A DNA stretch of 64,000 nucleotides from an uncultured Enterorhabdus sp. (GCA_947649205.1 CANSQM010000014.1:1-64000); one strand, 5' to 3'. Positions 1-64,000 are shown, numbered from the stretch's first letter. Numbers and translations: made by a program. Notes: generated by a model from the sequence alone, not told the origin.

Positions 1-51
1 GCGACCTCCGCCTTGAGAGGGCGGCGTCCTAAACCGCTAGACGACGGAGCC
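1..51 (-). tRNA. tRNA-Glu (CTC), truncated by window edge
   Basis: The visible 51 nt match the 5' part of the complete tRNA-Glu at 104-180 base for base, including the D arm and the anticodon arm with loop CTCTCAA (anticodon CTC). The T arm and 3' end lie outside the window. A terminator hairpin sits between the two copies, so this copy is probably transcribed separately or by read-through. Confidence 0.93.
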
Positions 52-67
52 ACGTGGTGCGCTTCGT

Positions 68-93
68 AAAAGCCGGGAGGGTGACCTCCCGGC
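68..93 (-). terminator. Intrinsic terminator between two tRNA-Glu genes
   Basis: A perfect 9-bp stem (GCCGGGAGG / CCTCCCGGC) with a 4-nt loop is followed on the minus strand by TTTT. It lies just after the Gln-Glu tRNA pair and would end that short transcript. Confidence 0.8.
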
Positions 94-103
94 CCGAATT
101 CCC

Positions 104-180
104 TGGTAGCTCCGACCGGATTCGAACCGGCGACCTCCGCCTTGAGAGGGCGGCGTCCTAAACCGCTAGACGACGGAGCC
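104..180 (-). tRNA. tRNA-Glu (CTC)
   Basis: Complete cloverleaf: acceptor stem GGCTCCG / CGGAGCT with a G-U first pair, anticodon stem CCGCC/GGCGG around loop CTCTCAA, T loop TTCGAAT, discriminator A and an encoded CCA at 104-106. The anticodon is CTC. It is cotranscribed with tRNA-Gln just upstream. Confidence 0.96.
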
Positions 181-201
181 ACGTAGTGCGACTTGCTAAA
201 A

Positions 202-275
202 TGGCTGGGGTGGAAGGAGTCGAACCCTCACATACGGCACCAGAAACCGCTGTCCTGCCATTAGACGACACCCCA
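202..275 (-). tRNA. tRNA-Gln (CTG)
   Basis: Cloverleaf with acceptor TGGGGTG / CACCCCA, anticodon loop TTCTGGT (CTG), T loop TTCGACT, discriminator G and an encoded CCA at 202-204. It is the first gene of the Gln-Glu transcript, about 50 nt downstream of a strong promoter. Confidence 0.96.
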
Positions 276-322
276 ACGACACTTCTTTGCAAGTACCGCC
301 GAAGCGGTAAGCGCAAGTGAAT

Positions 323-351
323 ATATTAATGATGGCAGAGCCTTCCGTCAA
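323..351 (-). promoter_or_regulatory. Promoter of the tRNA-Gln/Glu transcript
   Basis: On the minus strand TTGACG (346-351), a 17-bp spacer and TAATAT (323-328) form a near-consensus housekeeping sigma promoter directed at tRNA-Gln. The rest of 276-414 shows no gene. Confidence 0.8.
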
Positions 352-414
352 GACCCAATTTCATGTTTTTCAGAATCTGCGGGGAACGGCGACGACGCGG
401 CGAGAAAGGCGGCC

Positions 415-1104
415 TCACAGCCCCTTCGCCCCTCGCTTCTCAGGAGTGCGCCAATTGCAGGGATCGGGGGCAGCAAGGGCCCTGACGCCTTGGATGATGA
501 TCTCCACGCCGTTGGCGAACGCCTCGTCCGTGTAGGCGTCGGCCACGATGCGCTGCCAGAGGGGGCGGCAGTCGCCAGCCTTGCCCCCCGTCCCGTCGAC
601 GCCCTCCCGCTGCCCCCTCACGGCCGCAGCGGCGATAGCGTTACCCGTAAATCCGGTGAGGTAGGCATCCACCATAGCCCATGCCTGGCTGAGAATAGCT
701 TCCGGCATATCCTGGGATAGATGGAGATTGACAATCTTCTCGGTGTGGCGCGCGAGGCCGTCCACAGTGGCGACGGATTCTACCTCGATCGAGGAAAGCT
801 GCGGGTGCTCCATACCCTCCCGGTAGATGGAGGTCATGGTGCGGCGCAGGGTGTCGTCCCAACGCTCCCCAGGAACCGGATCGGTGTCCATCGTGGCCAT
901 GAACCGCTCGAGCACGGCGCAGAGAACCTCGTCGCGGGAAGCAAAGTAGCTGTACACCGCCATGGCCGACACGCCCAGCTCGCGGCCGAGCGCGCGCATG
1001 GTGAAGGCACCGAGGCCTTCGCGCTCGATGAGCTCGGTCGCCACCTGGACAATATGGCCGCGCGTGAGCGCCGGGCGCTCCTTGGCGGCCGGGGCACGTC
1101 CCAT
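415..1104 (-). CDS. TetR/AcrR family transcriptional regulator
   Basis: A 229-residue protein with an N-terminal TetR helix-turn-helix (about residues 15-60; LTRGHIVQVATELIEREG then FTMRALGRELGVSAMAVYSY) and a helical ligand-binding half. The ATG at 1104 was chosen because AAGGGAG lies 8 nt upstream; an in-frame TTG at 1146 would add 14 residues but lacks a comparable site. The gene follows the flavoprotein-cytochrome operon on the same strand, separated by a terminator. The two TTACA-N-TGTAA palindromes at that operon's promoter are plausible binding sites (inference). The ligand is unknown, perhaps the reductase substrate. Confidence 0.9.
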   Translation of the reverse strand: MGRAPAAKERPALTRGHIVQVATELIEREGLGAFTMRALGRELGVSAMAVYSYFASRDEVLCAVLERFMATMDTDPVPGERWDDTLRRTMTSIYREGMEHPQLSSIEVESVATVDGLARHTEKIVNLHLSQDMPEAILSQAWAMVDAYLTGFTGNAIAAAAVRGQREGVDGTGGKAGDCRPLWQRIVADAYTDEAFANGVEIIIQGVRALAAPDPCNWRTPEKRGAKGL

Positions 1105-1150
1105 GGAAGCAACTCCCTTCTCCATCGCGTTTCTCTCATAGGGCAAGTAT

Positions 1151-1190
1151 AGAAAAGCGGCGCGTCCACGAGGGGCGCGCCGCTTTCTTT
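1151..1190 (-). terminator. Terminator after the cytochrome-flavoprotein operon
   Basis: A perfect 11-bp stem (AAAGCGGCGCG at 1154-1164, CGCGCCGCTTT at 1176-1186) with an 11-nt loop. On the minus strand it is followed by TTTTCT. It sits between the cytochrome stop and the TetR start. TATACT at 1146-1151 (minus) may be a -10 for the TetR gene, but no good -35 is seen. Confidence 0.8.
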
Positions 1191-1215
1191 CCCATCCGAA
1201 ATCCAGACCCGGACC

Positions 1216-1599
1216 CTAGACCGCCTGAAGCGCGGTGCCCGGACCCGTCTCGGGGTTATGGGGCCAGCTGTGGCAGTTGTCGCACTGGTTGTCGGTGACC
1301 TCCTTATCTCGGGCGTGGCAGTTCACGCAGGAGTTGGGGCCGCCGTGAATGGAGCCGTGGGGATTCGACAGGCCGTAATCGGCCGTGGTCTCGGCCAGGG
1401 CGTCGTAGGAGCCGCCATGGCAGGACAGGCACTGCTCGTCGGAGACGTACAGGCCGTCGCCCGTATCTGCCATCTCGGTATGGGTGTCACCGGCGCCGGC
1501 GTCCTTCGCGGGCTCGGCGGCCGGGGCACAGGCGGCCAGAGCCGCGCAGAGGGCCACGACGCAGGCCATGCCGGCCAGCTTGATCATGTTCTTCTTCAT
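1216..1599 (-). CDS. Tri-haem c-type cytochrome lipoprotein
   Basis: A 127-residue exported lipoprotein: positive N-terminus, hydrophobic segment and lipobox LAAC with acceptor Cys24. It carries three CXXCH haem c sites (57-61, 91-95, 106-110) plus spare His residues for distal ligands. The downstream end is four residues from the last Pro-Gly segment, so it is not truncated. The gene starts 4 nt after the flavoprotein stop, so the two are cotranscribed. The likely role is to pass electrons from the membrane to the exported FAD reductase, as in flavocytochrome c fumarate-reductase systems where haem and flavin domains are often one protein. Three haems rather than the usual four is a point of difference. 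Confidence 0.9.
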   Translation of the reverse strand: MKKNMIKLAGMACVVALCAALAACAPAAEPAKDAGAGDTHTEMADTGDGLYVSDEQCLSCHGGSYDALAETTADYGLSNPHGSIHGGPNSCVNCHARDKEVTDNQCDNCHSWPHNPETGPGTALQAV

Positions 1600-1603
1600 A
1601 GGA

Positions 1604-3292
1604 CTACTCCCCCTTCATCGCATGCTCGGCGGCCACATAGCCGAAGGTGATGGCACGGCCGATGGACGTTCCCGGAATATGACGCGGGTAGTTGCCCGCG
1701 AAGAAATTGCCCGAGGCGTTGCCCACGGCATACAGACCGCCGATGACCGCATCATCGGTGTCGAGCACCTGGCAGTCGCCGTTGATAGTAAGGCCGCCCA
1801 CCGTGGCCAGCACGCAGCTGTTGGTGGTCAGGGCGAAGAAGCGCTTGCCCGTGAACGGCATGGTGGTCATGAGATCGCGGTTGAAGTCCTCATCGACGCC
1901 CTTCTCGAAAAAGCTGTTGTAGCGTTCGATGGTGGCGGCGAGGTTGTCCCCGTCGATGCCGCAGGCGGCACCCAGCTCCTGGGGTGTGGCGCCCTCGAAG
2001 AGCCAGCCCTTGTCCTTGAACTCCTGGATGGTGGCGTCGTCGGCCATGCCCTCCATCATGTTCTCATCGAACACCTCGAAGCAGCCGGCACCGTAGCCGG
2101 GCTGGGCGTTCTGGGCGTTGGACACGCTCTGGAACGGCAGGTCCTCGCGGACGAAGCGCTTGCCCTCGGGGTTGATCATAAGGCCGAAGTAGATGGCGTT
2201 CCACGTGCGGGCATCGAAGAACGAGTCGGGATTGCCCCAGCGGAAGTTCATGACCGGCTGCGGGCAGGGATCCATCTGGGCGCCCACCTTGAGGCCCATG
2301 AGGTGGCCGTCACCCGTGGTGCCCCAACCGGGATTCCACCAGCTAGAGGTGGCGTAGTCCTCGGGACGGGTCCAGGCTTCCATGAGCTCGGGGTTGGCAT
2401 CGTAGCCGCCCGTGGCCAGGATGACGCCCTTGGCGGCGTTGACGCGTCCGTAGGTGCCGTCGGCATTCTTCACGATGATGCCAGTGACGCGGTCGCCCTC
2501 GCGCACGAGCTGCACGGCCGGGGTGGAGAAGCGCAGCTGGAGGTTGTCGTACTGCTTGGCCACTTCCTGCATCTCCAGGCACACGTAGATGCCCGAGTAG
2601 CCGGAGCGCACACCGGCATCGGGCGGCAGACAGGGGCTGTCGTAGAAGCCGAGCTCGGTATCGATGAGCTGGGTCATAGCCGGCATGCCGTTGGTAGAGG
2701 GAGCCTGCTCCACCTTGCTGATGACGAAGCCGTTGGCGCCCTTGTCGAGCATGGCCTGCCAGAAATCGGTGGCCTCGCCGGAGCGGTCCACATAGGTACG
2801 GGTGGGTTCGGGGCGCACACGCCAATAGGCGGCGCGGTACATCTCGTCGAGCAGGTGCGTCGGGTTGATCTCGGTGCCCTCCTGGCACTTGGCATTCACG
2901 GCGCCGAAGCACTCGAAGCAGCCGCGGCCCTTGGTCATCTTCTCGACGCAGATGACGTTGGCGCCCTCCTCGGCGCCCTTCAGGGCCGCCATGAGGCCGG
3001 CGATGCCGGCACCAACCACGACGATGTCGCAATCCTCGGTGGCCGCCAGCTCATCAGCGGCGATCTCGCGGTCCTCGAATCCCACCGGGCCGCACGGACC
3101 CGGGCAAGCGGCCTTCTTCACGGGCACCCAGTTGGTCTCGTACGCGAGGCCGTAGGCGTTCTCGGCCGCGGCGCCCTCTTCGGCGGCCACCGCCACGCCC
3201 GCGCCGCCCAGGGCGGCCATTGCGCCCGCGGCGATGCCCATGGTGCCGGCGCCGCGCAGGAAATCGCGTCGGGATACGCTTCTCTCCTTCAT
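1604..3292 (-). CDS. Tat-exported FAD reductase (fumarate/urocanate reductase-like)
   Basis: A 562-residue FAD_binding_2 family flavoprotein. Residues 7-13 hold the twin-arginine motif SRRDFLR, followed by a hydrophobic stretch ending near AVAAE. The dinucleotide fold starts near residue 89 (DIVVVGAGIAGL) and the C-terminus has the family pattern ending GTSIGRAITFGYVA. The start has GAAGGAGG 4 nt upstream. It belongs to the large group of extracytoplasmic flavin reductases that reduce fumarate, urocanate, cinnamates or steroid-like molecules as respiratory acceptors. The substrate cannot be read from sequence. Electrons probably come from the adjacent haem lipoprotein, and a TetR regulator lies downstream. 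Confidence 0.9.
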   Translation of the reverse strand: MKERSVSRRDFLRGAGTMGIAAGAMAALGGAGVAVAAEEGAAAENAYGLAYETNWVPVKKAACPGPCGPVGFEDREIAADELAATEDCDIVVVGAGIAGLMAALKGAEEGANVICVEKMTKGRGCFECFGAVNAKCQEGTEINPTHLLDEMYRAAYWRVRPEPTRTYVDRSGEATDFWQAMLDKGANGFVISKVEQAPSTNGMPAMTQLIDTELGFYDSPCLPPDAGVRSGYSGIYVCLEMQEVAKQYDNLQLRFSTPAVQLVREGDRVTGIIVKNADGTYGRVNAAKGVILATGGYDANPELMEAWTRPEDYATSSWWNPGWGTTGDGHLMGLKVGAQMDPCPQPVMNFRWGNPDSFFDARTWNAIYFGLMINPEGKRFVREDLPFQSVSNAQNAQPGYGAGCFEVFDENMMEGMADDATIQEFKDKGWLFEGATPQELGAACGIDGDNLAATIERYNSFFEKGVDEDFNRDLMTTMPFTGKRFFALTTNSCVLATVGGLTINGDCQVLDTDDAVIGGLYAVGNASGNFFAGNYPRHIPGTSIGRAITFGYVAAEHAMKGE

Positions 3293-3375
3293 GGTTCCTC
3301 CTTCTCTCCCCGAACCCGCCTCTCGGGTTCGCCAGATACCTCAGACCCGTCCTTTCCTTCAATGCCACACGGGCC

Positions 3376-3435
3376 TTACACTGTAAAGTTAACAGTGCAA
3401 TGCGCATCATAGCGACTTTACTTTACATTGTAAAG
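3376..3435 (-). promoter_or_regulatory. Flavoprotein promoter with two TTACA-N-TGTAA operators
   Basis: On the minus strand TTTACA (3429-3434), a 17-bp spacer and TATGAT (3406-3411) form a near-consensus promoter. Two odd-centred palindromes share one pattern: TTACATTGTAA (3423-3433) overlaps the -35, and TTACACTGTAA (3376-3386) lies downstream of the -10. Their centres are 47 bp apart. The wider palindrome at the first site is 15 bp (3421-3435). The layout fits repression by a TetR-type dimer bound at both sites. Confidence 0.75.
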
Positions 3436-3450
3436 AGGTTGAAGAGACAA

Positions 3451-3474
3451 AGGAGCCCCCGCCGAGGCGGGGCC
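3451..3474 (-). terminator. Possible terminator of the thi operon
   Basis: A GC-rich hairpin (CCCCGC / GCGGGG) lies about 90 nt after the thiD stop, followed on the minus strand by CTCCTTTG. The U-run is weak, so this is tentative. Confidence 0.4.
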
Positions 3475-3561
3475 GATGGGGTTTCGCGGAAAACCCGATA
3501 ACGGAAGACAGGAGAAAGCGAGCCGGAGGCCCCGCCGATGACGAGGAGCGCGAACGCGAAC

Positions 3562-4416
3562 CTAGCAGGGCACCGGGCCGTACTGCCACATGTGGTTGAG
3601 CGGCCCGCTGCCCCGTCCGATATCGAGCCCGTCGGCCAGGGCTCCGGCCACGTAGGCCTTGGCCTGGCGCACGGCCACATCGACGGCGAAGCCCTGGGCC
3701 AGATTGCAGGCGATGGCCGAGGAGAGGGAGCAGCCGGTGCCGTGGGTGTTGCAGGTCTCGATGCGCGGCCCGCGCAGCCATATGTGCTCGCCATGGGCCA
3801 GGCGCAGGTAGTCGTCGGCCGTGTCGGGCTCTCCCACCCCGTGGCCTCCCTTCACCATGATGGCGGGCATGGGCGCATCGCCGTCAGCGAAGTCGGGCGC
3901 CGTTTCCCGGGCCGCCACGATGCGGTCGGCGATGAGGTCGGCGGCCCGCTCCACATCGGCGGCGCAGGCAATGGCCATGCCCGAGAGCACTTCGGCCTCG
4001 GGGATGTTCGGCGTGATGACCGCGGCCCGGGGAAACAGCGAGGCCATGAGGGCATCCACGGCCGCATCGGCGATGAGGGCCGAGCCGGAGGTGGCCACCA
4101 TGACCGGATCGACGACGATGTTGGCGGCATCGTGGCGCGCGAGGCCGTCGGCGATGGCGCGGACGATGGCCGGCGACGAGACCATGCCGATCTTCACCGC
4201 ATCGGGACGGATATCCTCGAACACGGCATCGATCTGGGCACCCACGAAATCGGGCTCCACATCGAGCACTCCGGTCACGCCGAGGGTGTTCTGGGCCGTG
4301 AGCGCCGTGATGACGCTCTCGCCGAAGAGCCGGTGGGCGACGATGGTCTTCAAGTCGGCCTGGATGCCCGCCCCGCCGCTGGAATCGGACCCGGCAATGG
4401 TGAGAACTGCTTTCAT
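3562..4416 (-). CDS. thiD: Hydroxymethylpyrimidine/phosphomethylpyrimidine kinase
   Basis: A 284-residue ribokinase-fold enzyme. The N-terminus has the ThiD pattern TIAGSDSSGGAGIQADLKT, followed by ALTAQNT and the C-terminal anion hole THGTGCSLSSAIA, where the Asp or Gly region acts in phosphoryl transfer. It phosphorylates HMP and then HMP-P with ATP to give HMP-PP for ThiE. The start lies 6 nt after the stop of the hydrolase gene and has no strong ribosome binding site, which suggests translational coupling. It is the last gene of the riboswitch-controlled thi operon. Confidence 0.95.
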   Translation of the reverse strand: MKAVLTIAGSDSSGGAGIQADLKTIVAHRLFGESVITALTAQNTLGVTGVLDVEPDFVGAQIDAVFEDIRPDAVKIGMVSSPAIVRAIADGLARHDAANIVVDPVMVATSGSALIADAAVDALMASLFPRAAVITPNIPEAEVLSGMAIACAADVERAADLIADRIVAARETAPDFADGDAPMPAIMVKGGHGVGEPDTADDYLRLAHGEHIWLRGPRIETCNTHGTGCSLSSAIACNLAQGFAVDVAVRQAKAYVAGALADGLDIGRGSGPLNHMWQYGPVPC

Positions 4417-4422
4417 GGGGGC

Positions 4423-5019
4423 CTACCCTTCGATGAACTTCACGGCCTCATCGGTATCGATGACCTTTGCAGCGTAGCACACCTTCATGTACTCGATGCC
4501 CTCTTCCTGGTTTCCCACGAGGAAGGTTGCCGTCGCGTCATCCACCACGATGATATTGAAGTTGTTGAAGTAGGCATCGGCCACCGTGTGCTTCACGCAG
4601 ATGTTGGTGTCCATGCCGCAGCAGATGAGCGTGTCCACCCCCAGCTCGTTCAGCAGCAGGAGCAGCCCCGTTTGGAAGAACCCGCTGTAGCGGCGCTTCT
4701 CCACCACATAGTCGGTGGGCTGCGGGTCCAGCAGCGGGGACGTTTGAGCCTGGGGCGTGCCGGCGATGCCGTGGTTACCCCACAGGGCCAGCTCGCGGTC
4801 GATGCCGGGCAGGTGCGCGTCGTTGGAAAAGATGACGGGCATGCCGGCGGCGCGGGCGGCCGTAGTCAAGCGGGCCGTCTGGCGCATCGGGGGCAACAGC
4901 AGCGCCTCCAGAGGCGTGCCCGCGGGATCGCCCAGCTCGTCGATGACGAGCAGGGCGCACCGCGCGCGGTCGATGGCGTCCAGGTCCACCAGGTCGTTAT
5001 GGTTCTCGTCTCCCAGCAT
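4423..5019 (-). CDS. Isochorismatase-like cysteine hydrolase in the thi operon
   Basis: A 198-residue alpha/beta hydrolase of the isochorismatase/nicotinamidase superfamily. The candidate catalytic triad is Asp27 (LLVIDELGD), Lys108 (VVEKRRYSGF) and Cys141 (GMDTNICVKHT), so a cysteine amidase or related hydrolase is likely. GAGAGAGGAAG precedes the ATG by 6 nt. It lies between thiE and thiD, where many genomes carry thiM or tenA. A role in salvage of a degraded thiamine pyrimidine, for example hydrolysis of an N-acyl or N-carbamoyl group, is an inference from position only. Nicotinamidase is an alternative. Confidence 0.85.
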   Translation of the reverse strand: MLGDENHNDLVDLDAIDRARCALLVIDELGDPAGTPLEALLLPPMRQTARLTTAARAAGMPVIFSNDAHLPGIDRELALWGNHGIAGTPQAQTSPLLDPQPTDYVVEKRRYSGFFQTGLLLLLNELGVDTLICCGMDTNICVKHTVADAYFNNFNIIVVDDATATFLVGNQEEGIEYMKVCYAAKVIDTDEAVKFIEG

Positions 5020-5088
5020 GTTGGTCTTCCTCTCTCGATGACGGCCGAAAAGCGGCCCGGCCAGGGGTTTGCGGCCCGCGCCCCTCGG

Positions 5089-5739
5089 TTAACGGGGCAG
5101 CACTTCGTCTATGATACGGGAAAGCTCGCGAGTCGCCGCCGCTATATCGTCGGCGGCGAAGATGGCGCTTACCACGGCGGCGCCGTCCACGTTCAGGTCG
5201 GCCAGAAGCGGCAGTGTATCGCCATTGATGCCGCCGATGGCCACGATGGGGATGTTCACCGCGGCGGCGATGGCGCGGAACTCCTCCGGCGAGAGCACGC
5301 CGGCCTCGGGCTTGGTGGCCGTACCGGCAACGCCGCCCACGCCCAGGTAGTCGGCTCCGGCCGCCTCGGCGGCGCGGGCCTGGGCCGGCGTCTGCACCGA
5401 CACGCCCACGATGGCCTCGGGGCCGAGCAGCGCCCGGGCCCGCTCGCAGGCCATGTCGTCCTGGCCCACGTGCACCCCATCGGCTCCTGCGGCCCGCGCC
5501 ACTTCTACCTCATCATTTACCACAAAGGGCACCCTGGCCGCCCGGCACAGGGCCAGAAGCTCGGCGGCCTCCGTGCGCAGCATGTCCCCATCGGCCCCCT
5601 TGTGGCGCAACTGCACAAAAGTGGCACCGCCCTCAAGCGCCTCTTCCACACACGAGGCCAGGGTACGCTCCCCCAGCCACGCATTGTCGGTCACCGCGTA
5701 TAGGCGCAACGCGGCCTTCAGGTTTTTCTTATCGAACAT
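5089..5739 (-). CDS. thiE: Thiamine-phosphate synthase
   Basis: A 216-residue TIM-barrel enzyme with the family landmarks LYAVTD, FVQLRHKGADG (pyrophosphate-binding region), PFVVNDEVEVA, ADGVHVGQDD, ADYLGVGGVAGTATK and PIVAIGGI. It joins HMP-PP with hydroxyethylthiazole phosphate to make thiamine phosphate. The start has GGGAGGT 7 nt upstream. The gap of 161 nt to thiC contains a large nested hairpin (5777-5871) that could set its expression apart from thiC. Confidence 0.95.
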   Translation of the reverse strand: MFDKKNLKAALRLYAVTDNAWLGERTLASCVEEALEGGATFVQLRHKGADGDMLRTEAAELLALCRAARVPFVVNDEVEVARAAGADGVHVGQDDMACERARALLGPEAIVGVSVQTPAQARAAEAAGADYLGVGGVAGTATKPEAGVLSPEEFRAIAAAVNIPIVAIGGINGDTLPLLADLNVDGAAVVSAIFAADDIAAATRELSRIIDEVLPR

Positions 5740-5776
5740 GTTCTTACCTCCCGGGTTGAACCCATGTCAGCGAGGG

Positions 5777-5871
5777 TCCGATAGGTGCCTGGAATTGCCC
5801 CGCCTTCGCACCAAGTTGGCTTCGGCCAACGCCGCGTGCGAAACAAGGGGCAAGGCCAGGTGCCTATCGGA
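5777..5871. repeat. 95-bp nested hairpin between thiC and thiE
   Basis: The outer arms are a perfect 16-bp inverted repeat, TCCGATAGGTGCCTGG (5777-5792) and its complement (5856-5871). Nested inside are TTGCCCC/GGGGCAA (5795-5801, 5847-5853), TTCGCAC/GTGCGAA (5805-5811, 5836-5842) and GTTGGC/GCCAAC (5815-5820, 5825-5830) closing on a TTCG loop. Read as plus-strand RNA the tip is a classic C(UUCG)G tetraloop; on the thi mRNA strand it is C(CGAA)G. No second copy is visible in this window. It could be an mRNA processing or attenuation element, an antisense RNA, or a short palindromic repeat. Confidence 0.85.
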
Positions 5872-5889
5872 GCCACAGCGTCGGCTTAA

Positions 5890-5913
5890 TTCGTTGTCCG
5901 TCAGGACAACGAA
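5890..5913 (-). other. Hairpin enclosing the thiC stop codon
   Basis: A perfect 10-bp stem (TTCGTTGTCC / GGACAACGAA) with loop TGAC; the loop contains the thiC TGA stop. Only TT follows on the minus strand, so it is not a classic terminator. It may protect the mRNA 3' end or mark a processing site with the larger hairpin just downstream. Confidence 0.6.
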
Positions 5914-7259
5914 ACAGTGAGTCCATCCATGATGTCGTTCACTGTTTTCATGGCGCACATCTTGCCGCACATGGTGCAGGTGCCCTCGGTGGAGGGCGGG
6001 GCGCTCTCGAAGACGGCGCGGGCGCGGGCCGGATCCAGGGCCAGGTCGAACATCTCGTCCCAGGCCACGCGGCGCCGGGCATCGCTCATGCGGTTGTCGC
6101 GCTCGCGGGCACCGGGCACGCCCTTGGCGATGTCGGCGGCATGGGCGGCGATCTTCGTGGCCACCAATCCCTCGCGCACATCGGCCGCATCGGGCAGGCG
6201 CAGGTGCTCGGCCGGGGTCACATAGCACAAAAAGTCGGCGCCCGCGGTGGCCGCAATGGCCCCGCCGATAGCGGCCGTAATGTGATCGTAGCCAGGGGCG
6301 ATGTCGCACACGAGCGGCCCCAGCACGTAGAAGGGCGCCTCGTGGCACAAACGCTTCTGCAGCTTCATGTTGGCGGCGATCTCATCGAGAGCCATGTGTC
6401 CCGGGCCCTCCACCATCACCTGCACACCGGCATCCCAGGCCCGGCGCGTGAGCTTCCCCAGTTCCACCAACTCGGCGATCTGAGCGGCATCGGTGCCGTC
6501 GTAGCCGCTGCCGGGACGCATGGCATCGCCCAGCGAGATGGTCACGTCGTGCTCGTGCAGGATGGCCAGCACCTCGTCGTAGTACTCGTAGAAGGGGTTC
6601 TCGCGCCCCGTGGCCTCCATCCAGGCGAAGATGAGGGAGCCGCCGCGGGACACGATGTTGGTCAGGCGCCCCGTCTCCTTGAACGATTCGATGACCCGGC
6701 GGTTCATGCCCGCGTGGATGGTGACGAAATCCACGCCGTCCTCCGCGTGGGCCCGCACCACTTCCAGAAAGTCCTCGGGCGTGATGGCGATGAGAGCCTT
6801 TTCCAGGTAGCCGATGGCGTCGTACATGGGCACCGTGCCGATCATGGCCGGCGACTGCTCGATGAGCTTCGTGCGGAAGGCACGGGTCTTGCCGGAGTTC
6901 GACAGATCCATGATGGCGTCGGCCCCCAGATCCAGGGCCACGGCCACCTTCTCCCACTCCGTCGCCTCGTCGGCCATATCGCCGGAAATGCCGAGGTTCA
7001 CGTTCACCTTGGTGGCCAGCGGCACGCCGTCCAAGGTGGAGCCCACGCCGCCCGGCGCCAGACTTGTGTGGTGAATGTTGGCGGGAATGGCGATGCGGCC
7101 CGTGGCCACGGCGGCGCGGATGGCCTCGGGCTCGCGGCCCTCGGCGGCGGCCACGGCGGCCATCTGGGGCGTGACGATGCCCGCTCGGGCATAATCGATC
7201 TGAGTGACGGGTGCGCCCGAGGCGGCGCAGGGTACGGCGGTCGTGCGATCTTCGATCAT
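5901..7259 (-). CDS. thiC: Phosphomethylpyrimidine synthase (radical SAM)
   Basis: A 452-residue ThiC that turns aminoimidazole ribotide into HMP-P. The C-terminus has CTMCGKMC, the cysteine motif for its [4Fe-4S] cluster in the short CX2CX3C form seen in anaerobe-type ThiC proteins. Other landmarks are [53 protein letters not shown] and [12 protein letters not shown]. The ATG at 7259 follows GAAGGGAG by 4 nt. It lies directly under a TPP riboswitch. No thiazole-branch gene (thiG, thiS, thiH, thiF) is in the window. Confidence 0.97.
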
Positions 7260-7267
7260 GGAACTCC

Positions 7268-7370
7268 CTTCGTTGGCATTACCCACAGCAGGTTCGGCGG
7301 GTCGAGGCGTATGCGGCGCCTCCTCTCAGCCTGCCCGGCCGCCCATGCGGCTGCAAGCTCCCCAGGTATG
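7268..7370 (-). promoter_or_regulatory. TPP riboswitch (thi box) upstream of thiC
   Basis: On the minus strand the leader shows the conserved TPP aptamer blocks in order: GGGGAGCTTG, GGCTGAGAGG, CGACCC, GAACCTG and GGGTAATGCC followed by AACGAAGGGA. The last block runs into the ribosome binding site of thiC, which suggests translational control by hiding that site when thiamine diphosphate is bound. It should control thiC and, by read-through, thiE, the hydrolase and thiD. Confidence 0.95.
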
Positions 7371-7383
7371 CGGTTGTGATATC

Positions 7384-7389
7384 AGTATA
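7384..7389 (-). promoter_or_regulatory. Likely -10 element of the thi operon
   Basis: TATACT on the minus strand lies about 14 nt before the aptamer begins and 25 nt after the thiN stop. No convincing -35 is visible upstream. Confidence 0.5.
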
Positions 7390-7413
7390 GGGAATGGCCC
7401 CGCGCCCGCGGCC

Positions 7414-8040
7414 CTACAGAGGCAGGAACACGGCCAAGGTGCCGCTTTCGACGGAGATACGGGCGGGGGTGCCCACGAACTCGTTGGATAGGCCCCAGCT
7501 CGTGCGGTTCGTGAGCGCAACGCCGTCGAGCCCGTACTTCAGCCCCTCCTCCACGACGCCCGTGGACACATCGGTGAGCGAGAAGACCGACACAATGCCC
7601 TCGTCGGCCGCCTCGATCAGCAGCTCGCCCGGCCCTGCCAGCAGCGCGACGCGCTCGCGCTCCCCCACGGCCACCACGTCCAGCCCTCGCTCGGCGAACG
7701 AGGCCAGAAGCGACAGATTCGCGAGCGTGTGATCGAGCCGGCCGCCGAGGGCCCCGTAGACCACCGCGGCCGCAGCCCCGCGGGCCACGACCTCTTCCAG
7801 GGCCAGCTCCATGTCCGAAGCGTCCTTTTCGGGAGGAAACCTGCGCACGGGCACGCCTTCGGGCACATAGCTCAGCGAGTCGAAGTCGCCCAGAGCCAAA
7901 TCGGGCACGCGCCCGAGGGCCTCCAGGGATGCGAAGCCGCCATCCACGGCGATCACACAGTCGAACGCGCCCTCCCTGTCCCAGGCGACGAAATGGGCGC
8001 CGTTGAAATCCGAGGCGCCGACTAGAGCGTAGGTGGTCAC
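7414..8040 (-). CDS. thiN: Thiamine diphosphokinase
   Basis: A 208-residue enzyme with the thiamine pyrophosphokinase landmarks AVDGG, LGDFDS, KDASDMELAL and GALGGRLDHTLANL, which bind ATP-Mg and thiamine. It converts thiamine to thiamine diphosphate, the ligand of the neighbouring riboswitch. The GTG at 8040 was chosen because GAAGGGA sits 5 nt upstream; an in-frame TTG at 8058 has nothing comparable. It is transcribed toward the thi operon but ends before the riboswitch, so it escapes that control unless transcripts read through. Confidence 0.94.
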   Translation of the reverse strand: MTTYALVGASDFNGAHFVAWDREGAFDCVIAVDGGFASLEALGRVPDLALGDFDSLSYVPEGVPVRRFPPEKDASDMELALEEVVARGAAAAVVYGALGGRLDHTLANLSLLASFAERGLDVVAVGERERVALLAGPGELLIEAADEGIVSVFSLTDVSTGVVEEGLKYGLDGVALTNRTSWGLSNEFVGTPARISVESGTLAVFLPL

Positions 8041-8051
8041 GAAAGTCCCTT

Positions 8052-8080
8052 CTGGCAAGTTCCGTCCTTTCTGCTACAAT
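8052..8080 (+). promoter_or_regulatory. Promoter of rnpB
   Basis: CTGGCA (8052-8057), a 17-bp spacer and TACAAT (8075-8080) end 6 nt before the RNase P RNA. It lies divergent from, and overlaps, the thiN start region. Confidence 0.65.
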
Positions 8081-8086
8081 ACCACA

Positions 8087-8460
8087 GGCGAGCGGGCCAG
8101 ACGGCCGCGTGCCCTTCGGGGTGCGAGGAAAGTCCGGGCTCCGCAGGGCAAGATGCCAGCTAACGGCTGGGCGGGGCGACCCGACGGAAAGTGCCACAGA
8201 AAAGAAGACTCCCCCGCATGAAACGTGTCGCCTGCGCGGCACGCACGAAACGGGAGAAAAGCTGAAACGGTGCGGTAAGAGCGCACCAGCGCGCTGGCAA
8301 CAGCGCGGCTTGGTAAACCCCATCTGGAGCAAGCGCAAATAGGAGCGCCATACGGTGGCCCGCCGTGCGCTCGGGTTGCGTGCTAGAGGCGCGAGGCGAC
8401 TCACGTTCGAGATAAATGGCCGTCCCCGACAGAACCCGGCTTATAGGCCCGCTCGCCTCT
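8087..8460 (+). ncRNA. rnpB: RNase P RNA, bacterial type A
   Basis: About 374 nt. The 5' end GGCGAGCGGGCC pairs with the 3' end GGCCCGCTCGCC (helix P1 and its neighbours). Conserved core blocks are present: GAGGAAAGTCCGGGCTC near the 5' side and AGAACCCGGCTTATAGGCCC near the 3' side, with GGTAAACCCC and GATAAATGGCCGTC between. It processes tRNA 5' ends together with RnpA, which is not in this window. Confidence 0.97.
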
Positions 8461-8549
8461 CTTGTTTCACCGTTGCTGACGCAACGGCGAACGGGGCCGA
8501 TGCTGCGGTTCCGACGGGCACCTGCCCTTCGCATTCAAAACTTACCTTC

Positions 8550-8578
8550 GCGTACCAAAGTACGCTCAGCCGTTTTTC
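8550..8578 (+). terminator. Weak candidate terminator after rnpB
   Basis: GCGTAC-CAAA-GTACGC forms a 6-bp hairpin, followed after 10 nt by TTTTT. The gap before the T-run makes it atypical. Otherwise 8461-8650 shows no gene; a second small hairpin is CCGTTGC/GCAACGG at about 8471-8488. Confidence 0.35.
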
Positions 8579-8651
8579 AAGCGAATTCCAGGCGCCTGTC
8601 GGAACCTCGCTGACTTCCTTGGGCGAACCTGCAGGACAAAAAGAGAAATAT

Positions 8652-8681
8652 AAAAAGAACCGCCCCTCGGGACGGTTCTTG
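8652..8681 (-). terminator. Terminator of the division cluster (after divIVA)
   Basis: Stem AAGAACCG / CGGTTCTT with an inner CCC/GGG pair; on the minus strand it is followed by TTTTTATATTT. It lies 27 nt past the divIVA stop and would end the long mra-div transcript. Confidence 0.88.
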
Positions 8682-8707
8682 CATACCTGGGAGATTTTCT
8701 CGGCTGA

Positions 8708-9529
8708 TTAATCGATTTCCTCGAACTCGAAGTCGTCGGCGTCGCCGAAGCCGGAGAGGTCCTTCTCGTAGGCCGAGGCGACCGGCGTGGCGGCGGCCAC
8801 GGCCATGCCGGTGGCGGCCGGAGCCGCGGGGGCAGCCGGGGTCACGTAGGACGAGGGGGCCACGTACTCGTCGATCTCGAAGGTGCCGGTCATGCCGGAA
8901 GCCACATCGTAATCGCCGTCGCCGGCCGCAGCGGCAGCCGCGGGCACGTTGGCACCGATGTCGGCCAGCTTGCGGGAGGCATCGGAGATGATGTCCTTCA
9001 GCAGGTCGGCGTACTCCTCGCGGGCATCCTCGCGGTCGTCCTGGAGCTTGCGGATGGCGTCGATGACGTCTTGGCGATCGGTGTTGGCACGATCGATGAT
9101 GCGCTGAGCCTCATCGCGGGCGTCCTGGATGGTCTCCGTGGCGTTCGCGTTGGCCTTGGCCAGGATCTCGTCAGCGGAGCGCTGGGCGATGATGAGGGCC
9201 TGGGCGATGGCGTTGTCGTCGGCGCGCTTGTCGTTGAGCTGGCGCTCCAAGTCGGCAATGATGGCGTCCTTCTGGGCGAGCTGGGCGTCGAACTCGGCGG
9301 TGTCCACCGTGGAGACGGTCTCGGAGATGGCCACCGTGGCGGAGGCCGGAGCGTCGAAGCCGCTGAAGCGGTCCTCCTCCAGCTGCGCCTGCAGGTGGGC
9401 GATGGTGTCGTTCAGCACGTCGATCTCGTCGGCCACGTGCTCGAGGAAGACATCGACCTCGTCGACGTCGTAGCCCTTGCGATCGATGGAGAAGCTCTGA
9501 TTGTGGATGTCAGAAGCGGTGATAGCCAT
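8708..9529 (-). CDS. divIVA: DivIVA-family coiled-coil cell division/polar growth protein
   Basis: A 273-residue protein with the DivIVA N-terminal lipid-binding domain (IHNQSFSIDRKGYDVDEVDVFL, residues about 7-29), which is followed by long coiled-coil segments to about residue 190 and an Ala/Pro/Val-rich tail ending in an acidic patch (DADDFEFEEID). DivIVA binds curved membrane at poles and septa and recruits wall-growth proteins. It is the last gene of the cluster that starts with mraZ, after yggT and sepF, an order common in Gram-positive bacteria. Confidence 0.93.
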   Translation of the reverse strand: MAITASDIHNQSFSIDRKGYDVDEVDVFLEHVADEIDVLNDTIAHLQAQLEEDRFSGFDAPASATVAISETVSTVDTAEFDAQLAQKDAIIADLERQLNDKRADDNAIAQALIIAQRSADEILAKANANATETIQDARDEAQRIIDRANTDRQDVIDAIRKLQDDREDAREEYADLLKDIISDASRKLADIGANVPAAAAAAGDGDYDVASGMTGTFEIDEYVAPSSYVTPAAPAAPAATGMAVAAATPVASAYEKDLSGFGDADDFEFEEID

Positions 9530-9586
9530 GAATGTTACCCTAGCCCTTCTCGTTCCCGTTGTTGTCTGTATGCCGGTCGTCTGACT

Positions 9587-9844
9587 TTAGAAGAGCACTA
9601 CCAGCAAGTGTACCCCGAATTGTAATACAAGCAAGGCGATGATGGGGGTTACGTCCACCATACCTCCAAGGGGCGGAATCAATTTCCTGAACAAATTCAG
9701 GTACGGGTCGCACAGTTTCCCGAGGGCCCGGTAGATGTCGCCGATAATGCCCGTCTGCGTATTCGGTAGCCACGACATCATCACATAGACGAAGATGATC
9801 ATGGAGTACGCATCCGCCAGACGGACGAGGAGAGAGGTTAGCAT
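9587..9844 (-). CDS. yggT: YggT family membrane protein
   Basis: An 85-residue protein with two hydrophobic segments (about 4-24 and 65-85) joined by a cytoplasmic or extracellular loop with the YggT landmarks WLPNTQTG and CDPYLNLFRKLIPPLGG..DVTPIIAL. AAGGAG lies 8 nt before the ATG. It lies between sepF and divIVA, as in many Gram-positive division clusters. The function is not established; links to division, osmotic tolerance and ion transport have been proposed for homologues. Confidence 0.9.
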   Translation of the reverse strand: MLTSLLVRLADAYSMIIFVYVMMSWLPNTQTGIIGDIYRALGKLCDPYLNLFRKLIPPLGGMVDVTPIIALLVLQFGVHLLVVLF

Positions 9845-9907
9845 GGGTAAAGCTCCTTAGAACGCTTCGCGGCCCCGGTGTTGCCGGGCCGTTTCGGAGG
9901 GGACGGC

Positions 9908-10732
9908 CTAGACGAGGCCCTGGCTGCGCAAATACGAGCGCTCGGCCTCGGACAGCTCGTTCACGCGGGTGAGGGCGAACACCTTGTTGCCCACGCACTC
10001 GACGCTGGCATCCAGGGCGCTGGCCACGCCGAAGGAGAAGTCGAGGATGCGCTTGGAGAGGGCATCGGGCGTGCCCGTCAGGCAGAGCACCACGGCGTCG
10101 CCGAGCTTGAGGGCCGTGGAGACCGCCTCGGCGTCGTTGTAGGCCGCGGGCTTGATGACCTTGAGGGTGCGGGAGGGCGCCGTGCGCGAGCCGGAGAAGG
10201 CGCTGGCCCCCGTGAAGCTGCTGCGGGCGGCCGGGCGCTCCTCGGCCGGCGCCGGGGCCGTGGGCTCGAACAGCGAGTTGAGCCCTTCGGAGCGGGCCTG
10301 ATGGGCCGCCGAGGCCGCAGCGGAGGCGGCGGCGGTGCCCTCGGGGGTCATCTGGGGCGGCAGCGAGGAATCCACCATGGTGCGGAAGGAGCTGGAGCCG
10401 GAGGAGCGGCGCGAGCTGACGGCGTTGTCATCGGGCAGGGACGGCACCTGGGTGCGGGCCCGCACATCGTCGATGGACACGAGGCGCGGCATGGTGGAGC
10501 GGCCCGCGGAGCGCGCACCGGGCTCGCGGGTGGTCACCGAGTCGTAGCGGTCGAAGGAGCTGCGGGACGAGGTGCGGGTATAGCTCTCGTCGTAGCCGTA
10601 CTCGCCGTAGTCCTCCCCCTCGTCGTCGTACTCCTCGTAGTCGTCGTAGTACTCCTCATAGTCGTCCTTGCGACCGAAACCCAGTTTCGACTTGATATCG
10701 CCGAACATGCGCTTGCCGTCGTTCAGGTCCAT
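9908..10732 (-). CDS. sepF: Cell division protein SepF
   Basis: A 274-residue SepF. The conserved SepF domain is at the C-terminus (about 188-272: LKVIKPAAYNDAEAVSTAL, GDAVVLCL, RILDFSFGVASALDA, KVFAL). The N-terminus (MDLNDGKRMFGDIKSKLGFG) is the expected amphipathic membrane anchor. Between them lies a long linker that begins with an Asp/Glu/Tyr-rich run (residues 23-52) and continues Ser/Ala-rich, making the protein much longer than the usual 150-200 residues. SepF polymerises and ties FtsZ to the membrane; with no ftsA in the cluster it is probably the main anchor. GCAGGAGG precedes the ATG. Confidence 0.93.
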   Translation of the reverse strand: MDLNDGKRMFGDIKSKLGFGRKDDYEEYYDDYEEYDDEGEDYGEYGYDESYTRTSSRSSFDRYDSVTTREPGARSAGRSTMPRLVSIDDVRARTQVPSLPDDNAVSSRRSSGSSSFRTMVDSSLPPQMTPEGTAAASAAASAAHQARSEGLNSLFEPTAPAPAEERPAARSSFTGASAFSGSRTAPSRTLKVIKPAAYNDAEAVSTALKLGDAVVLCLTGTPDALSKRILDFSFGVASALDASVECVGNKVFALTRVNELSEAERSYLRSQGLV

Positions 10733-10847
10733 GGGGCCTCCTGCTTCGTTTCCGCGGCGACCCGCAGTCGCCCTTGCTCGTATAAGGTCTCAGGGACGCA
10801 AGCGAGCGCCCTGCCGTAAGCCACCCACCATCATAGCAGGTTCGCCG

Positions 10848-11540
10848 CTACTCCTCGAAAGAATCGCTAAAGATAGCACGGCCAACGCGCACCATGGTGG
10901 CGCCGCAGGCGATGGCGCAGGGCCAATCCTCGCTCATGCCCATGGACAGCTCGGTGAAGACCTCCGCCTCCGCACCGTCCAGGGAGGCGCGAATCTCCCC
11001 CGCCAGGGCTGCAAGCCCCCGGAAGGCGGCCTCGGCGGCGGCAGGATCGCCCTGGGGCGCCATGGTCATGAGGCCGAGCACCCGCAGATGGGGCAGCACC
11101 GCCAGCGCCCGCACGAGCTCGAGGGCCTCCTGGGGGGCGACGCCGCTCTTGGAGGCCTCCCCCGAGACGTTCACCTCCACGAGCACGTCCTGCACCGTGC
11201 CGAGACGGCCGGCCGCCTCGTTGATCTTCTGCCCATGGCGCAGGGTGTGGAGCGAGTGGATGAGAGCAGCCGCCCCCACGATATCGGGAATGCGCCGCGA
11301 CTGGATATTGCCGATGAAATGCCAGCGCACTTCGGGGAACTGGGCGGCCCGGGCCACCAGCTGATCGGGGCGGTTCTCCCCGAAGTCCCGGGCGCCGGCC
11401 GCCAGGGCGGCGGCCACGCCCTCGGGGCCGACGGTCTTCGACACGGCGATGAGGCGCACGTCGGACGGCTCGCGCCCGCACTGCTCGCAGGCCGCGGCCA
11501 CCTCGATGGCAACGCGGCGGTATTGGTCTTCCACGCTCAC
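10848..11540 (-). CDS. PLP homeostasis protein (YggS/PROSC family)
   Basis: A 230-residue single-domain alanine-racemase-fold protein. The PLP lysine lies in IAVSKTV, and GARDFGENRPDQL, WHFIGNIQSRR, VLVEVNVSGEASKSG, GLMTMAP and ELSMGMSEDWPCAI are family landmarks. It binds PLP and affects vitamin B6 and amino-acid balance. The GTG at 11540 is favoured because GGAAAGG sits 8 nt upstream; a GTG at 11549 overlapping the pgeF stop as GTGA is the alternative. It lies between pgeF and sepF, the usual order. Confidence 0.93.
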   Translation of the reverse strand: MSVEDQYRRVAIEVAAACEQCGREPSDVRLIAVSKTVGPEGVAAALAAGARDFGENRPDQLVARAAQFPEVRWHFIGNIQSRRIPDIVGAAALIHSLHTLRHGQKINEAAGRLGTVQDVLVEVNVSGEASKSGVAPQEALELVRALAVLPHLRVLGLMTMAPQGDPAAAEAAFRGLAALAGEIRASLDGAEAEVFTELSMGMSEDWPCAIACGATMVRVGRAIFSDSFEE

Positions 11541-11545
11541 GGGAA

Positions 11546-12373
11546 TCACCTTTCCAATCGACAGGCCAGGGCTCCATGGCGGCCGCAGCGGCCGCCCGAG
11601 GCCCGATAGGAGAAGTACTGCTCGGGATGGCACTGGGTGCAAATGCCGGCCTCGGCCACACGGGCCCCATCGATGCCGATGGCGGCCAGATCGGCCCGGA
11701 TGGCGGCGGCCATGGACACGTGGCGCCCGTCGGGCCCCACGCAGGCAGGACCGAAGGCATCGCGGAACCGGGCGGCCACGTCGTCGCCCACCTCGAAGCA
11801 GCAGGGGCCGATATGAGGCCCAATGTACACGTTGATCTCGGAGGCATCCACCGAGGCAGCCGCGGCGAGATCGACGACGGCCGCGCTGGCGATGCGGCCG
11901 ACGCACCCGCGCCAGCCCCCATGGGCCACGGCGAAAGAGCCGTCGGGGGCCACGGCAATGATCGGCGTGCAGTCGGCGAAGCAGAGCAGGGCCAGCGTGT
12001 CGGGCACCGTGACGAGGAAGCCGTCGGCCCCCTCGGCCGCTGCGGCCCGGGCGGCCTCGCGGGCAGCGGCGCCCGCTTCGCGCACGGAGACGATGCGGGT
12101 GCCGTGAACCTGGTTGGCGGTCACGACCGCATCAGGACCGACGCCGAGGGCCCGGGCGGCCCGGGCAACGTTCTCGGTCACAACCGCAAGGTCGTCGCCC
12201 ACATGGCCGCCAAGGTTCAGGGAGCCGTAGCACCCCTCGCTCACGCCGCCCTCACGGCCCGTAAAAGCAATGCGCACGCCCGTGAGGCGGGCGAGCGCAT
12301 TGTCGGTGAGCACCGGGATGGCGCCCAGATTCATGTTTTCGAGCCGCGGCAGCGGCAGGCTCGTCTGCGCCAT
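11546..12373 (-). CDS. pgeF: Laccase-domain purine nucleoside phosphorylase/peptidoglycan editing factor (PgeF/YfiH)
   Basis: A 275-residue member of the DUF152/YfiH family. Metal and active-site motifs are GSLNLGGHVGDD, NQVHGTRI, ADCTPIIAV, AVAHGGWRG and GPHIGPCCFEVG, with His and Cys ligands in the expected places. Homologues act on purine nucleosides, and in E. coli PgeF prevents L-Ser replacing L-Ala in the wall peptide, which fits its place after ftsZ. The ATG is 15 nt from the ftsZ stop and has no clear ribosome binding site; coupling is likely. Confidence 0.93.
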   Translation of the reverse strand: MAQTSLPLPRLENMNLGAIPVLTDNALARLTGVRIAFTGREGGVSEGCYGSLNLGGHVGDDLAVVTENVARAARALGVGPDAVVTANQVHGTRIVSVREAGAAAREAARAAAAEGADGFLVTVPDTLALLCFADCTPIIAVAPDGSFAVAHGGWRGCVGRIASAAVVDLAAAASVDASEINVYIGPHIGPCCFEVGDDVAARFRDAFGPACVGPDGRHVSMAAAIRADLAAIGIDGARVAEAGICTQCHPEQYFSYRASGGRCGRHGALACRLER

Positions 12374-12388
12374 GGCGAAGACGGCGGC

Positions 12389-13510
12389 CTAGCGCTGGCG
12401 CTTCAGGAAGTCGGGGATGTAGTCCTCGTCGGCGAAGCGGTTCGCCGGGGCCGGAGCGCTGAAGGTGACCGGGGCCTGCTGAACCGGCTGGGGAGCCGGG
12501 GCCTCGGTGGGGGCGAACAGGTCCTTGCGGGAGAAGTCCATGGACGACTGGGCCGCGCCCACCTTGAAGCCGGTGGCGATGACCGTGATGCGCACGGCAT
12601 CGCGGAGTTCCTCGTCGATGATCTGGCCGTAGATGATGTTGGCGTTGTCGTCGGCGCAGGCCTCCACGGTGCGGGCCGCCTCGGACACCTCGGTCAGGGT
12701 GAGGTCGGGGCCGCCGGCGATGGAGAACAGCACGCGGGAGGCGCCGGCGATGGAGGACTCGAGCAGGCTGGAAGAGGTGGCCTGCTGGGCGGCGTCCAGA
12801 GCGCGATTCTCGCCCGTGGAGATGCCGATGCCCATCATGGCCGTGCCCGCGTCCTTCATGACCGTGCGGATGTCGGCGAAGTCGAGGTTGATGAGGCCGG
12901 GGATGGTGATGAGGTCGGTGACGCCCTGGATGCCCTGGCGCAAGGTATCGTCGCAGATGCGGAAGGCATCGATCATGGACGTCTTCTTATCGACGATCTC
13001 GAGCAGACGATCGTTGGGGATCACGATGAGGGTGTCGACCTTCTGGGAGAGCAGGTCGATGCCCTGGTCGGCCTGGTTGCGACGGAGACGCCCCTCGAAG
13101 GAGAAGGGCTTGGTGACGACGCCCACGGTAAGGGCGCCGATCTCCTCGCGGGCGATCTCGGCCACGATGGGGGCCGCACCCGTACCGGTGCCGCCGCCTT
13201 CGCCGGCAGTGACGAAGACCATATCGGCCTCGGCCAGAGCCTCGCGGATCTCCGCCCGGCTCTCCTCGGCGGCCTGGCAGCCCACCTGGGGGTTCGCGCC
13301 GGCCCCGAGGCCGCGCGTCAGCTCTTCGCCGATGTGGATGGTCTTGTCGGCATCGGACATGAGCAGGGCCTGACGGTCGGTGTTGACCGCGATGAACTCG
13401 ACGCCGCGCACACCGGCCTCCACCATGCGGTTCACCGCATTGGTACCGCCGCCGCCCACGCCGACGACCTTGATGACCGCCAGATGCTCTCCGCCAGGGA
13501 TATTCGCCAT
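12389..13510 (-). CDS. ftsZ: Cell division GTPase FtsZ
   Basis: A 373-residue tubulin homologue. GTP-binding landmarks are [16 protein letters not shown], the tubulin signature [12 protein letters not shown] and the T7-loop region [10 protein letters not shown]. The C-terminal peptide ends [13 protein letters not shown], the binding site for anchors such as SepF. A Pro/Ala-rich linker of about 40 residues precedes it. The ATG at 13510 has GGAGGAA 6 nt upstream. It polymerises at midcell to form the Z ring. The 208-nt gap before ftsQ's stop may hold a separate promoter, but none is convincing. Confidence 0.98.
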
Positions 13511-13718
13511 TGTTGTTTCCTCCACACTAGCTGCGTTTCAATGCTGCGTTGCAATCGTTCTTCGCGCACCGCGGACGGCACGCCCACAAGGCCGCTCTTC
13601 CGAACGGCTTTTATGTGGGGATATTGTACACGATGAGGTGCCCTTTGCAACGATGGGCGCGGCTAAAGGATTGTCCACGTCCATGAATACGACAGAACAA
13701 GCCGCGAAGGGCGGAACA

Positions 13719-14759
13719 TCATACGGCTCGCCAGGTGGGGCGGTCGACGACGCGGACGTTGATGTAGGCCACCTTGCCCGGGTGCTCCGCCATGATGGTC
13801 AGGCAGATGCGCTCCTTGTCGCGAATGTCCTCGGCGGTGCCGAAGGCGATCTCGATGCCATTGTCGAGGGTGAGCAGGGTGGAGGCCGCGTCGGTAGCCG
13901 ATACGGTCTTGACCTGCTCGGCCAGTTCCGTGGACAGGCCGTCGAGGATGGCCAGGGCGTTGCTCACGTTCCCGTCGGTGCAGTAGGTACCCACCTCGGG
14001 CGTGAGGCCGAAGGGCACGTCCTTGATGTGCAGCACGGCATCGGCGTCCTCGAAGATCTGGGGGCTGATGGACTGGCCCAGCTCCGAATCGCGGGCGGGG
14101 ATCTCCATGAGCCACATGCCGTCGGAGGCGATGGCCCACATCTGGGTGGTCTTGGCGTTGTCGGCCGCCACGTCCACTACCGCGGCGATCTTGCGCTCGG
14201 TGACGGCAATTTCCAAGGTATTGGGGAAGAGGCGGTTCACGCGCACGCTCTCCACCCAGGCATCGCGCACCACACTGTCCTCGATGGCGCCGGTGTCCAC
14301 GTTGAGCAGGGTGGTGCCCTGGGGCACGGCGGCCAGGATGGCCATCTCCTCGTTGGTGAGGTGGTCGGCGCCGGTCACCTTCACCGATTCGATGGTGAAG
14401 GCCGGCGAGAAGTACAGGCAGCCGTAGGTGCCCCCGAGGAGCACCGCGGCCACGACGAGGGCCACGAAGATACGGAAGCCGCGAGAGCGCTTCGGTCGGG
14501 CGATGGTGCGGGGCGTACCGCCCCGCCGGGCACTCCCCCGACCCTGGTCCAGATCGCCCAGGCGCACGGAGCTCACCGAGCCGCGGCCACCCCTTCCGGA
14601 CCGGGAACCGGTGCGGGGCACCGGCGCCGAGGCAGTGCGGGCGGTCCGGGCGGGACGGCCCGGGCGGGACGCGGCCCGCGGGGCGCGATCGGACGCCGTG
14701 ACGATGCGCCGGGCCGCCCCCTTGTTGTAGCGGGGGTTGTTGGCACCGCGCCTAGCCAT
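13719..14759 (-). CDS. ftsQ: Divisome protein FtsQ/DivIB
   Basis: A 346-residue bitopic protein: a basic Arg/Ala/Gly-rich cytoplasmic region (about 1-105), one membrane helix (FRIFVALVVAAVLLGGTYGC), then an extracellular POTRA domain (FTIESVKVTGADHLTNEE) and a beta domain (FPNTLEIAVTERKIAAVVD). Its ATG overlaps the end of murB by 8 nt, with GAGGAG 4 nt upstream inside murB. It bridges the FtsB/FtsL and FtsW/FtsI parts of the divisome. The long basic cytoplasmic tail is typical of high-GC actinobacteria. Confidence 0.93.
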   Translation of the reverse strand: MARRGANNPRYNKGAARRIVTASDRAPRAASRPGRPARTARTASAPVPRTGSRSGRGGRGSVSSVRLGDLDQGRGSARRGGTPRTIARPKRSRGFRIFVALVVAAVLLGGTYGCLYFSPAFTIESVKVTGADHLTNEEMAILAAVPQGTTLLNVDTGAIEDSVVRDAWVESVRVNRLFPNTLEIAVTERKIAAVVDVAADNAKTTQMWAIASDGMWLMEIPARDSELGQSISPQIFEDADAVLHIKDVPFGLTPEVGTYCTDGNVSNALAILDGLSTELAEQVKTVSATDAASTLLTLDNGIEIAFGTAEDIRDKERICLTIMAEHPGKVAYINVRVVDRPTWRAV

Positions 14760-15705
14760 GGCGCTCCTCGCGGCCGGGGCGGCCGGCCCCGTCGAAGCCG
14801 ACGAGGCGCACCTCGGGCACGAGATCGACGCCGTAGTTGGCCCGCACGCAGCGGCGCACGTGCTCCATGAGAGCGCGCACATCGGCGGCCGTGGCACTGC
14901 CGGCATTCACGATGAAGTTGCCGTGCACGTCGGAGACCCGGGCCCCGCCCACGCTGGCCCCCTTGAGTCCGGCCTCGTCGATGAGGCGGCCCACCGAGGC
15001 GCCCTCGGGGTTCTTGAACACGCTGCCGCAGGTGGGCAGCGCCAGAGGCTGGGTCTGCTGGCGCCGGGCCAGATTCGATTCCATGCGGTCGCGCAGCTGG
15101 AAGGGGTCGGCGGGCACGGCGGCCAGCTCGCACTCGAGGATGGCCTCGTCGGGAGCGAAGGAACTCGTGCGGTAGCCCCAATCGAGCTCGGAGCCGCGAC
15201 GGCGCAACAGGCCCCGGCCGGGCCGGTAGGTGGTGACCGTGACGACGCGCTCGCCGATCCACTCCTCCCGGGAGCCGGCGTTCATGCGCAGAGCGCCGCC
15301 CACGGTGCCCGGCGTGCCCACGGCGAACTCGAAACCGCCGAGGTTGCGGCGGAAGGCATCCTGGACCACGGAGGACAGAGTGGCTCCGGCCCCCACCATG
15401 AAGCGGCCGTCCTCGAAGCGCGAGGAGCGGAAGTCGCGGCCGAGGGCGATGACCACGCCGGAGAAGCCCTCGTCGGCCACGAGCACGTTGGAGCCGCGGC
15501 CGAGCATGATCCAGGGCATGGCCTCGGCGGCGCACACGTCGATGAGGCCCGTGAGGGCCCCGATGGAGTTCGCCCGCACGAAGAAGCGGGCCGGGCCCCC
15601 GATGCGGTAGGTGGTGTGGCGGCTCATGGGCTCGTTGGGATAGACGTCACCATCGAAGCGATCGTCCACGAGCAGCGACTGGAGCGGAGAGGCGTGACGG
15701 GCCAT
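14752..15705 (-). CDS. murB: UDP-N-acetylenolpyruvoylglucosamine reductase
   Basis: A 317-residue flavoenzyme with FAD-binding motifs YRIGGPARFFV and LGRGSNVLVADEGF and the catalytic region PLALPTCGSVFKNPEG, where the Ser acts as proton donor. HGNFIVNAGSATAADV near the C-terminus marks the type II (short) MurB form. It makes UDP-MurNAc. The ATG at 15705 has AGGGGAG just upstream and lies 8 nt after murC; the end overlaps ftsQ. Confidence 0.96.
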   Translation of the reverse strand: MARHASPLQSLLVDDRFDGDVYPNEPMSRHTTYRIGGPARFFVRANSIGALTGLIDVCAAEAMPWIMLGRGSNVLVADEGFSGVVIALGRDFRSSRFEDGRFMVGAGATLSSVVQDAFRRNLGGFEFAVGTPGTVGGALRMNAGSREEWIGERVVTVTTYRPGRGLLRRRGSELDWGYRTSSFAPDEAILECELAAVPADPFQLRDRMESNLARRQQTQPLALPTCGSVFKNPEGASVGRLIDEAGLKGASVGGARVSDVHGNFIVNAGSATAADVRALMEHVRRCVRANYGVDLVPEVRLVGFDGAGRPGREERHG

Positions 15706-15713
15706 GGGCTCCC

Positions 15714-17096
15714 CTAGCGTCCCAGCTCGTCGACGAGCTGCGGGGCGATGGCGGTCACGTCGCCGGCGCCCATGGTGATGATGAGGTCGCCGGGCTCGGC
15801 GGTTTCCACGAGGGCGGGCACCACATCGATGCGACGGGGCACGTAGCGGGCGCACGGATGGCCGTGCTCGATGATGGGGGCGAGGAAGGTCTTGCCCGTG
15901 ATGCCCGGTACCGGCGCCTCGCCGGCGGAGTAGACGTCCATGAAGGTGACGCTGTCGGCTCCGTCGAAGGCGGCGCCGAACTCGTCGTGCATCACCTCGG
16001 TGAACAGGGCCGCCCGCGAGTAGCGGTGGGGCTGGAACAGCACGTGCACCCGCTTGAAGTCCAGGGCCTTCGCCGCGGTGATGGTGGCGGCGATCTCCGT
16101 GGGATGGTGGGCGTAGTCGTCCACCACGGTCACCCCGCCGGCCTCGCCGGCCAGATCGAAGCGGCGGCGCACGCCGGAGAACTCCGCGAGCTTGTCGGCG
16201 GCCTCGGCGACGTTCAGGCCGAGGGCCGCGATGAGGGTGAGCACCGCAGCGCCGTTGGCCACGTTGTGCAGGCCCGGGTTCTGCTTGATGCGGCTCGCCA
16301 CCACGGTGCCGTCGGGCAGGCGCAGGGTGAAGCGGGTACCCACCCCGGCCGTTTCCCAGCCGGTGATGCGGGCGTCACACGCCTCGCCGAAGCCGTAGGT
16401 GGTCACGGCGCGCCCCGTGGAGCGGGCCACCTCCACAAGAAGCGGGTCGTCGCCGCACACGACGAGGGGGCCGCCCTCGCGCACGCCGGCCATGAACATG
16501 CGGAACTGGTCGCAGATCTCGTCGAGGCCCGCGTAATGGTCCAGGTGGTCGGCCTCGATGTTGGTGACGATGGCCGCGGCCGGGGACAGGTAGGTGAAGG
16601 ACTTGTCGGACTCGTCGGCCTCCACCACGTAGTAGGCGCCGGTGCCGGAATGGGCGTTGGTGCCGTAGGCCCGCACGATGCCCCCGATGAGGAAGGTGGG
16701 GTCGCAGCCCATGGCATCCAGGGTGCTAGCCAGCATGGAGGATGTGGTGGTCTTGCCGTGGGTGCCGGCCACGGCAAGGGTGTCCAGATCGCGGCCGAGA
16801 TGGGCGAGCATCTGGGCCCGGTGGCAGATCTTCAGGCCGCGGCGGCGGGCCTCGATGAGCTCGGGGTTGTTCTCCAGAATGGCCGTGGACACCACGACAA
16901 GGGGGTCGCCCGCAGGGATGTTCGCGCCGTCCTGGCCGATGAACACCGTCACGCCGGCCTCGCGCAGCTGCTTGGTGTAGCGGCTCTCCTTCAAGTCGGA
17001 GCCGCTGACTTCCATGCCCTGGTCGTGGGCGACCCGGGCGATGCCGCTCATGCCGACGCCGCCGACACCGATGAAGTGGAGCTTGTCCGTGCTCAT
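15714..17096 (-). CDS. murC: UDP-N-acetylmuramate--L-alanine ligase
   Basis: A 460-residue Mur ligase. The N-terminal UDP-binding fold begins HFIGVGGVGMSGIA; the ATP loop is GTHGKTTTSSM; further motifs are EADESDKSF, NIEADHLDHY and VDDYAHHPTEI. It adds L-Ala to UDP-MurNAc. It is followed at once by murB, its substrate supplier. Confidence 0.97.
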   Translation of the reverse strand: MSTDKLHFIGVGGVGMSGIARVAHDQGMEVSGSDLKESRYTKQLREAGVTVFIGQDGANIPAGDPLVVVSTAILENNPELIEARRRGLKICHRAQMLAHLGRDLDTLAVAGTHGKTTTSSMLASTLDAMGCDPTFLIGGIVRAYGTNAHSGTGAYYVVEADESDKSFTYLSPAAAIVTNIEADHLDHYAGLDEICDQFRMFMAGVREGGPLVVCGDDPLLVEVARSTGRAVTTYGFGEACDARITGWETAGVGTRFTLRLPDGTVVASRIKQNPGLHNVANGAAVLTLIAALGLNVAEAADKLAEFSGVRRRFDLAGEAGGVTVVDDYAHHPTEIAATITAAKALDFKRVHVLFQPHRYSRAALFTEVMHDEFGAAFDGADSVTFMDVYSAGEAPVPGITGKTFLAPIIEHGHPCARYVPRRIDVVPALVETAEPGDLIITMGAGDVTAIAPQLVDELGR

Positions 17097-17134
17097 ATCA
17101 AACCGCCTTCAAGCCGTCTCTTGTTCAAACTTAG

Positions 17135-18250
17135 TTATTGTACAGCACGGCAGCCGCCCTTGGCCTCGGCTTCCACGACATCTGCCAACATCGCCGCCGC
17201 CTGGCCGGTTTTCCGCCCGCAGGCCGCCCGATGTTGGGCCTCGCGCACGGCGGGATCGTCGATGAGGGCGGCCAGGCGCTCGGCGAACAGGCTGCCGTCC
17301 AGCTCGCCGTCGGGCACCATGAAGGCGCAGCCGGCCTCCACGTAGGCCCGGGCGTTGGTGGTCTGGTGGTCCGCCGTGGCGTGGGGGTAGGGCACGAGCA
17401 GGGCCGGGATGCCCCGCGCCGAGATCTCGGCGAGGGAAGTGGCGCCGGCGCGGGAGACGATGGCGTCGGCGGCGGCCATGGTCTCCCCCATGCGATCCTG
17501 GTAGCCCATGAGGTGCCAGCGGCGCTCCTGCTCGGGGGTGAGGGCCAGCGCCTCGGTCACCGAGTCGAGCTCCTTGGGACCGGTGATGTGCACGATGTGG
17601 AGGTGCGGCCGGGCGAGCAGCTCGTCCTTCAGGGCGCAGACCGCCTCGTTGATGTGACGGGCGCCCAAGGAGCCACCGAAGACCAGGAGCATGAAATCAT
17701 CCTCGGCCAGGTCGAACAGGGCGCGGCCGCTGGCGCGGTCCGCCTCGATGACCGAGCGGCGCACGGGGTTGCCCGTGAGGTGCACCGGCGTGGAAGCCGG
17801 CAGGTCGCAGCCGGGGCACTCGTAGGTGAGGCAGAGGGCGGCCGCCTTCTTCGCCAGGTACTTGTTGGCCATGCCCATGACCGAGTTCTGCTCGTGGAGC
17901 ACCACCGGGATGCCCGCCTTCTCAGCTGCCCGGGCCACGGGGATGGACACATAGCCGCCAAAGCCCACCACCACGTCGGGCTCGATCTCGCGGAACCACC
18001 GGCGGGCCTTGGCCGTGGAGGCGGCGATCTTCGCCACGCCCTTGGGCAGCGAGGCCAGGTGGGCCCGGTCGAAGCCGGAGGCCTCGAAGGAGGTGAACGG
18101 AACGCCGGCGGCCGGCACGAGCCGGGCCTCCACCCCGCCGGGGGTACCGGCGAAGCGGACATCCCAGCCCCGGGACGCCAACTCCTCGGCCAGGGCGAGG
18201 GCGGGATTGATATGGCCGGCGGTACCGCCGCCGGAGACGACTGCCAACAT
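17135..18250 (-). CDS. murG: Undecaprenyldiphospho-muramoylpentapeptide N-acetylglucosaminyltransferase
   Basis: A 371-residue GT-B enzyme with VVSGGGTAGHINPALA, VGFGGYVSIP, LHEQNSVMGMAN, FGGSLGAR, HLMGYQDRM, SRAGATSLAEI and PYPHATADHQ. It adds GlcNAc to lipid I to make lipid II on the inner membrane face. CAGGAGG lies 6 nt before the ATG, and the gene begins 3 nt after ftsW. Confidence 0.97.
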   Translation of the reverse strand: MLAVVSGGGTAGHINPALALAEELASRGWDVRFAGTPGGVEARLVPAAGVPFTSFEASGFDRAHLASLPKGVAKIAASTAKARRWFREIEPDVVVGFGGYVSIPVARAAEKAGIPVVLHEQNSVMGMANKYLAKKAAALCLTYECPGCDLPASTPVHLTGNPVRRSVIEADRASGRALFDLAEDDFMLLVFGGSLGARHINEAVCALKDELLARPHLHIVHITGPKELDSVTEALALTPEQERRWHLMGYQDRMGETMAAADAIVSRAGATSLAEISARGIPALLVPYPHATADHQTTNARAYVEAGCAFMVPDGELDGSLFAERLAALIDDPAVREAQHRAACGRKTGQAAAMLADVVEAEAKGGCRAVQ

Positions 18251-18253
18251 GGT

Positions 18254-19612
18254 TTACCTCCTGGAGGATCGGGAGCGGGACGAGAGGGCCGTCCCACTCG
18301 GTGCCGAGCGGCGGCCGCGATCGGAACTGCGGGTTCCACTCGGACGGTCAGGGCGCCCGGCGCGGTTCGGGCGGTCGGGGCGATCGACGCCCCGGGAGGG
18401 CCGCGGACGGCCCCCTTCGGCACGTTCCTGCTTTACGAGGCGCAGATCGGCCCGGCGCTGCTCGTAGACCGAAGGGCCGCGCTCGGGGCGCGACACCGAC
18501 AGGATGAGCCCGAGCAGGATGAACGATGCCAGCATAGAGGAGCCGCCGGCCGAGATGAAGGGCAGCGGCTTGCCTGTCGTAGGAAAGACACCGATGACGC
18601 AGGCGATGTTCAAAAACGCCTGGAAGACGAGCATCACCGTGCAGCCGCCGGCCACCATGGTGCCGATCTCGTCGTCGGAGCGCTCGGCAATGGAGAGCCC
18701 GGCGAACAGGACACCGAAGAACAGCAGCACCACGGCCATGGCCCCCACGAGCCCCAGCTCCTCGCCGATGACCGCGAAGATGAAGTCGCTCTCCGAGGCG
18801 AACAGGTACTGGAACTTCTCATGGGAGTTGCCGAGGCCCACGCCAAATAGGCCGCCCTCCGAGAGGGCGTAGTAGGAGCGGATGATGTTGTAGCCGGTGC
18901 CGTAGCCCCCCTCCCCGTCGTTCCACGGATCCAGGAACACAAGGCGCCCGGCGCGGTAACCGGTGCCGAAGATGGCGATGAGGCCGCCGACCACGCAGAC
19001 GGCGAGCACGGCGGCGATGACCTTGCGCGGCACGCCCCCCATCCACATGACGGCGATGATGCCCACGGCGCAGATGACCGTGGTGCCCAGGTCGGACTGG
19101 GTGCGGTACATGATGGCGATGGGCACGATGAGGAAGATGAGCACGCGCACCATGGAGGCGCGGAACTCCACCATGCCGCTGCGGTAGTCCAGAAGCAGCC
19201 GCACGGCCACGAGCAAGAAGGCGATCTTGCAGAACTCCGAGGGCTGCACGCCGACGCTGCCGATGTAGAGCCAGCGCTTGGCGCCGTAGTTGTCGGTGCC
19301 CATGACGGCCGTGGCCAGGATGAGCACCACGGCCACGCCCCAGATGATCCACAGCGCCGGCCCCACCCAGGTGCGGTAGTTCACCCGCCACAGCACCGCG
19401 GCCATGACGACGCCCACGACGACGAAGACGATCTGGTCGGTGAAGAAGTCGCTGGCGGGCTTGCCCGCTTCCAGGGCCTTCACCATGGAGGCGGAGAACA
19501 CCATGACGAGCCCCACGAGCACGAGGGCCAAAGCGCACAGGAGCAGAAGAACACGAGGCCCCTGACTGGAGGGGCCCGAGGGTGCTGCGGTCTGTCGGGA
19601 GGGACGGGCCAC
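18254..19612 (-). CDS. ftsW: SEDS peptidoglycan glycosyltransferase FtsW
   Basis: A 452-residue protein with about ten membrane helices of the SEDS family (VFSASMVKA, GVQPSEFCKIAF, QSDLGTT, GTGYNIIRSYYALSEGG with GLGNSHEKFQYLFASESDFIFAVIGEE, and TGKPLPFISAGGSSM). It polymerises glycan at the septum with FtsI. A basic Arg/Pro/Ser-rich cytoplasmic tail of about 80 residues follows the last helix. The GTG at 19612 was chosen: GGAGGAGGG inside murD lies just upstream, and longer reading frames run back into murD. murD stop and ftsW start overlap closely. Confidence 0.95.
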   Translation of the reverse strand: MARPSRQTAAPSGPSSQGPRVLLLLCALALVLVGLVMVFSASMVKALEAGKPASDFFTDQIVFVVVGVVMAAVLWRVNYRTWVGPALWIIWGVAVVLILATAVMGTDNYGAKRWLYIGSVGVQPSEFCKIAFLLVAVRLLLDYRSGMVEFRASMVRVLIFLIVPIAIMYRTQSDLGTTVICAVGIIAVMWMGGVPRKVIAAVLAVCVVGGLIAIFGTGYRAGRLVFLDPWNDGEGGYGTGYNIIRSYYALSEGGLFGVGLGNSHEKFQYLFASESDFIFAVIGEELGLVGAMAVVLLFFGVLFAGLSIAERSDDEIGTMVAGGCTVMLVFQAFLNIACVIGVFPTTGKPLPFISAGGSSMLASFILLGLILSVSRPERGPSVYEQRRADLRLVKQERAEGGRPRPSRGVDRPDRPNRAGRPDRPSGTRSSDRGRRSAPSGTALSSRSRSSRR

Positions 19613-19614
19613 GC

Positions 19615-21090
19615 CTAGCCCTCCTCCGCCGCTGCGGCGCGATCGGCCACGAGGGCCTTGAACACGTCGCCGCGCTCCTCGAAGCAGGAGAACTCGTCGA
19701 AGGAGGCGCAGGCGGGCGAGAGCACCACCACGTCCCCCGGCTCGGCCGCGGCCAGGGCCGCGTCGAGGGCCGTCTCCAGGCCCGAGGCGCCGAGCACCAG
19801 CAGGGTGGCGTCGGCGAAGGCGGCAGCGAAGCGCTCCCGGGCCTCGCCGAAGCAGACGACGGCCTTGGCGTGCTCTTCGCAGGCGGCCACGAGCGGCGCC
19901 AGATCGGTGCCCTTGTCGCGGCCTCCCAGCAGCACGATGGGGCGCACGGGCAGAAAGGCCCTCAGGGCCACGAGGGTGGCGTCCACATTGGTGGCCTTGG
20001 AATCGTTGTAGCAGGCCACGCCGACCACGGTGCCGGCGGGCTCGATGCGGTGGGCCATGGGGGCGAAGGTGAGCAGCCCCTCGGCCACAGCCGTGGCCGG
20101 CACGCCCAGGGCCAGGGCCGCCGAGGCGGCGGCCAGGGCGTTGGCCTGGTTGTGCTCGCCGGTGATCTGCAAGTCGTCCACGTACACGAGCTCGGACACC
20201 GCGCCGGCGAGGGCCACAGTGAGCCGGCCGCCCGCGCCGCGGAAGGCGGCATTGGCCGCCCCGCAGGCCGCGCGCATATCGCCGCCCACACCGGCGGCGG
20301 TTCCCACGGGTACATAGGCGAAGGGGAAGCCCCCCGCGGCGCGGGTCGCGCGGATCTTCGCGCGGACGGCCTCGTCGCAGGCCACGAGCACAGCCGTGGC
20401 CCCGGGCACCCCGCCCATGTTCGCGAGCACCTTCCACTTGGCCTGGGCGTAGTGCTCATGGCTACGGTGCCAGGCCAGGTGGTCGGGGGTGATGTTGAGC
20501 ACCACGGCCACGTCGGGGGCGAAGTTGCGGGTGGAGGCCAGCTGGTAGCTGGACACTTCGGCCACGTAGACCTCGGCGCCGCCGGCGCCCACGGCCTTGA
20601 TGCAGGGGTCGCCGATGTTGCCCACGGCCGCGGCATCCAGGCCCGCGGCCCGCAGCAGATGGGTCGTAAGAGCCGTGGTGGTGGTCTTGCCGTTGGTGCC
20701 GGTCACCGCCACCCAGCGGGAGTCGGCGGCACTCTCGCGCCAGGCGAACTCCACCTCGCTCACCACCTCGGCGCAGGCGGCCTCGGCACTGGCGTAGAAG
20801 GGCGAGAACTGGGAGATGCCGGGGCTCGCGATGCACAGGTCGTAGGTGCCCTCGATGTCCTCGTGGTCGAAGAGCACCACCGCGCCGGCGGCCCGGGCGC
20901 CCTCGGCCCAGGCGAGCGAATCGTCGTTGGGGGCGCCGGCAGCCACGGCCAGGGCGTCCACGCGATCCCCCAGCAGGCCCAGGCAGTACTCCGCCGCGGC
21001 CTTGCCGCTCACGCCGAGGCCCAGCACGAGCACGCGACCGAGCCGGGCCCGGGCGCGCTTGCGGTCGGCCAAGTACTCCGGAGCGCCCAT
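19615..21090 (-). CDS. murD: UDP-N-acetylmuramoylalanine--D-glutamate ligase
   Basis: A 491-residue Mur ligase with VLVLGLGVSGKAAAEYC, IASPGIS, ATP loop VTGTNGKTTTTAL, NITPDHLAWH and YNDSKATNVDAT. It adds D-Glu to UDP-MurNAc-L-Ala. The ATG at 21090 lies 1 nt after the mraY stop; a longer frame runs back into mraY and was rejected. An ADP-loop insertion rich in Ala/Gly lies near residues 190-260, but all motifs are intact. Confidence 0.95.
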   Translation of the reverse strand: MGAPEYLADRKRARARLGRVLVLGLGVSGKAAAEYCLGLLGDRVDALAVAAGAPNDDSLAWAEGARAAGAVVLFDHEDIEGTYDLCIASPGISQFSPFYASAEAACAEVVSEVEFAWRESAADSRWVAVTGTNGKTTTTALTTHLLRAAGLDAAAVGNIGDPCIKAVGAGGAEVYVAEVSSYQLASTRNFAPDVAVVLNITPDHLAWHRSHEHYAQAKWKVLANMGGVPGATAVLVACDEAVRAKIRATRAAGGFPFAYVPVGTAAGVGGDMRAACGAANAAFRGAGGRLTVALAGAVSELVYVDDLQITGEHNQANALAAASAALALGVPATAVAEGLLTFAPMAHRIEPAGTVVGVACYNDSKATNVDATLVALRAFLPVRPIVLLGGRDKGTDLAPLVAACEEHAKAVVCFGEARERFAAAFADATLLVLGASGLETALDAALAAAEPGDVVVLSPACASFDEFSCFEERGDVFKALVADRAAAAEEG

Positions 21091-21091
21091 G

Positions 21092-22141
21092 CTAGGCCAC
21101 CGCCAGAGACGAGGCGAACTGGAGCACAAAGCCGCAAGCAGCCAGCATGCCCGACACAATCCAGAAACGCACGACCACCTTCGTCTCGGACCAGCCCTTC
21201 TTTTCGAAGTGATGGTGCAGAGGCGCCATGAGGAAGATGCGCTTCTTCGTCTTCTTGTAGTAGAACACCTGGATCATGACCGAGAGGGCCTCGGCCACGA
21301 ACAGGCCGCCGATGATGATGACGATGAACTCCACCTTGGTGAGCACGGCCAGGCAGCCGAGGGCCATGCCGAGGGCCAGAGACCCGGTGTCGCCCATGAA
21401 GATGTCGGCCGGGAAGGAGTTGAACCACAGGAAGCCGATGCAGGCGCCGGCGAGCGCCCCGGCGAACAGGGCCGGCTCCAGCTGGCCGGTGCGGAAGGCG
21501 ATGGCCGCCATGACGAGCATGACCACCATGACCGTGCCGGCGGCCAGGCCGTCCAGGCCGTCGGTGAGGTTCACGGCGTTGCACAGGCCCACGAGCAGGA
21601 TGAGGCAGTAGGCCAGATAGAGCCAGGGGATCTCGATGCCGCCGCCCACGGGCACCACCGTGGTGAGCACGCCCAGGTCGATGGTGCAGATGAAGGGGAT
21701 CTCCACCGTGGGGGCCACGTCGAGCAGGTTCACGGCGCAGAGCACGAAGATGCCAGCGATGAGGAACTGGCCGACGAGCTTCGCCTTGGGCGTAAGGCCC
21801 AGCGACCGCTCGTGGGCCACCTTGGAGGCGTCGTCGATGAAGCCGAGGATGCCCGTGGCCAGCGTGGCCCCCAACAGCAGCCACAGCTCCACCGTGGGAG
21901 CGCCCACGGAGGCGAGCAGCGTGAAGGCGATGACCGCCACCAGCATGATGACGCCGCCCATGGTGGGGGTGCCCTGCTTCACGAGGTGGCTCTGGGGGCC
22001 GTCGGCCCGCACCTGCTGGCCGATGTGGCTCGATTTCAGGAAGCGGATCCAGGCGGGCATGAGCACCATGGTGAGCACCATGGCGAGCACCACCGCGAGG
22101 AAGACCATGAACGTGGGGTAGGCGGAGAAGAGCGAGAACAT
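21092..22141 (-). CDS. mraY: Phospho-N-acetylmuramoyl-pentapeptide-transferase
   Basis: A 349-residue membrane enzyme with about ten helices. MraY signatures are GTPTMGGVIML, GFIDDASKV, NAVNLTDGLDGLAAG, FMGDTGSLALG and MAPLHHHFEKKGW. It moves phospho-MurNAc-pentapeptide to undecaprenyl phosphate to form lipid I. Its ATG overlaps the murF stop as TAATG. Confidence 0.97.
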   Translation of the reverse strand: MFSLFSAYPTFMVFLAVVLAMVLTMVLMPAWIRFLKSSHIGQQVRADGPQSHLVKQGTPTMGGVIMLVAVIAFTLLASVGAPTVELWLLLGATLATGILGFIDDASKVAHERSLGLTPKAKLVGQFLIAGIFVLCAVNLLDVAPTVEIPFICTIDLGVLTTVVPVGGGIEIPWLYLAYCLILLVGLCNAVNLTDGLDGLAAGTVMVVMLVMAAIAFRTGQLEPALFAGALAGACIGFLWFNSFPADIFMGDTGSLALGMALGCLAVLTKVEFIVIIIGGLFVAEALSVMIQVFYYKKTKKRIFLMAPLHHHFEKKGWSETKVVVRFWIVSGMLAACGFVLQFASSLAVA

Positions 22142-23643
22142 TAGCGGACCAATCCTTCGACGACACGGTTGAGCCCCATGAAGTGGGACGCTTTCACGAG
22201 CACGGCATCGCCGGGCTCGAGCAGGGTATCAAGTTCCTCCAGCACGTCGGCCACCGTGGCGGCCCGGCTGATGCGAGCGGCGTCCATGCCAGCCGCGGCG
22301 GCGCCCTCGGCGATGGAGGCCGCGAGCTCGCCCACGCAGATGAGCCTATCGAGACCCGCCTCGGCCGCCGCCGTGCCGACGCCGACATGGCACGGCTCGG
22401 CGAAACGGCCGAGCTCCCCCATGTCGCCGAGGACGGCGATGCGCCGGCCCGCCACGTCGGTGGCGGCGAAGGTGGCCAGGGAGGCCCGCATGGAATCGGG
22501 GCTCGCGTTGTAGGCGTCGTTCACGATGGTAAAGCCGCCCCGGGCGGCGATGACCTCCTGGCGCCCCGGCTCGGGCACCGAGGCGCCCAGCACCGACGCG
22601 ATGGTCTCCAGATCGAGGCCGAGGGCAAAGCCCACGGCAGCGGCGGCCACGGCGTTGTCCACGTTGTGAGCCCCGGTCAGGGCCAGGGCGCAGCGGCAGC
22701 GCTCCACGGGGGCGAACAGGGACAGGTCGCCCTCATCGGCACGATCGCGGGCACACAGGGTGAAGCAGGGCCGCCCCTCGGCGTCCAGGGCCACGTCCTC
22801 GGCCCAGACCACCTCGTCGCAGGCCACGGCCTCCCGCTCGTAGAGCTCGACAGTGGCCCCGTCGGGATGGCCGTCGAAGCCGGAGAGAGCCACGGGCCGC
22901 TCTTCCAGACGCCCCGCGTCCATGAGGATGCCGAGGGCCGAGCTGCCCAAGTTGAGGAAGGCACGGCCCGTGCCGGCGGGCAGGGCCGCGAACAGCTCGG
23001 CCTTGGCCCGGGCGATGTTCTCCCGGCTCCCGAGCAGCTCGATATGGCTCTCCCCCACGTTGGTGACGAGCCCCCAGTCGGGGCGCACGAAATCGCAGAG
23101 CTCGGCGATCTGGCCCCTGCCGCGCATGCCCATCTCCACCACGACCACGGCGGTCTCCGGGTCGGCGGCCAGCAGGGTGCGGGGCACGCCCAACTCGTTA
23201 TTCTGGTTGCCGCGGGTGGCCACAGTGGATCCGAAGGCGGCGCACACGTCGCGCACGAGGTTTTTGGTGGTGGTCTTGCCCACCGAGCCCGTCAGGCCGA
23301 TGACGCGGCCGCGCACATGTCCGCGCCACTCCCGGGCCAGATCGGTGATGGCGCTGGCGGTGTTGGCCACCTCGATGACGGCAGCCCCCATCTCCCGGGC
23401 CAGCAGGCAGGCAGCCCTCCCGGGGCTCTGCATGACCAGGGCGCCGGCAGCTCCGGCGCGCAGGGCCGCTTCCACGAAGTCGTGGCCATCCACGCGCTCG
23501 CCGGGCAGGGCCACGTACAGCCATCCCGGCTGCACTTCACGAGAATCCCAGGTGACGCCCGTCATGAGAGCGCTGGAATCAATGGCATCTACGAGAAACT
23601 GGCCGCCGGTGCATGCTGCGATTTGCTTTGCGTTGAGGCGCAC
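22141..23643 (-). CDS. murF: UDP-N-acetylmuramoyl-tripeptide--D-alanyl-D-alanine ligase
   Basis: A 500-residue Mur ligase: N-terminal substrate domain (DSREVQPGWLYVALPGERVDGHDF), ATP loop IGLTGSVGKTTTKNLV, NELGVPRTLL, EMGMRGRGQI, NVGESHIELLGS and NDAYNASPDSM. It adds D-Ala-D-Ala to the tripeptide. The start is GTG with GGGGAGGG 7 nt upstream. It begins 15 nt after murE and overlaps mraY by one base. Confidence 0.96.
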   Translation of the reverse strand: MRLNAKQIAACTGGQFLVDAIDSSALMTGVTWDSREVQPGWLYVALPGERVDGHDFVEAALRAGAAGALVMQSPGRAACLLAREMGAAVIEVANTASAITDLAREWRGHVRGRVIGLTGSVGKTTTKNLVRDVCAAFGSTVATRGNQNNELGVPRTLLAADPETAVVVVEMGMRGRGQIAELCDFVRPDWGLVTNVGESHIELLGSRENIARAKAELFAALPAGTGRAFLNLGSSALGILMDAGRLEERPVALSGFDGHPDGATVELYEREAVACDEVVWAEDVALDAEGRPCFTLCARDRADEGDLSLFAPVERCRCALALTGAHNVDNAVAAAAVGFALGLDLETIASVLGASVPEPGRQEVIAARGGFTIVNDAYNASPDSMRASLATFAATDVAGRRIAVLGDMGELGRFAEPCHVGVGTAAAEAGLDRLICVGELAASIAEGAAAAGMDAARISRAATVADVLEELDTLLEPGDAVLVKASHFMGLNRVVEGLVR

Positions 23644-23658
23644 GCGGCATCCCTCCCC

Positions 23659-25149
23659 TTAATCGTTCTCCGTCTCGCCGAAGGCGCGGATGAGCTCCTC
23701 GGCGGCCACCTGGCGGTCATCGAAGGCGAGCACCTCGTCCCCTACCAGCTGGTAGTCCTCGTGTCCCTTGCCGGCGAGCAGGATGGCGTCCCCCGGCTCG
23801 GCGGCGGCGATGGCGGCGGCGATGGCGGCGCGGCGGTCGGGCTCCACGATGAAGCCCTCGGCCCCCTCCATGCCGGCCAGGATATCGTCGATGATGGCCT
23901 GCGGGTCCTCACGGCGCGGATTGTCGCTCGTCACCACGGCCAGCTCGGCGGCCAGGGCCGCCTGGCCCATGATGGGGCGCTTGGTTGCATCGCGGTTGCC
24001 GCCGCAGCCGAAGACCACGATGGTGCGGCCCGTGCTGAAGGCCTGGATGGAGGCGATGGCCTTGGCCAGGGCGTCCGGCGTGTGGGCGTAGTCCACGTAC
24101 ACGGTCACCGGAGCCGCGGCCGGGGCCGGCACCTGCTCCAGGCGCCCGGGCACCGGCGGCATGGTGGCCAGGGCCCGCACGATGACGTCGGCGGGAATGC
24201 CGAGGGACAGGGCGCACCCGAAGGCGGTCATGACGTTCTCCAGGTTGAAGCGGCCCACGAGCGGGTAGGTCACTTCCACGCGGGCACCGCGCACCTCCAG
24301 GGTGGCCACGGTGCGCGTAGCCTCGAAGGCCACCTCCAACGGGTGGATCTGGGCGGTCATATCGAAGCCGGTGGTGATGACCTCGTCGCCGGCCTCGGTG
24401 CAGCGGCGCAAAAGCTCGCGGCCCCAGGCGCCGTCGATGTTGATGACGCGACGGGCCGGGTAGGCCGCCGAGAACAGCAGGGCCTTGGCCTCGAAGTAGT
24501 CGTCGAAGGTATGGTGGTAGTCCAGGTGGTCCTGGGTGAGGTTGGTGAAGGCGGTGACAGCGAAGTCGGTGCCCCAGGTGCGCTTGAGATCGAGGGCGTG
24601 GGAGCTCACTTCCATGGTCACCACGGTGCAGCCGGCGTCGCGCATCCGCGCGAACAGCTTCTGCAGATCGGGGGATTCCGGCGTCGTGTGGTCGGATTTC
24701 TCCATGACCCCGGCGATCTTGTTGCCCACGGTGCCGATGACGCCGCAGCGGTTGCCCGCCATCTCGGCGATGTGTTCCACGAGGTAGGTCGTGGTGGTCT
24801 TGCCGTTGGTGCCCGTGATGCCCACGAGGGAGAAGTCCTCCGAGGGGTGATCGTAGAAGGCGGCGGCGGCGGCGGCCATGGCCTTGCGGGAATCGGCCAC
24901 CACCACCTCGGTCACGTCGGTGGCGTCGGCCAGGTACACCTTGCGCTCGGCCACGAGCGAGGTGGCGCCCCTATCGATGGCGTCCTGGGCGAAGGAGTGC
25001 CCGTCCACCACGTTGCCGACAATGCAGAAGAACATGTCGTCGGGACGGACGGCGTCGCTGCGGAAGGCGAGCCCCGCCACCTCCTCGCTACCGTCGCCGA
25101 TAATGGTGCATTCCATTCCTTGGAAGAGATCGTTTACGGTGTGGGTCAT
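23659..25149 (-). CDS. murE: UDP-MurNAc-tripeptide synthetase, meso-diaminopimelate type
   Basis: A 496-residue Mur ligase with ATP loop VGITGTNGKTTTTYLVE, TMEVSSHAL, DHLDYHHTFDDY, VDYAHTPDAL and GKGHEDYQ. The amino-acid-selecting motif is DNPRREDP (residues 409-416); DNPR is the form associated with meso-diaminopimelate, while L-lysine enzymes usually carry D(D/N)P(N/A). This bears on the wall chemistry discussed at the D-aspartate ligase operon. Confidence 0.96.
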   Translation of the reverse strand: MTHTVNDLFQGMECTIIGDGSEEVAGLAFRSDAVRPDDMFFCIVGNVVDGHSFAQDAIDRGATSLVAERKVYLADATDVTEVVVADSRKAMAAAAAAFYDHPSEDFSLVGITGTNGKTTTTYLVEHIAEMAGNRCGVIGTVGNKIAGVMEKSDHTTPESPDLQKLFARMRDAGCTVVTMEVSSHALDLKRTWGTDFAVTAFTNLTQDHLDYHHTFDDYFEAKALLFSAAYPARRVINIDGAWGRELLRRCTEAGDEVITTGFDMTAQIHPLEVAFEATRTVATLEVRGARVEVTYPLVGRFNLENVMTAFGCALSLGIPADVIVRALATMPPVPGRLEQVPAPAAAPVTVYVDYAHTPDALAKAIASIQAFSTGRTIVVFGCGGNRDATKRPIMGQAALAAELAVVTSDNPRREDPQAIIDDILAGMEGAEGFIVEPDRRAAIAAAIAAAEPGDAILLAGKGHEDYQLVGDEVLAFDDRQVAAEELIRAFGETEND

Positions 25150-25178
25150 GGCGTGGGGTTCCTCCGGCGTCGTGGGGC

Positions 25179-26942
25179 TTACTTCGCTTCGTCCGTGGTG
25201 ATGTTGTACTGCTTCACGGCATTGGTCATTATATCGTTAAAGATTTTGGTGGTCTGGCGCATCCCGTAAACCTCGTTGGCTCCTACAAAACAAACTAATT
25301 TGCTGGAGGAATTGTCGATGAAGCCGCAGAAGCCGAGGTTGTACACTTCCTTCTTGTAGCCGCCCTCCTCCGAGGCGATCTCGGCCGTGGAGGTCTTGCC
25401 GCATACCTCGTAGCCGGGAATGTCGGCCTTCACGCCGGTGCCGTCGGTGACCACCGAACGCAGCATGGAGCGCAGATCGCGCAGGGCCTCGGTATCCTCG
25501 GTCACCGTCTCCTCGGGCCATTCGGCCACTTCCCCGCTCTGGGGTTTGGAAATGAGGAAGTGGGGCGTGACCATGACACCGTCGTTGGCCACGCAGCCGT
25601 AGAAGCGCACCATCTGCAACGGGGTCACGGAAATGCCCTGGCCGAAGCTGATGTTGTAGCCGACGATCTTGCCCCACTGGTTGAAGTCGAGCACGCTGCC
25701 CCCGCCCTCGCCGGGGTAGTCGATGCCCGTGGCCTCGGTGAGGTGGTAGCGCTTGATGGCGTCGTTCAGAAACGGGAAGCCCGCGTTCTCCATGGCCAGG
25801 GAGATGCCCACGTTGGAGGAGTGGTTCAGAATCTCGCGCAGGGAGTAGGTGGCCCCCTCGCGCTCATGGGAGTCGGACACGTCGTAGTCGTTGGCCGAGA
25901 TGGTGCTCGGGCAGAACATGGTGGTCTCGGGCCCCATGGCCTTCGATTCCAGAATGGCCATGGCCGACACCGATTTGAAGGTGGAGCCGGGCTCGTAGGG
26001 CTGGGTGATGGCCTTCACGTGCTCGCTGCCCACCTCCGATTCGGCCATGTTGTTGGGATCCATGTAGGGCAGCGAGCAGGCCGCGTACACCTCGCCGGTG
26101 GCCGCATCCATCACCAGGGCCGAGCCCTCATCGGTCTCCACTTCCTCCACGCCGTCCACCAGCGCCTGCTCCACGGTGTCCTGGAGCTTGATATCCAGCG
26201 AGATCATGATGTCCGTGCCGTCGATGGCGGCCACCTCCTCCTTCACCCCGCCGGGAATGGGGAAGCCCTGCTCGCCGCGCTCGCCGACGTAGCGGCCCGG
26301 CGTGCCGCAGAGAATGTCGTTGTACTGGAGTTCCAGGCCCGTGATGCCCTCGCCGTCGGCGTTGCAGAAGCCGATGACCTGGGCGCCCACCGAGCCGTGG
26401 GGGTACTCGCGCCGCGTGTCGGCGATGAAGTAGATGCCGTCGAGCTTGAGCTCCTTCACCTTGTCGGCCGCCTCCACGTCGGCCTGGCGCTTGATGTAGA
26501 CGAAGGTGGTGCTCGGGGTGGAGAGCAGTTCCTGGTAATCGGCCGCCTCTCCCCCGAGGATGCCGGCCAGGGCCTGGGCCTCGGCCGCCGCGTCGGTCAC
26601 CTCCACGGGGTTCGCGTAGATGGTGGTGGCGTCCACCGAGGTGGCGAGCACGATGCCGTTGCGATCGTAGATGGTGCCGCGGCGCGGCGTGGTGTCGAAA
26701 CTCACGGTGCGCGATTCCTCGGCCTGGGCCGCGTACTGGTCGGCAACGATCACCTGGAGGAACACGAGCCGGAAGAAGAAGATGGCCACGAGGGCGGCGA
26801 AGGCCACGAGGAGCATCTGGGCCCGACTCGTGATGGGGGGCAGCGCCGCACCGATCGCCGCGGCGCCCCGGCGCAGCGGGTCGGAGGCGCTGAGACCGGC
26901 GCGCGATGAAGCGTCGCGATGATCGCGGGGAGCGCGGGCCAT
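25179..26942 (-). CDS. ftsI: Class B penicillin-binding protein, FtsI/PBP3 type
   Basis: A 587-residue bitopic septal transpeptidase: cytoplasmic basic start, one membrane helix (about 43-65), dimerisation domain (TPRRGTIYDRNG..LA) and transpeptidase domain. Active-site motifs are S320-T-F-K323 (SxxK), S375-S-N377 (SxN) and K516-T-S518 in place of the usual KTG, in the context CGKTSTAE. It crosslinks septal wall with FtsW. No PASTA domains follow. Position between ftsL and murE supports the FtsI call over a sporulation SpoVD. Confidence 0.95.
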   Translation of the reverse strand: MARAPRDHRDASSRAGLSASDPLRRGAAAIGAALPPITSRAQMLLVAFAALVAIFFFRLVFLQVIVADQYAAQAEESRTVSFDTTPRRGTIYDRNGIVLATSVDATTIYANPVEVTDAAAEAQALAGILGGEAADYQELLSTPSTTFVYIKRQADVEAADKVKELKLDGIYFIADTRREYPHGSVGAQVIGFCNADGEGITGLELQYNDILCGTPGRYVGERGEQGFPIPGGVKEEVAAIDGTDIMISLDIKLQDTVEQALVDGVEEVETDEGSALVMDAATGEVYAACSLPYMDPNNMAESEVGSEHVKAITQPYEPGSTFKSVSAMAILESKAMGPETTMFCPSTISANDYDVSDSHEREGATYSLREILNHSSNVGISLAMENAGFPFLNDAIKRYHLTEATGIDYPGEGGGSVLDFNQWGKIVGYNISFGQGISVTPLQMVRFYGCVANDGVMVTPHFLISKPQSGEVAEWPEETVTEDTEALRDLRSMLRSVVTDGTGVKADIPGYEVCGKTSTAEIASEEGGYKKEVYNLGFCGFIDNSSSKLVCFVGANEVYGMRQTTKIFNDIMTNAVKQYNITTDEAK

Positions 26943-26951
26943 GGGAGGCGC

Positions 26952-27506
26952 CTAGCGGGCGGCCGCCGCGGCGGCGACGGAATCGGACAGGGACAGATTG
27001 CCCTCGGCGTCCACGGAGACGACGTCGTCGGGCAGGGTGATCTGGTCGGAGTACTCGGCCGTAGGAGCGGCCATGCCGAGAGAGGCGGCCTGGGCCTTGA
27101 TGCGCGAGGGCTTGGAGAGCACGCTCTGGGCCACTTCCAAATCGCTGCCCTCGGTGCGGGCGGTCTCGATATCGTGCTCGATGGCCTTGGTCTCCAGGGC
27201 GCAGGCGGCCGTGGCCGAGGTGATGGCCACGCGGCCCACGGCGATGACGGCGATGACGATGCACACCACGGCGCAGATCTTCGCGAGGGAGAGGGCCGCC
27301 GCCGACAGGCCCTCCTCCACCGAGGCGCGGCGGCCGGCGCCGGGCACCACCGAGATGGAGGGGCCCTCCTCGTAGTCGGGCAGGGCCTCGGCGACCGAGG
27401 TGGCCACGTAGCGGGCGCCCCGGTAGCGGGAGGCCACCGAATCGGCCCCGCGGGAAGAACGGGAGGAGGGGCGGCCCGCGAGGCGGGACGAGCTTACGGC
27501 GCTCAT
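26952..27506 (-). CDS. ftsL: FtsL-like divisome protein
   Basis: A 184-residue protein with no strong sequence signature. It has a Ser/Arg-rich cytoplasmic part (1-70), one membrane helix (LAKICAVVCIVIAVIAVGRV, about 75-95) and an extracellular helical segment with heptad-like spacing (KAIEHDIETARTEGSDLEVAQ) ending in an acidic then Ala-rich tail. This topology, and its place between rsmH and ftsI, match FtsL, which with FtsB/DivIC activates FtsW-FtsI. The ATG at 27506 has AAAGGAGGA upstream. FtsL is assigned by position and shape, not by motif. Confidence 0.75.
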   Translation of the reverse strand: MSAVSSSRLAGRPSSRSSRGADSVASRYRGARYVATSVAEALPDYEEGPSISVVPGAGRRASVEEGLSAAALSLAKICAVVCIVIAVIAVGRVAITSATAACALETKAIEHDIETARTEGSDLEVAQSVLSKPSRIKAQAASLGMAAPTAEYSDQITLPDDVVSVDAEGNLSLSDSVAAAAAAR

Positions 27507-27544
27507 GGGGCTCCTCCTTTCCGTCCTTGGGGCCTCTAGGCTAT

Positions 27545-27575
27545 ACAAGCCCGATGACTGCGTCCTCGGGCTTGT
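27545..27575 (-). other. Stem-loop between rsmH and ftsL
   Basis: A perfect 10-bp stem ACAAGCCCGA / TCGGGCTTGT with an 11-nt loop, 47 nt after the rsmH stop. No T-run follows on either strand, so it is not a standard terminator. It may slow polymerase or be a processing point within the cluster mRNA. Confidence 0.5.
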
Positions 27576-27621
27576 CGGTCAATCCATTCGTTTCAGCGGG
27601 TCTTCCCAGGTAGCAAGGCCC

Positions 27622-28578
27622 TTAGCGCTTCCGCGCCACACGCAGCTTCGCGCTGCGGGCCCGCGGATTCCGCTCAATCTCCCCAGCTTGGGGCAACTGG
27701 GGCTTTCGGGTGACGAGGTCGAGTATCGGCTCTTTGCCGCAGGCGCACACCGGCAGCTCCGGCGGGCAGGTGCAGCGGTGCGCGAAATGCGCGAACGTGT
27801 CCTTCACGATGCGGTCCTCAAGGGAGTGGTAGCTGATCACCACGATCATGCCGCCCGGATTAAGCCAGCGGACCGCCGCGTCCAAACCGCGACGCAGGAC
27901 GGTCAGCTCCGAGTTGACTTCGATCCGGAGGGCCTGGAACGTGCGCTTGGCGGGGTGTCCGCCAGCGCGCCGGGCCGAGGCCGGGATGGCGGCCTTGATG
28001 AGGTCGACCAGCTGCCCACTCTCTTCGATGGGAGCCCCTTCGCGGGCCTTCACGATGAAGTCCGCGATGCGGCTCGCCCATTTCTCGTCCGAGTAGGCGC
28101 GAATGATCCGAGCGAGATCTGCTGCGTTGTAGGTGTTGACGATCTCTGCTGCGGTAAGGGTTTGTTTGCCCGGATCCATCCGCATGTCGAGCGGGCCGTT
28201 CTCCTTGAAGGAGAAGCCGCGTGATTGCGTGTCGATCTGCACCGAGGAGACACCGAGATCGAACAGAATGGCGTCGATGCCCGGAATCTCGCAGGAGCAC
28301 AGAAGCTCGTCGAGGTCTCCGAAGTTGCCGCGCAGCAAGGCCAGCTCGGGACGGTCCGTCGCCGGAATCGATTCCAACTTCTCGGTGGCGCTTGCGAGGG
28401 CCACCTCGTCCTGGTCGATGCCGATGAGCAGTCCGTCGCGCCCCAGCTTGCGGGCGGCCTCGAAGGAGTGCCCCGCAAAGCCGAGCGTCGCATCGACGAA
28501 GACCGGATGATGGTCCAGGTCCAGGTAGTCGATGCACTCGGTCAGAAGAACAGGTATGTGCCGATATTCCCTTGTCAT
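27622..28578 (-). CDS. rsmH: 16S rRNA (cytosine1402-N4)-methyltransferase
   Basis: A 318-residue SAM-dependent enzyme with HIPVLLTECIDYL, FVDATLGFAGHS, GIDQDEVALA, FDLGVSSVQID, RGFSFKENGPLDMRMD, RTFQALRIEVNSEL and VISYHSLEDRIVK. It methylates C1402 in the 30S P site. It follows mraZ as usual in mra clusters. Confidence 0.97.
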   Translation of the reverse strand: MTREYRHIPVLLTECIDYLDLDHHPVFVDATLGFAGHSFEAARKLGRDGLLIGIDQDEVALASATEKLESIPATDRPELALLRGNFGDLDELLCSCEIPGIDAILFDLGVSSVQIDTQSRGFSFKENGPLDMRMDPGKQTLTAAEIVNTYNAADLARIIRAYSDEKWASRIADFIVKAREGAPIEESGQLVDLIKAAIPASARRAGGHPAKRTFQALRIEVNSELTVLRRGLDAAVRWLNPGGMIVVISYHSLEDRIVKDTFAHFAHRCTCPPELPVCACGKEPILDLVTRKPQLPQAGEIERNPRARSAKLRVARKR

Positions 28579-28602
28579 GGTTCTCTCGCCTTACGCCCTC
28601 AC

Positions 28603-29079
28603 CTAGGTGAACAGCAGGCCCAGATCGACATCGTCCATCATGGCCTCGTAGCGTTCGGCATCCCAGATCTCGAAGCGCTTGCCGTTGCCCACGAGCACGA
28701 TGTCCTTGGCGATGCCGCACTTGGCGCGCGTATCGGCCGAGAGCATGATGCGCCCCGCCGAATCCACCTCGACGCTGTCGGCCCGGCTCTTCAACTTGCG
28801 GTGGGTGCGCTCCTGCACGCGATCGTTCTCCCGACGCTCGGGGAACGCGCCGTCCATGAGCCGCTCCACCCACTGGTTGAAGTCCGGCGCCTCGAACGCG
28901 TAGACGCATTCGTCGGTAGGCTCCAGAGTAACCACGAGATCTTTGGAAAGAACCTTGCGGAACTTCGCGGGAAGGGTGACGCGCCCCTTGCCGTCGACCT
29001 TGAGATGAAACTCGCCGTTCAGGTCTACCTCGGTGCGAGGCAGCTCGTCGGCGGCTTCCATGTCGGTAGCTTGGGGCAC
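28603..29079 (-). CDS. mraZ: Transcriptional regulator MraZ
   Basis: A 158-residue protein with two AbrB/SpoVT-like swapped-hairpin repeats (VDLNGEFHLKVDGKGRVTLPAKFR and SVEVDSAGRIMLSADTR). MraZ forms rings and binds tandem TGGGN boxes at its own promoter to control the division cluster. The GTG at 29079 is supported by GAAAGGA 5 nt upstream; the ATG six codons on is an alternative. Confidence 0.95.
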   Translation of the reverse strand: MPQATDMEAADELPRTEVDLNGEFHLKVDGKGRVTLPAKFRKVLSKDLVVTLEPTDECVYAFEAPDFNQWVERLMDGAFPERRENDRVQERTHRKLKSRADSVEVDSAGRIMLSADTRAKCGIAKDIVLVGNGKRFEIWDAERYEAMMDDVDLGLLFT

Positions 29080-29170
29080 TCACGTCCTTTCCCGTGCTGC
29101 GTTTTGAGTGGGATTTGAATTCGTGTGTGGTGCGTTACGAAATCCCGCTCGGTCGTTTTCCATGGACTGC

Positions 29171-29211
29171 ATATTACCCCACAATGCCCCACATCGCAAC
29201 ATTTTGCTCCA
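29171..29211 (-). promoter_or_regulatory. mra operon promoter overlapped by MraZ boxes
   Basis: On the minus strand TTGCGA (29194-29199), a 17-bp spacer and TAATAT (29171-29176) form the promoter. Over it lie boxes spaced by 5 nt: TGGAG (29207-29211), TGTTG (29197-29201), TGGGG (29187-29191) and TGGGG (29177-29181), the TGGGN-N5 pattern of MraZ operators with one degenerate unit. A further TGGGG is at 29229-29233. The layout predicts autorepression. Confidence 0.85.
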
Positions 29212-29564
29212 CTTTTGCCGTTATTTTGCCCCACTTGTTACCCGCAAGATATAGAGAGTGATCGCACGACATTCTGAATGAAATCAATATCTTGTATTCG
29301 TATTAGGGGAAACGAACAATGCACCACTAGATATGCCCAATCGGTGCAAGGACGGTGGATAACTTCGGAGCGAGCCGCTTGTCACGGTGCTGTGGGCGAG
29401 ATTTGGAGAGGACGTGCAAACCGCGCCGCGAGCGGTGCGGCCCAACGGGTACAATGGCGATGCCGGATCAACCGCCGCCCTGGAAGAGACCCACGGCGGA
29501 ACCGGAGGGGCTCCGCCGATGGCGGGGCGCCGGCGCAACGGGAGCCACCTTAAAGGAGAGAGCC

Positions 29565-30482
29565 GTGTTTGAATTCGAGAACGCCCTCGACGAATATATG
29601 TCGCACCTGCGCATCGAGCGGGGCGCCTCTCCCCGCACGGCCGAGGCCTACCGGCGCGATCTGGAGGGCTATCTCGCCTTCCTCGATGGCCAGGGCATAG
29701 GCTCCTTCGAGGCGGTCACACGGGAGGTCGTCGTCGCCTACGAGGGAAGCCTGGCCGAGGAGGGCCTGGCCGCCACGACGGTGCGGCGGCGCATCTCGGC
29801 GGTGCGCGGCTATCACAAGTTCCTCGTGCGGGAAGGGCTGGCCGCGGGCAACCCGGCCGAGGCCGTGGACGCCCCCCGGGCGGCCGAGCGACTGCCCGAC
29901 GTGCTGTCCATCGAAGAGGTGGGGCGCATGCTGGATACCTACATCGACGAGCGCCCGAGCGGGCTGCGGGACCGCGCCCTGCTGGAGGTGCTCTACGGAT
30001 GCGGACTGCGGGCCAGCGAGATATGCGGGCTCAACCTGGACAACCTGTACCTGGACGACGGCTTCCTCCGCGTATTCGGCAAGGGGGCCAAGGAGCGCAT
30101 CGTGCCCATCGCCGGCGCCGCCGAGCGGGCCCTGCGCACCTACCTGGCCGACGGCCGGCCCTCCCTCGCCCGCGGCGCGTCCCGCGGCGACGGGGCCAGC
30201 GAGGGGGCGGTGTTCCTCAACCAGCGGGGCGGCCGCCTCGGGCGCCAGAGCGTGTTCAACCTCGTGCGCAAGGCCGGGGCCTCCATCGGCCGCTACAACC
30301 TGCACCCCCACACCCTGCGCCACTCCTTCGCCACCCACATGCTGAAGGGCGGCGCCGATCTGCGCGTGCTCCAGGAGATTCTCGGCCACGCCGACATGTC
30401 CACCCTACAGGTGTACACCCACTTGGATCGCACCCACCTCCACGAGGAATACGCCCACGCCCATCCCCGCGATAAGATGTAA
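29565..30482 (+). CDS. xerD: Tyrosine recombinase, XerD/XerC type
   Basis: A 305-residue phage-integrase-fold recombinase with a core-binding N-terminal domain (about 5-90) and a catalytic domain. Visible catalytic residues: Arg in YGCGLRASEICGL, His and Arg in HPHTLRHSFATHML, His in LGHADMSTLQ and the Tyr in VYTHLD. Such enzymes resolve chromosome dimers at dif. The GTG at 29565 follows AAAGGAGAG. It is divergent from mraZ and ends 3 nt from the convergent asparaginase gene. Position alone does not separate XerC from XerD. Confidence 0.9.
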   Translation: MFEFENALDEYMSHLRIERGASPRTAEAYRRDLEGYLAFLDGQGIGSFEAVTREVVVAYEGSLAEEGLAATTVRRRISAVRGYHKFLVREGLAAGNPAEAVDAPRAAERLPDVLSIEEVGRMLDTYIDERPSGLRDRALLEVLYGCGLRASEICGLNLDNLYLDDGFLRVFGKGAKERIVPIAGAAERALRTYLADGRPSLARGASRGDGASEGAVFLNQRGGRLGRQSVFNLVRKAGASIGRYNLHPHTLRHSFATHMLKGGADLRVLQEILGHADMSTLQVYTHLDRTHLHEEYAHAHPRDKM

Positions 30483-30485
30483 GGA

Positions 30486-31538
30486 CTACTCCCCCACAGT
30501 CATTTCGCCGGCGAGGGGCTTTACCATGGCGGCGGTCACTTCCGCGGCGGTGAGGCCCTGGCCGAACAGGTGCATGAGCTTGGTGAGGGCCGCCTCGCAG
30601 GTCATGTCGTAGCCCGACACGACGCCGGCCCGGGCCAGGGCATCGCCGGTGGCGTAGCGCTTCTCCTCCACACCCCCTGCGGGGCACTGGGTCACGTTCA
30701 CCACCACTTTCCCCGCCTTTACGGCCTCGGCCACCAGATCGGTGAACCAGGTCTCGGTGGGGGCGTTGCCGGCGCCGAAGGTGCGCAGCAGCACGGCTTT
30801 GGTACCGGAAGCCAGAAGCTGGGGCCGCAGGGCCGCCTCGGTGATGCCCGGGTACAGGAAGGCCACGGCCACGGCATCGTCCATGGTGTAGAGCGGTGTC
30901 AGGGTTGCGCTCGCCGCGGGCCGGGCCAGCAGCCGCTCGCGGTACACGATATGCAGGTCCATGTCGGCCAGGGGCGGGTAGTTGTGTGAGGCGAAGGCGC
31001 CGAAGTTCGTGGAGCTCACCTTCATGGCCCGGTTGCCGCGCCACAGATGGCGCCCGAAGGAGATGGCCACCTCCTGCACCATGGGCGCCTCGTCCTCGGT
31101 ACGGGCCGCAGCGATCTGCAAGGCCGTGATGAGGTTCTCGGTGCCGTCCTCGCGAATCTCGCCGATGGGCAGCTGGCTGCCCGTGAGAATGACCGGCTTG
31201 GCCAGGCCGCGCAGCATGAAGGACAGGGCCGAGGCCGTGTAGGCCATGGTATCGGTACCGTGCAGCACCACGAAACCGTCGAAATCGTCGTAGGCATCGG
31301 CGATCATCTTCGCCACCTGGGCCCAGTGGGTCGGGTTCATATTCGACGAATCAATGGGCGGGTCAATCTCCACGTGATCCAACGCGTAGCCGAGCCGGCC
31401 GATCTTCGGGACGTTCCTCATGAGGTGGTCGAAGCTGAAGGGCACGAGCGCCCCGGTGGCCAGATCCTCGGTCATGCCGATGGTGCCGCCGGTGTACACG
31501 ATGAGAATGCGCGGCGTGGTAGCGGAATTCGCGGTCAT
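30486..31538 (-). CDS. Type I L-asparaginase
   Basis: A 350-residue cytoplasmic-type asparaginase: first catalytic Thr in YTGGTIGM, second in VVLHGTDTMAYTAS, with TGSQLPIGEIREDGTENL. No signal peptide, so it is the cytoplasmic type I (AnsA-like), which hydrolyses L-Asn to L-Asp and ammonia. The ATG at 31538 has GAGGAG 6 nt upstream. It is the last gene after DUF1846 and the TRIC-like gene, but the 136-nt gap may hold its own promoter. Confidence 0.92.
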   Translation of the reverse strand: MTANSATTPRILIVYTGGTIGMTEDLATGALVPFSFDHLMRNVPKIGRLGYALDHVEIDPPIDSSNMNPTHWAQVAKMIADAYDDFDGFVVLHGTDTMAYTASALSFMLRGLAKPVILTGSQLPIGEIREDGTENLITALQIAAARTEDEAPMVQEVAISFGRHLWRGNRAMKVSSTNFGAFASHNYPPLADMDLHIVYRERLLARPAASATLTPLYTMDDAVAVAFLYPGITEAALRPQLLASGTKAVLLRTFGAGNAPTETWFTDLVAEAVKAGKVVVNVTQCPAGGVEEKRYATGDALARAGVVSGYDMTCEAALTKLMHLFGQGLTAAEVTAAMVKPLAGEMTVGE

Positions 31539-31674
31539 AGTTCGCTCCTCGGAACGGGGTTTTCGCCCAGTATGCCACGATGGCGCGCCTGAGGCGCCGT
31601 CGTTGCCGCGCGCGTCACGCTTCCGTAGGGCAAGGGACGCGCCGCGAACGCCGGCCACGCGCGTCGGCAATCCC

Positions 31675-32439
31675 CTATTCCCCGCGCTTGCGGAAGAAGG
31701 GCACCTTTATCGCCGACTCGCGCTTGCGGTGCAGGGTGGCGCGGCGGAACAGCTCGCCGCAGAAGTCCTTGGCCGCGTGGGCCCCGCGGGACACCTTCGG
31801 CGTGAGATCGGCCTCGTCGGCCGTCTTCCAATCGAAGTACACCGACAGGTAGCGCAGGAATACCACGGTGAACACGCAGGCCAGGGCCGCCAGTACGAGC
31901 GGTGCGCCGGCGAAGGCCATGGCCCCGAACACGAGCGCTCCGCCGAAGCCGGCCACGGCGTAGAAGTTCGAGCGCTGGAACACTCCCGGCGTCTCCCCCA
32001 CGGCGATGTCGCGCAGGGCGCCGCCGCCCACGCTGGTGAGCGCCCCAAGGATGACCACCATGACGAAACCCTCTCCGCAGGCGAAGGCCTTGTTGGCCCC
32101 GGCCAGGGCGAACAGGGCCACCGACAGGGCGTCGGCGAAGAACAGCAGCTGGCCCGAATGGCGGAACAGCCCGCGGAAGTAGAACACGAACACGGCCAGG
32201 CCGATGCAGATGAGGATGACGCTCGGATGCTCCATGAAGTACACGCCGTCGTCCTGTAGCAGCAGGTCGCGGATGATGCCGCCGCCGTAGGCGGTCATGA
32301 GCCCGAGCACGATGGTGCCCACGATATCCAGCTTGCGGTCGCAGGCGAACATGGCGCCGGTGATCACGCCCACGGCCACCGAGAAGAAGTCGGCGCCGAA
32401 GGGCACCGTGAGCGCCCCGTCCGCAAACAACGGCTCCAT
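31675..32439 (-). CDS. TRIC/UPF0126 family cation channel-like membrane protein
   Basis: A 254-residue protein with about seven membrane helices and the duplicated UPF0126 motif: GLMTAYGGGIIRDLLL in the first half and GALTSVGGGALRDIAVG in the second. Prokaryotic TRIC homologues form trimeric potassium-permeable pores; others are annotated YadS/YicG. A basic cytoplasmic tail of about 45 residues follows. The ATG at 32439 lacks a strong ribosome binding site; the gene starts 17 nt after DUF1846. Confidence 0.85.
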   Translation of the reverse strand: MEPLFADGALTVPFGADFFSVAVGVITGAMFACDRKLDIVGTIVLGLMTAYGGGIIRDLLLQDDGVYFMEHPSVILICIGLAVFVFYFRGLFRHSGQLLFFADALSVALFALAGANKAFACGEGFVMVVILGALTSVGGGALRDIAVGETPGVFQRSNFYAVAGFGGALVFGAMAFAGAPLVLAALACVFTVVFLRYLSVYFDWKTADEADLTPKVSRGAHAAKDFCGELFRRATLHRKRESAIKVPFFRKRGE

Positions 32440-32456
32440 GGTCGCGTTCCCGCGGC

Positions 32457-33938
32457 CTATTTGTGGTAGTAGCGGTGCTGCTCGTACTTCGGCTCGCAGC
32501 ACACGTTGATGCCGAGCGTGCGGTACAACTTCTCGTCGGCCGCCGAGATGATGACCGAGAAGTAGGCATCGCAGCCGCGCAGCTTGTCCGCGTTGTCGAT
32601 GAGCTCGGCCGCCAGGGGATTGTGCACCGAGGAGATGGACAGAGCCAGCAGCGTCTCGTCGGAGTGCAGGCGCGGATTGTGGCTGCGCAGGTGGGCCGTC
32701 TTCAGGTGGCAGATGGGCTCCAGCACCTCGTCGGAGATGACGTAGAGCTCGTCATCCACCCCCGAGACGCCCTTGAGCGCGTTCATGAGCAGGGCCGAGG
32801 CAGCGCCCAGAAGGTTACCGGTCTTGCCCGTGACTACGCGCCCGTCGGGCAGCACCATGGCGCCGGCCGGACCGCCCGTGGTCTCCTCTTTCAGCAGCGC
32901 CGCCGAACGGGCCGGGGACAGGTTCTGGTTGATACCAGCCTGGTTCATGAGCAGCTCGATCTTCTTCAGGGCCTCTTCGCCGGTACCCGTGCGTTTGATC
33001 TCCTCGGCGGTCTGGAAGTAGCGGCGCACGATCTCGTTGTTGCCGGCATCGCGGCAGGCCTCGTCGTCGGAGATGGCCACGCCGGCCATGTTCACGCCCA
33101 TGTCCGTGGGCGACTGGTAGGGGCACGCCCCCGCGATGCGCTCCATGGTGGCCCGCAGCACAGGGAAGATTTCCACGTCGCGGTTGTAGTTCACCGTGGT
33201 CTCGCCGTAGGCTTCCAAATGGAAGGGATCGATGATGTTGTCGTCGTCCAGATCGGCCGTGGCCGCCTCGTAGGCGATGTTCACCGGATGGGTGAGCGGC
33301 AGGTTCCAAATGGGGAAGGTCTCGTACTTGGCGTAGCCGGCCGTGACCCCGCGCTTGTGCTCGTGGTACAGCTGCGAGAGGCAGGTGGCCATCTTGCCGG
33401 AGCCGGGGCCGGGCGCGGTCACCACCACGAGGGGCCGCTCGGTCTCGATGTAGTCGTTCTTGCCGAAGCCCTCGTCGGACACGATGTGGTCGATGTCGTT
33501 GGGGTAACCGGCGATGGGGTAATGCAGGTAGCTCGTGATGCCCATGGCCGTGAGCCGCTTGCGGAACAGATCGGCGTTGGGCTGGTTCGCGTAGCGGGTG
33601 ATGACGACGGAGCCCACCTTGAAGCCCATGGAGCGGAAGATGTCCATGAGGCGCAGCACGTCCTCATCGTAGGTGATGCCCAAGTCGCCGCGCACCTTCG
33701 AGCGCTCGATGTCATTGGCGTTAATGGCGATGACGATCTCCGCCTCGTCCTTCATGGACTGGAGCATCGAGATCTTCGTGTCGGGCTTGAAGCCCGGCAG
33801 CACACGGGAGGCGTGGTAGTCGTCGAAGAGCTTGCCGCCGAATTCGAGGTAGAGCTTGCCGCCGAACTGGTCGATGCGCTCGCGAATGCGCTCCGCCTGC
33901 AGCTCGATGTACTTGTCGTTGTCGAATCCTTCGCGCAT
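32457..33938 (-). CDS. DUF1846 family protein (UPF0371)
   Basis: A 493-residue soluble protein that matches the DUF1846 family through its length and blocks such as YLEFGGKLFDDYHASRVLPGF, VVTAPGPGSGKMATCLSQ and VTGKTGNLLGAASALLMNALK. The PGPGSGK stretch resembles a nucleotide-binding loop. The biochemical role is unknown to me. The ATG at 33938 follows GAAGGAG. It heads a probable operon with the TRIC-like channel and perhaps asparaginase. Confidence 0.88.
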   Translation of the reverse strand: MREGFDNDKYIELQAERIRERIDQFGGKLYLEFGGKLFDDYHASRVLPGFKPDTKISMLQSMKDEAEIVIAINANDIERSKVRGDLGITYDEDVLRLMDIFRSMGFKVGSVVITRYANQPNADLFRKRLTAMGITSYLHYPIAGYPNDIDHIVSDEGFGKNDYIETERPLVVVTAPGPGSGKMATCLSQLYHEHKRGVTAGYAKYETFPIWNLPLTHPVNIAYEAATADLDDDNIIDPFHLEAYGETTVNYNRDVEIFPVLRATMERIAGACPYQSPTDMGVNMAGVAISDDEACRDAGNNEIVRRYFQTAEEIKRTGTGEEALKKIELLMNQAGINQNLSPARSAALLKEETTGGPAGAMVLPDGRVVTGKTGNLLGAASALLMNALKGVSGVDDELYVISDEVLEPICHLKTAHLRSHNPRLHSDETLLALSISSVHNPLAAELIDNADKLRGCDAYFSVIISAADEKLYRTLGINVCCEPKYEQHRYYHK

Positions 33939-34008
33939 AGGTGGCACTCCTTCGATGGGCGATCGAACTTCGGCAGCGCTGGCGCAGGCCCGCGCTGATA
34001 ACCGATTC

Positions 34009-34014
34009 AGTATA
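34009..34014 (-). promoter_or_regulatory. Likely -10 for the DUF1846 operon
   Basis: TATACT on the minus strand lies 71 nt upstream of the DUF1846 start. No clear -35. The rest of 33939-34262 holds no gene. Confidence 0.45.
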
Positions 34015-34170
34015 GCGCAGGGGCTCGTTTCGCCTCCGTTAAATCATCGCGTTCGCGGCTTCTGCACAGAGCCGTTGCCGCTCCGGGGCCGTCGCCATCG
34101 TGCGCCGCCGGAGCTGCAAACCGCTCCAGCAGGGTGCGCTATAACGGTCCGGGAAAGTGGGATCCAGCAC

Positions 34171-34200
34171 AAAAAGGGCGCCGGCCGAAGCCGACGCCCT
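34171..34200 (-). terminator. Terminator after the DUF1269 gene
   Basis: A stem AGGGCGTCGGC / GCCGGCGCCCT, one mismatch apart, closes on a TTCG loop and is followed on the minus strand by TTTTTG. It lies 62 nt after the stop of the DUF1269-family gene. Confidence 0.9.
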
Positions 34201-34262
34201 GAAGTGGCGAGACGAAGGACGGGGCCTCAGGCCCGCACCTATCGAGCGAAGCGCTCAGCGAG

Positions 34263-34751
34263 CTAGCACTTGCCGAGCTCGCACTTGAGCTCTTCCTCGT
34301 CCTTGATGGACAGCGAGGTCTGGAGCACGTCGCCGCCGAAGGGGCGCATGGCGGCCACGAACTTGTCCTCGGTCATCTCGTTGACCACCATGAACACGGC
34401 GGCGGAATCCCGGTCGTTCAGCAGACCGCGCACACGGTCCTGGAAGTCCTCGTCCACGCCGCGCTTCACGAAGAAGCCGGTGATGGCGCCCAGGCCCGCG
34501 CCCAGGGCAGCGCCCCAGAAGGGGATGAGGAAGATGAGCCCGAAGAGCATGCCCCAGAACAGGCCCCATACCGTGGAGTTGCCGATGGGGGCGCCGGGGG
34601 TCACGACGTCGAACTTGCCGTTGTCGCGACGGGCTACCACGGCGACGGACTGGATGTTCACGATGAAATCGTTGCCGAGATTCAGAATCTCGTTGTAGGC
34701 GGCCTTGGCCTTATCCTCGGTGGGATAGCCGAGCACGAGCAGCGTAGACAT
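34263..34751 (-). CDS. DUF1269-family membrane protein
   Basis: A 162-residue protein with a central Gly-rich hydrophobic hairpin (STVWGLFWGMLFGLIFLIPF then GAALGAGLGAITGFFV) between alpha/beta ends (LLVLGYPTEDKAKAAYNEI; SAAVFMVVNEMTEDKFVAAM). This matches the DUF1269/glycine-zipper membrane family. The function is unknown; relatives are often stress-induced. GAAAGGA precedes the ATG, and a strong terminator follows, so it is a single-gene unit. Confidence 0.8.
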   Translation of the reverse strand: MSTLLVLGYPTEDKAKAAYNEILNLGNDFIVNIQSVAVVARRDNGKFDVVTPGAPIGNSTVWGLFWGMLFGLIFLIPFWGAALGAGLGAITGFFVKRGVDEDFQDRVRGLLNDRDSAAVFMVVNEMTEDKFVAAMRPFGGDVLQTSLSIKDEEELKCELGKC

Positions 34752-34849
34752 AGGGGGTTCCTTTCTCGGGGTGTAACTGCGTGGCCCCTACTCTAAAGAT
34801 GACCCTCCCGCAAAGAGCTGGGCACGCCCTATCTGTCACCACGCGATGA

Positions 34850-36646
<1,797 letters not shown>

Positions 36647-36679
36647 GAGAGAGCGACACAGCGTCAGGCGTCGGCAGCC

Positions 36680-37453
36680 CTACACCGGGCGCTCGTGGCC
36701 TTCCTCGGTCGTCAGAATGACCGGACCGTCCTCGGTGATGGCGACGGTCTTCTCGAAGTGCACCGAGGGGCGCCCGTCCCGGGTGCGCACGAGCCAGCCG
36801 TCGGGGCCCTGCACGGTCTTGCGGGTGCCGGCGTTCACCATGGGCTCGATGGCCAGCACCATGCCGGGCAGCAGCTTCAACCCCGTGCGGCGCCGGCCGA
36901 AGTTCGGTACATTGGGATCCTCGTGCATATCCCGGCCGATGCCGTGGCCCACGTACTCGCGCACCACAGAGAACCCGGCCGCCTCGGCCAGGGACTGCAC
37001 TGTATGCCCGATATCCCCCAGGCGCTTCTTGGGGCACGCCGCCGCGAGCCCCTCCCACAGGCACTGCTCCCCCACGGCCAGAAGCCGCGCCGTCTCGGGC
37101 GCCACCTCTCCCACCGGGTAGGTCCAGGCGTTGTCGCCCACCCAGCCGTCCACGATGGCCCCCGTGTCGATGGAGATGATATCGCCCGCGCGCAGGCGCA
37201 CCTTCTTCGAGGGAATGCCGTGCACCACCGCGTCGTTCACCGAGGCACAGATGGAGCCCGGGAAACCGCCGTAGCCCTTGAAGGCGGGGATGCCGCCCTC
37301 GGCGCGGATGACCCGCTCGGCAATGGCGTCCAGCTCGGCCGTGGTGACGCCCGGCTCCACCGCCTCCCCCACCCGGCGCAGGGCCAGGGCCGACACGCGG
37401 CCGGCCTCCCTCATGGCCTCGATCTGGGCCGGGGACTTCAACTTCACGGCCAC
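36680..37453 (-). CDS. map: Methionine aminopeptidase, type I
   Basis: A 257-residue metalloenzyme. Metal ligands and active-site residues are in VVHGIPS (His), ISIDTGAIVDGWVGDNAWT (two Asp), YVGHGIGRDMHEDP (His), LAIEPMV (Glu) and HFEKTVAITE (Glu). It removes N-terminal Met. The GTG at 37453 has GAGAGGAGG 6 nt upstream. No N-terminal zinc-finger extension. Confidence 0.96.
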   Translation of the reverse strand: MAVKLKSPAQIEAMREAGRVSALALRRVGEAVEPGVTTAELDAIAERVIRAEGGIPAFKGYGGFPGSICASVNDAVVHGIPSKKVRLRAGDIISIDTGAIVDGWVGDNAWTYPVGEVAPETARLLAVGEQCLWEGLAAACPKKRLGDIGHTVQSLAEAAGFSVVREYVGHGIGRDMHEDPNVPNFGRRRTGLKLLPGMVLAIEPMVNAGTRKTVQGPDGWLVRTRDGRPSVHFEKTVAITEDGPVILTTEEGHERPV

Positions 37454-37549
37454 GGGCCGCCTCCTCTCGCATAGGCGCGGCGGCCATCGGGGCATCGCGC
37501 TCCATCGGCCGCCGCGCCGCAGGTTTCGGGTCATCGCGCCCTGCTGCTC

Positions 37550-39643
37550 CTAGCGCCGCAGCCTCCGGGCGACCTTGCGCACGGCTCCGGCAATGAACGA
37601 TGCCTCGGGCCAGTTCCAGTGCACCGCAGGACCGTAAGTCACGGCCAGGGCCGCCACGCCGCCGACGACGATATAGGCAAAGGCCTGCCCCACACTGCCG
37701 TTCAGCGGGCCGAAGCCCAGCGACAGCCCTACGAGCACCCCATAGCCCACGGCCGCCCCGGCCCCGCCGAGGGCCACGGCCAGCAGCAGCGAGCGCACCA
37801 CGCCCCCCAGGCCCATGGGGCCGTAGTGCCAGCGCAGATAGATGAAGGCCACTCCGTCGCCGATCACGTAGGACACGATGGTCGATGCGGCAATGGCCTC
37901 CAGGGTGACGGCGTAGCCGGCCTGGTAGGCCGCCGCGGCCCCCACGGTCACGGCCACCTGGGCCGCCACGGCGACGAAATTGATGACCGAAAACACGCCC
38001 ATGCGCCGGATGGAGCTGAATATCTTGTTCAGGTAGGCGTTCACCCCGTAGAACGGCAGGGCCACGGCCATGACCGCCAGATAGTGGGCAATCTGGGCGA
38101 TGGCGTCCTCGGTGAAGGCGCCGATATGGTACAGGGTCACGAGCGGCGTGGCGAACACCATGAGGTACAGCGCCATGGGCACCATGAGGAACAGGATCTG
38201 CCGCGTGCCGTCGATGATGCCGGCCACCACGCCCCGCACGTTCCCATCGGCCTGCATCTCCGACAACTCAGTAAACAGCGTGGTGGTCACCGGCACCGCC
38301 AGAAACGAGTACGGGAAGGTGAACCACAGCCGCGCGTAGGCGATGACCGACGGACCGTTGTCGGCGAACACATAGGAGGCGGCGTTCTGGGCCGATACCG
38401 TGGCAAAGGAGCACACGGTCACGAAGATGGCCGGCGCCCCCAGGCGCAGCGTGTCCACCAAAGCCGGGTCGTGCAGGTCGATGCGCGGGCGCAGGCGAAT
38501 GCCCACCTTCCTAAGGGCGGGAATCTGGAAGGCCATCTGCACGAACACGCCAAGCGGGTTGCCGATGGCAATGGCGAAGTAGGCCAGGTTCTGGTCATGG
38601 GAGGCCAGCACTGCGTACAGGATGAACGAGGCGATGACGATGACGTTGTTGAACACCGGGGCGAACGACGACCAGAAGTACTCCCGGTTGGCGTTCAGCA
38701 GCCCCGACACGATGGAAGAGGCCCCATAGAACACCACCTGCACGGCGAAGAACTGGAAGAAGAAGGTAGCGAGCGCCATCTCGTCCTGGTTCGAGTAGAA
38801 GCTCTGGGTGTAGATGACCTGCCCGGCGAAGACGATGCAGAGCACCGACACTACGGCGAGCAGGGCCACCACGATGGTGAGCAAATTCGAGGCGTAGGCG
38901 TTGCCCCGCTCGTGGCCGAGCTGCTTTTTCACCGACAGGTACACCGGCAGAAACGCCGTGATGAGCATGCCGCCCATGACCAGCTCGTAGAGCATGTTCG
39001 GCAGGTTGTTGGCCACCTGGTAGGAACTGGACACGAAGGTGGAGCCCAGCGCGAAGGCCATGGCCCAGGTGCGGGCGAAGCCGGTGATGCGGGAGACGAT
39101 GACGCAGATGGAGATGAGGGCCGCGCTGGCCCCCACCGATTCGGCTCGGGCCATCTCGTCGGGCACGGCGGTCTCGGCGGCCAGGGCGCCGGGGGCGGCC
39201 GCCTCCTCGACGGCCAGCACCTCCTGCTGGCGGATGGACTGTTCCATCACCGCCGAGGGAATGGTACGGTCGAGCCCGGCATGGGCCCCCACCACGGGAA
39301 TGAGCCCCGTGGCCCCGGGATCGGTCGGCGGGTTCACGAGCGTCTTGTCGGAGCCGCGATGGCGGCCGCGGGCCGGCAGCTCACGGGCCTCTTTCAGCCA
39401 ACGGGGATTGTTGGTATTGGGCAGGGGCGCTGCGGGCGCGCCCGCCTCCGGGGCGTCGTTCCGAGCTGCGGCCCTGCGCGCATCCGTCGCGGGCCCCACG
39501 GCCCCGTCGGCCCCGGCCCCGGGCCGCGCGGCTTCCGCAGCCCCGCCGTTGCGGCGGGACCGCGCCACGGGCGCAGAGGCCCCTGCGGAGGCGGAGACCG
39601 GGCGGGACTTGATGTGTCGTGCTCGTTGGAGCTTATCTGGCAT
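37550..39643 (-). CDS. murJ: Lipid II flippase MurJ/MviN with N-terminal extension
   Basis: A 697-residue protein. Residues from about 170 form the MOP-family flippase with about 14 helices (SRITGFARTWAMAFALGSTF, NNLPNMLYELVMGGML, NAYLNKIFSSIRRM). Before this is a basic, Ala/Pro/Arg-rich cytoplasmic extension of about 170 residues that typical MurJ proteins lack; its role is unknown, and actinobacterial MurJ proteins often carry extra soluble domains. It flips lipid II outward for FtsW and the PBPs. TAAGG lies upstream of the ATG; nadK is divergent. Confidence 0.93.
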   Translation of the reverse strand: MPDKLQRARHIKSRPVSASAGASAPVARSRRNGGAAEAARPGAGADGAVGPATDARRAAARNDAPEAGAPAAPLPNTNNPRWLKEARELPARGRHRGSDKTLVNPPTDPGATGLIPVVGAHAGLDRTIPSAVMEQSIRQQEVLAVEEAAAPGALAAETAVPDEMARAESVGASAALISICVIVSRITGFARTWAMAFALGSTFVSSSYQVANNLPNMLYELVMGGMLITAFLPVYLSVKKQLGHERGNAYASNLLTIVVALLAVVSVLCIVFAGQVIYTQSFYSNQDEMALATFFFQFFAVQVVFYGASSIVSGLLNANREYFWSSFAPVFNNVIVIASFILYAVLASHDQNLAYFAIAIGNPLGVFVQMAFQIPALRKVGIRLRPRIDLHDPALVDTLRLGAPAIFVTVCSFATVSAQNAASYVFADNGPSVIAYARLWFTFPYSFLAVPVTTTLFTELSEMQADGNVRGVVAGIIDGTRQILFLMVPMALYLMVFATPLVTLYHIGAFTEDAIAQIAHYLAVMAVALPFYGVNAYLNKIFSSIRRMGVFSVINFVAVAAQVAVTVGAAAAYQAGYAVTLEAIAASTIVSYVIGDGVAFIYLRWHYGPMGLGGVVRSLLLAVALGGAGAAVGYGVLVGLSLGFGPLNGSVGQAFAYIVVGGVAALAVTYGPAVHWNWPEASFIAGAVRKVARRLRR

Positions 39644-39668
39644 GAACGCGCCTTAGGGAACCATCGGG

Positions 39669-39674
39669 TATAAT
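39669..39674 (+). promoter_or_regulatory. -10 element for nadK
   Basis: TATAAT in the 66-bp gap between divergent murJ and nadK, 36 nt before the nadK start. A minus-strand TATGAT at 39681-39686 is the likely murJ -10. Both -35 regions are weak. Confidence 0.5.
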
Positions 39675-39709
39675 CGACAATCATAGCAAAGTTGGGAAAG
39701 TGAAGCCCT

Positions 39710-40714
39710 ATGCAGATACTTGTTGTGCGCAATAACTCCAATCCGCAGGCCGTGGACGCCTCGCTGCTGCTGACCGCCTACCTGGGCGAGCAGGGCGTGC
39801 GGGCCCTCGTGGCCGATTCCGCCTCCCTCGGCAACGACCAGGGCCGCGCCGCCATCCGCGCCCAGTTACCCGAGAACCTCGACATGGCCATCGTGCTCGG
39901 CGGCGACGGCACGGTGCTCCACACGGTGCACCTCCTGAACGACCGCCAGGTGCCCATCCTGCCCGTGAACTTCGGCCGCCTGGGCTTTCTCGCCAACGCC
40001 GAAGACGGCGGCCTTGTGCCCCTCGTGGCCGAGGCCCTGGCCGGGGAACTGGTGGCCGAGCGCCGCAGCCTCTTGGCCGTGCGCGTGGTCTGCGAGGGCG
40101 AGGCCGACCCCTACGGCGACGGCGACGGGGGCCTCTTGGCGCCCCAGGAAATCAGCGAAGAGGCCTATGCCGCCTCCATCGATCCCGACGCGGTCTCCAT
40201 CGGGGGCACCATGATGCCGCCGGACAAGTTCGGCGTGAACCTGCGCGGCATGGCCGGCATCCGCCACTTCATCGCCTTGAACGAGGTGGCCATCACCCGC
40301 GGCGCCCTCGGCCGCATCATCGAGCTGTCCCTCGATATCTCCGGCATCCACGTCGCCCGCATGCGCGGGGACGGCCTCGTCGTCTCCACGGCCACCGGTT
40401 CCACCGCCTACGCCCTCTCGGCCGGCGGCCCCCTCGTCTCGCCCCGCTTCACCGGCATGGTGGCTGTGCCCCTGGCCCCCCACACCCTCCATTCCCGGGC
40501 CATCGTCACCGATGCCAGCGACGTCATCGAGGTCACCTTCGACGACACCGAGGACTACCGCGACGCCACCCTGTTCGTCGACGGCGAGATCGTCCCCTTC
40601 GAGCACTCCCTCGAGAAGCTCTACGTGCAGTGCGCCCCCTATCCGGTCACGCTCCTGCGCGCCGGCGGTGCCACCTTCTACGAGCGCATCTCCCACGACT
40701 TCTTCGGCGAATAA
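39710..40714 (+). CDS. nadK: NAD kinase
   Basis: A 334-residue kinase with VLGGDGTVLHTVHL (GGDGT site), NFGRLGFL, ALNEVAITRG (NE motif) and STATGSTAYALSAGGPLVSP. It phosphorylates NAD to NADP. A Gly/Asp-rich insertion of about 40 residues (near 125-170) lies between the two domains before the NE motif and makes it longer than the usual 290. The ATG is the first in frame. Confidence 0.95.
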   Translation: MQILVVRNNSNPQAVDASLLLTAYLGEQGVRALVADSASLGNDQGRAAIRAQLPENLDMAIVLGGDGTVLHTVHLLNDRQVPILPVNFGRLGFLANAEDGGLVPLVAEALAGELVAERRSLLAVRVVCEGEADPYGDGDGGLLAPQEISEEAYAASIDPDAVSIGGTMMPPDKFGVNLRGMAGIRHFIALNEVAITRGALGRIIELSLDISGIHVARMRGDGLVVSTATGSTAYALSAGGPLVSPRFTGMVAVPLAPHTLHSRAIVTDASDVIEVTFDDTEDYRDATLFVDGEIVPFEHSLEKLYVQCAPYPVTLLRAGGATFYERISHDFFGE

Positions 40715-40770
40715 GGGCCGCACAGAAGGGAGCGACCGCGCCCTCAGGCCCCTCCCCCATCCCGAAACGC

Positions 40771-40810
40771 AAAAGAGCCCCGCGACCGGAACAGTCGCGG
40801 GGCTCTTCTT
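40771..40810. terminator. Bidirectional terminator between nadK and rplA
   Basis: A perfect 12-bp stem (GAGCCCCGCGAC / GTCGCGGGGCTC) with a 7-nt loop; TTCTT follows on the plus strand and TTTT on the minus strand. It ends both the nadK and the rplK-rplA transcripts. Confidence 0.92.
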
Positions 40811-40831
40811 ACTGATAGAGAAGCGTGTCGG

Positions 40832-41542
40832 CTACTCGGCAGCCTGGGTGTAGGCGCGGGTCACGGAGGAGTCCACGGCCACGCCCGGGGTCATGGTGCC
40901 CGAGACGGTGACGGACTTCACGTACTTGCCCTTGGCCGCGGCCGGCTTCATGCGCAGGATCTCGTCGTAGACGGCGCCGTAGTTCTCGGCCAACTGCTCG
41001 GCGGTGAAGGACACCTTGCCGAGGATGACGTGGGCGATGCCGTAACGGTCGGCGCGGTACTCCACGCGGCCGCCCTTCAGCTCGTTGATGGCCTTGGCCA
41101 CGTCGTTGGTGACGGTGCCCAGCTTCGGGTTCGGCATGAGGCCGCGGGGGCCGAGGATCTTGCCGAGACGGCCGACCTTGCCCATCTGATCCGGGGTAGC
41201 CACGGCGGCGTCGAAGTTGAACTCGCCGGCCTGGATCTGCTCCATGAGGATGTCGGTGCCCACGATGTCGGCGCCCGCCTCCTCGGCGGCCTGGGCGGCA
41301 GCGCCCTCGGCGAACACGGCCACGCGCACGGTCTTGCCGGAGCCGTTGGGCAGGCTCACGGTGCCGCGCAGCTGCTGGTCGGCCTGACGGGTATCAATGC
41401 CCAGGCGGAAGTCGCCGGTCACGGTCTCGTCGAAGTTGGCCGTGGAGATCTCCTTCAGCAGCTCCATGGCCGCCAGCGGGGACACCGGCTCGGCCGGAAT
41501 CTGCGCCTCAGCGGCAACGTACTTCTTGGACTTCTTGCTCAT
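40832..41542 (-). CDS. rplA: 50S ribosomal protein L1
   Basis: A 236-residue L1. Landmarks are [71 protein letters not shown] and [15 protein letters not shown]. It forms the L1 stalk and in many bacteria represses its own operon by binding mRNA. The ATG at 41542 has GAAAGGA upstream. Confidence 0.97.
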
Positions 41543-41624
41543 TGCAATTCCTTTCGTGGTAATGGCGGGCGCTTCTAGCCCTTCCACTGGTTCAGCTTGC
41601 ACAGAGGCAAGCCCTGCTTACAAA

Positions 41625-42122
41625 CTAGTCGACGGCCTTGCCCTGAAGCATCGCGGCCACCTTGCGGCTGGGCACGTACTTCTTCTTCATCTCGCGGCCC
41701 TCGATGCGCACGCCCATGGAGCGGGCGGTGCCGGCCACGATCTCCATGGCGGCCTCAATGGTGTTGGCGTTCAGGTCGGGCATCTTGATCTCGGCGATCT
41801 CGCGGAGCTGGTCCTCGGTGAGGGTGCCGGCCACCTGAATCTGCGGAATGGCGGCGCCGCTCTTGATGCCGAGCTTCTCCTTGATGAGCACGGCCGCCGG
41901 AGGGGTCTTGCACACGAAGGTGAAGGACTTGTCCTCGTAGACGGTGATCTCAACGGGGATGATGGTGCCGGCCTGGTCCTGCGTCTGGGCGTTGAACGCC
42001 TGGCAGAACTGCATGATGTTGACGCCCTGGGCGCCAAGGGCGGGACCAACCGGGGGAGCCGGGTTAGCGGCACCGGCGGGGATTTGCAGCTTTACAAATC
42101 CGGTGACTTTCTTGTCAGCCAT
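41625..42122 (-). CDS. rplK: 50S ribosomal protein L11
   Basis: A 165-residue L11: [32 protein letters not shown] and the C-terminal RNA-binding domain ([23 protein letters not shown]). The C-terminus is about 20 residues longer than the usual 142, ending in a basic Lys-rich tail ([20 protein letters not shown]). It forms the GTPase-associated centre with L10. Start supported by AAAGGT upstream. Confidence 0.96.
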
Positions 42123-42183
42123 CTGTGACTACCTTTCAGATGAATCGACTACTACTTCTCTATCACTATAAACTCGAGGTTCG

Positions 42184-42210
42184 TGAGAAGCCCCGGTCCA
42201 CGCGGGCACA
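42184..42210 (-). promoter_or_regulatory. Stem-loop in the rplK leader, candidate L1 site
   Basis: On the minus strand GTGCCCG and CGGGG..CAC can form two short helices split by an asymmetric loop (GTG/CAC outside, CCCG/CGGG inside), the general shape of L1-binding mRNA leaders. Sequence match to the consensus is uncertain. TATAGT (42164-42169) downstream may be a -10. Confidence 0.3.
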
Positions 42211-42237
42211 ACCCCTCAAGTCAAAGTGCTTGCACAA

Positions 42238-42768
42238 TTAAATCTTGGCCACCTGGTCGAACGACAGCTCGACGGGGGTTTCGCGACCGAAGATGGAGAC
42301 CATGACCTTGACCTTGCCGGCCTCGGGCATAACCTCGGACACCGTGCCGTCGAACTCGGCAAGGGGGCCGTGGGTGACCTTCACCGACTGGCCGACCTCC
42401 AGGTTGGAGGAGGTCTTCTTCGGAGCCTCGCGGCTCGTGCGCTTCATGATCTTGTTGTACTCCTCACGGGTGAGCGCCTGGGGGTTGCCCTGGCTGCCCA
42501 CGAAGCCGGTGACGCCGGGAGTGTTGCGCACCGCAGCCCAGCTGCGATCGTCGAGCTCCATGCGCACGAGCACGTAGCCCGGGAACACCTTCTTCTCGCT
42601 CTCGACGCGACGGCCGCCCTCTTTGATCTCGGTGACCATCTCGGTGGGGATCTCAATGCCGAAGACGTTGTTCTCGAGGCCCATGACCTCGATACGCTGC
42701 TCCAGGTTGCTCTTCACCTTGTTCTCGTAACCGGAATAGGTGTGCAGCACGTACCACTTCTTAGCCAT
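42238..42768 (-). CDS. nusG: Transcription termination/antitermination protein NusG
   Basis: A 176-residue NusG: NGN domain ([36 protein letters not shown]) and C-terminal KOW domain ([19 protein letters not shown]). It binds RNA polymerase and aids elongation and transcription-translation coupling. AGGAG at the secE stop serves as its ribosome binding site. Confidence 0.97.
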
Positions 42769-42780
42769 TGGTTCTAGCTC

Positions 42781-43185
42781 CTATCCCAGAGAGATGCCGG
42801 AGATCAGCACGAGCAACGGCGTGATGATCGCGTTGTCGAGAATCGCCACGAAGATACCGAAGAACAGCAGGGCCACCACGACCACGCCGCTCCAACGCAG
42901 GACGTCGGTGCGAGTCGGCCAGGTGACGCGCTTCATCTCGGCCTTCACATCGCGAAGGAACTGGAAGCGCTTCTTCTTCGGCTTCTCCTCGGCCTTCTTT
43001 GCGGGCTTGCCGCTATCGGAGGACGCAGAGGCATCGGGGCTCTTCTTGAACAGCCCCTTCTTCTCGGGAGCTGCCTCCTCGGCCTTGGCCGGCTGAAGGT
43101 TGGCGGCCTCGAGCTCACGCTCGATCTTGCGCTGCTGGCGAGCAGCGGAAGCCTTTGCCTTCTGTGTCTTTGATTTCTTAGCCAT
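42781..43185 (-). CDS. secE: Protein translocase subunit SecE
   Basis: A 134-residue SecE. The conserved part is C-terminal: amphipathic FLRDVKAEMKRVTWPTRTDV then one membrane helix (VVVVALLFFGIFVAILDNAI). The N-terminal 70 residues are charged (Lys/Ala/Glu) and not conserved. The ATG at 43185 has TAAGGA upstream. It clamps SecY in the translocon. Confidence 0.94.
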   Translation of the reverse strand: MAKKSKTQKAKASAARQQRKIERELEAANLQPAKAEEAAPEKKGLFKKSPDASASSDSGKPAKKAEEKPKKKRFQFLRDVKAEMKRVTWPTRTDVLRWSGVVVVALLFFGIFVAILDNAIITPLLVLISGISLG

Positions 43186-43258
43186 GGGGTTCCTTACGGA
43201 AATAATCTTTTCTCTAATCGCCAAAAAAGCAGCCTCTAGGCTGCTCACGTAAACAAGC

Positions 43259-43334
43259 TGGCAGGCCAGGAGGGACTCGAACCCCCAACATGCGGTTTTG
43301 GAGACCGCCGCTCTACCAATTGGAGCTACTGGCC
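43259..43334 (-). tRNA. tRNA-Trp (CCA)
   Basis: Cloverleaf with acceptor GGCCAGT / pairs at AGGCCAG side, anticodon loop CTCCAAA (anticodon CCA), T loop TTCGAGT, discriminator G and encoded 3' CCA at 43259-43261. It lies between rpmG and secE, a common arrangement. Confidence 0.96.
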
Positions 43335-43359
43335 TATGCCTGTTTCAGAACCTAACCTC

Positions 43360-43509
43360 TTATCGGGTTTCCTTGTGCAGGGTGTGCTTGTTGCACCACT
43401 TGCAGTACTTCTTGAACTCGATGCGGTCAGGATTGTTCTGCTTGTTCTTCTTGGTCGTGTAGTTACGGCGCTTGCACTCGGTGCAGGCCAGGGTGACCAG
43501 AGTACGCAT
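43360..43509 (-). CDS. rpmG: 50S ribosomal protein L33
   Basis: A 49-residue protein. It begins [20 protein letters not shown] and ends in [11 protein letters not shown]. Cys9, Cys12, Cys36 and Cys39 form a zinc ribbon, so this is the C+ (zinc) form of L33. AAAAGGAG lies 5 nt before the ATG. It follows tuf and precedes tRNA-Trp and secE. Confidence 0.97.
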
Positions 43510-43548
43510 GAATTCTCCTTTTACCTATAAAACCAAAATGCAGATTGG

Positions 43549-43554
43549 ATTATA
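43549..43554 (-). promoter_or_regulatory. -10 element for rpmG-secE-nusG
   Basis: A consensus TATAAT on the minus strand 39 nt before the rpmG start, after the hairpin that follows tuf. The -35 region is weak. Confidence 0.55.
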
Positions 43555-43573
43555 CACATGAAGCGCGGGGGAA

Positions 43574-43605
43574 GCAGGGCCCGCTCGGTGAAGAGCAGGC
43601 CCTGC
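43574..43605 (-). terminator. Stem-loop after tuf
   Basis: Arms GCAGGGCC-T-GCTC and GAGC-G-GGCCCTGC pair over 12 bp with one mismatch and a 6-nt loop, 23 nt after the tuf stop. The T-run is very short (TTCC), so partial termination is more likely than complete. Confidence 0.5.
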
Positions 43606-43628
43606 AAACAAACTTCAGATAAGCGAGC

Positions 43629-44831
<1,203 letters not shown>

Positions 44832-44872
44832 GTTTCATCCTCCTTCAAGGGTGATTGCGAAACGAATTTCAA

Positions 44873-44899
44873 CAAAATAAACGCGCCCGGAGGGCGCGG
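44873..44899 (-). terminator. Hairpin between tRNA-Met and tuf
   Basis: CGCGCCC-TCC-GGGCGCG followed on the minus strand by TTTATTTTG. It should stop much of the tRNA transcript before tuf, or act as a processing signal with read-through. Confidence 0.75.
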
Positions 44900-44908
44900 T
44901 AAATCTAA

Positions 44909-44984
44909 TGGTAGCGGTGACTGGATTTGAACCAGTGACGCCACGGGTATGAACCGTGTGCTCTGACCAACTGAGCTACACCGC
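44909..44984 (-). tRNA. tRNA-Met (CAT), elongator type
   Basis: Acceptor GCGGTGT pairs fully with the 3' side; the anticodon loop is TTCATAC, T loop TTCAAAT, and CCA is encoded at 44909-44911. A paired first base and the Tyr-Thr-Met order before tuf/rpmG favour elongator Met over initiator; a lysidine-modified tRNA-Ile is not excluded. Confidence 0.92.
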
Positions 44985-44988
44985 CAGG

Positions 44989-45064
44989 TGGAGCCTGCGA
45001 CCGGACTTGAACCGGTGACCTCTTCGTTACCAACGAAGTGCTCTACCGACTGAGCTACGCAGGC
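44989..45064 (-). tRNA. tRNA-Thr (GGT)
   Basis: Acceptor GCCTGCG / CGCAGGC, anticodon loop TTGGTAA (GGT), T loop TTCAAGT, discriminator T and encoded CCA. It lies 4 nt from tRNA-Met and tRNA-Tyr, so the three form one transcript. Confidence 0.96.
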
Positions 45065-45068
45065 GAAA

Positions 45069-45153
45069 TGGTGGGCGCGCTAGGATTCGAACCTAGGTAG
45101 GCATAACCAACGGGTTTACAGCCCGTCCCCTTTAACCACTCGGGCACACGCCC
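45069..45153 (-). tRNA. tRNA-Tyr (GTA)
   Basis: An 85-nt class II tRNA with a long variable arm; acceptor GGGCGTG / CGCGCCC, anticodon loop CTGTAAA (GTA), T loop TTCGAAT, discriminator A and encoded CCA at 45069-45071. First gene of the tRNA transcript. Confidence 0.96.
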
Positions 45154-45231
45154 ATTTCGGCGCTGAATTCATGTGTACTTTTCAAGCTGCCGCTCGTTTG
45201 CATCCGTCGCCGGAACAAGCGAGCGAACGGA

Positions 45232-45260
45232 ATAATACGCTACGGCAACGAACGTGTCAA
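45232..45260 (-). promoter_or_regulatory. Strong promoter of the tRNA-Tyr-Thr-Met (tuf) transcript
   Basis: TTGACA (45255-45260), a 17-bp spacer and TATTAT (45232-45237) on the minus strand, about 75 nt upstream of tRNA-Tyr. This is the closest match to the sigma consensus seen in the window. Confidence 0.88.
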
Positions 45261-45430
45261 CCGTTTACACGCCCCCGGGCGTGTCTCCATCATTCCTCCC
45301 CAAAATCCCGTCCCCCCCCTCGTCTTACTATATATATGGTAGAAACGACCATCGAGACCCGCGGGGGCGCCTTCAGGGGATTTCCCTATTGTGAATCCCT
45401 TCTGGAAGGGACGTGAAGATGGCCGTGGCG

Positions 45431-45439
45431 TGCTATGAT
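45431..45439 (+). promoter_or_regulatory. Extended -10 promoter for the NlpC/P60 gene
   Basis: TGC-TATGAT (TG at 45431-45432, TATGAT at 45434-45439) is an extended -10 element 54 nt before the start codon. No good -35. The rest of 45154-45493 holds the divergent tRNA promoter and a small hairpin (ACACGCCC/GGGCGTGT, 45267-45284) but no gene. Confidence 0.55.
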
Positions 45440-45493
45440 ACACGAACTAGTTTGCACTGAACGCACCAGATGCTCCCCAGGAGGTCACACTAT

Positions 45494-46657
45494 ATGAGTG
45501 AGCATACACGCCCTTTTAGCAGACGTGCCTTTGTCGGCGGCGCCGCTGTCTTCGGCATTTCCCTGTGCCTGCCGACGCTGACCCCCACTCCGGCTCTCGC
45601 CGTCACGGCCGCTGAGAAGCAGGCCGAGGCGAACGCTGCTCTTGAGAAACTCAACGCCATGCAGGAGAAGCTCGATCGGGCCTCCGATGCCTACTTCGAC
45701 GCCTGCACCGAGCGCGATAACGCCCAGGCCCGTATGGACGAGGCTCAGGGTCGCATCGACACCGCTTCCTCCCGCATCAGCGAGCTGCAGGACCACCTGG
45801 GCAACCGCGCCCGGTCCATGTACCGCTCCGGATCGTCCACGTTCCTCGATCTGCTGCTGGGCGCCACCACGTTCCAGGCCTTCGCCTCGAACTGGGACCT
45901 GCTCAACGACATGAACCAGAACGATGCGGACATGGTGGAAGAGACCAAGACGCTGCGCGCCGAGGTGGAGTCCGAGAAGGCCGTCTACGCCGAGCAGCGC
46001 GATGTCGCTGACCAGAAGGCCAAGGAGGCCGAGGCCGTGCAGGCCGAGGCCGAGGTCCTGGTGGACCAGATGGCCGAGACCTACAACTCCCTGTCCGCCG
46101 AGGCCGCCGAGCTGCTGCGCCAGGAGGAGGAGGCCCGCGAGGCCGCCGCTCGCGCTGCCGCCCAGGCTGCCGAGGAGGAGGCCCGTCGCCAAGCCGAGGC
46201 CGAGGAGGCCGCCCGCCGCGAGCAGCAGAATTCCAACTCCGGCAACAACGGCGGTGGCAGCGACGACGATGACGACAACGGTGGCGGCTCCAGCGGCGGT
46301 GGCGGCGGTTCCAGCTCCAACAACAATCGCCCGCAGTCCGTCTCCGGCAACACCGTGGTGGATCGCGCCTACGGCGAGCTGGGTAAGCCCTACGCCTGGG
46401 GTGCCGTGGGCCCGAGCTCCTATGACTGCTCCGGCCTCGTGAGCTACTGCCTCTCCGGCAGCCACACCCGCCTGGGCACCACCGGCACCTTCATGGGCTG
46501 GCCCCACGTGTCGAACCCGAAGCCGGGCGACATCTGCGTGAACAGCCACCACTGCGGCGTCTACATCGGCGACGGTCAGATGATCCACGCCCCCCGCTCC
46601 GGCGATGTGGTGAAGGTCTCCGGCGTCCACTCCGGCATGGTGTACGTGCGCTACTAG
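45494..46657 (+). CDS. Secreted NlpC/P60 peptidoglycan endopeptidase with coiled coil
   Basis: A 387-residue exported hydrolase. The N-terminus has SRRAF followed by a hydrophobic stretch ending ALAVTA, so Tat-type export is possible. Residues about 38-250 are a PcsB-like coiled coil rich in Ala/Glu. A low-complexity linker of Ser, Gly, Asn and Asp follows, then the NlpC/P60 domain: nucleophile in YDCSGLV (Cys near 312), His in HHCGVYIG (near 352) and HAPRSGD. It likely cuts wall stem peptides during division, held inactive by the coiled coil until partner binding, as known for PcsB/RipC-type enzymes. AGGAGGT lies 8 nt before the ATG. Confidence 0.92.
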   Translation: MSEHTRPFSRRAFVGGAAVFGISLCLPTLTPTPALAVTAAEKQAEANAALEKLNAMQEKLDRASDAYFDACTERDNAQARMDEAQGRIDTASSRISELQDHLGNRARSMYRSGSSTFLDLLLGATTFQAFASNWDLLNDMNQNDADMVEETKTLRAEVESEKAVYAEQRDVADQKAKEAEAVQAEAEVLVDQMAETYNSLSAEAAELLRQEEEAREAAARAAAQAAEEEARRQAEAEEAARREQQNSNSGNNGGGSDDDDDNGGGSSGGGGGSSSNNNRPQSVSGNTVVDRAYGELGKPYAWGAVGPSSYDCSGLVSYCLSGSHTRLGTTGTFMGWPHVSNPKPGDICVNSHHCGVYIGDGQMIHAPRSGDVVKVSGVHSGMVYVRY

Positions 46658-46680
46658 GCACGACAAACATACGCTGAAGT

Positions 46681-46711
46681 CAGAGAGGGCTCCCCGCGGG
46701 GAGCCCTCTCT
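46681..46711 (+). terminator. Terminator after the NlpC/P60 gene
   Basis: A near-perfect 15-bp stem with arms AGAGAGGGCTCCCC and GGGGAGCCCTCTCT. Its core CTCCCCGCGGGGAG is the same as in the terminator at 50920-50951. The T-run is only TTG. Confidence 0.75.
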
Positions 46712-46721
46712 TGTGCGTGAT

Positions 46722-46825
46722 GCGGTGAACTGCTGCGCAGAAGCCGGTCGCATCCCTTCCCGAGTGCGCCTTGTCGTGGAATAGGGAGACGAAATCGACC
46801 ACGGCATCGTGCAGGTGGTCGAGGC
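46722..46825 (-). pseudogene. Broken duplicate of the fprA 3' end
   Basis: These 104 nt match 50974-51077 in the same orientation at 91 positions by hand alignment. On the minus strand they would encode HLHDAVVDFVSLFHDKAH, compared with HLHDAVIDFVSLFHDRAH at the FprA C-terminus, but the stop codon is changed to a sense codon. The match continues past the stop and ceases before 46830. The remaining 46658-46968 holds only the nlpC terminator and no other gene. Confidence 0.8.
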
Positions 46826-46968
46826 ATCCGGACGACCCCAACAGGCGAATGGCCTTGCCTGCTCGGGCATTCGGGAACGACAAGACGCACCTCCGTCGCC
46901 ACCAGTCGGCCAGCCACCCCCTCCCGTGGTTCTGCCGAGCGATGGAGCCCCCCAACGGAACCGTGGGC

Positions 46969-48567
46969 CTACCCCAAATTGTCCTCGATGAGAGAGAGCA
47001 GTTCCTGCTGCGTGTGGATGCCCAGTTTGCGATAGAGGTTCTTGCGATGGGTGTTCACCGTGTTGCGGGAGATGAAGAGCGTCTTCTCGATATAGCCCAC
47101 ATCGCGCCCGCGCGCCAGCAGCATGAATATCTCGGTCTCCCGCTCGGTGAGACCGAAGGCGGCGGCCGCATCGCGACAGCGGTCATCGAGGGACTCGTGG
47201 GATAGCTTCAGAAGGCGCGGCGAGAGCAACAGCAGCACGCGCTCGGGCAAGAGGAACACATAGGCGACCACCAGCACCGCAACGGCGGCGAACCCCACAT
47301 AAGGCAACAGGTCTGCGCCTGTATGGGACACGGCATACCACTGCATAGACTTGGCAGCGGCAAATCCGCAGGGCAACGCGAGGAACTGGAGGCCGAACAC
47401 GTATCCGATAACCCGACGAGGCGCCAATTTCCGCATGAACATCACCGCCCACGCGAGCATCCACATGGTGGTGGAGATGAGCGCGTAGGCCACATAGACG
47501 ACAGCATAGGAGAAGAACAGGTGGTGGTAGGACAGGGGCAGCGCCACCGACCCCACCACAGCCAGGGCGAAGGCCGCCCGGTAGAACAGCTCCATGCGAT
47601 AGGTCCGCCAGTGCTCCATGAACCCCAAGATCACGCCCATGACGAGCGCTGCCGCACCCAGCACGCAGACATACACGAGCCAGAACAAACTCTCGTCGAG
47701 CGGCTCGGCGGCCATCACCACGTTACAGGTCCAGACGAACTCGATGGTAAACGCAAAGCAGAACAGCGCCCCGCACAAGCGCGGAAGGACTCCATCTCGA
47801 TGTTCGGGCCCCTTGCCGGCCGCGGCGGCGGCAACCCGCGGCAGACCCTCTTCGGCACCCCCATTGCCCAAACCCCGCAGGCACGCCCACGATAGCAGCG
47901 GCAGCGCTCCGGCGAGGACGGCCTTGGCCGCAGGCCCGAAAAAGACCACCGGCACAAAGGGCGCCCACTGCAAGCAAAGCGCCGCGCAGAGCACGAACAA
48001 GATGTCGCGCATATCGAAAGCGGAGATAGCCGAACCCCATGCCAGGGTGAAGCAGGCGATGAAGCATCCGGCACCCACGCCGAGAAGCGTCGCCAAGAAC
48101 CACAGGTGGGGGCCGTTGGAAACGGCTACGACGCTTACCACCACGGCGGCCGCGGCGCACACCGCTCCCAAGACGGCAACGGCAGCGAGAAACCTATGGG
48201 GAGAACGGAAGGGACGGGGCTCCTTCCCTTCCCGCAGACCCGGGCGCCAAAGCGCAGCGGCGACGAGTAGCAGGGCGGCCGCAACGCAGGCTCCCACGAG
48301 AAAGGGATCGTGCACCACCCCACCGCCATAGATAACACTGTCGCGCAGAAGCCCCTCGAAGCACATGAGCAGATTGGTCCAGGAGACGAAGGCCGCGAAG
48401 CCGAGGAGCATGCGCCCCTTGGCACCGCAGAGGGAGACGGAGAGAAAGGGCTCTCGAACCGACGAGGCATTCGGAACGCCAACGGATCGCGGGCCGTCTC
48501 CCCCTTCAATTCTACGCTCCCCAACTTCCGCGTCCCCAGAGACGTCGCCAGCCCTCTCATCTACCAC
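46969..48567 (-). CDS. LuxR-type regulator with polytopic membrane domain
   Basis: A 532-residue protein. The C-terminal LuxR helix-turn-helix (about 465-528: FGLTERETEIFMLLARGRDV, TLFISRNTVNTHRKNLYRKL) follows about twelve hydrophobic helices (from LLGFAAFVSWTNLLMCF) that may sense a ligand in or across the membrane. This architecture is frequent in Eggerthella-like bacteria beside reductase genes. The GTG at 48567 with GGAGGGGA upstream is my choice; the frame stays open much further, into sequence antisense to the flavoprotein, so the start is uncertain by several tens of codons. It is divergent from the flavoprotein it probably controls. Confidence 0.85.
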   Translation of the reverse strand: MVDERAGDVSGDAEVGERRIEGGDGPRSVGVPNASSVREPFLSVSLCGAKGRMLLGFAAFVSWTNLLMCFEGLLRDSVIYGGGVVHDPFLVGACVAAALLLVAAALWRPGLREGKEPRPFRSPHRFLAAVAVLGAVCAAAAVVVSVVAVSNGPHLWFLATLLGVGAGCFIACFTLAWGSAISAFDMRDILFVLCAALCLQWAPFVPVVFFGPAAKAVLAGALPLLSWACLRGLGNGGAEEGLPRVAAAAAGKGPEHRDGVLPRLCGALFCFAFTIEFVWTCNVVMAAEPLDESLFWLVYVCVLGAAALVMGVILGFMEHWRTYRMELFYRAAFALAVVGSVALPLSYHHLFFSYAVVYVAYALISTTMWMLAWAVMFMRKLAPRRVIGYVFGLQFLALPCGFAAAKSMQWYAVSHTGADLLPYVGFAAVAVLVVAYVFLLPERVLLLLSPRLLKLSHESLDDRCRDAAAAFGLTERETEIFMLLARGRDVGYIEKTLFISRNTVNTHRKNLYRKLGIHTQQELLSLIEDNLG

Positions 48568-48609
48568 GACCCACTCCCCTCCCGTTTCCACGGACTGTTT
48601 CCCATCGAT

Positions 48610-48693
48610 ATTATACGTCGGCCGTGCCGTCGGCACCGAAAATGCCCCGCGGTCTCCATCAGGGAAAACAGTGAATTCACCTTCTCGTGGTGA
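48610..48693. promoter_or_regulatory. Divergent luxR/flavoprotein control region
   Basis: TATAAT on the minus strand (48610-48615) is a likely luxR -10. On the other side lies a perfect palindrome GTGAATTCAC (48671-48680), overlapped by TCACC-N7-GGTGA (48677-48693), a candidate binding site for a dimeric LuxR-type protein ahead of the flavoprotein. No strong plus-strand promoter is seen, which fits an activator-dependent gene. Confidence 0.5.
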
Positions 48694-48822
48694 GGCGTTT
48701 TCCCCTCTTTTCACCTCCCTATCGGTATGGATCGGGGGCCGAGGACGGGACATAGTTGCCCCAGGCCGTCCCGAGGCGGCCACGAGAAAGCAATGAGAGA
48801 ACCGAAGGAAAGGGGATGGGGT

Positions 48823-50829
48823 ATGACGAACCATCGCAACGGCGACATCGCCGATCGGCGCGGGCGCATTCCGCTTAGCCGCCGCAACTTCCTGACCGGT
48901 GCCGGGGCTATCGCCCTGGGCGCTGCCAGTGCCGGCATGATCGCCGGATGCAGCCCCCAGGAACCAGCGGCGGCAACGGCCGCGGCCGACGATCCGGCCA
49001 TGGCGGCCACCGGAGCGGCAGCGCCCACGGGCAACGAGGGTAAGACCATGGGCGAGGTGCTCGGTGCCGGATGGCTCGGCGAGGAGCCTGCCATCGCCGA
49101 TGACTCCATCGCCAGCGTAACCGATGCGGATATCGTCGTCTGCGGCGCGGGCCATGCGGGCACCGCCGTGGCCCGACGCGCGAGCGAGCTGGGCAAGAAC
49201 GTGGTTGTCGTGGAAATGCAGCCGGAAGACACCTTCAGCGCCCTGGGCAACGATATCGGCCACCTGAACTCTTCCTGGCAGCTCGATCGTGTGGGCATTC
49301 CGGAGTACAGCGTCGTCGACTTCATGAACGAGTACCAGATGTACGCCGCCGGCCGTGCACAACCGACGCTGATCTCCCAATTCGCGAACCGTTCCGGCGA
49401 GGCCCTCGACTGGTTCATTGACGGCTACACTGAGCAGGAGAAGGACGAGCTCATCCCCCTCAACTGGCCCGTGATTGACGGTTACAGCTACAAGAAGAAC
49501 GGCTTCACCTCCTACGTGGGCACCTGCCAGTTCGGCGGCAGCGTCGGCATGACCGATGCCGTCAAGCGCTCCCAGGAGAAGGCGAAGGCCGCCGGGGCCC
49601 AGTTCATCTACGGCCAGGCCGCCGTGCGCCTCGTGCACAACGAGGACGGCACCGAGGTAACGGGCGTCATCGCCCAGGATTCCAGCACGGGCGAATACCA
49701 CCAGTACAACGGCGGCGCCGTGGTGCTGGCCTGCGGCGACATCGGAAGCAACTCGGCCATGTACAACGCCATCTGCCGTGAGAACTACGAGCTGGGCGAG
49801 TACAAGGACTGCGCCGCCATGTCCGGTCGCGATGGCAGCGGCATCGCCATGGCCATGCGCATCGGCGCCAAGGTGGAGATCGCCACCGGCGGCGACATGG
49901 GTAGCCACGCCTTCATCCCCCTGTCCCCCATGGAGGGCATCGAGTGCCTGTGGCTGAACAAGTACGGCGAGCGCTACTGCAACGAGGCCTTCGGCGGTCC
50001 GCTCCTATCCGGCTGCGCCGGGGCCCGCGAGCCCGGCGACCGCGCCTACCTCATCTGGGGCGCCGACTGGAAGGAAGTGTTCCTCAATCAGCTGGCGGGA
50101 CATCTTGCTCCCAAGGAGTGGGACGAGGAGACCGTGGCCAAGGTGCAGTCCTACATGGACGCCGTCCAGGGCACCGGCGAGGCCGGCGACGACACCTCCG
50201 GCAAATTCCTCTACTGCGCTGACACCCTGGAGGAGCTGTGCGACTTCATGGGCATGGAAGAGGGCGTGAAAGCCAATGCCCTGGCAGCTGTGGAGAAGTG
50301 GAACGCCGCCCACAACAGCGGCGAGGACACCGAGTTCGGCCGCGACCCCGAGACCATGTGGCCCATCAGCCAAGGCCCCTTCTACGGATACCCCTGCGGT
50401 AAGCGCGTGGGCGGCGGATCGCTCGTGGCCACCTCGGGCCTGCTCGTCACCGGTCGCCAGCAGGTGCAGGGCCAGGGCTTCGAGCCCATCAAGGGCCTAT
50501 TCGCCTGCGGTAACACCTCGGGCGGTCGCTTCCCCATGGGCTACAACGGCATCATGAACGGCGTGTCCATCGGCATGTGCCTGTGCTTGGGCTACACCCT
50601 GGGCGAGTTCCTGGCCACCGAGGACTTCAACCGCTACTGCACCCTGGGTGCCGGCAACGCCGACATCAAGCAGTCCGACAAGGGCATGCAAGGACCCCCT
50701 CCGGGCGAAGGCGGCGACGGCGGTTCCGCCGGTGCCCCCGGCGGCGGTGCTCCGGCCGGCGACGGCGAGGGTGCCGGTGGTCCCGGCGGCGACGGACCGG
50801 GAGGCGCCCCGACCGGGGCGCCGGCCTAA
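48823..50829 (+). CDS. Tat-exported FAD reductase lipoprotein
   Basis: A 668-residue flavoprotein of the FAD_binding_2 family. The Tat motif is SRRNFLTG (Arg20-Arg21), followed by a hydrophobic stretch and a lipobox MIAGC with Cys43, so it should be a Tat-exported lipoprotein. The FAD fold begins DADIVVCGAGHAGTAVARR. It ends with a Gly/Pro/Ala-rich tail of about 45 residues beyond the catalytic domain. No haem protein lies next to it. The ATG at 48823 follows AAAGGGGA; an ATG ten codons earlier is possible. The substrate is unknown; it probably reduces an organic electron acceptor outside the cell. Confidence 0.88.
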   Translation: MTNHRNGDIADRRGRIPLSRRNFLTGAGAIALGAASAGMIAGCSPQEPAAATAAADDPAMAATGAAAPTGNEGKTMGEVLGAGWLGEEPAIADDSIASVTDADIVVCGAGHAGTAVARRASELGKNVVVVEMQPEDTFSALGNDIGHLNSSWQLDRVGIPEYSVVDFMNEYQMYAAGRAQPTLISQFANRSGEALDWFIDGYTEQEKDELIPLNWPVIDGYSYKKNGFTSYVGTCQFGGSVGMTDAVKRSQEKAKAAGAQFIYGQAAVRLVHNEDGTEVTGVIAQDSSTGEYHQYNGGAVVLACGDIGSNSAMYNAICRENYELGEYKDCAAMSGRDGSGIAMAMRIGAKVEIATGGDMGSHAFIPLSPMEGIECLWLNKYGERYCNEAFGGPLLSGCAGAREPGDRAYLIWGADWKEVFLNQLAGHLAPKEWDEETVAKVQSYMDAVQGTGEAGDDTSGKFLYCADTLEELCDFMGMEEGVKANALAAVEKWNAAHNSGEDTEFGRDPETMWPISQGPFYGYPCGKRVGGGSLVATSGLLVTGRQQVQGQGFEPIKGLFACGNTSGGRFPMGYNGIMNGVSIGMCLCLGYTLGEFLATEDFNRYCTLGAGNADIKQSDKGMQGPPPGEGGDGGSAGAPGGGAPAGDGEGAGGPGGDGPGGAPTGAPA

Positions 50830-50846
50830 GTCGCACACCCCGATAG

Positions 50847-50900
50847 GCTCGGGAGCCGGTTCCTCCCTCCCTCCCCTCTGCCGGCTCCCCGAGCTTCTTA
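50847..50900 (+). terminator. First terminator-like hairpin after the flavoprotein
   Basis: Arms GCTCGGGAGCCGG (50847-50859) and CCGGCTCCCCGAGC (50881-50894) pair over about 13 bp with one bulge and a pyrimidine-rich loop, followed by TTCTT. Confidence 0.6.
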
Positions 50901-50919
50901 GGTCCGATGGGCCCTTAGC

Positions 50920-50951
50920 AAAAAGGAACTCCCCGCGGGGAGTTCCTTTTT
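50920..50951. terminator. Bidirectional terminator between the flavoprotein and fprA
   Basis: A perfect 32-bp palindrome: five A, then GGAACTCCCCGC and its complement, then five T. It serves both converging transcripts and shares the core CTCCCCGCGGGGAG with the hairpin at 46681-46711. Confidence 0.95.
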
Positions 50952-50973
50952 GCTTACCGCATTCTTGACACCC

Positions 50974-51077
50974 TCGGCGAACTGCGTCACAGAAGCCGGT
51001 CGCATCCCTTCCCTAGTGCGCCCTGTCGTGGAACAGGGAGACGAAATCGATGACGGCATCGTGCAGATGGTTCAGGC
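50974..51077. repeat. Direct repeat copy B (intact fprA 3' end)
   Basis: Intact partner of the 104-nt duplicate at 46722-46825, in the same orientation. The two copies bracket the LuxR regulator and its flavoprotein (about 4.1 kb between them). Confidence 0.8.
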
Positions 51078-52206
51078 CCTCTCCGTCTTCCACCCACTGA
51101 TGGGTGAAGGGGGCCTCGGGCAGGGTGAACTTGCAGCTCTCCAGCTGCTGGTACACCTCGTTGGGACCCATGGGCGCCCAGCCGTAGCTGCCGAAGGGCA
51201 GGCCCACGCGCCCGGCCGGGGCCAAGCCCCGCATGTAGCAGAGGAAGGCCGCCACCGTGGGCATCATGGTCTTGTTCAGGGTGGGCGACCCCACGGCGAT
51301 GTAGCGGGCGACGAGCACCTCAGCCATGATATCGGAGATGTGGTTCACCTTCAGATCGAGCAGGCGCGCCGGAATGCCCATCTCCACGAAGGCCTCGGTG
51401 ATCTCCACGGCCATGGCCTCGGTGCTGTGCCACATGGAGTCGTACACCACGAGCGCGTACTCCTCGGGCTCGCCGGTGCTCCATTTCTTGTACATGGCCA
51501 GGATCTCGGGCACGTGGCTGCGCCAGATAATGCCGTGGGCCGGGGCGATCATGTCGAAAGTGAGGGGCGCAATGGCCTTCAAGGCCGCCTCCACGTTCTT
51601 TCCGTAGGGCATCACGATGTTCGCGTAGTACTTCTGGGCCTGGACGAGCACCTCGGGCAGCCCCACCTCGTCGTCGAAGCGCTTCGAGGAGGCGTAGTGC
51701 TGGCCGAAGGAATCGTTGGAGAACAGGATGCGGTCGTACTCGTCGTAGGTGACCATGGAATCGGGCCAGTGCACCATAGGGGTTTGGACGAACGTGAGGG
51801 TGCGCTTGCCGATGCTCAGCGTGTCGCCGGTCTTCACGCCCATGAGATTCAGCCCCTCGCCGTAATGGGCCGCAAGGCCCGCCACCCCCTTTGGAGCACC
51901 GGTGACGATGGTGGCGTCCGGAGCGATCTCGGCTAAGGCCGGCAGCCCGCCGGAATGGTCCATCTCCACGTGGTTCGACACGATGTAGTCGATGGAGGCC
52001 GGATCCACGATGGTACCGATGCGCTCGATGAGCTCGCCCACGAAGGGGCGCTTGCAGGTGTCGATGAGGGTGATCTTCTCGTCGAGAATGAGGTAGGCGT
52101 TGTAGGTGCTGCCGCGCTCGGTGGTGTAGCCGTGGAAGTTGCGCTCGTTCCAATCCACGCCGCCCACCCAGAACACGTCCGGTTTGATTTCAACTGCTTT
52201 CAGCAT
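51013..52206 (-). CDS. fprA: Flavodiiron protein (FprA-type flavoprotein)
   Basis: A 397-residue protein: N-terminal metallo-beta-lactamase-like diiron domain with the ligand set H79-x-E81-x-D83-H84 (SNHVEMDHSGG) and a further His in PMVHWPDSM, then a flavodoxin domain from about residue 254 (ALVVYDSMWHSTEAMA). No rubredoxin or flavin-reductase domain is fused. Such proteins reduce O2 to water or NO to N2O in anaerobes. AAAGGGGA precedes the ATG. Confidence 0.95.
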   Translation of the reverse strand: MLKAVEIKPDVFWVGGVDWNERNFHGYTTERGSTYNAYLILDEKITLIDTCKRPFVGELIERIGTIVDPASIDYIVSNHVEMDHSGGLPALAEIAPDATIVTGAPKGVAGLAAHYGEGLNLMGVKTGDTLSIGKRTLTFVQTPMVHWPDSMVTYDEYDRILFSNDSFGQHYASSKRFDDEVGLPEVLVQAQKYYANIVMPYGKNVEAALKAIAPLTFDMIAPAHGIIWRSHVPEILAMYKKWSTGEPEEYALVVYDSMWHSTEAMAVEITEAFVEMGIPARLLDLKVNHISDIMAEVLVARYIAVGSPTLNKTMMPTVAAFLCYMRGLAPAGRVGLPFGSYGWAPMGPNEVYQQLESCKFTLPEAPFTHQWVEDGEGLNHLHDAVIDFVSLFHDRAH

Positions 52207-52311
52207 GGGTTCCCCTTTGCTCGTTGGTAACGGTGCCATGGTAGCCCAGATATCGTCCGCTGTCCTGCCACACGGTCGCTTGTTGGGGAACTGTTTGGGG
52301 AGGATGGCGCG

Positions 52312-52337
52312 AAAAAAGAGCCGCCCGAAGGCGGCTC
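52312..52337 (-). terminator. Terminator after putP
   Basis: A perfect 8-bp stem GAGCCGCC-TTCG-GGCGGCTC followed on the minus strand by TTTTTTC, 26 nt after the putP stop. Confidence 0.93.
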
Positions 52338-52362
52338 GGTAAAGCACGGTGCGAATACGCTG

Positions 52363-53925
52363 CTACACGTCCAGCTCCATGTAGGTGTCGAAGTCGTCGG
52401 TGACTTCCTTGCTCGGCTCCTTCGTGAGCTTGGAGACCACCACGATCACGAGCAGCGCCAGCAAAAAGCCGGGAAGCAGCTCGTAGACGGCGAACCAGCC
52501 GCCCAGAGGCGCGATGAGGTTCTTCCAGGCCACCACCGTGATGGCACCGGTGAGCATGCCGGCCACGGCACCGGGCAGCGTGGTGCGGCGCCAGTAGAGC
52601 GAGCACAGCATGAGCGGGCCGAAGGAGGCGCCGAAGCCGGCCCAGGCGTAGGACACGATATCGAAGATAGAAGAGTTCTGGTCCATGGCCAGGGCGATGC
52701 CCAGCAGCAGGATGGCCGTGAGCGTGATGCGGGCCACGATCATGACCTGGTTGTCGGTGGCGTCGCGCTTGATGAGGCCCTTGAAGATGTTGGTGGCCAC
52801 CGCCGAGCCGGAGATGAGCAGGTAGCTGGACGAGGAGCTCATGGCCGCGGCGAAGATGCCCGAGACTACCAGACCGCAGAAGAAGCTCGGCAACAGCATC
52901 TTCGACAGCACGATGAACACCGATTCGGCCGCCGACTGGGTGAGGAACTCCGTGGGAATGACCGCACGGCCGATAAGGCCGATGCACACGGCCGAGGACA
53001 GGGAGACCACGAGCCAGACCATGGCGATCATGCGAGACTTCTTGATCTCGTCGGAATGGCGGATGGACATGAAGCGGATGAGCACCTGGGGCATGCCGAA
53101 GTAGCCGAGGCCCCAGGCCAGGCCGCTCACGATGGTGATGATGCCGTAGGTGCCGGCCTCACCGAACAGCGGGGCGCCCCCTTCGATCAACTGATTGCCG
53201 GCCTCGTCGAGCAGGGGCGTGGCGATCTCGGTGCCGGAGAGGAAGCCGGGAATGCCCTGGAGGAAGGTGACGGTGTTCTCCACGCCGCCGGCCGCGGTGA
53301 CCGAGCCGATGAAGACCGTGGCCAGGGCCAGGAACATGAGGGTGCCCTGCACGAGGTCGGTGGTGCACACCGACAAGTAGCCGCCCATGAACGTGTAGAG
53401 GAACACGATGATGGCGCCGATGACCATCATCACGCCGTAGTCCCAGCCGAACAGCGTCGCGAACAGCTTGCCCACGGTAACGAAGCACGAGGCCGTGTAG
53501 ATGGTGAAGAACAGCAGGATGATGACCGCGGCGATGGTCATGAGGATGTGCTTCGTGTCATGGAAGCGGTTGGAGAAGAAGTCGGGCACCGTGATGGCGT
53601 TGCCGGCCTTCTCGGAGTACTTGCGCAGGCGCTTGGCCACGAACTTCCAGTTCAGATAGGTGCCGATGGCCAGGCCGATGGCCGTCCACATGGCATCCGA
53701 CGCACCGGTGAAGTAGGCCACGCCGGGCAGGCCCATGAGGAGCCACCCCGACATGTCCGAGGCCTCGGCCGACAGGGCCGTGAGCCACGGGCCCAAGCCA
53801 CGACCGCCGAGGAAGTACTCCTCGCTCGACGAGTTCGAGCGCTTCGCGTAGACGAAGCCGATGACGACCACGACCACGAAGTACAGCAGCATGGCGAGGA
53901 CGACTTGCATATCGCTTTCGATCAT
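52363..53925 (-). CDS. putP: Sodium/proline symporter family protein
   Basis: A 520-residue sodium:solute symporter with about thirteen helices. PutP landmarks: SSEEYFLGGRGLGPWLTALSAEASDMSGWLLMG split over the second helix, AGNAITVPDFFSNRF, GGYLSVCTTDLVQG and AAAMSSSSSYLLISGSA. The call of proline as substrate follows the close PutP pattern, but related symporters take other solutes. AGAAGGGGG lies 4 nt before the ATG at 53925. Confidence 0.9.
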   Translation of the reverse strand: MIESDMQVVLAMLLYFVVVVVIGFVYAKRSNSSSEEYFLGGRGLGPWLTALSAEASDMSGWLLMGLPGVAYFTGASDAMWTAIGLAIGTYLNWKFVAKRLRKYSEKAGNAITVPDFFSNRFHDTKHILMTIAAVIILLFFTIYTASCFVTVGKLFATLFGWDYGVMMVIGAIIVFLYTFMGGYLSVCTTDLVQGTLMFLALATVFIGSVTAAGGVENTVTFLQGIPGFLSGTEIATPLLDEAGNQLIEGGAPLFGEAGTYGIITIVSGLAWGLGYFGMPQVLIRFMSIRHSDEIKKSRMIAMVWLVVSLSSAVCIGLIGRAVIPTEFLTQSAAESVFIVLSKMLLPSFFCGLVVSGIFAAAMSSSSSYLLISGSAVATNIFKGLIKRDATDNQVMIVARITLTAILLLGIALAMDQNSSIFDIVSYAWAGFGASFGPLMLCSLYWRRTTLPGAVAGMLTGAITVVAWKNLIAPLGGWFAVYELLPGFLLALLVIVVVSKLTKEPSKEVTDDFDTYMELDV

Positions 53926-53975
53926 GTTTCCCCCTTCTGCGAGAACCTTTTCAACACGCTTGGAACTCCCCAGGG

Positions 53976-54087
53976 GTCGGTTTCGGCAGGGGGCGCCGTG
54001 CTCGGGCAGTCCTCGCTTTGGAGAACAGTCCACCGGACTGTTCTCGTCGCTGCGGAATCTGCGCGCGGACCCCCTGCCGAAACCGAC
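53976..54087. repeat. 112-bp palindrome between putP and the aminotransferase
   Basis: Outer arms are a perfect 18-bp inverted repeat, GTCGGTTTCGGCAGGGGG (53976-53993) and its complement (54070-54087). In the middle is a perfect 11-bp hairpin GAGAACAGTCC-ACC-GGACTGTTCTC (54021-54045). The stretches between do not pair well. It lies between divergent genes, with no T-run. The rest of 53926-54222 holds only promoters. Confidence 0.85.
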
Positions 54088-54131
54088 ACCGTATGGCCAG
54101 CCATTCTTGCGAAGTGCCATATTCCGTGCCG

Positions 54132-54156
54132 ATAATCTTACCGTTGGGATTATACT
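54132..54156. promoter_or_regulatory. Divergent putP/aminotransferase promoter region
   Basis: TATACT (54151-54156, plus) and TATAAT (54149-54154, minus) overlap as back-to-back -10 elements. ATAATC and GATTAT, 10 nt apart (54132-54153), form an inverted repeat over them. The -35 regions are weak. Confidence 0.45.
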
Positions 54157-54222
54157 TTACCGGAGTGGAGTGACGGGCTCCATCTTGTGCAGACGAGCAG
54201 TTTTACGGCGAAAGGACGGAAG

Positions 54223-55512
54223 ATGCCGCGCTACGCAGCCATGACGAAGGCGGAATTGGAGACCGAGCTCGCGGCCGTGCGGGCCCGCTACGACGAGATG
54301 GTCGCCCGGGGACTCGCGCTCAACATGGCCCGGGGCAAACCCTCGGCGGCTCAGTTGGAGCTGTCGCTGCCTCTGCTGGACGTACTGGACGCCGAGGCCG
54401 ATCTGACCGCCGAGGACGGCACCGACTGCCGCAACTACGGAGTGCTCGACGGCATTCCCGAGGCGAAGCGGCTCATGGCCACCCTGCTGGACGACGAGCC
54501 CGACAGCGTCATCGTGCTGGGCAATGCCTCGCTCACAGCCATGTACGACGCCCTGGTGCGCCTCATGCTGTTCGGCACTCAGGGCTCCGCGCCCTGGGGC
54601 CAACTGCCCGCGGTGAAGTGGCTGTGCCCCGTGCCCGGCTACGATCGGCACTTCACCATCTGCGAGGCTCTGGGCATCGAGATGATCCCCGTGCCCATGG
54701 ACGAGCACGGCCCGGACATGGACGAGGTGGAGCGCCTTGCGGGTGCCGACGATGCCGTGAAGGGCATCTGGTGCGTGCCGAAGTACTCGAACCCCACGGG
54801 TGTCACCTACTCCGACGAGGTGGTGCGCCGCCTGGCCTCCATGGCCTGCGCCGCGCCGGACTTCCGCATCTTCTGGGACAATGCCTATGCCGTGCACCAT
54901 TTCTCCGCCGAAGCCGCCGAGCAGGACCGTGTGCTCGACATTGCCGCGGCCTGCGCTGCGGCGGGCAACCCCGAGCGCTACCTGAAGTTCGGCTCCACCT
55001 CCAAGATCACCTTCCCCGGGGCCGGCGTGGCCGCCGTGGCGGCGAGCCCGGCCAACGTGGCCGAGATCAAGCGCCACATGAACGCCCAGGCCATCGGCCA
55101 CGACAAGCTGAACCAGCTGCGCCACGCCCGCTTTCTGGACGAGGGCCGCGGGCTCGCGTCCCACATGGCGGCCCACGGGGCGCTTATGGGGCCGAAGTTC
55201 GAGCTCGTGTGCCGACGCCTCGATGAGGAGCTGGGCGAGGCCGGCATTGCTACGTGGACGAACCCCCGGGGCGGCTACTTCGTGAGTTTCGAGGGGCCAG
55301 CAGGTACAGCTCGGCGCATCGTGGCGTTGGCGAAAGAGGCCGGCGTGACCATGACTGGCGCCGGCGCTACCTGGCCCTATGGCGACGACCCGAACGATTC
55401 CAACATCCGCATCGCCCCGTCGCTGCCGCCGCTCGAGGAACTGGATGCGGCCATGGACGTGTTCTGCTGCTGCGTGAAGCGCGCTGCCTTGGAGAAGATG
55501 CTCGCAGACTAA
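54223..55512 (+). CDS. PLP-dependent aminotransferase, aspartate aminotransferase-like
   Basis: A 429-residue fold-type I aminotransferase. Visible features: NMARGKPSAAQLELS near the N-terminus, PKYSNPTGVTYSDEVVRRL, FWDNAYAVHH (Asp for the PLP nitrogen and Tyr) and the PLP lysine in KFGSTSKITFPGAGVAAVA. The overall pattern fits the aspartate-aminotransferase subgroup (Pfam Asp_aminotransf), which makes L-Asp and 2-oxoglutarate from oxaloacetate and L-Glu in reverse. It lies just before a D-aspartate-ligase-like gene, racemase and asparagine synthase, so it may supply aspartate to them. GAAAGGA precedes the ATG. Confidence 0.88.
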   Translation: MPRYAAMTKAELETELAAVRARYDEMVARGLALNMARGKPSAAQLELSLPLLDVLDAEADLTAEDGTDCRNYGVLDGIPEAKRLMATLLDDEPDSVIVLGNASLTAMYDALVRLMLFGTQGSAPWGQLPAVKWLCPVPGYDRHFTICEALGIEMIPVPMDEHGPDMDEVERLAGADDAVKGIWCVPKYSNPTGVTYSDEVVRRLASMACAAPDFRIFWDNAYAVHHFSAEAAEQDRVLDIAAACAAAGNPERYLKFGSTSKITFPGAGVAAVAASPANVAEIKRHMNAQAIGHDKLNQLRHARFLDEGRGLASHMAAHGALMGPKFELVCRRLDEELGEAGIATWTNPRGGYFVSFEGPAGTARRIVALAKEAGVTMTGAGATWPYGDDPNDSNIRIAPSLPPLEELDAAMDVFCCCVKRAALEKMLAD

Positions 55513-55661
55513 ACAATCTGTCCGCGCGGGAGGGGCCGGCATCGTAAGGAAAAGTTACGGGGGTCTTACCATTTCTTCAGCTTTTGCTATGGGAAGCGTA
55601 ATGGGGGCGGCCCCTACCATGGAACCTGGACGGAACGATACGAGTTCAGGAGTTGAGCGCC

Positions 55662-57092
55662 ATGGAGAAGACGGACGCCCCCGATGTGCTGCCGGTGATA
55701 CTGGGAGGCGATATCGGTGCCTACAGCCTGGCCCGGGCCTTCCACGAGGCCTACGGCATCGTATCCCTCGTTCTGTCCCAGAGTCACAGCCATATGTGCG
55801 GCGACTCCTCCATTCTGGTGAACCGCACTATCCCCTATCTCGAGCGGCGCGAGGTGCTGCTGTCAGCCCTGGCCGACGTGGCCGAGTGCTTCGATCACCG
55901 CCCGTTGCTGCTACTCGGCTGCGGCGACTGGTACGTGCGGGCCATCGTGGAGAACCGTGCGGCCCTGGAGCCATCGTTCATCATCCCCTATATCGGCGAG
56001 GATCTGCTGAACCGGCTCACGGATAAGGACCGCTTCTACGAGCTGTGCGCCTCGGTGGGCGTGCCGACGCCCCGCACGGTCGTAGTGGATGCGGACGACC
56101 CGCAGCTCGACCCCGCCGGCCTGGCCCTTCCCTTCCCCTTCCCCGTCGTGGCCAAGCCCGCCTCTTCGGCGGCCTACCACTATGCCGACTTCCCTGAGAA
56201 GGAGAAGGTGTTCTTCCTGCGCGACAACACGGAGCTCGCGACTGCGTTGGAGGCCGTCCGACGCAGCTCCTATCAGGGAAAGTTCCTCATCCAGGAGACC
56301 ATCCCGGGGGACGACACCCACATGCGCATCCTCACCACCTATTCCGACCAGACGGGAAAGGTACGCTTCGCCGCCTTCGGCCAGACGCTTTTGGAAGACA
56401 TGCGGCCCATGGGCGTGGGCAACCCCCTGGCCATCGTGAGCCGTGTGGACGAGACCGTCGTGGCCGAGGCGACGCGGCTTTTAGAGGCCGTGGGCTACAC
56501 CGGCTTCGCGAACTTCGACATCAAGGTTGACCCGCGCGACGGCAGCCATGTGTTCTTCGAGATAAACACGCGGCTCGGCCGCAGCAACTACTACGTTACG
56601 GCCGCGGGCCATAACGTGGGCCGCCTGCTCGTAGAAGACCTGGTGGAAGGGCGCCCCTTCCCCGATGAGGTGCAGATCGCCCGCGGGCGCGACGCGCTGT
56701 ACACCGTCGTGCCGAAGCCCATCCTGATGGACTACATCCGGGATGCGGCTCTGCGTCGCGAGGTAGCGGGTCTCTACGCCCTCGGCTGCGATGCCGATCC
56801 CCTCGATTACGACGGAGAGCGCCGCTGGCGCCGGCGCCTGTACCCCGCGGTATTTGCCCTCAAGCAGTGGCGCACCTGCCGCCGCGCCCTGGCCGCCAAG
56901 CGAGCGCGGGAAGAGAGCGGAGAGACCTCTTTCGGGTGCGGGGTTACCCCGCACCCGGCCCGTGCCGAGCACGGGCCGGCGGCCGGCGAGGACCGCAGCG
57001 GCGCACAGGAGCATGCTGCGCCTTCCGCCGGCATTCCTGAGCCCACCACGCTCAAGGGAGCCGAGGACTGCTGTGCGGGAGCGGCCCTGTGA
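55662..57092 (+). CDS. ATP-grasp ligase resembling D-aspartate ligase
   Basis: A 476-residue ATP-grasp protein. It starts VLPVILGGDIGAYSLARAFH, a pattern I associate with D-aspartate ligases (Aslfm/AslA) that add D-Asp to the third residue of the wall stem peptide. ATP-grasp landmarks are LTDKDRFYELC, FPVVAKPAS (ATP lysine), LIQETIPGDDTHMRI and FFEINTRLGRSNYY (metal Glu and Asn). A low-complexity tail of about 55 residues follows. The ATG at 55662 has AGGAG 9 nt upstream. The stop overlaps the racemase start (GTGA). The substrate is inferred from resemblance and neighbours. Confidence 0.82.
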   Translation: MEKTDAPDVLPVILGGDIGAYSLARAFHEAYGIVSLVLSQSHSHMCGDSSILVNRTIPYLERREVLLSALADVAECFDHRPLLLLGCGDWYVRAIVENRAALEPSFIIPYIGEDLLNRLTDKDRFYELCASVGVPTPRTVVVDADDPQLDPAGLALPFPFPVVAKPASSAAYHYADFPEKEKVFFLRDNTELATALEAVRRSSYQGKFLIQETIPGDDTHMRILTTYSDQTGKVRFAAFGQTLLEDMRPMGVGNPLAIVSRVDETVVAEATRLLEAVGYTGFANFDIKVDPRDGSHVFFEINTRLGRSNYYVTAAGHNVGRLLVEDLVEGRPFPDEVQIARGRDALYTVVPKPILMDYIRDAALRREVAGLYALGCDADPLDYDGERRWRRRLYPAVFALKQWRTCRRALAAKRAREESGETSFGCGVTPHPARAEHGPAAGEDRSGAQEHAAPSAGIPEPTTLKGAEDCCAGAAL

Positions 57093-57820
57093 CCGCGCAC
57101 TTGGTGGGCGTGCTCGGCGGGGTAGGACCGGGCGCGACGGCCCACTTCCTGCAGCGCCTCGTCGAGCGCACCGACGCCCGCTGCGACCAGGACCACGTGC
57201 GCACCCTGGCCTTCAACGACACGGCCATCCCCGATCGCACGGCGTTCCTCACGGGCGCGAGCTCCCGGTCCCCGGTAGCGGCGCTCATCGAGGACGGGCA
57301 GCTGCTCGCCGCCTGCGGGTGCGATCTTCTGGCCCTGCCCTGCAACACGGCCCACTCGTTCTTCGACGAGGTGCAGAGCGCCCTCTCTGTCCCCCTCATC
57401 CACATGGTGCGCGAGGCCATGGCCGCAACGGCCGCGGCGGGCCTGCGCCAGGTGGGCGTGCTGGCCACAGCCGGCACCGTGCTCGCCGACGTCTACGGTC
57501 GCGCGGGCGCCGAGGCGGGCGTGGCGTGCCGCTACCCCGATCGCGCGGGACAGCGGGCCGTAAGCTCGGTCATCTTCGACCAGGTGAAAGCGGGACTGCC
57601 CGTTGACCCGACCGCCCTGGACGGGCTGGCCGCGCCCTTTTGCGCCATGGGCTGCGACGGCGTGGTGCTCGGCTGCACCGAGCTGTCGCTGGCCTTCGGC
57701 GGTCGCAGCGAGGCGGCGGGGCTGCCTGTGGTAGACGCCCTGGACGTGTTGGCCGATCGCGTCATCGAGCACGCCGGACGCCCGTTGAAGAACTCCGAAA
57801 TCTTGCCACTTTACAACTAG
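57089..57820 (+). CDS. Aspartate/glutamate racemase family protein
   Basis: A 243-residue PLP-independent racemase with the two catalytic cysteines in place: Cys85 (LALPCNTAHSF) and Cys196 (VVLGCTELSL). GVLGGVGPGATAHFLQRL at the start is the aspartate-racemase pattern rather than MurI. Overlap with the ligase gene implies co-translation, so it most likely makes D-Asp for that ligase. Start is GTG. Confidence 0.9.
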   Translation: MTAHLVGVLGGVGPGATAHFLQRLVERTDARCDQDHVRTLAFNDTAIPDRTAFLTGASSRSPVAALIEDGQLLAACGCDLLALPCNTAHSFFDEVQSALSVPLIHMVREAMAATAAAGLRQVGVLATAGTVLADVYGRAGAEAGVACRYPDRAGQRAVSSVIFDQVKAGLPVDPTALDGLAAPFCAMGCDGVVLGCTELSLAFGGRSEAAGLPVVDALDVLADRVIEHAGRPLKNSEILPLYN

Positions 57821-57912
57821 TCATTTTACCTGCGGATTCTTCTTGTTTTACCAGGTCAATGGCTTGGCAAGTTTTCCGCGATTTGCAACACGACCATGCA
57901 GGAAGGAGCCCC

Positions 57913-59772
57913 ATGTGCGGCTTTGTAGGATTCGCCGGAGAGGACGGCACCCTGGACCACCGGGCGGTGGTTCGCGCCATGGCCGACGCCATCGCCCACC
58001 GCGGCCCCGATGATGCGGGCTACTTCGCCGACGGGCGGGCGGCCCTGGGCTTCCGGCGCCTGGCCATCATCGATCTGGAGGGGGCCCATCAGCCCCTGCG
58101 CAACGAGGACGGATCCCTCGTGCTCGTCTTCAACGGCGAGATCTACAACTATCGAGAATTGCGGGAAACCCTCATCCGAGCCGGCCATCGCTTTTCCACG
58201 AACGGCGACGGCGAGGTGGTGCTCCATGGCTTCGAGCAGTGGGGGCCGGCGGTGCTCGATCGGCTGCGGGGCATGTTCGCCCTCGCCCTGTACCGCCCCG
58301 CCGACGGCGAGCTCTTCTTAGCCCGGGATGCCTTCGGCATCAAGCCCTTGTACTACGCGGAAGTCGGCCGGCGCATCGTGTTCGGCTCCGAGATCAAGGG
58401 ACTGCTCCCCTACCCGCGCCTGGAGCGGCGCCTGAACGAGCGACGGCTGCCCCACTACCTGTGCCTGGAGTACCTGCCCGACGAGGAGACCCTGTTCGCC
58501 GGCGTGCGCAAGTTGCCGGCCGGCCACTGGCTACGCTGGCGGGACGGCCGCACCGAATGCCGCCGCTGGTTTTCCCCGTCCTTCGCCCCCGACGAGAGTC
58601 GCAGCCTCGATGAGAGCGCCGAGGCCATCGCCGCGGTGCTGCACGAATCGGTGGCCGCCCATGCCGTGGCCGACGTGGAGGTGGGCTGCTTCCTGTCGGC
58701 CGGGGTGGATTCCAGCCTGGTAGCCCACGAGGCCGCACGGCTCATGGATGCCCGCACCTTCTCCATCGGCTACGGCGACGAGCGCTTCTCGGAACTGGGG
58801 GCGGCGGCCTCCTTCGCCCAGGCCGTCGGCTTGGCCAACGAGGGAAGCACCCTTGGCGCCGAGGAGTTCTTCGCCTCGGTGCCTGCCGTGCAGTACGCCC
58901 TGGACGAGCCCTTGCCCAACCCCTCGGCCGTGCCGCTGTACCACCTGTGCGCCCATGCCGCCCAGTCGGTGAAGGTGGTGCTGTCCGGCGAGGGGGCTGA
59001 CGAGCTGTTCGGCGGCTATCCCTACTACCAGGAATGCCTCGCCTTCGAGCCCTACATGGCCGTGCCCGCGCCCCTGCGCCGCGGCCTCGGGGCCGCGGCG
59101 GCCCATCTGCCGGCCGGCGTGCGAGGGCGCCGCTTCCTCATGCGGGGCGCCCGCCCCCTCTCCGAGCGCTACATCCGCCTGGAGTACAACTTTCCCTGGG
59201 CCGAGGCCCTCGGTCTGCTCACGGCGGAACGGGGCGCCTGCGGGGCGGCGGCTCCGGCCCCGTGGGAGGCCACAGCCCCCTTGTTCGCCGAGATCGGCGC
59301 CTCAGGCCCCGACGAGGTCTCCGCCATGCAGACCGCCGACATTATCACCTGGATGCAACAGGACATTCTCCTGAAGGCGGACAAGATGTCCATGGCCGCC
59401 TCCCTGGAGCTGCGCGTGCCCTTCCTCGATCGGGAGGTGTTCGCCGTGGCCCGCACGCTGCCTGCGGCCCTGCGGGTAACCCGGGGCGAGACGAAAGTGG
59501 CCCTGCGCCGCGCCGCCGCCCGCACCCTGCCGGCCGTCACGGCCGCCATGCCCAAGAAGGGCTTTCTCACCCCGCTTGCCCAGTGGCTGCGGGAAGAGCC
59601 CTGGGCCACCTCGGTGCGCGAGGCGTTCCACAGCGAGCGGGCCCGGGAGTTCTTCCGCACCGAACGCTTAGATGGGCTGTTGGACGAGCACCGGCGCGGC
59701 ACGCGTTCGAACATGAAGAAGATCTGGTCGGCCTACTGCTTCCTCATCTGGCACGAGCAGTACTTCAGATAA
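57913..59772 (+). CDS. asnB: Asparagine synthase (glutamine-hydrolysing) family amidotransferase
   Basis: A 619-residue enzyme: class II glutaminase domain with N-terminal nucleophile Cys2 (MCGFVGFAG), RLAIIDLEGAHQP and FNGEIYNY, then the synthetase domain with the ATP loop FLSAGVDSS, LSGEGADELFGGYPYY and PKKGFLTPLAQWL. AGGAAGGAG lies 4 nt before the ATG. Free L-Asn synthesis is one option; given the ligase and racemase just upstream, amidation of a wall D-Asp branch (as AsnH does in Lactococcus) or of diaminopimelate is an equally good reading. Confidence 0.92.
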   Translation: MCGFVGFAGEDGTLDHRAVVRAMADAIAHRGPDDAGYFADGRAALGFRRLAIIDLEGAHQPLRNEDGSLVLVFNGEIYNYRELRETLIRAGHRFSTNGDGEVVLHGFEQWGPAVLDRLRGMFALALYRPADGELFLARDAFGIKPLYYAEVGRRIVFGSEIKGLLPYPRLERRLNERRLPHYLCLEYLPDEETLFAGVRKLPAGHWLRWRDGRTECRRWFSPSFAPDESRSLDESAEAIAAVLHESVAAHAVADVEVGCFLSAGVDSSLVAHEAARLMDARTFSIGYGDERFSELGAAASFAQAVGLANEGSTLGAEEFFASVPAVQYALDEPLPNPSAVPLYHLCAHAAQSVKVVLSGEGADELFGGYPYYQECLAFEPYMAVPAPLRRGLGAAAAHLPAGVRGRRFLMRGARPLSERYIRLEYNFPWAEALGLLTAERGACGAAAPAPWEATAPLFAEIGASGPDEVSAMQTADIITWMQQDILLKADKMSMAASLELRVPFLDREVFAVARTLPAALRVTRGETKVALRRAAARTLPAVTAAMPKKGFLTPLAQWLREEPWATSVREAFHSERAREFFRTERLDGLLDEHRRGTRSNMKKIWSAYCFLIWHEQYFR

Positions 59773-59829
59773 CGCGCGCGGAGGAAGCGCGGGGTGCTCC
59801 GAACGCAGCCGCGCCCGGCTGTCCCGCCC

Positions 59830-60789
59830 CTACTTTCCCGCTTTCAACCCGTCGATGGCCTTGTCGAGTGCGCCGTCGGAGAAGCCCTCGGAGTAGGCCG
59901 AGGGAATGACCACGGTGCCGCCGCTGCCCTTCACCGACTCGTAGAGCAGGTGCATGGTGCGCAGGCGCACGGCCAGTTCGTTCTCCTCGTACACGTTGGC
60001 CGCATCCACGAGCATGGCCGAGATGTCCTTCTCCACTTCGGCCAGCACCATGCGGGCGTTCTTCTCCCGCTCGGCCTGGGCCTCGGCGGACATAACCTCC
60101 TGCAGCTCCGCGGGAATGACAATGTCGCGAATTTCCACGGACAGCACGGTGATGCCCCACACGCTCGTGCGCTCCTCGATGATCTCCTGAAGCTCTTGGT
60201 CGAGCTGGTTGCGGCGGATGGCCACCTCCGACACGCTGGCCCGGCCGATGGCGTCGCGCAGGGCCGTCTGGGCCGCCAGCGACACGGAGTTGTAGTAGTT
60301 CTCCACCTCCAGGCACGCCTTCTTCGCGTCCCACACCATCCAGAACAGCACCGCGTCCACGTTGATGGGCACCAAGTCGCTCGTCAGCGTCTCCTCGGCG
60401 CCGAAGCCGGTGACCATGATGCGCTGGTCGGCCTTCAGGGCCGTCTGCTCGATGAAGGGAATGGTGAAGTAGAGCCCCGGCCCCTTCACGCGGGAGAACT
60501 TACCGAGGCGAAACACCACCACCTTCTCCCACTGCATGGCGATGTGCACCGCCATAGTGGCGGCCCAGGCCACGAGAAAGGCCGCGCCAAGCCCCCACAC
60601 GGTAAAGGCGCCGGCCACGGCAGAGGTGGCTCCGAACACCGCGAGGAACACCATGACGGCCACAAAGGCCGAGAAGAGCAAAGGCCCGTTCTGAGCGGTG
60701 CGCCGGTCGATGTGGGAATTGTACTGCTCGATGCCGGGGATGCGCTCGCGGCGCAGCGGTTCCTCGGACTTGGCGGCACGTCGTTTCAT
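59830..60789 (-). CDS. Slipin (SPFH/band 7) membrane protein
   Basis: A 319-residue protein: basic start, two adjacent hydrophobic segments (about 37-58 and 62-85), then the SPFH domain (VVFRLGKFSRVKGPGLYFTIPF, NVDAVLFWMVWDAKKACLEVENY, AAQTALRDAIGRASVSEV, WGITVLSVEIRDIVIP) and a helical tail (AEAQAEREKNARMVLAEVEK). Slipins form oligomers in membrane microdomains. No NfeD protease partner is next to it. AGGGGGGA precedes the ATG, and the gene begins 12 nt after a GntR regulator. Confidence 0.93.
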   Translation of the reverse strand: MKRRAAKSEEPLRRERIPGIEQYNSHIDRRTAQNGPLLFSAFVAVMVFLAVFGATSAVAGAFTVWGLGAAFLVAWAATMAVHIAMQWEKVVVFRLGKFSRVKGPGLYFTIPFIEQTALKADQRIMVTGFGAEETLTSDLVPINVDAVLFWMVWDAKKACLEVENYYNSVSLAAQTALRDAIGRASVSEVAIRRNQLDQELQEIIEERTSVWGITVLSVEIRDIVIPAELQEVMSAEAQAEREKNARMVLAEVEKDISAMLVDAANVYEENELAVRLRTMHLLYESVKGSGGTVVIPSAYSEGFSDGALDKAIDGLKAGK

Positions 60790-60801
60790 AGAAGATCCCC
60801 C

Positions 60802-61197
60802 CTAACGATGCGAGGACTTCTCGTCCTGCAGACGATGGGCCACGTCGATCATGCGCAGCATGACCTCGTCCACCGTCATGCCCAAGGTCAGGCAGCGCTG
60901 GATGCAGCCCTCGATTTCCGTATCGGCAATGGAGCGCACATCATCGGCCTTGCTCCCGATATCGCGCACGAACACACCGCGCCCGCGCACCGATTCCACG
61001 TAGCCGTCGCTCTCCAGATTCACGTACACCTTGCTGACGGTGTTATAGTTGATGGCTGCCTCGGCGGCCAGGGTGCGCACGCTGGGCAGCTGGTCGCCGG
61101 GCTGGTAGTGGCCTGTCTTGATGAGGTACACGAAGCGGTTGCGCAGCTGCACCCACACGGGCAACCCGCTCGATTCGTCTATCTCGAACAGGGCCAT
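60802..61197 (-). CDS. GntR-family regulator, YtrA subfamily
   Basis: A 131-residue protein with a GntR winged helix (PVWVQLRNRFVYLIKTGHYQ, LPSVRTLAAEAAINYNTVSKVY, ESVRGRGVFV) and the short C-terminal dimer segment typical of YtrA types, with no ligand-binding domain. YtrA regulators usually sit before ABC transporter genes; here the partner is a slipin. TAAGGAGG lies 4 nt before the ATG. TACAAT at 61264-61269 (minus) is its probable -10. Confidence 0.93.
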   Translation of the reverse strand: MALFEIDESSGLPVWVQLRNRFVYLIKTGHYQPGDQLPSVRTLAAEAAINYNTVSKVYVNLESDGYVESVRGRGVFVRDIGSKADDVRSIADTEIEGCIQRCLTLGMTVDEVMLRMIDVAHRLQDEKSSHR

Positions 61198-61263
61198 GCC
61201 ACCTCCTTACCGCCAGATCGGGTCTTCCTCAGGGACGCGCAGCAAGATGCCGCGTCTCGTTTC

Positions 61264-61269
61264 ATTGTA
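61264..61269 (-). promoter_or_regulatory. -10 element of the gntR-slipin operon
   Basis: TACAAT on the minus strand in the gap after nrfD, 66 nt before the gntR start, with CCGGCA 17 bp upstream as a weak -35. Confidence 0.5.
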
Positions 61270-61278
61270 TCATCAGCC

Positions 61279-62157
61279 CTAATGGCTGCCGGCCAGTACC
61301 AGGCAGAACCGCAGAATCAGCCCACCGACGATGCAGAGTGCCTCGACCCCCAGCGACACGGCGCCCGCCCCGAAGGGGCGGCGCAGCCCCTCGGCGGCCA
61401 GAGGCACGAGCACGCCCGCCACCCCGAAGACCCCGACGAACCAGGGGCCCAAGCCCTGCGGAGCCACGAGGGTCGCCAGCGACTCGCCGGCGAAGGGGTT
61501 GGCCGCCGCCAGGGCCCCGTAGGTACCCAGGGCCGCCAGCTCGGCGAGCAGCACCCATCCGTGGATGCGGTGCACCCGCTCGAGGGCTGGGGCCAGCCGC
61601 TGCCATTCCCAGCCGAAGGGGGCCGCCAGAAGCACGATGGCAAGACCCGACGAGGCCGACGAGCAGGCGAGCAGTACGGGCAGGGCCGGGTTGTTCCACA
61701 AAGGCACGGCCTCCAGGAAGGCCATATAGAGCCCGGTGTACACCATCATGGCCACCGAGAGTGCCGCGGCCGCCGCTTCCAGGCAGCGGCGCCGACGGCA
61801 GCCCAGGTGCCATCCGGCGCCATCGGCGAGAGCGAGGGCGCCGGCGACCAGCCAACAGGCCCCCAGCACGAACGACCCGAGGGAAATAAGCGACGGCGTC
61901 GGCCGCACGAACAGCAGGTAGAACCGCTCCGGCCGGCCCAGATCGAGCAGCAGGCAGAGGGCGGCGGCCGTCAGGATGAGAAAGGCGATGGCCTCCAAGC
62001 GCCCCCGCAGCACGCAGAAGGCCCGATCCGTCAGTTGCGACTGCGGGGCCGAAGCGGCCCGCGCACTGCGAGCCACGGACCATAGGGACACGACGAGCAG
62101 GACCCCAGCGCCGCAGCCGCCGAGGAACAGGTACAGCACCACGAAGGACCCCAACAT
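61279..62157 (-). CDS. NrfD/PsrC-like membrane anchor subunit
   Basis: A 292-residue protein with about eight membrane helices, beginning VVLYLFLGGCGAGVLLV, and LDLGRPERFYLL after the third helix, both typical of the NrfD/PsrC/DmsC-like quinone-reactive subunits. It would pass electrons from menaquinol to the DmsB-type iron-sulphur subunit encoded upstream. GGGGAGGT precedes the ATG, 20 nt after torD. Confidence 0.88.
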   Translation of the reverse strand: MLGSFVVLYLFLGGCGAGVLLVVSLWSVARSARAASAPQSQLTDRAFCVLRGRLEAIAFLILTAAALCLLLDLGRPERFYLLFVRPTPSLISLGSFVLGACWLVAGALALADGAGWHLGCRRRRCLEAAAAALSVAMMVYTGLYMAFLEAVPLWNNPALPVLLACSSASSGLAIVLLAAPFGWEWQRLAPALERVHRIHGWVLLAELAALGTYGALAAANPFAGESLATLVAPQGLGPWFVGVFGVAGVLVPLAAEGLRRPFGAGAVSLGVEALCIVGGLILRFCLVLAGSH

Positions 62158-62177
62158 GAGCGCACCTCCCCGGCAAG

Positions 62178-62981
62178 CTACCGTTTCCGCTTGAACGCTT
62201 GGGCCTCGCCGTCGAAGATGATGGCGAAGCGCCGGACGTAGCAGGCCACCAGGCCGAAGACGAAGTCGCCCGCCCCGCGGAAGTAATCAGACGTTGCATG
62301 GCGGGCCACCCCGTAGCGCCACACGGCTAGCCAGGGCAGCACGTGATCGGCCAGGAAGCGATCCTGCTCCAGGGCCAGGGCCTCGGCCTTGGCCTCATCG
62401 CCGGCTGCGCGGGCCGCCTCCTCCTCGCCGATGAGATGCGAGACGAAGCCCAGCATGAGACCGAGATGGTCGTCGGGCTCGCGGTGCACCTGCTCGATCT
62501 GCAACCCGTGGCGGCGATAGATGGCCCGCACGGCCAGGGTGCATTCCCCGAACATGTGCCGGTTCGGCTCCACGTAGAACGACTCCAGGCACGATGCCTC
62601 CGGAGCGCCCACGCCGGCGAACAGGCGCAGCCATTCCCGGCGCACATCTCCCACAGCCTCGATGAAGGCGGCACTTTCCGTCAACAGCCGAGCCTGCCGG
62701 GCCTGGGCCGCCTCGTCGTCATCGGCGCACGGACGGGCCAAGGACGCCTCGCCCATCTCGGCGGCCGCAGCAGCCCGTGCATGGGCGCACCAGCGCGCCA
62801 TAAAGGCCAAGCCCTCGGCAGCGATGGGATCGTCGGCGGCGAAAGGAGCACGTGCGAATTGATCGGCGGCCACAGAAAGGGCCAAATCCTCTGCCGTAGG
62901 TTCCACGTACAGCAAATGGGATGCAACGGCGAAGCACACCTGGGCGCCGGATAGCGATGCGGGGGAAAGAGGGTGATTCAT
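62178..62981 (-). CDS. TorD/DmsD-family molybdoenzyme maturation chaperone
   Basis: A 267-residue all-helical protein matching the TorD/DmsD family by length, position and the stretch PEASCLESFYVEPNRHMFGE followed by DDHLGLMLGFVSHLIGEEE, the E-PDH-type signature region. Such chaperones bind the Tat signal of the catalytic subunit until the molybdenum cofactor is inserted. The ATG at 62981 has GGGAGGT 5 nt upstream. An internal promoter and hairpin lie before it. Confidence 0.9.
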   Translation of the reverse strand: MNHPLSPASLSGAQVCFAVASHLLYVEPTAEDLALSVAADQFARAPFAADDPIAAEGLAFMARWCAHARAAAAAEMGEASLARPCADDDEAAQARQARLLTESAAFIEAVGDVRREWLRLFAGVGAPEASCLESFYVEPNRHMFGECTLAVRAIYRRHGLQIEQVHREPDDHLGLMLGFVSHLIGEEEAARAAGDEAKAEALALEQDRFLADHVLPWLAVWRYGVARHATSDYFRGAGDFVFGLVACYVRRFAIIFDGEAQAFKRKR

Positions 62982-62992
62982 GGGATACCTCC

Positions 62993-63060
62993 CAAAAAAG
63001 AACAGGCGGGGCACCGGGCAAATCGGGAGGGAGGGGGGGTGAATCTGTCCGGTACCCGCC
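62993..63060 (-). terminator. Terminator-like hairpin before torD
   Basis: On the minus strand GGCGGGTACCGG (63049-63060) pairs with CCGGTGCCCCGCC (63005-63017) over 12 bp with one bulged C, and the loop is 31 nt. TGTTCTTTTTT follows, then the torD ribosome binding site. It could end the dmsAB transcript, or act as an attenuator on transcripts from the promoter at 63071. Confidence 0.7.
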
Positions 63061-63070
63061 TTAAATCGGG

Positions 63071-63076
63071 ATTATA
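63071..63076 (-). promoter_or_regulatory. -10 element ahead of torD
   Basis: A consensus TATAAT on the minus strand, 10 bp before the hairpin starts. TTCCAT lies 16 bp upstream as a poor -35, so an activator may be needed. Confidence 0.55.
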
Positions 63077-63201
63077 CAGGGTTTTCGACGAAATGGAACC
63101 GACGCTCGCACGTTCATAGAAGGGGCACAGGTTCGCCAAAACCAGGCGGCCACAGCACTACCAAGATCCGGCGAAGCCCCTGCGCCCCTTCTCTCACGAT
63201 G

Positions 63202-63831
63202 CTACAGCTCTTCCTCCAAATTCACGAGCGCACCGGTGCCAGAGCCCGATTTCTGCGCGTTGCGATGGGGCTCGATGATAAGGTTCGCACCCGTGGTGTT
63301 CTGGGGCAGAGGCTCGATCTCCACGTCGCCCTCGCCGTAGGCCGCCACCATTTCCTCGCGGATACCGAAGTCCAGCGCGCGCATGGGGCAGCCAGTCACG
63401 CAGATAGGCTTGCCGCCCTTGGCCGCCAGCTCGTCTTTGCACATGTCGCACTTCAGCATGTAGCCCTCGTCCTCAGCGAAGGTGGGGGCGCCGTAGGGGC
63501 AGGCGGTCTGGCAGGTCTTGCAGCCGATACACACCTCGTGATCGGTCCACACGATGCCGGTCTCGTCGTCCTTCTGCATGGCGCCGGTGGGGCAGTTGGC
63601 CACGCAGGCCGCGTCGGTGCAGTGGTTGCAGGCCAGCGACACGAAGTAGCCGAAGACGCCCTCGGGCACATAATGGCCGGTCTCGGTGGGCTTCCACGTG
63701 CCGCCCTGGTAGTTCAGCACCTTGCGGTACAGGTTGTTCGGGCCCAGCTTGTAGGTTTCCTTGCAGGCCACCTGGCAGGTCTTGCAGCCCGTGCACTTGC
63801 TCGAATCGAAATGGAATGCGTACTGAGTCAT
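63202..63831 (-). CDS. dmsB: DmsB-like 4Fe-4S ferredoxin subunit
   Basis: A 209-residue protein with four cysteine clusters for [4Fe-4S] centres: CTGCKTCQVAC, CNHCTDAACVANC, CIGCKTCQTAC with CPYGAPTF, and CDMCKDEL..CVTGC. This is the electron-transfer subunit of DMSO-reductase-family complexes, linking NrfD to the molybdopterin subunit. AGGGGAGG precedes the ATG, 12 nt after the dmsA stop. Confidence 0.95.
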   Translation of the reverse strand: MTQYAFHFDSSKCTGCKTCQVACKETYKLGPNNLYRKVLNYQGGTWKPTETGHYVPEGVFGYFVSLACNHCTDAACVANCPTGAMQKDDETGIVWTDHEVCIGCKTCQTACPYGAPTFAEDEGYMLKCDMCKDELAAKGGKPICVTGCPMRALDFGIREEMVAAYGEGDVEIEPLPQNTTGANLIIEPHRNAQKSGSGTGALVNLEEEL

Positions 63832-63843
63832 AGCGCACCTCCC

Positions 63844-64000
63844 CTATTCCTCGATGCCCACAGGCATGACAATGGGCGTGTTCTTGTCGGGATCCAGCGT
63901 CAGCGGGCCGGTGTACTTCTCTACCTGCACGAGCGTGCCTGTCCAGGACTGGGACGCCTCACCGGAGGATTTCGGCGCCTGCAGGATGTTCGGGTCGCCG
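63844..64000 (-). CDS. Molybdopterin oxidoreductase, C-terminal end (window edge)
   Basis: The last 51 residues of a protein that continues beyond the window, including SWTGTLVQVEKY and ending TPIVMPVGIEE. The text resembles the C-terminal end of DMSO-reductase-family catalytic subunits, and its place 12 nt before dmsB supports this. The substrate cannot be judged from this piece. Confidence 0.7.
   Translation of the reverse strand, partial: GDPNILQAPKSSGEASQSWTGTLVQVEKYTGPLTLDPDKNTPIVMPVGIEE

Follow-up and report, generated by a model that had tools for sequence, protein, structure and literature searches.

Described aspartate branches and the locus under study

The closest described systems are AslA/RacD/AsnH of Lactococcus and lactobacilli, with Aslfm in Enterococcus faecium. 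Through lactobacillar copies in our tree, this system shares its ligase family with the locus reported here, and it resembles the latter further in that a racemase adjoins the ligase and an amidotransferase of the asparagine synthase family is involved. The known AslA/Aslfm enzymes act on L-lysine (L-ornithine in L. fermentum), whereas our ligase co-occurs with a MurE protein bearing the motif DNPR, in a diaminopimelic acid (DAP) genus. L. lactis has a racD-aslA operon in which only racD is placed with aslA (PMC4155827), while in our case the amidotransferase resides in the same operon too. The chemistry predicted below, i.e. meso-DAP carrying a dicarboxylic amino acid branch, is matched by the A4gamma type of Dermabacteraceae: Brachybacterium faecium has an A4gamma DAP peptidoglycan, and the wall of B. 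avium contains aspartate and meso-DAP (PMC3035206, PMC6090031). These walls are known from chemotaxonomy, with no ligase genes assigned (PMC6090031, PMC3035206). Finally, AsnB1 of L. plantarum and AsnB of Listeria belong to the same amidotransferase superfamily as the enzyme studied here and likewise stem from DAP organisms. Listeria AsnB, which we take to be a DAP amidotransferase, falls outside the clade of our enzyme, which is tied to the ligase.

The locus is part of a 64,000-nt stretch of DNA from an uncultured Enterorhabdus sp. (GCA_947649205.1 CANSQM010000014.1:1-64000), which was analysed as a whole and is termed the window. The genes of interest occupy positions 54223-59772:

54223-55512, plus strand: AAT, Rv3722c-type aspartate aminotransferase; adjacent, but judged to lie outside the cassette
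55662-57092, plus strand: LIG, ATP-grasp ligase assigned by tree to the AslA (D-aspartate ligase) family
57089-57820, plus strand: RAC, aspartate racemase family protein (PF01177/TIGR00035) with Cys85 and Cys196 motifs
57913-59772, plus strand: ASN, glutamine-dependent amidotransferase of the asparagine synthase family (TIGR01536), putatively AsnH-like by tree position
23695-25083, minus strand: MurE of the DAP-adding type, with motif DNPR; a context gene

The first four genes are adjacent on the plus strand, as an earlier note on this DNA had it, and all four reading frames are intact. LIG might alternatively start at an in-frame TTG (55653), and its stop codon and the start codon of RAC overlap (GTGA). 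Scans for promoters and terminators were uninformative.

The conserved unit comprises three genes, LIG-RAC-ASN. Their order and strand are the same at 43 of 79 named loci, for the most part clostridial, many of the remaining loci being cut by a contig end or missing one partner; the median gaps are 16 nt between LIG and RAC and 14.5 nt between RAC and ASN. Chance co-location is ruled out by the fixed order in these 43 loci. The earlier note had envisaged a four-gene route with AAT as part of the operon, supplying aspartate for the bridge. In the window and most of its genus, AAT, which scores 626 bits on NF053594 AAT_Rv3722c (cut-off 435), does precede LIG on the same strand at a distance of 149 bp. 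However, 55 of 60 relatives encode AAT, whether or not they contain LIG; mostly it lies away from the latter, which it adjoins only within the window's own genus. Moreover, LIG-RAC-ASN occurs without AAT in Parvibacter, in other Eggerthellaceae and in nearly all Clostridia loci. As AAT is near-universal in relatives and mostly encoded elsewhere, we place it outside the module and consider its dedication to the bridge extremely unlikely, such that only the LIG-RAC-ASN part of the proposed gene order stands. No fourth conserved gene was found around the clostridial cassettes except for flippases in some of them. In one genome (G023), a gene for a GatB subunit is situated directly upstream of LIG-RAC-ASN (L039:8318-9940).

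Ligase family, wall gene neighbours and MurE background

Among the curated Pfam and NCBIfam models no family names LIG, and a structure search with its AlphaFold model (mean pLDDT 84.8) recovered only the general ATP-grasp fold, with ligases and carboxylases matched at E ~1e-14. Placement of the ligase relative to AslA and Aslfm, proposed earlier as a check, was obtained from a tree in which the enzymes of L. curvatus, L. crispatus and L. fermentum act as stand-ins for L. lactis AslA and E. faecium Aslfm: these lactobacillar ligases, one of them racemase-linked, are nested within the LIG family, which leaves out the closest other ATP-grasp proteins. In Latilactobacillus curvatus, the ligase gene follows a racemase gene, as it does in the racD-aslA operon of L. 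lactis (PMC4155827). LIG shares only 29% identity with the L. curvatus protein; FFEINTR and other invariant columns are kept across the family alignment. We read LIG as an AslA-like ATP-grasp enzyme, predicted to use D-aspartate. The protein consists of the family core of about 405 residues and a C-terminal tail of about 65 residues. The tail (window:56880-57089) is predicted with a confidence below 50 and is found in the window's genus but absent from the family core.

In relatives, LIG is linked to genes of cell wall synthesis. At 13 of 34 Coriobacteriia loci, the gene for the lipid II flippase MurJ is no more than about 4 kb away from LIG, and at several of these it is directly upstream; under a crude model of random placement, 13 of 34 has a probability of ~1e-14. 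A murJ gene also immediately precedes the LIG gene at locus L189, whose LIG belongs to the window's clade. In six Oscillospiraceae, ASN is followed by a flippase matching both Polysacc_synt and MurJ, and in genome G039 LIG is located between a Mur ligase gene and murE.

The earlier claim that MurE of this organism carries DNPR is borne out (VTSDNPRRED), and the window's genome thus differs from the Lys-type, non-DNPR background of the characterized AslA and Aslfm enzymes. All 32 Eggerthellaceae MurE proteins with a read motif are of the DNPR type, and 22 of the respective genomes contain LIG. A scan of a collection of named genome contigs was run with a narrower LIG alignment, as the broad one contained no sufficiently conserved stretch; here, 22 of the 25 readable MurE proteins from LIG-containing genomes carry DNPR (21 clostridial ones and Propionicicella). 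The other three read DDPH (two Isoptericola) or NDNAH (the genome of L189). Outside the Eggerthellaceae, 11 of 12 genomes with a non-DNPR (Lys/Orn-type) MurE contain LIG vs 1 of 12 with DNPR (P 1e-4); five of these 12 DNPR genomes were assigned by MurE score, and with read motifs only the count is 1 of 7 (P 0.0017). Shared ancestry is ignored in these tests. On the LIG tree, MurE type switches at least five times. It follows that the ligase family is used repeatedly in both DNPR and non-DNPR cells and that its occurrence alongside a DNPR MurE is no accident of assembly. The MurE motif is a strong, if imperfect, guide to the diamino acid (PMC3829189). For the genus Adlercreutzia, DL- or LL-A2pm has been reported (PMC6113628), and for Eggerthella lenta an A1gamma meso-DAP peptidoglycan (PMC3035228). 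The latter report would conflict with our main reading if E. lenta carries LIG. Isoptericola features a different arrangement, in which two tandem LIG paralogs are followed by RAC and ASN is missing (L250:6646-9263, L252:6643-9263); it is conceivable that this pair builds a two-residue bridge.

Proposed route and competing readings

We assign a probability of about 0.6 to the reading that LIG-RAC-ASN is a self-contained wall cassette, in which an AslA-like ligase adds D-aspartate to a meso-DAP precursor and ASN amidates it, yielding an A4gamma-like branch. RAC would convert L-aspartate to D-aspartate, which LIG would activate as acyl phosphate and join to residue 3 of the peptidoglycan precursor, presumably meso-DAP in this organism, at the free amino group of its side chain. 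The remaining carboxyl group would then be amidated by ASN with nitrogen from glutamine. The resulting D-Asn-type branch could serve as cross-link acceptor, as in A4gamma walls, or be left as a branch. What the sequences show is the gene content with intact catalytic motifs, the operon and its conservation, the family to which LIG belongs, the DNPR-type MurE and, in relatives, the linkage of LIG to flippase and mur genes; the substrate, the acceptor, the product, the order of amidation and the use in cross-linking are all inferred in this scheme. That D-aspartate is ligated in a meso-DAP organism, the core of the earlier note, is the best reading in view of the ligase family, the co-operonic RAC and ASN and the DNPR-type MurE; its presentation as an unusual chemistry needs correcting, the class having already been described for Brachybacterium.

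For RAC, motifs CNT and GCTE hold the two cysteines Cys85 and Cys196, which are both kept in 57 of 60 homologs, and the solved aspartate racemase 1jfl is matched at 4e-42. Of 35 LIG-containing relatives, 19 yielded no RAC at E <= 1e-20, and some members of the ligase family may therefore use D-glutamate or obtain D-aspartate from another source. Five loci of other Eggerthellaceae (L049, L052, L054, L057 and L060) contain LIG and ASN in divergent orientation, in genomes without a RAC homolog at E <= 1e-20.

ASN scores 465 bits on TIGR01536 and possesses Cys2 (MCGF) as well as the PP-loop (SAGVDS), which are present in 51 and all of its 54 homologs, respectively. The ligase-linked ASN clade is represented in 18 of 23 LIG-containing vs none of 13 LIG-free Eggerthellaceae (P 7e-6). 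In a quick tree calculated without bootstrap, its sister clade contains proteins from L. crispatus, L. curvatus, Collinsella aerofaciens and Planococcus; the L. crispatus copy is encoded beside LIG, that of L. curvatus beside murC and that of Collinsella aerofaciens beside murE. Listeria AsnB and E. coli AsnB fall outside both clades. With lactobacillar copies in the sister clade and Listeria AsnB lying outside, the tree, which was built without L. lactis AsnH and L. plantarum AsnB1, leans towards amidation of D-aspartate, as by AsnH, over amidation of DAP. Assignment of ASN as an N-acetylglutaminylglutamine amidotransferase (355 bits vs a cut-off of 570) or as an XrtA-type amidotransferase (score under the cut-off) was rejected. 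A second clade of the asparagine synthase family is present in Eggerthellaceae with or without LIG (L148, L149, L151-L154 and the ASN of L062) and could represent a DAP amidotransferase or an ordinary asparagine synthetase. In Collinsella aerofaciens (L283:5001-8555), asnB directly precedes murE, an arrangement that recalls the asnB1-murE pair of L. plantarum.

A different role for ASN is nevertheless compatible with our reading of the ligase: LIG and RAC might add D-aspartate to the DAP stem while ASN amidates the DAP carboxyl group. L. plantarum AsnB1, a member of the asparagine synthase family, amidates DAP (PMC4155827), the Adlercreutzia genomes contain a single close member of the ASN family, and ASN accompanies LIG mainly in DNPR genomes, being absent from most LIG-containing non-DNPR Coriobacteriia and from Isoptericola. 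We regard this role as rather unlikely, because ASN groups with proteins from L. crispatus and L. curvatus, in which DAP is unexpected, and away from Listeria AsnB, and because a separate ASN paralog in LIG-free Eggerthellaceae implies that DAP amidation needs no ligase-linked ASN. It also appears clearly improbable that the product of the cassette is not a peptidoglycan branch but, for instance, a small amidated dipeptide or a surface polymer modified with D-aspartate. Pairs of ATP-grasp and asparagine synthase-like enzymes do form N-acetylglutaminylglutamine amide, for which ASN reaches the subthreshold score given above, and the flanks of the clostridial cassettes are variable and seldom contain wall genes. 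Against such a product speak the lactobacillar wall ligases nested in the LIG family, the recurrence of MurJ, Mur ligases and MurJ-like flippases as neighbours, and the fact that LIG tracks MurE type outside the Eggerthellaceae. As to the substrate of LIG, D-glutamate is always at hand for wall synthesis and many LIG-containing relatives lack RAC; D-cysteate would come into play if RAC were a cysteate racemase, and RAC indeed scores narrowly above the cut-off of the NCBIfam CuyB model NF052483 (198.6 vs 190). With a score of 185, however, the ligase-linked racemase of L. curvatus behaves similarly, so that the model fails to separate the two roles, and RAC has LIG as its neighbour, overlaps it in the window and matches aspartate racemase. 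A CuyB role for RAC is hence not favoured, and we consider a D-amino acid other than D-aspartate very doubtful as the substrate of LIG.

Distribution, descent and significance

LIG was detected in 35 of 60 relatives, in all cases with E < 1e-60. It is present in 23 of 36 Eggerthellaceae examined, 18 of which combine it with the ligase-linked ASN. Adlercreutzia species are the nearest named relatives according to both scan and tree. Beyond Adlercreutzia, Parvibacter and other Eggerthellaceae, the contig scan found the closest LIG homologs in Oscillospiraceae, Lachnospiraceae and other Clostridia, and 24 of 147 genomes sampled from the order to which one clostridial carrier belongs contain LIG; many of the clostridial genomes are metagenome assemblies. 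With the cassette common in DNPR Clostridia and LIG widespread in Eggerthellaceae, the arrangement is no peculiarity of a single organism; the DNPR background itself is real. The earlier interpretation is thus partly supported, right in essence, too narrow in scope and wrong on the aminotransferase. DAP walls with aspartate were already known; what is new here is the breadth of a cassette predicted to combine DAP with D-aspartate, together with candidate enzymes.

The chances appear evenly balanced that a sizeable fraction of those gut Eggerthellaceae and Clostridia which are assumed to have directly cross-linked A1gamma walls decorate or bridge meso-DAP with amidated D-aspartate by means of a LIG-RAC-ASN cassette moved between the two phyla. 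If so, the wall bridge of many gut commensals would differ from that given in reference tables, with consequences for their cross-linking enzymes and hydrolases. NOD1, which reads D-Glu-meso-DAP, would probably sense fragments of these walls differently, since the DAP end would be substituted. DAP-plus-aspartate walls known only from chemical analysis would gain a candidate set of enzymes. As the cassette is found in many gut Clostridia whose DAP walls are usually assumed to be directly linked, a widespread wall chemistry may have been missed. A literature search, the scope of which left most subscription journals outside, yielded no muropeptide data for LIG-containing DNPR species and, within the same scope, nothing on aspartate in the walls of Adlercreutzia or Clostridia or on a D-aspartate ligase in DAP organisms; we take this absence of reports as a weak sign of novelty.

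In a maximum-likelihood tree, the ligases of Adlercreutzia and Parvibacter are nested inside those of Clostridia, which suggests a transfer from the latter. Two further LIG lineages exist in other Eggerthellaceae: the first falls among ligases from the remaining Coriobacteriia, the second (genomes G010 and G017) next to the lactobacillar ones. In one member of the window's genus (G005, L062:4459-11715), the same slot as in the window, between the SPFH gene and AAT, holds a different set of RAC, LIG and ASN along with murJ. The encoded cassette proteins are only ~35-40% identical to those of the window, and a non-orthologous cassette thus appears to have taken the place of the usual one.
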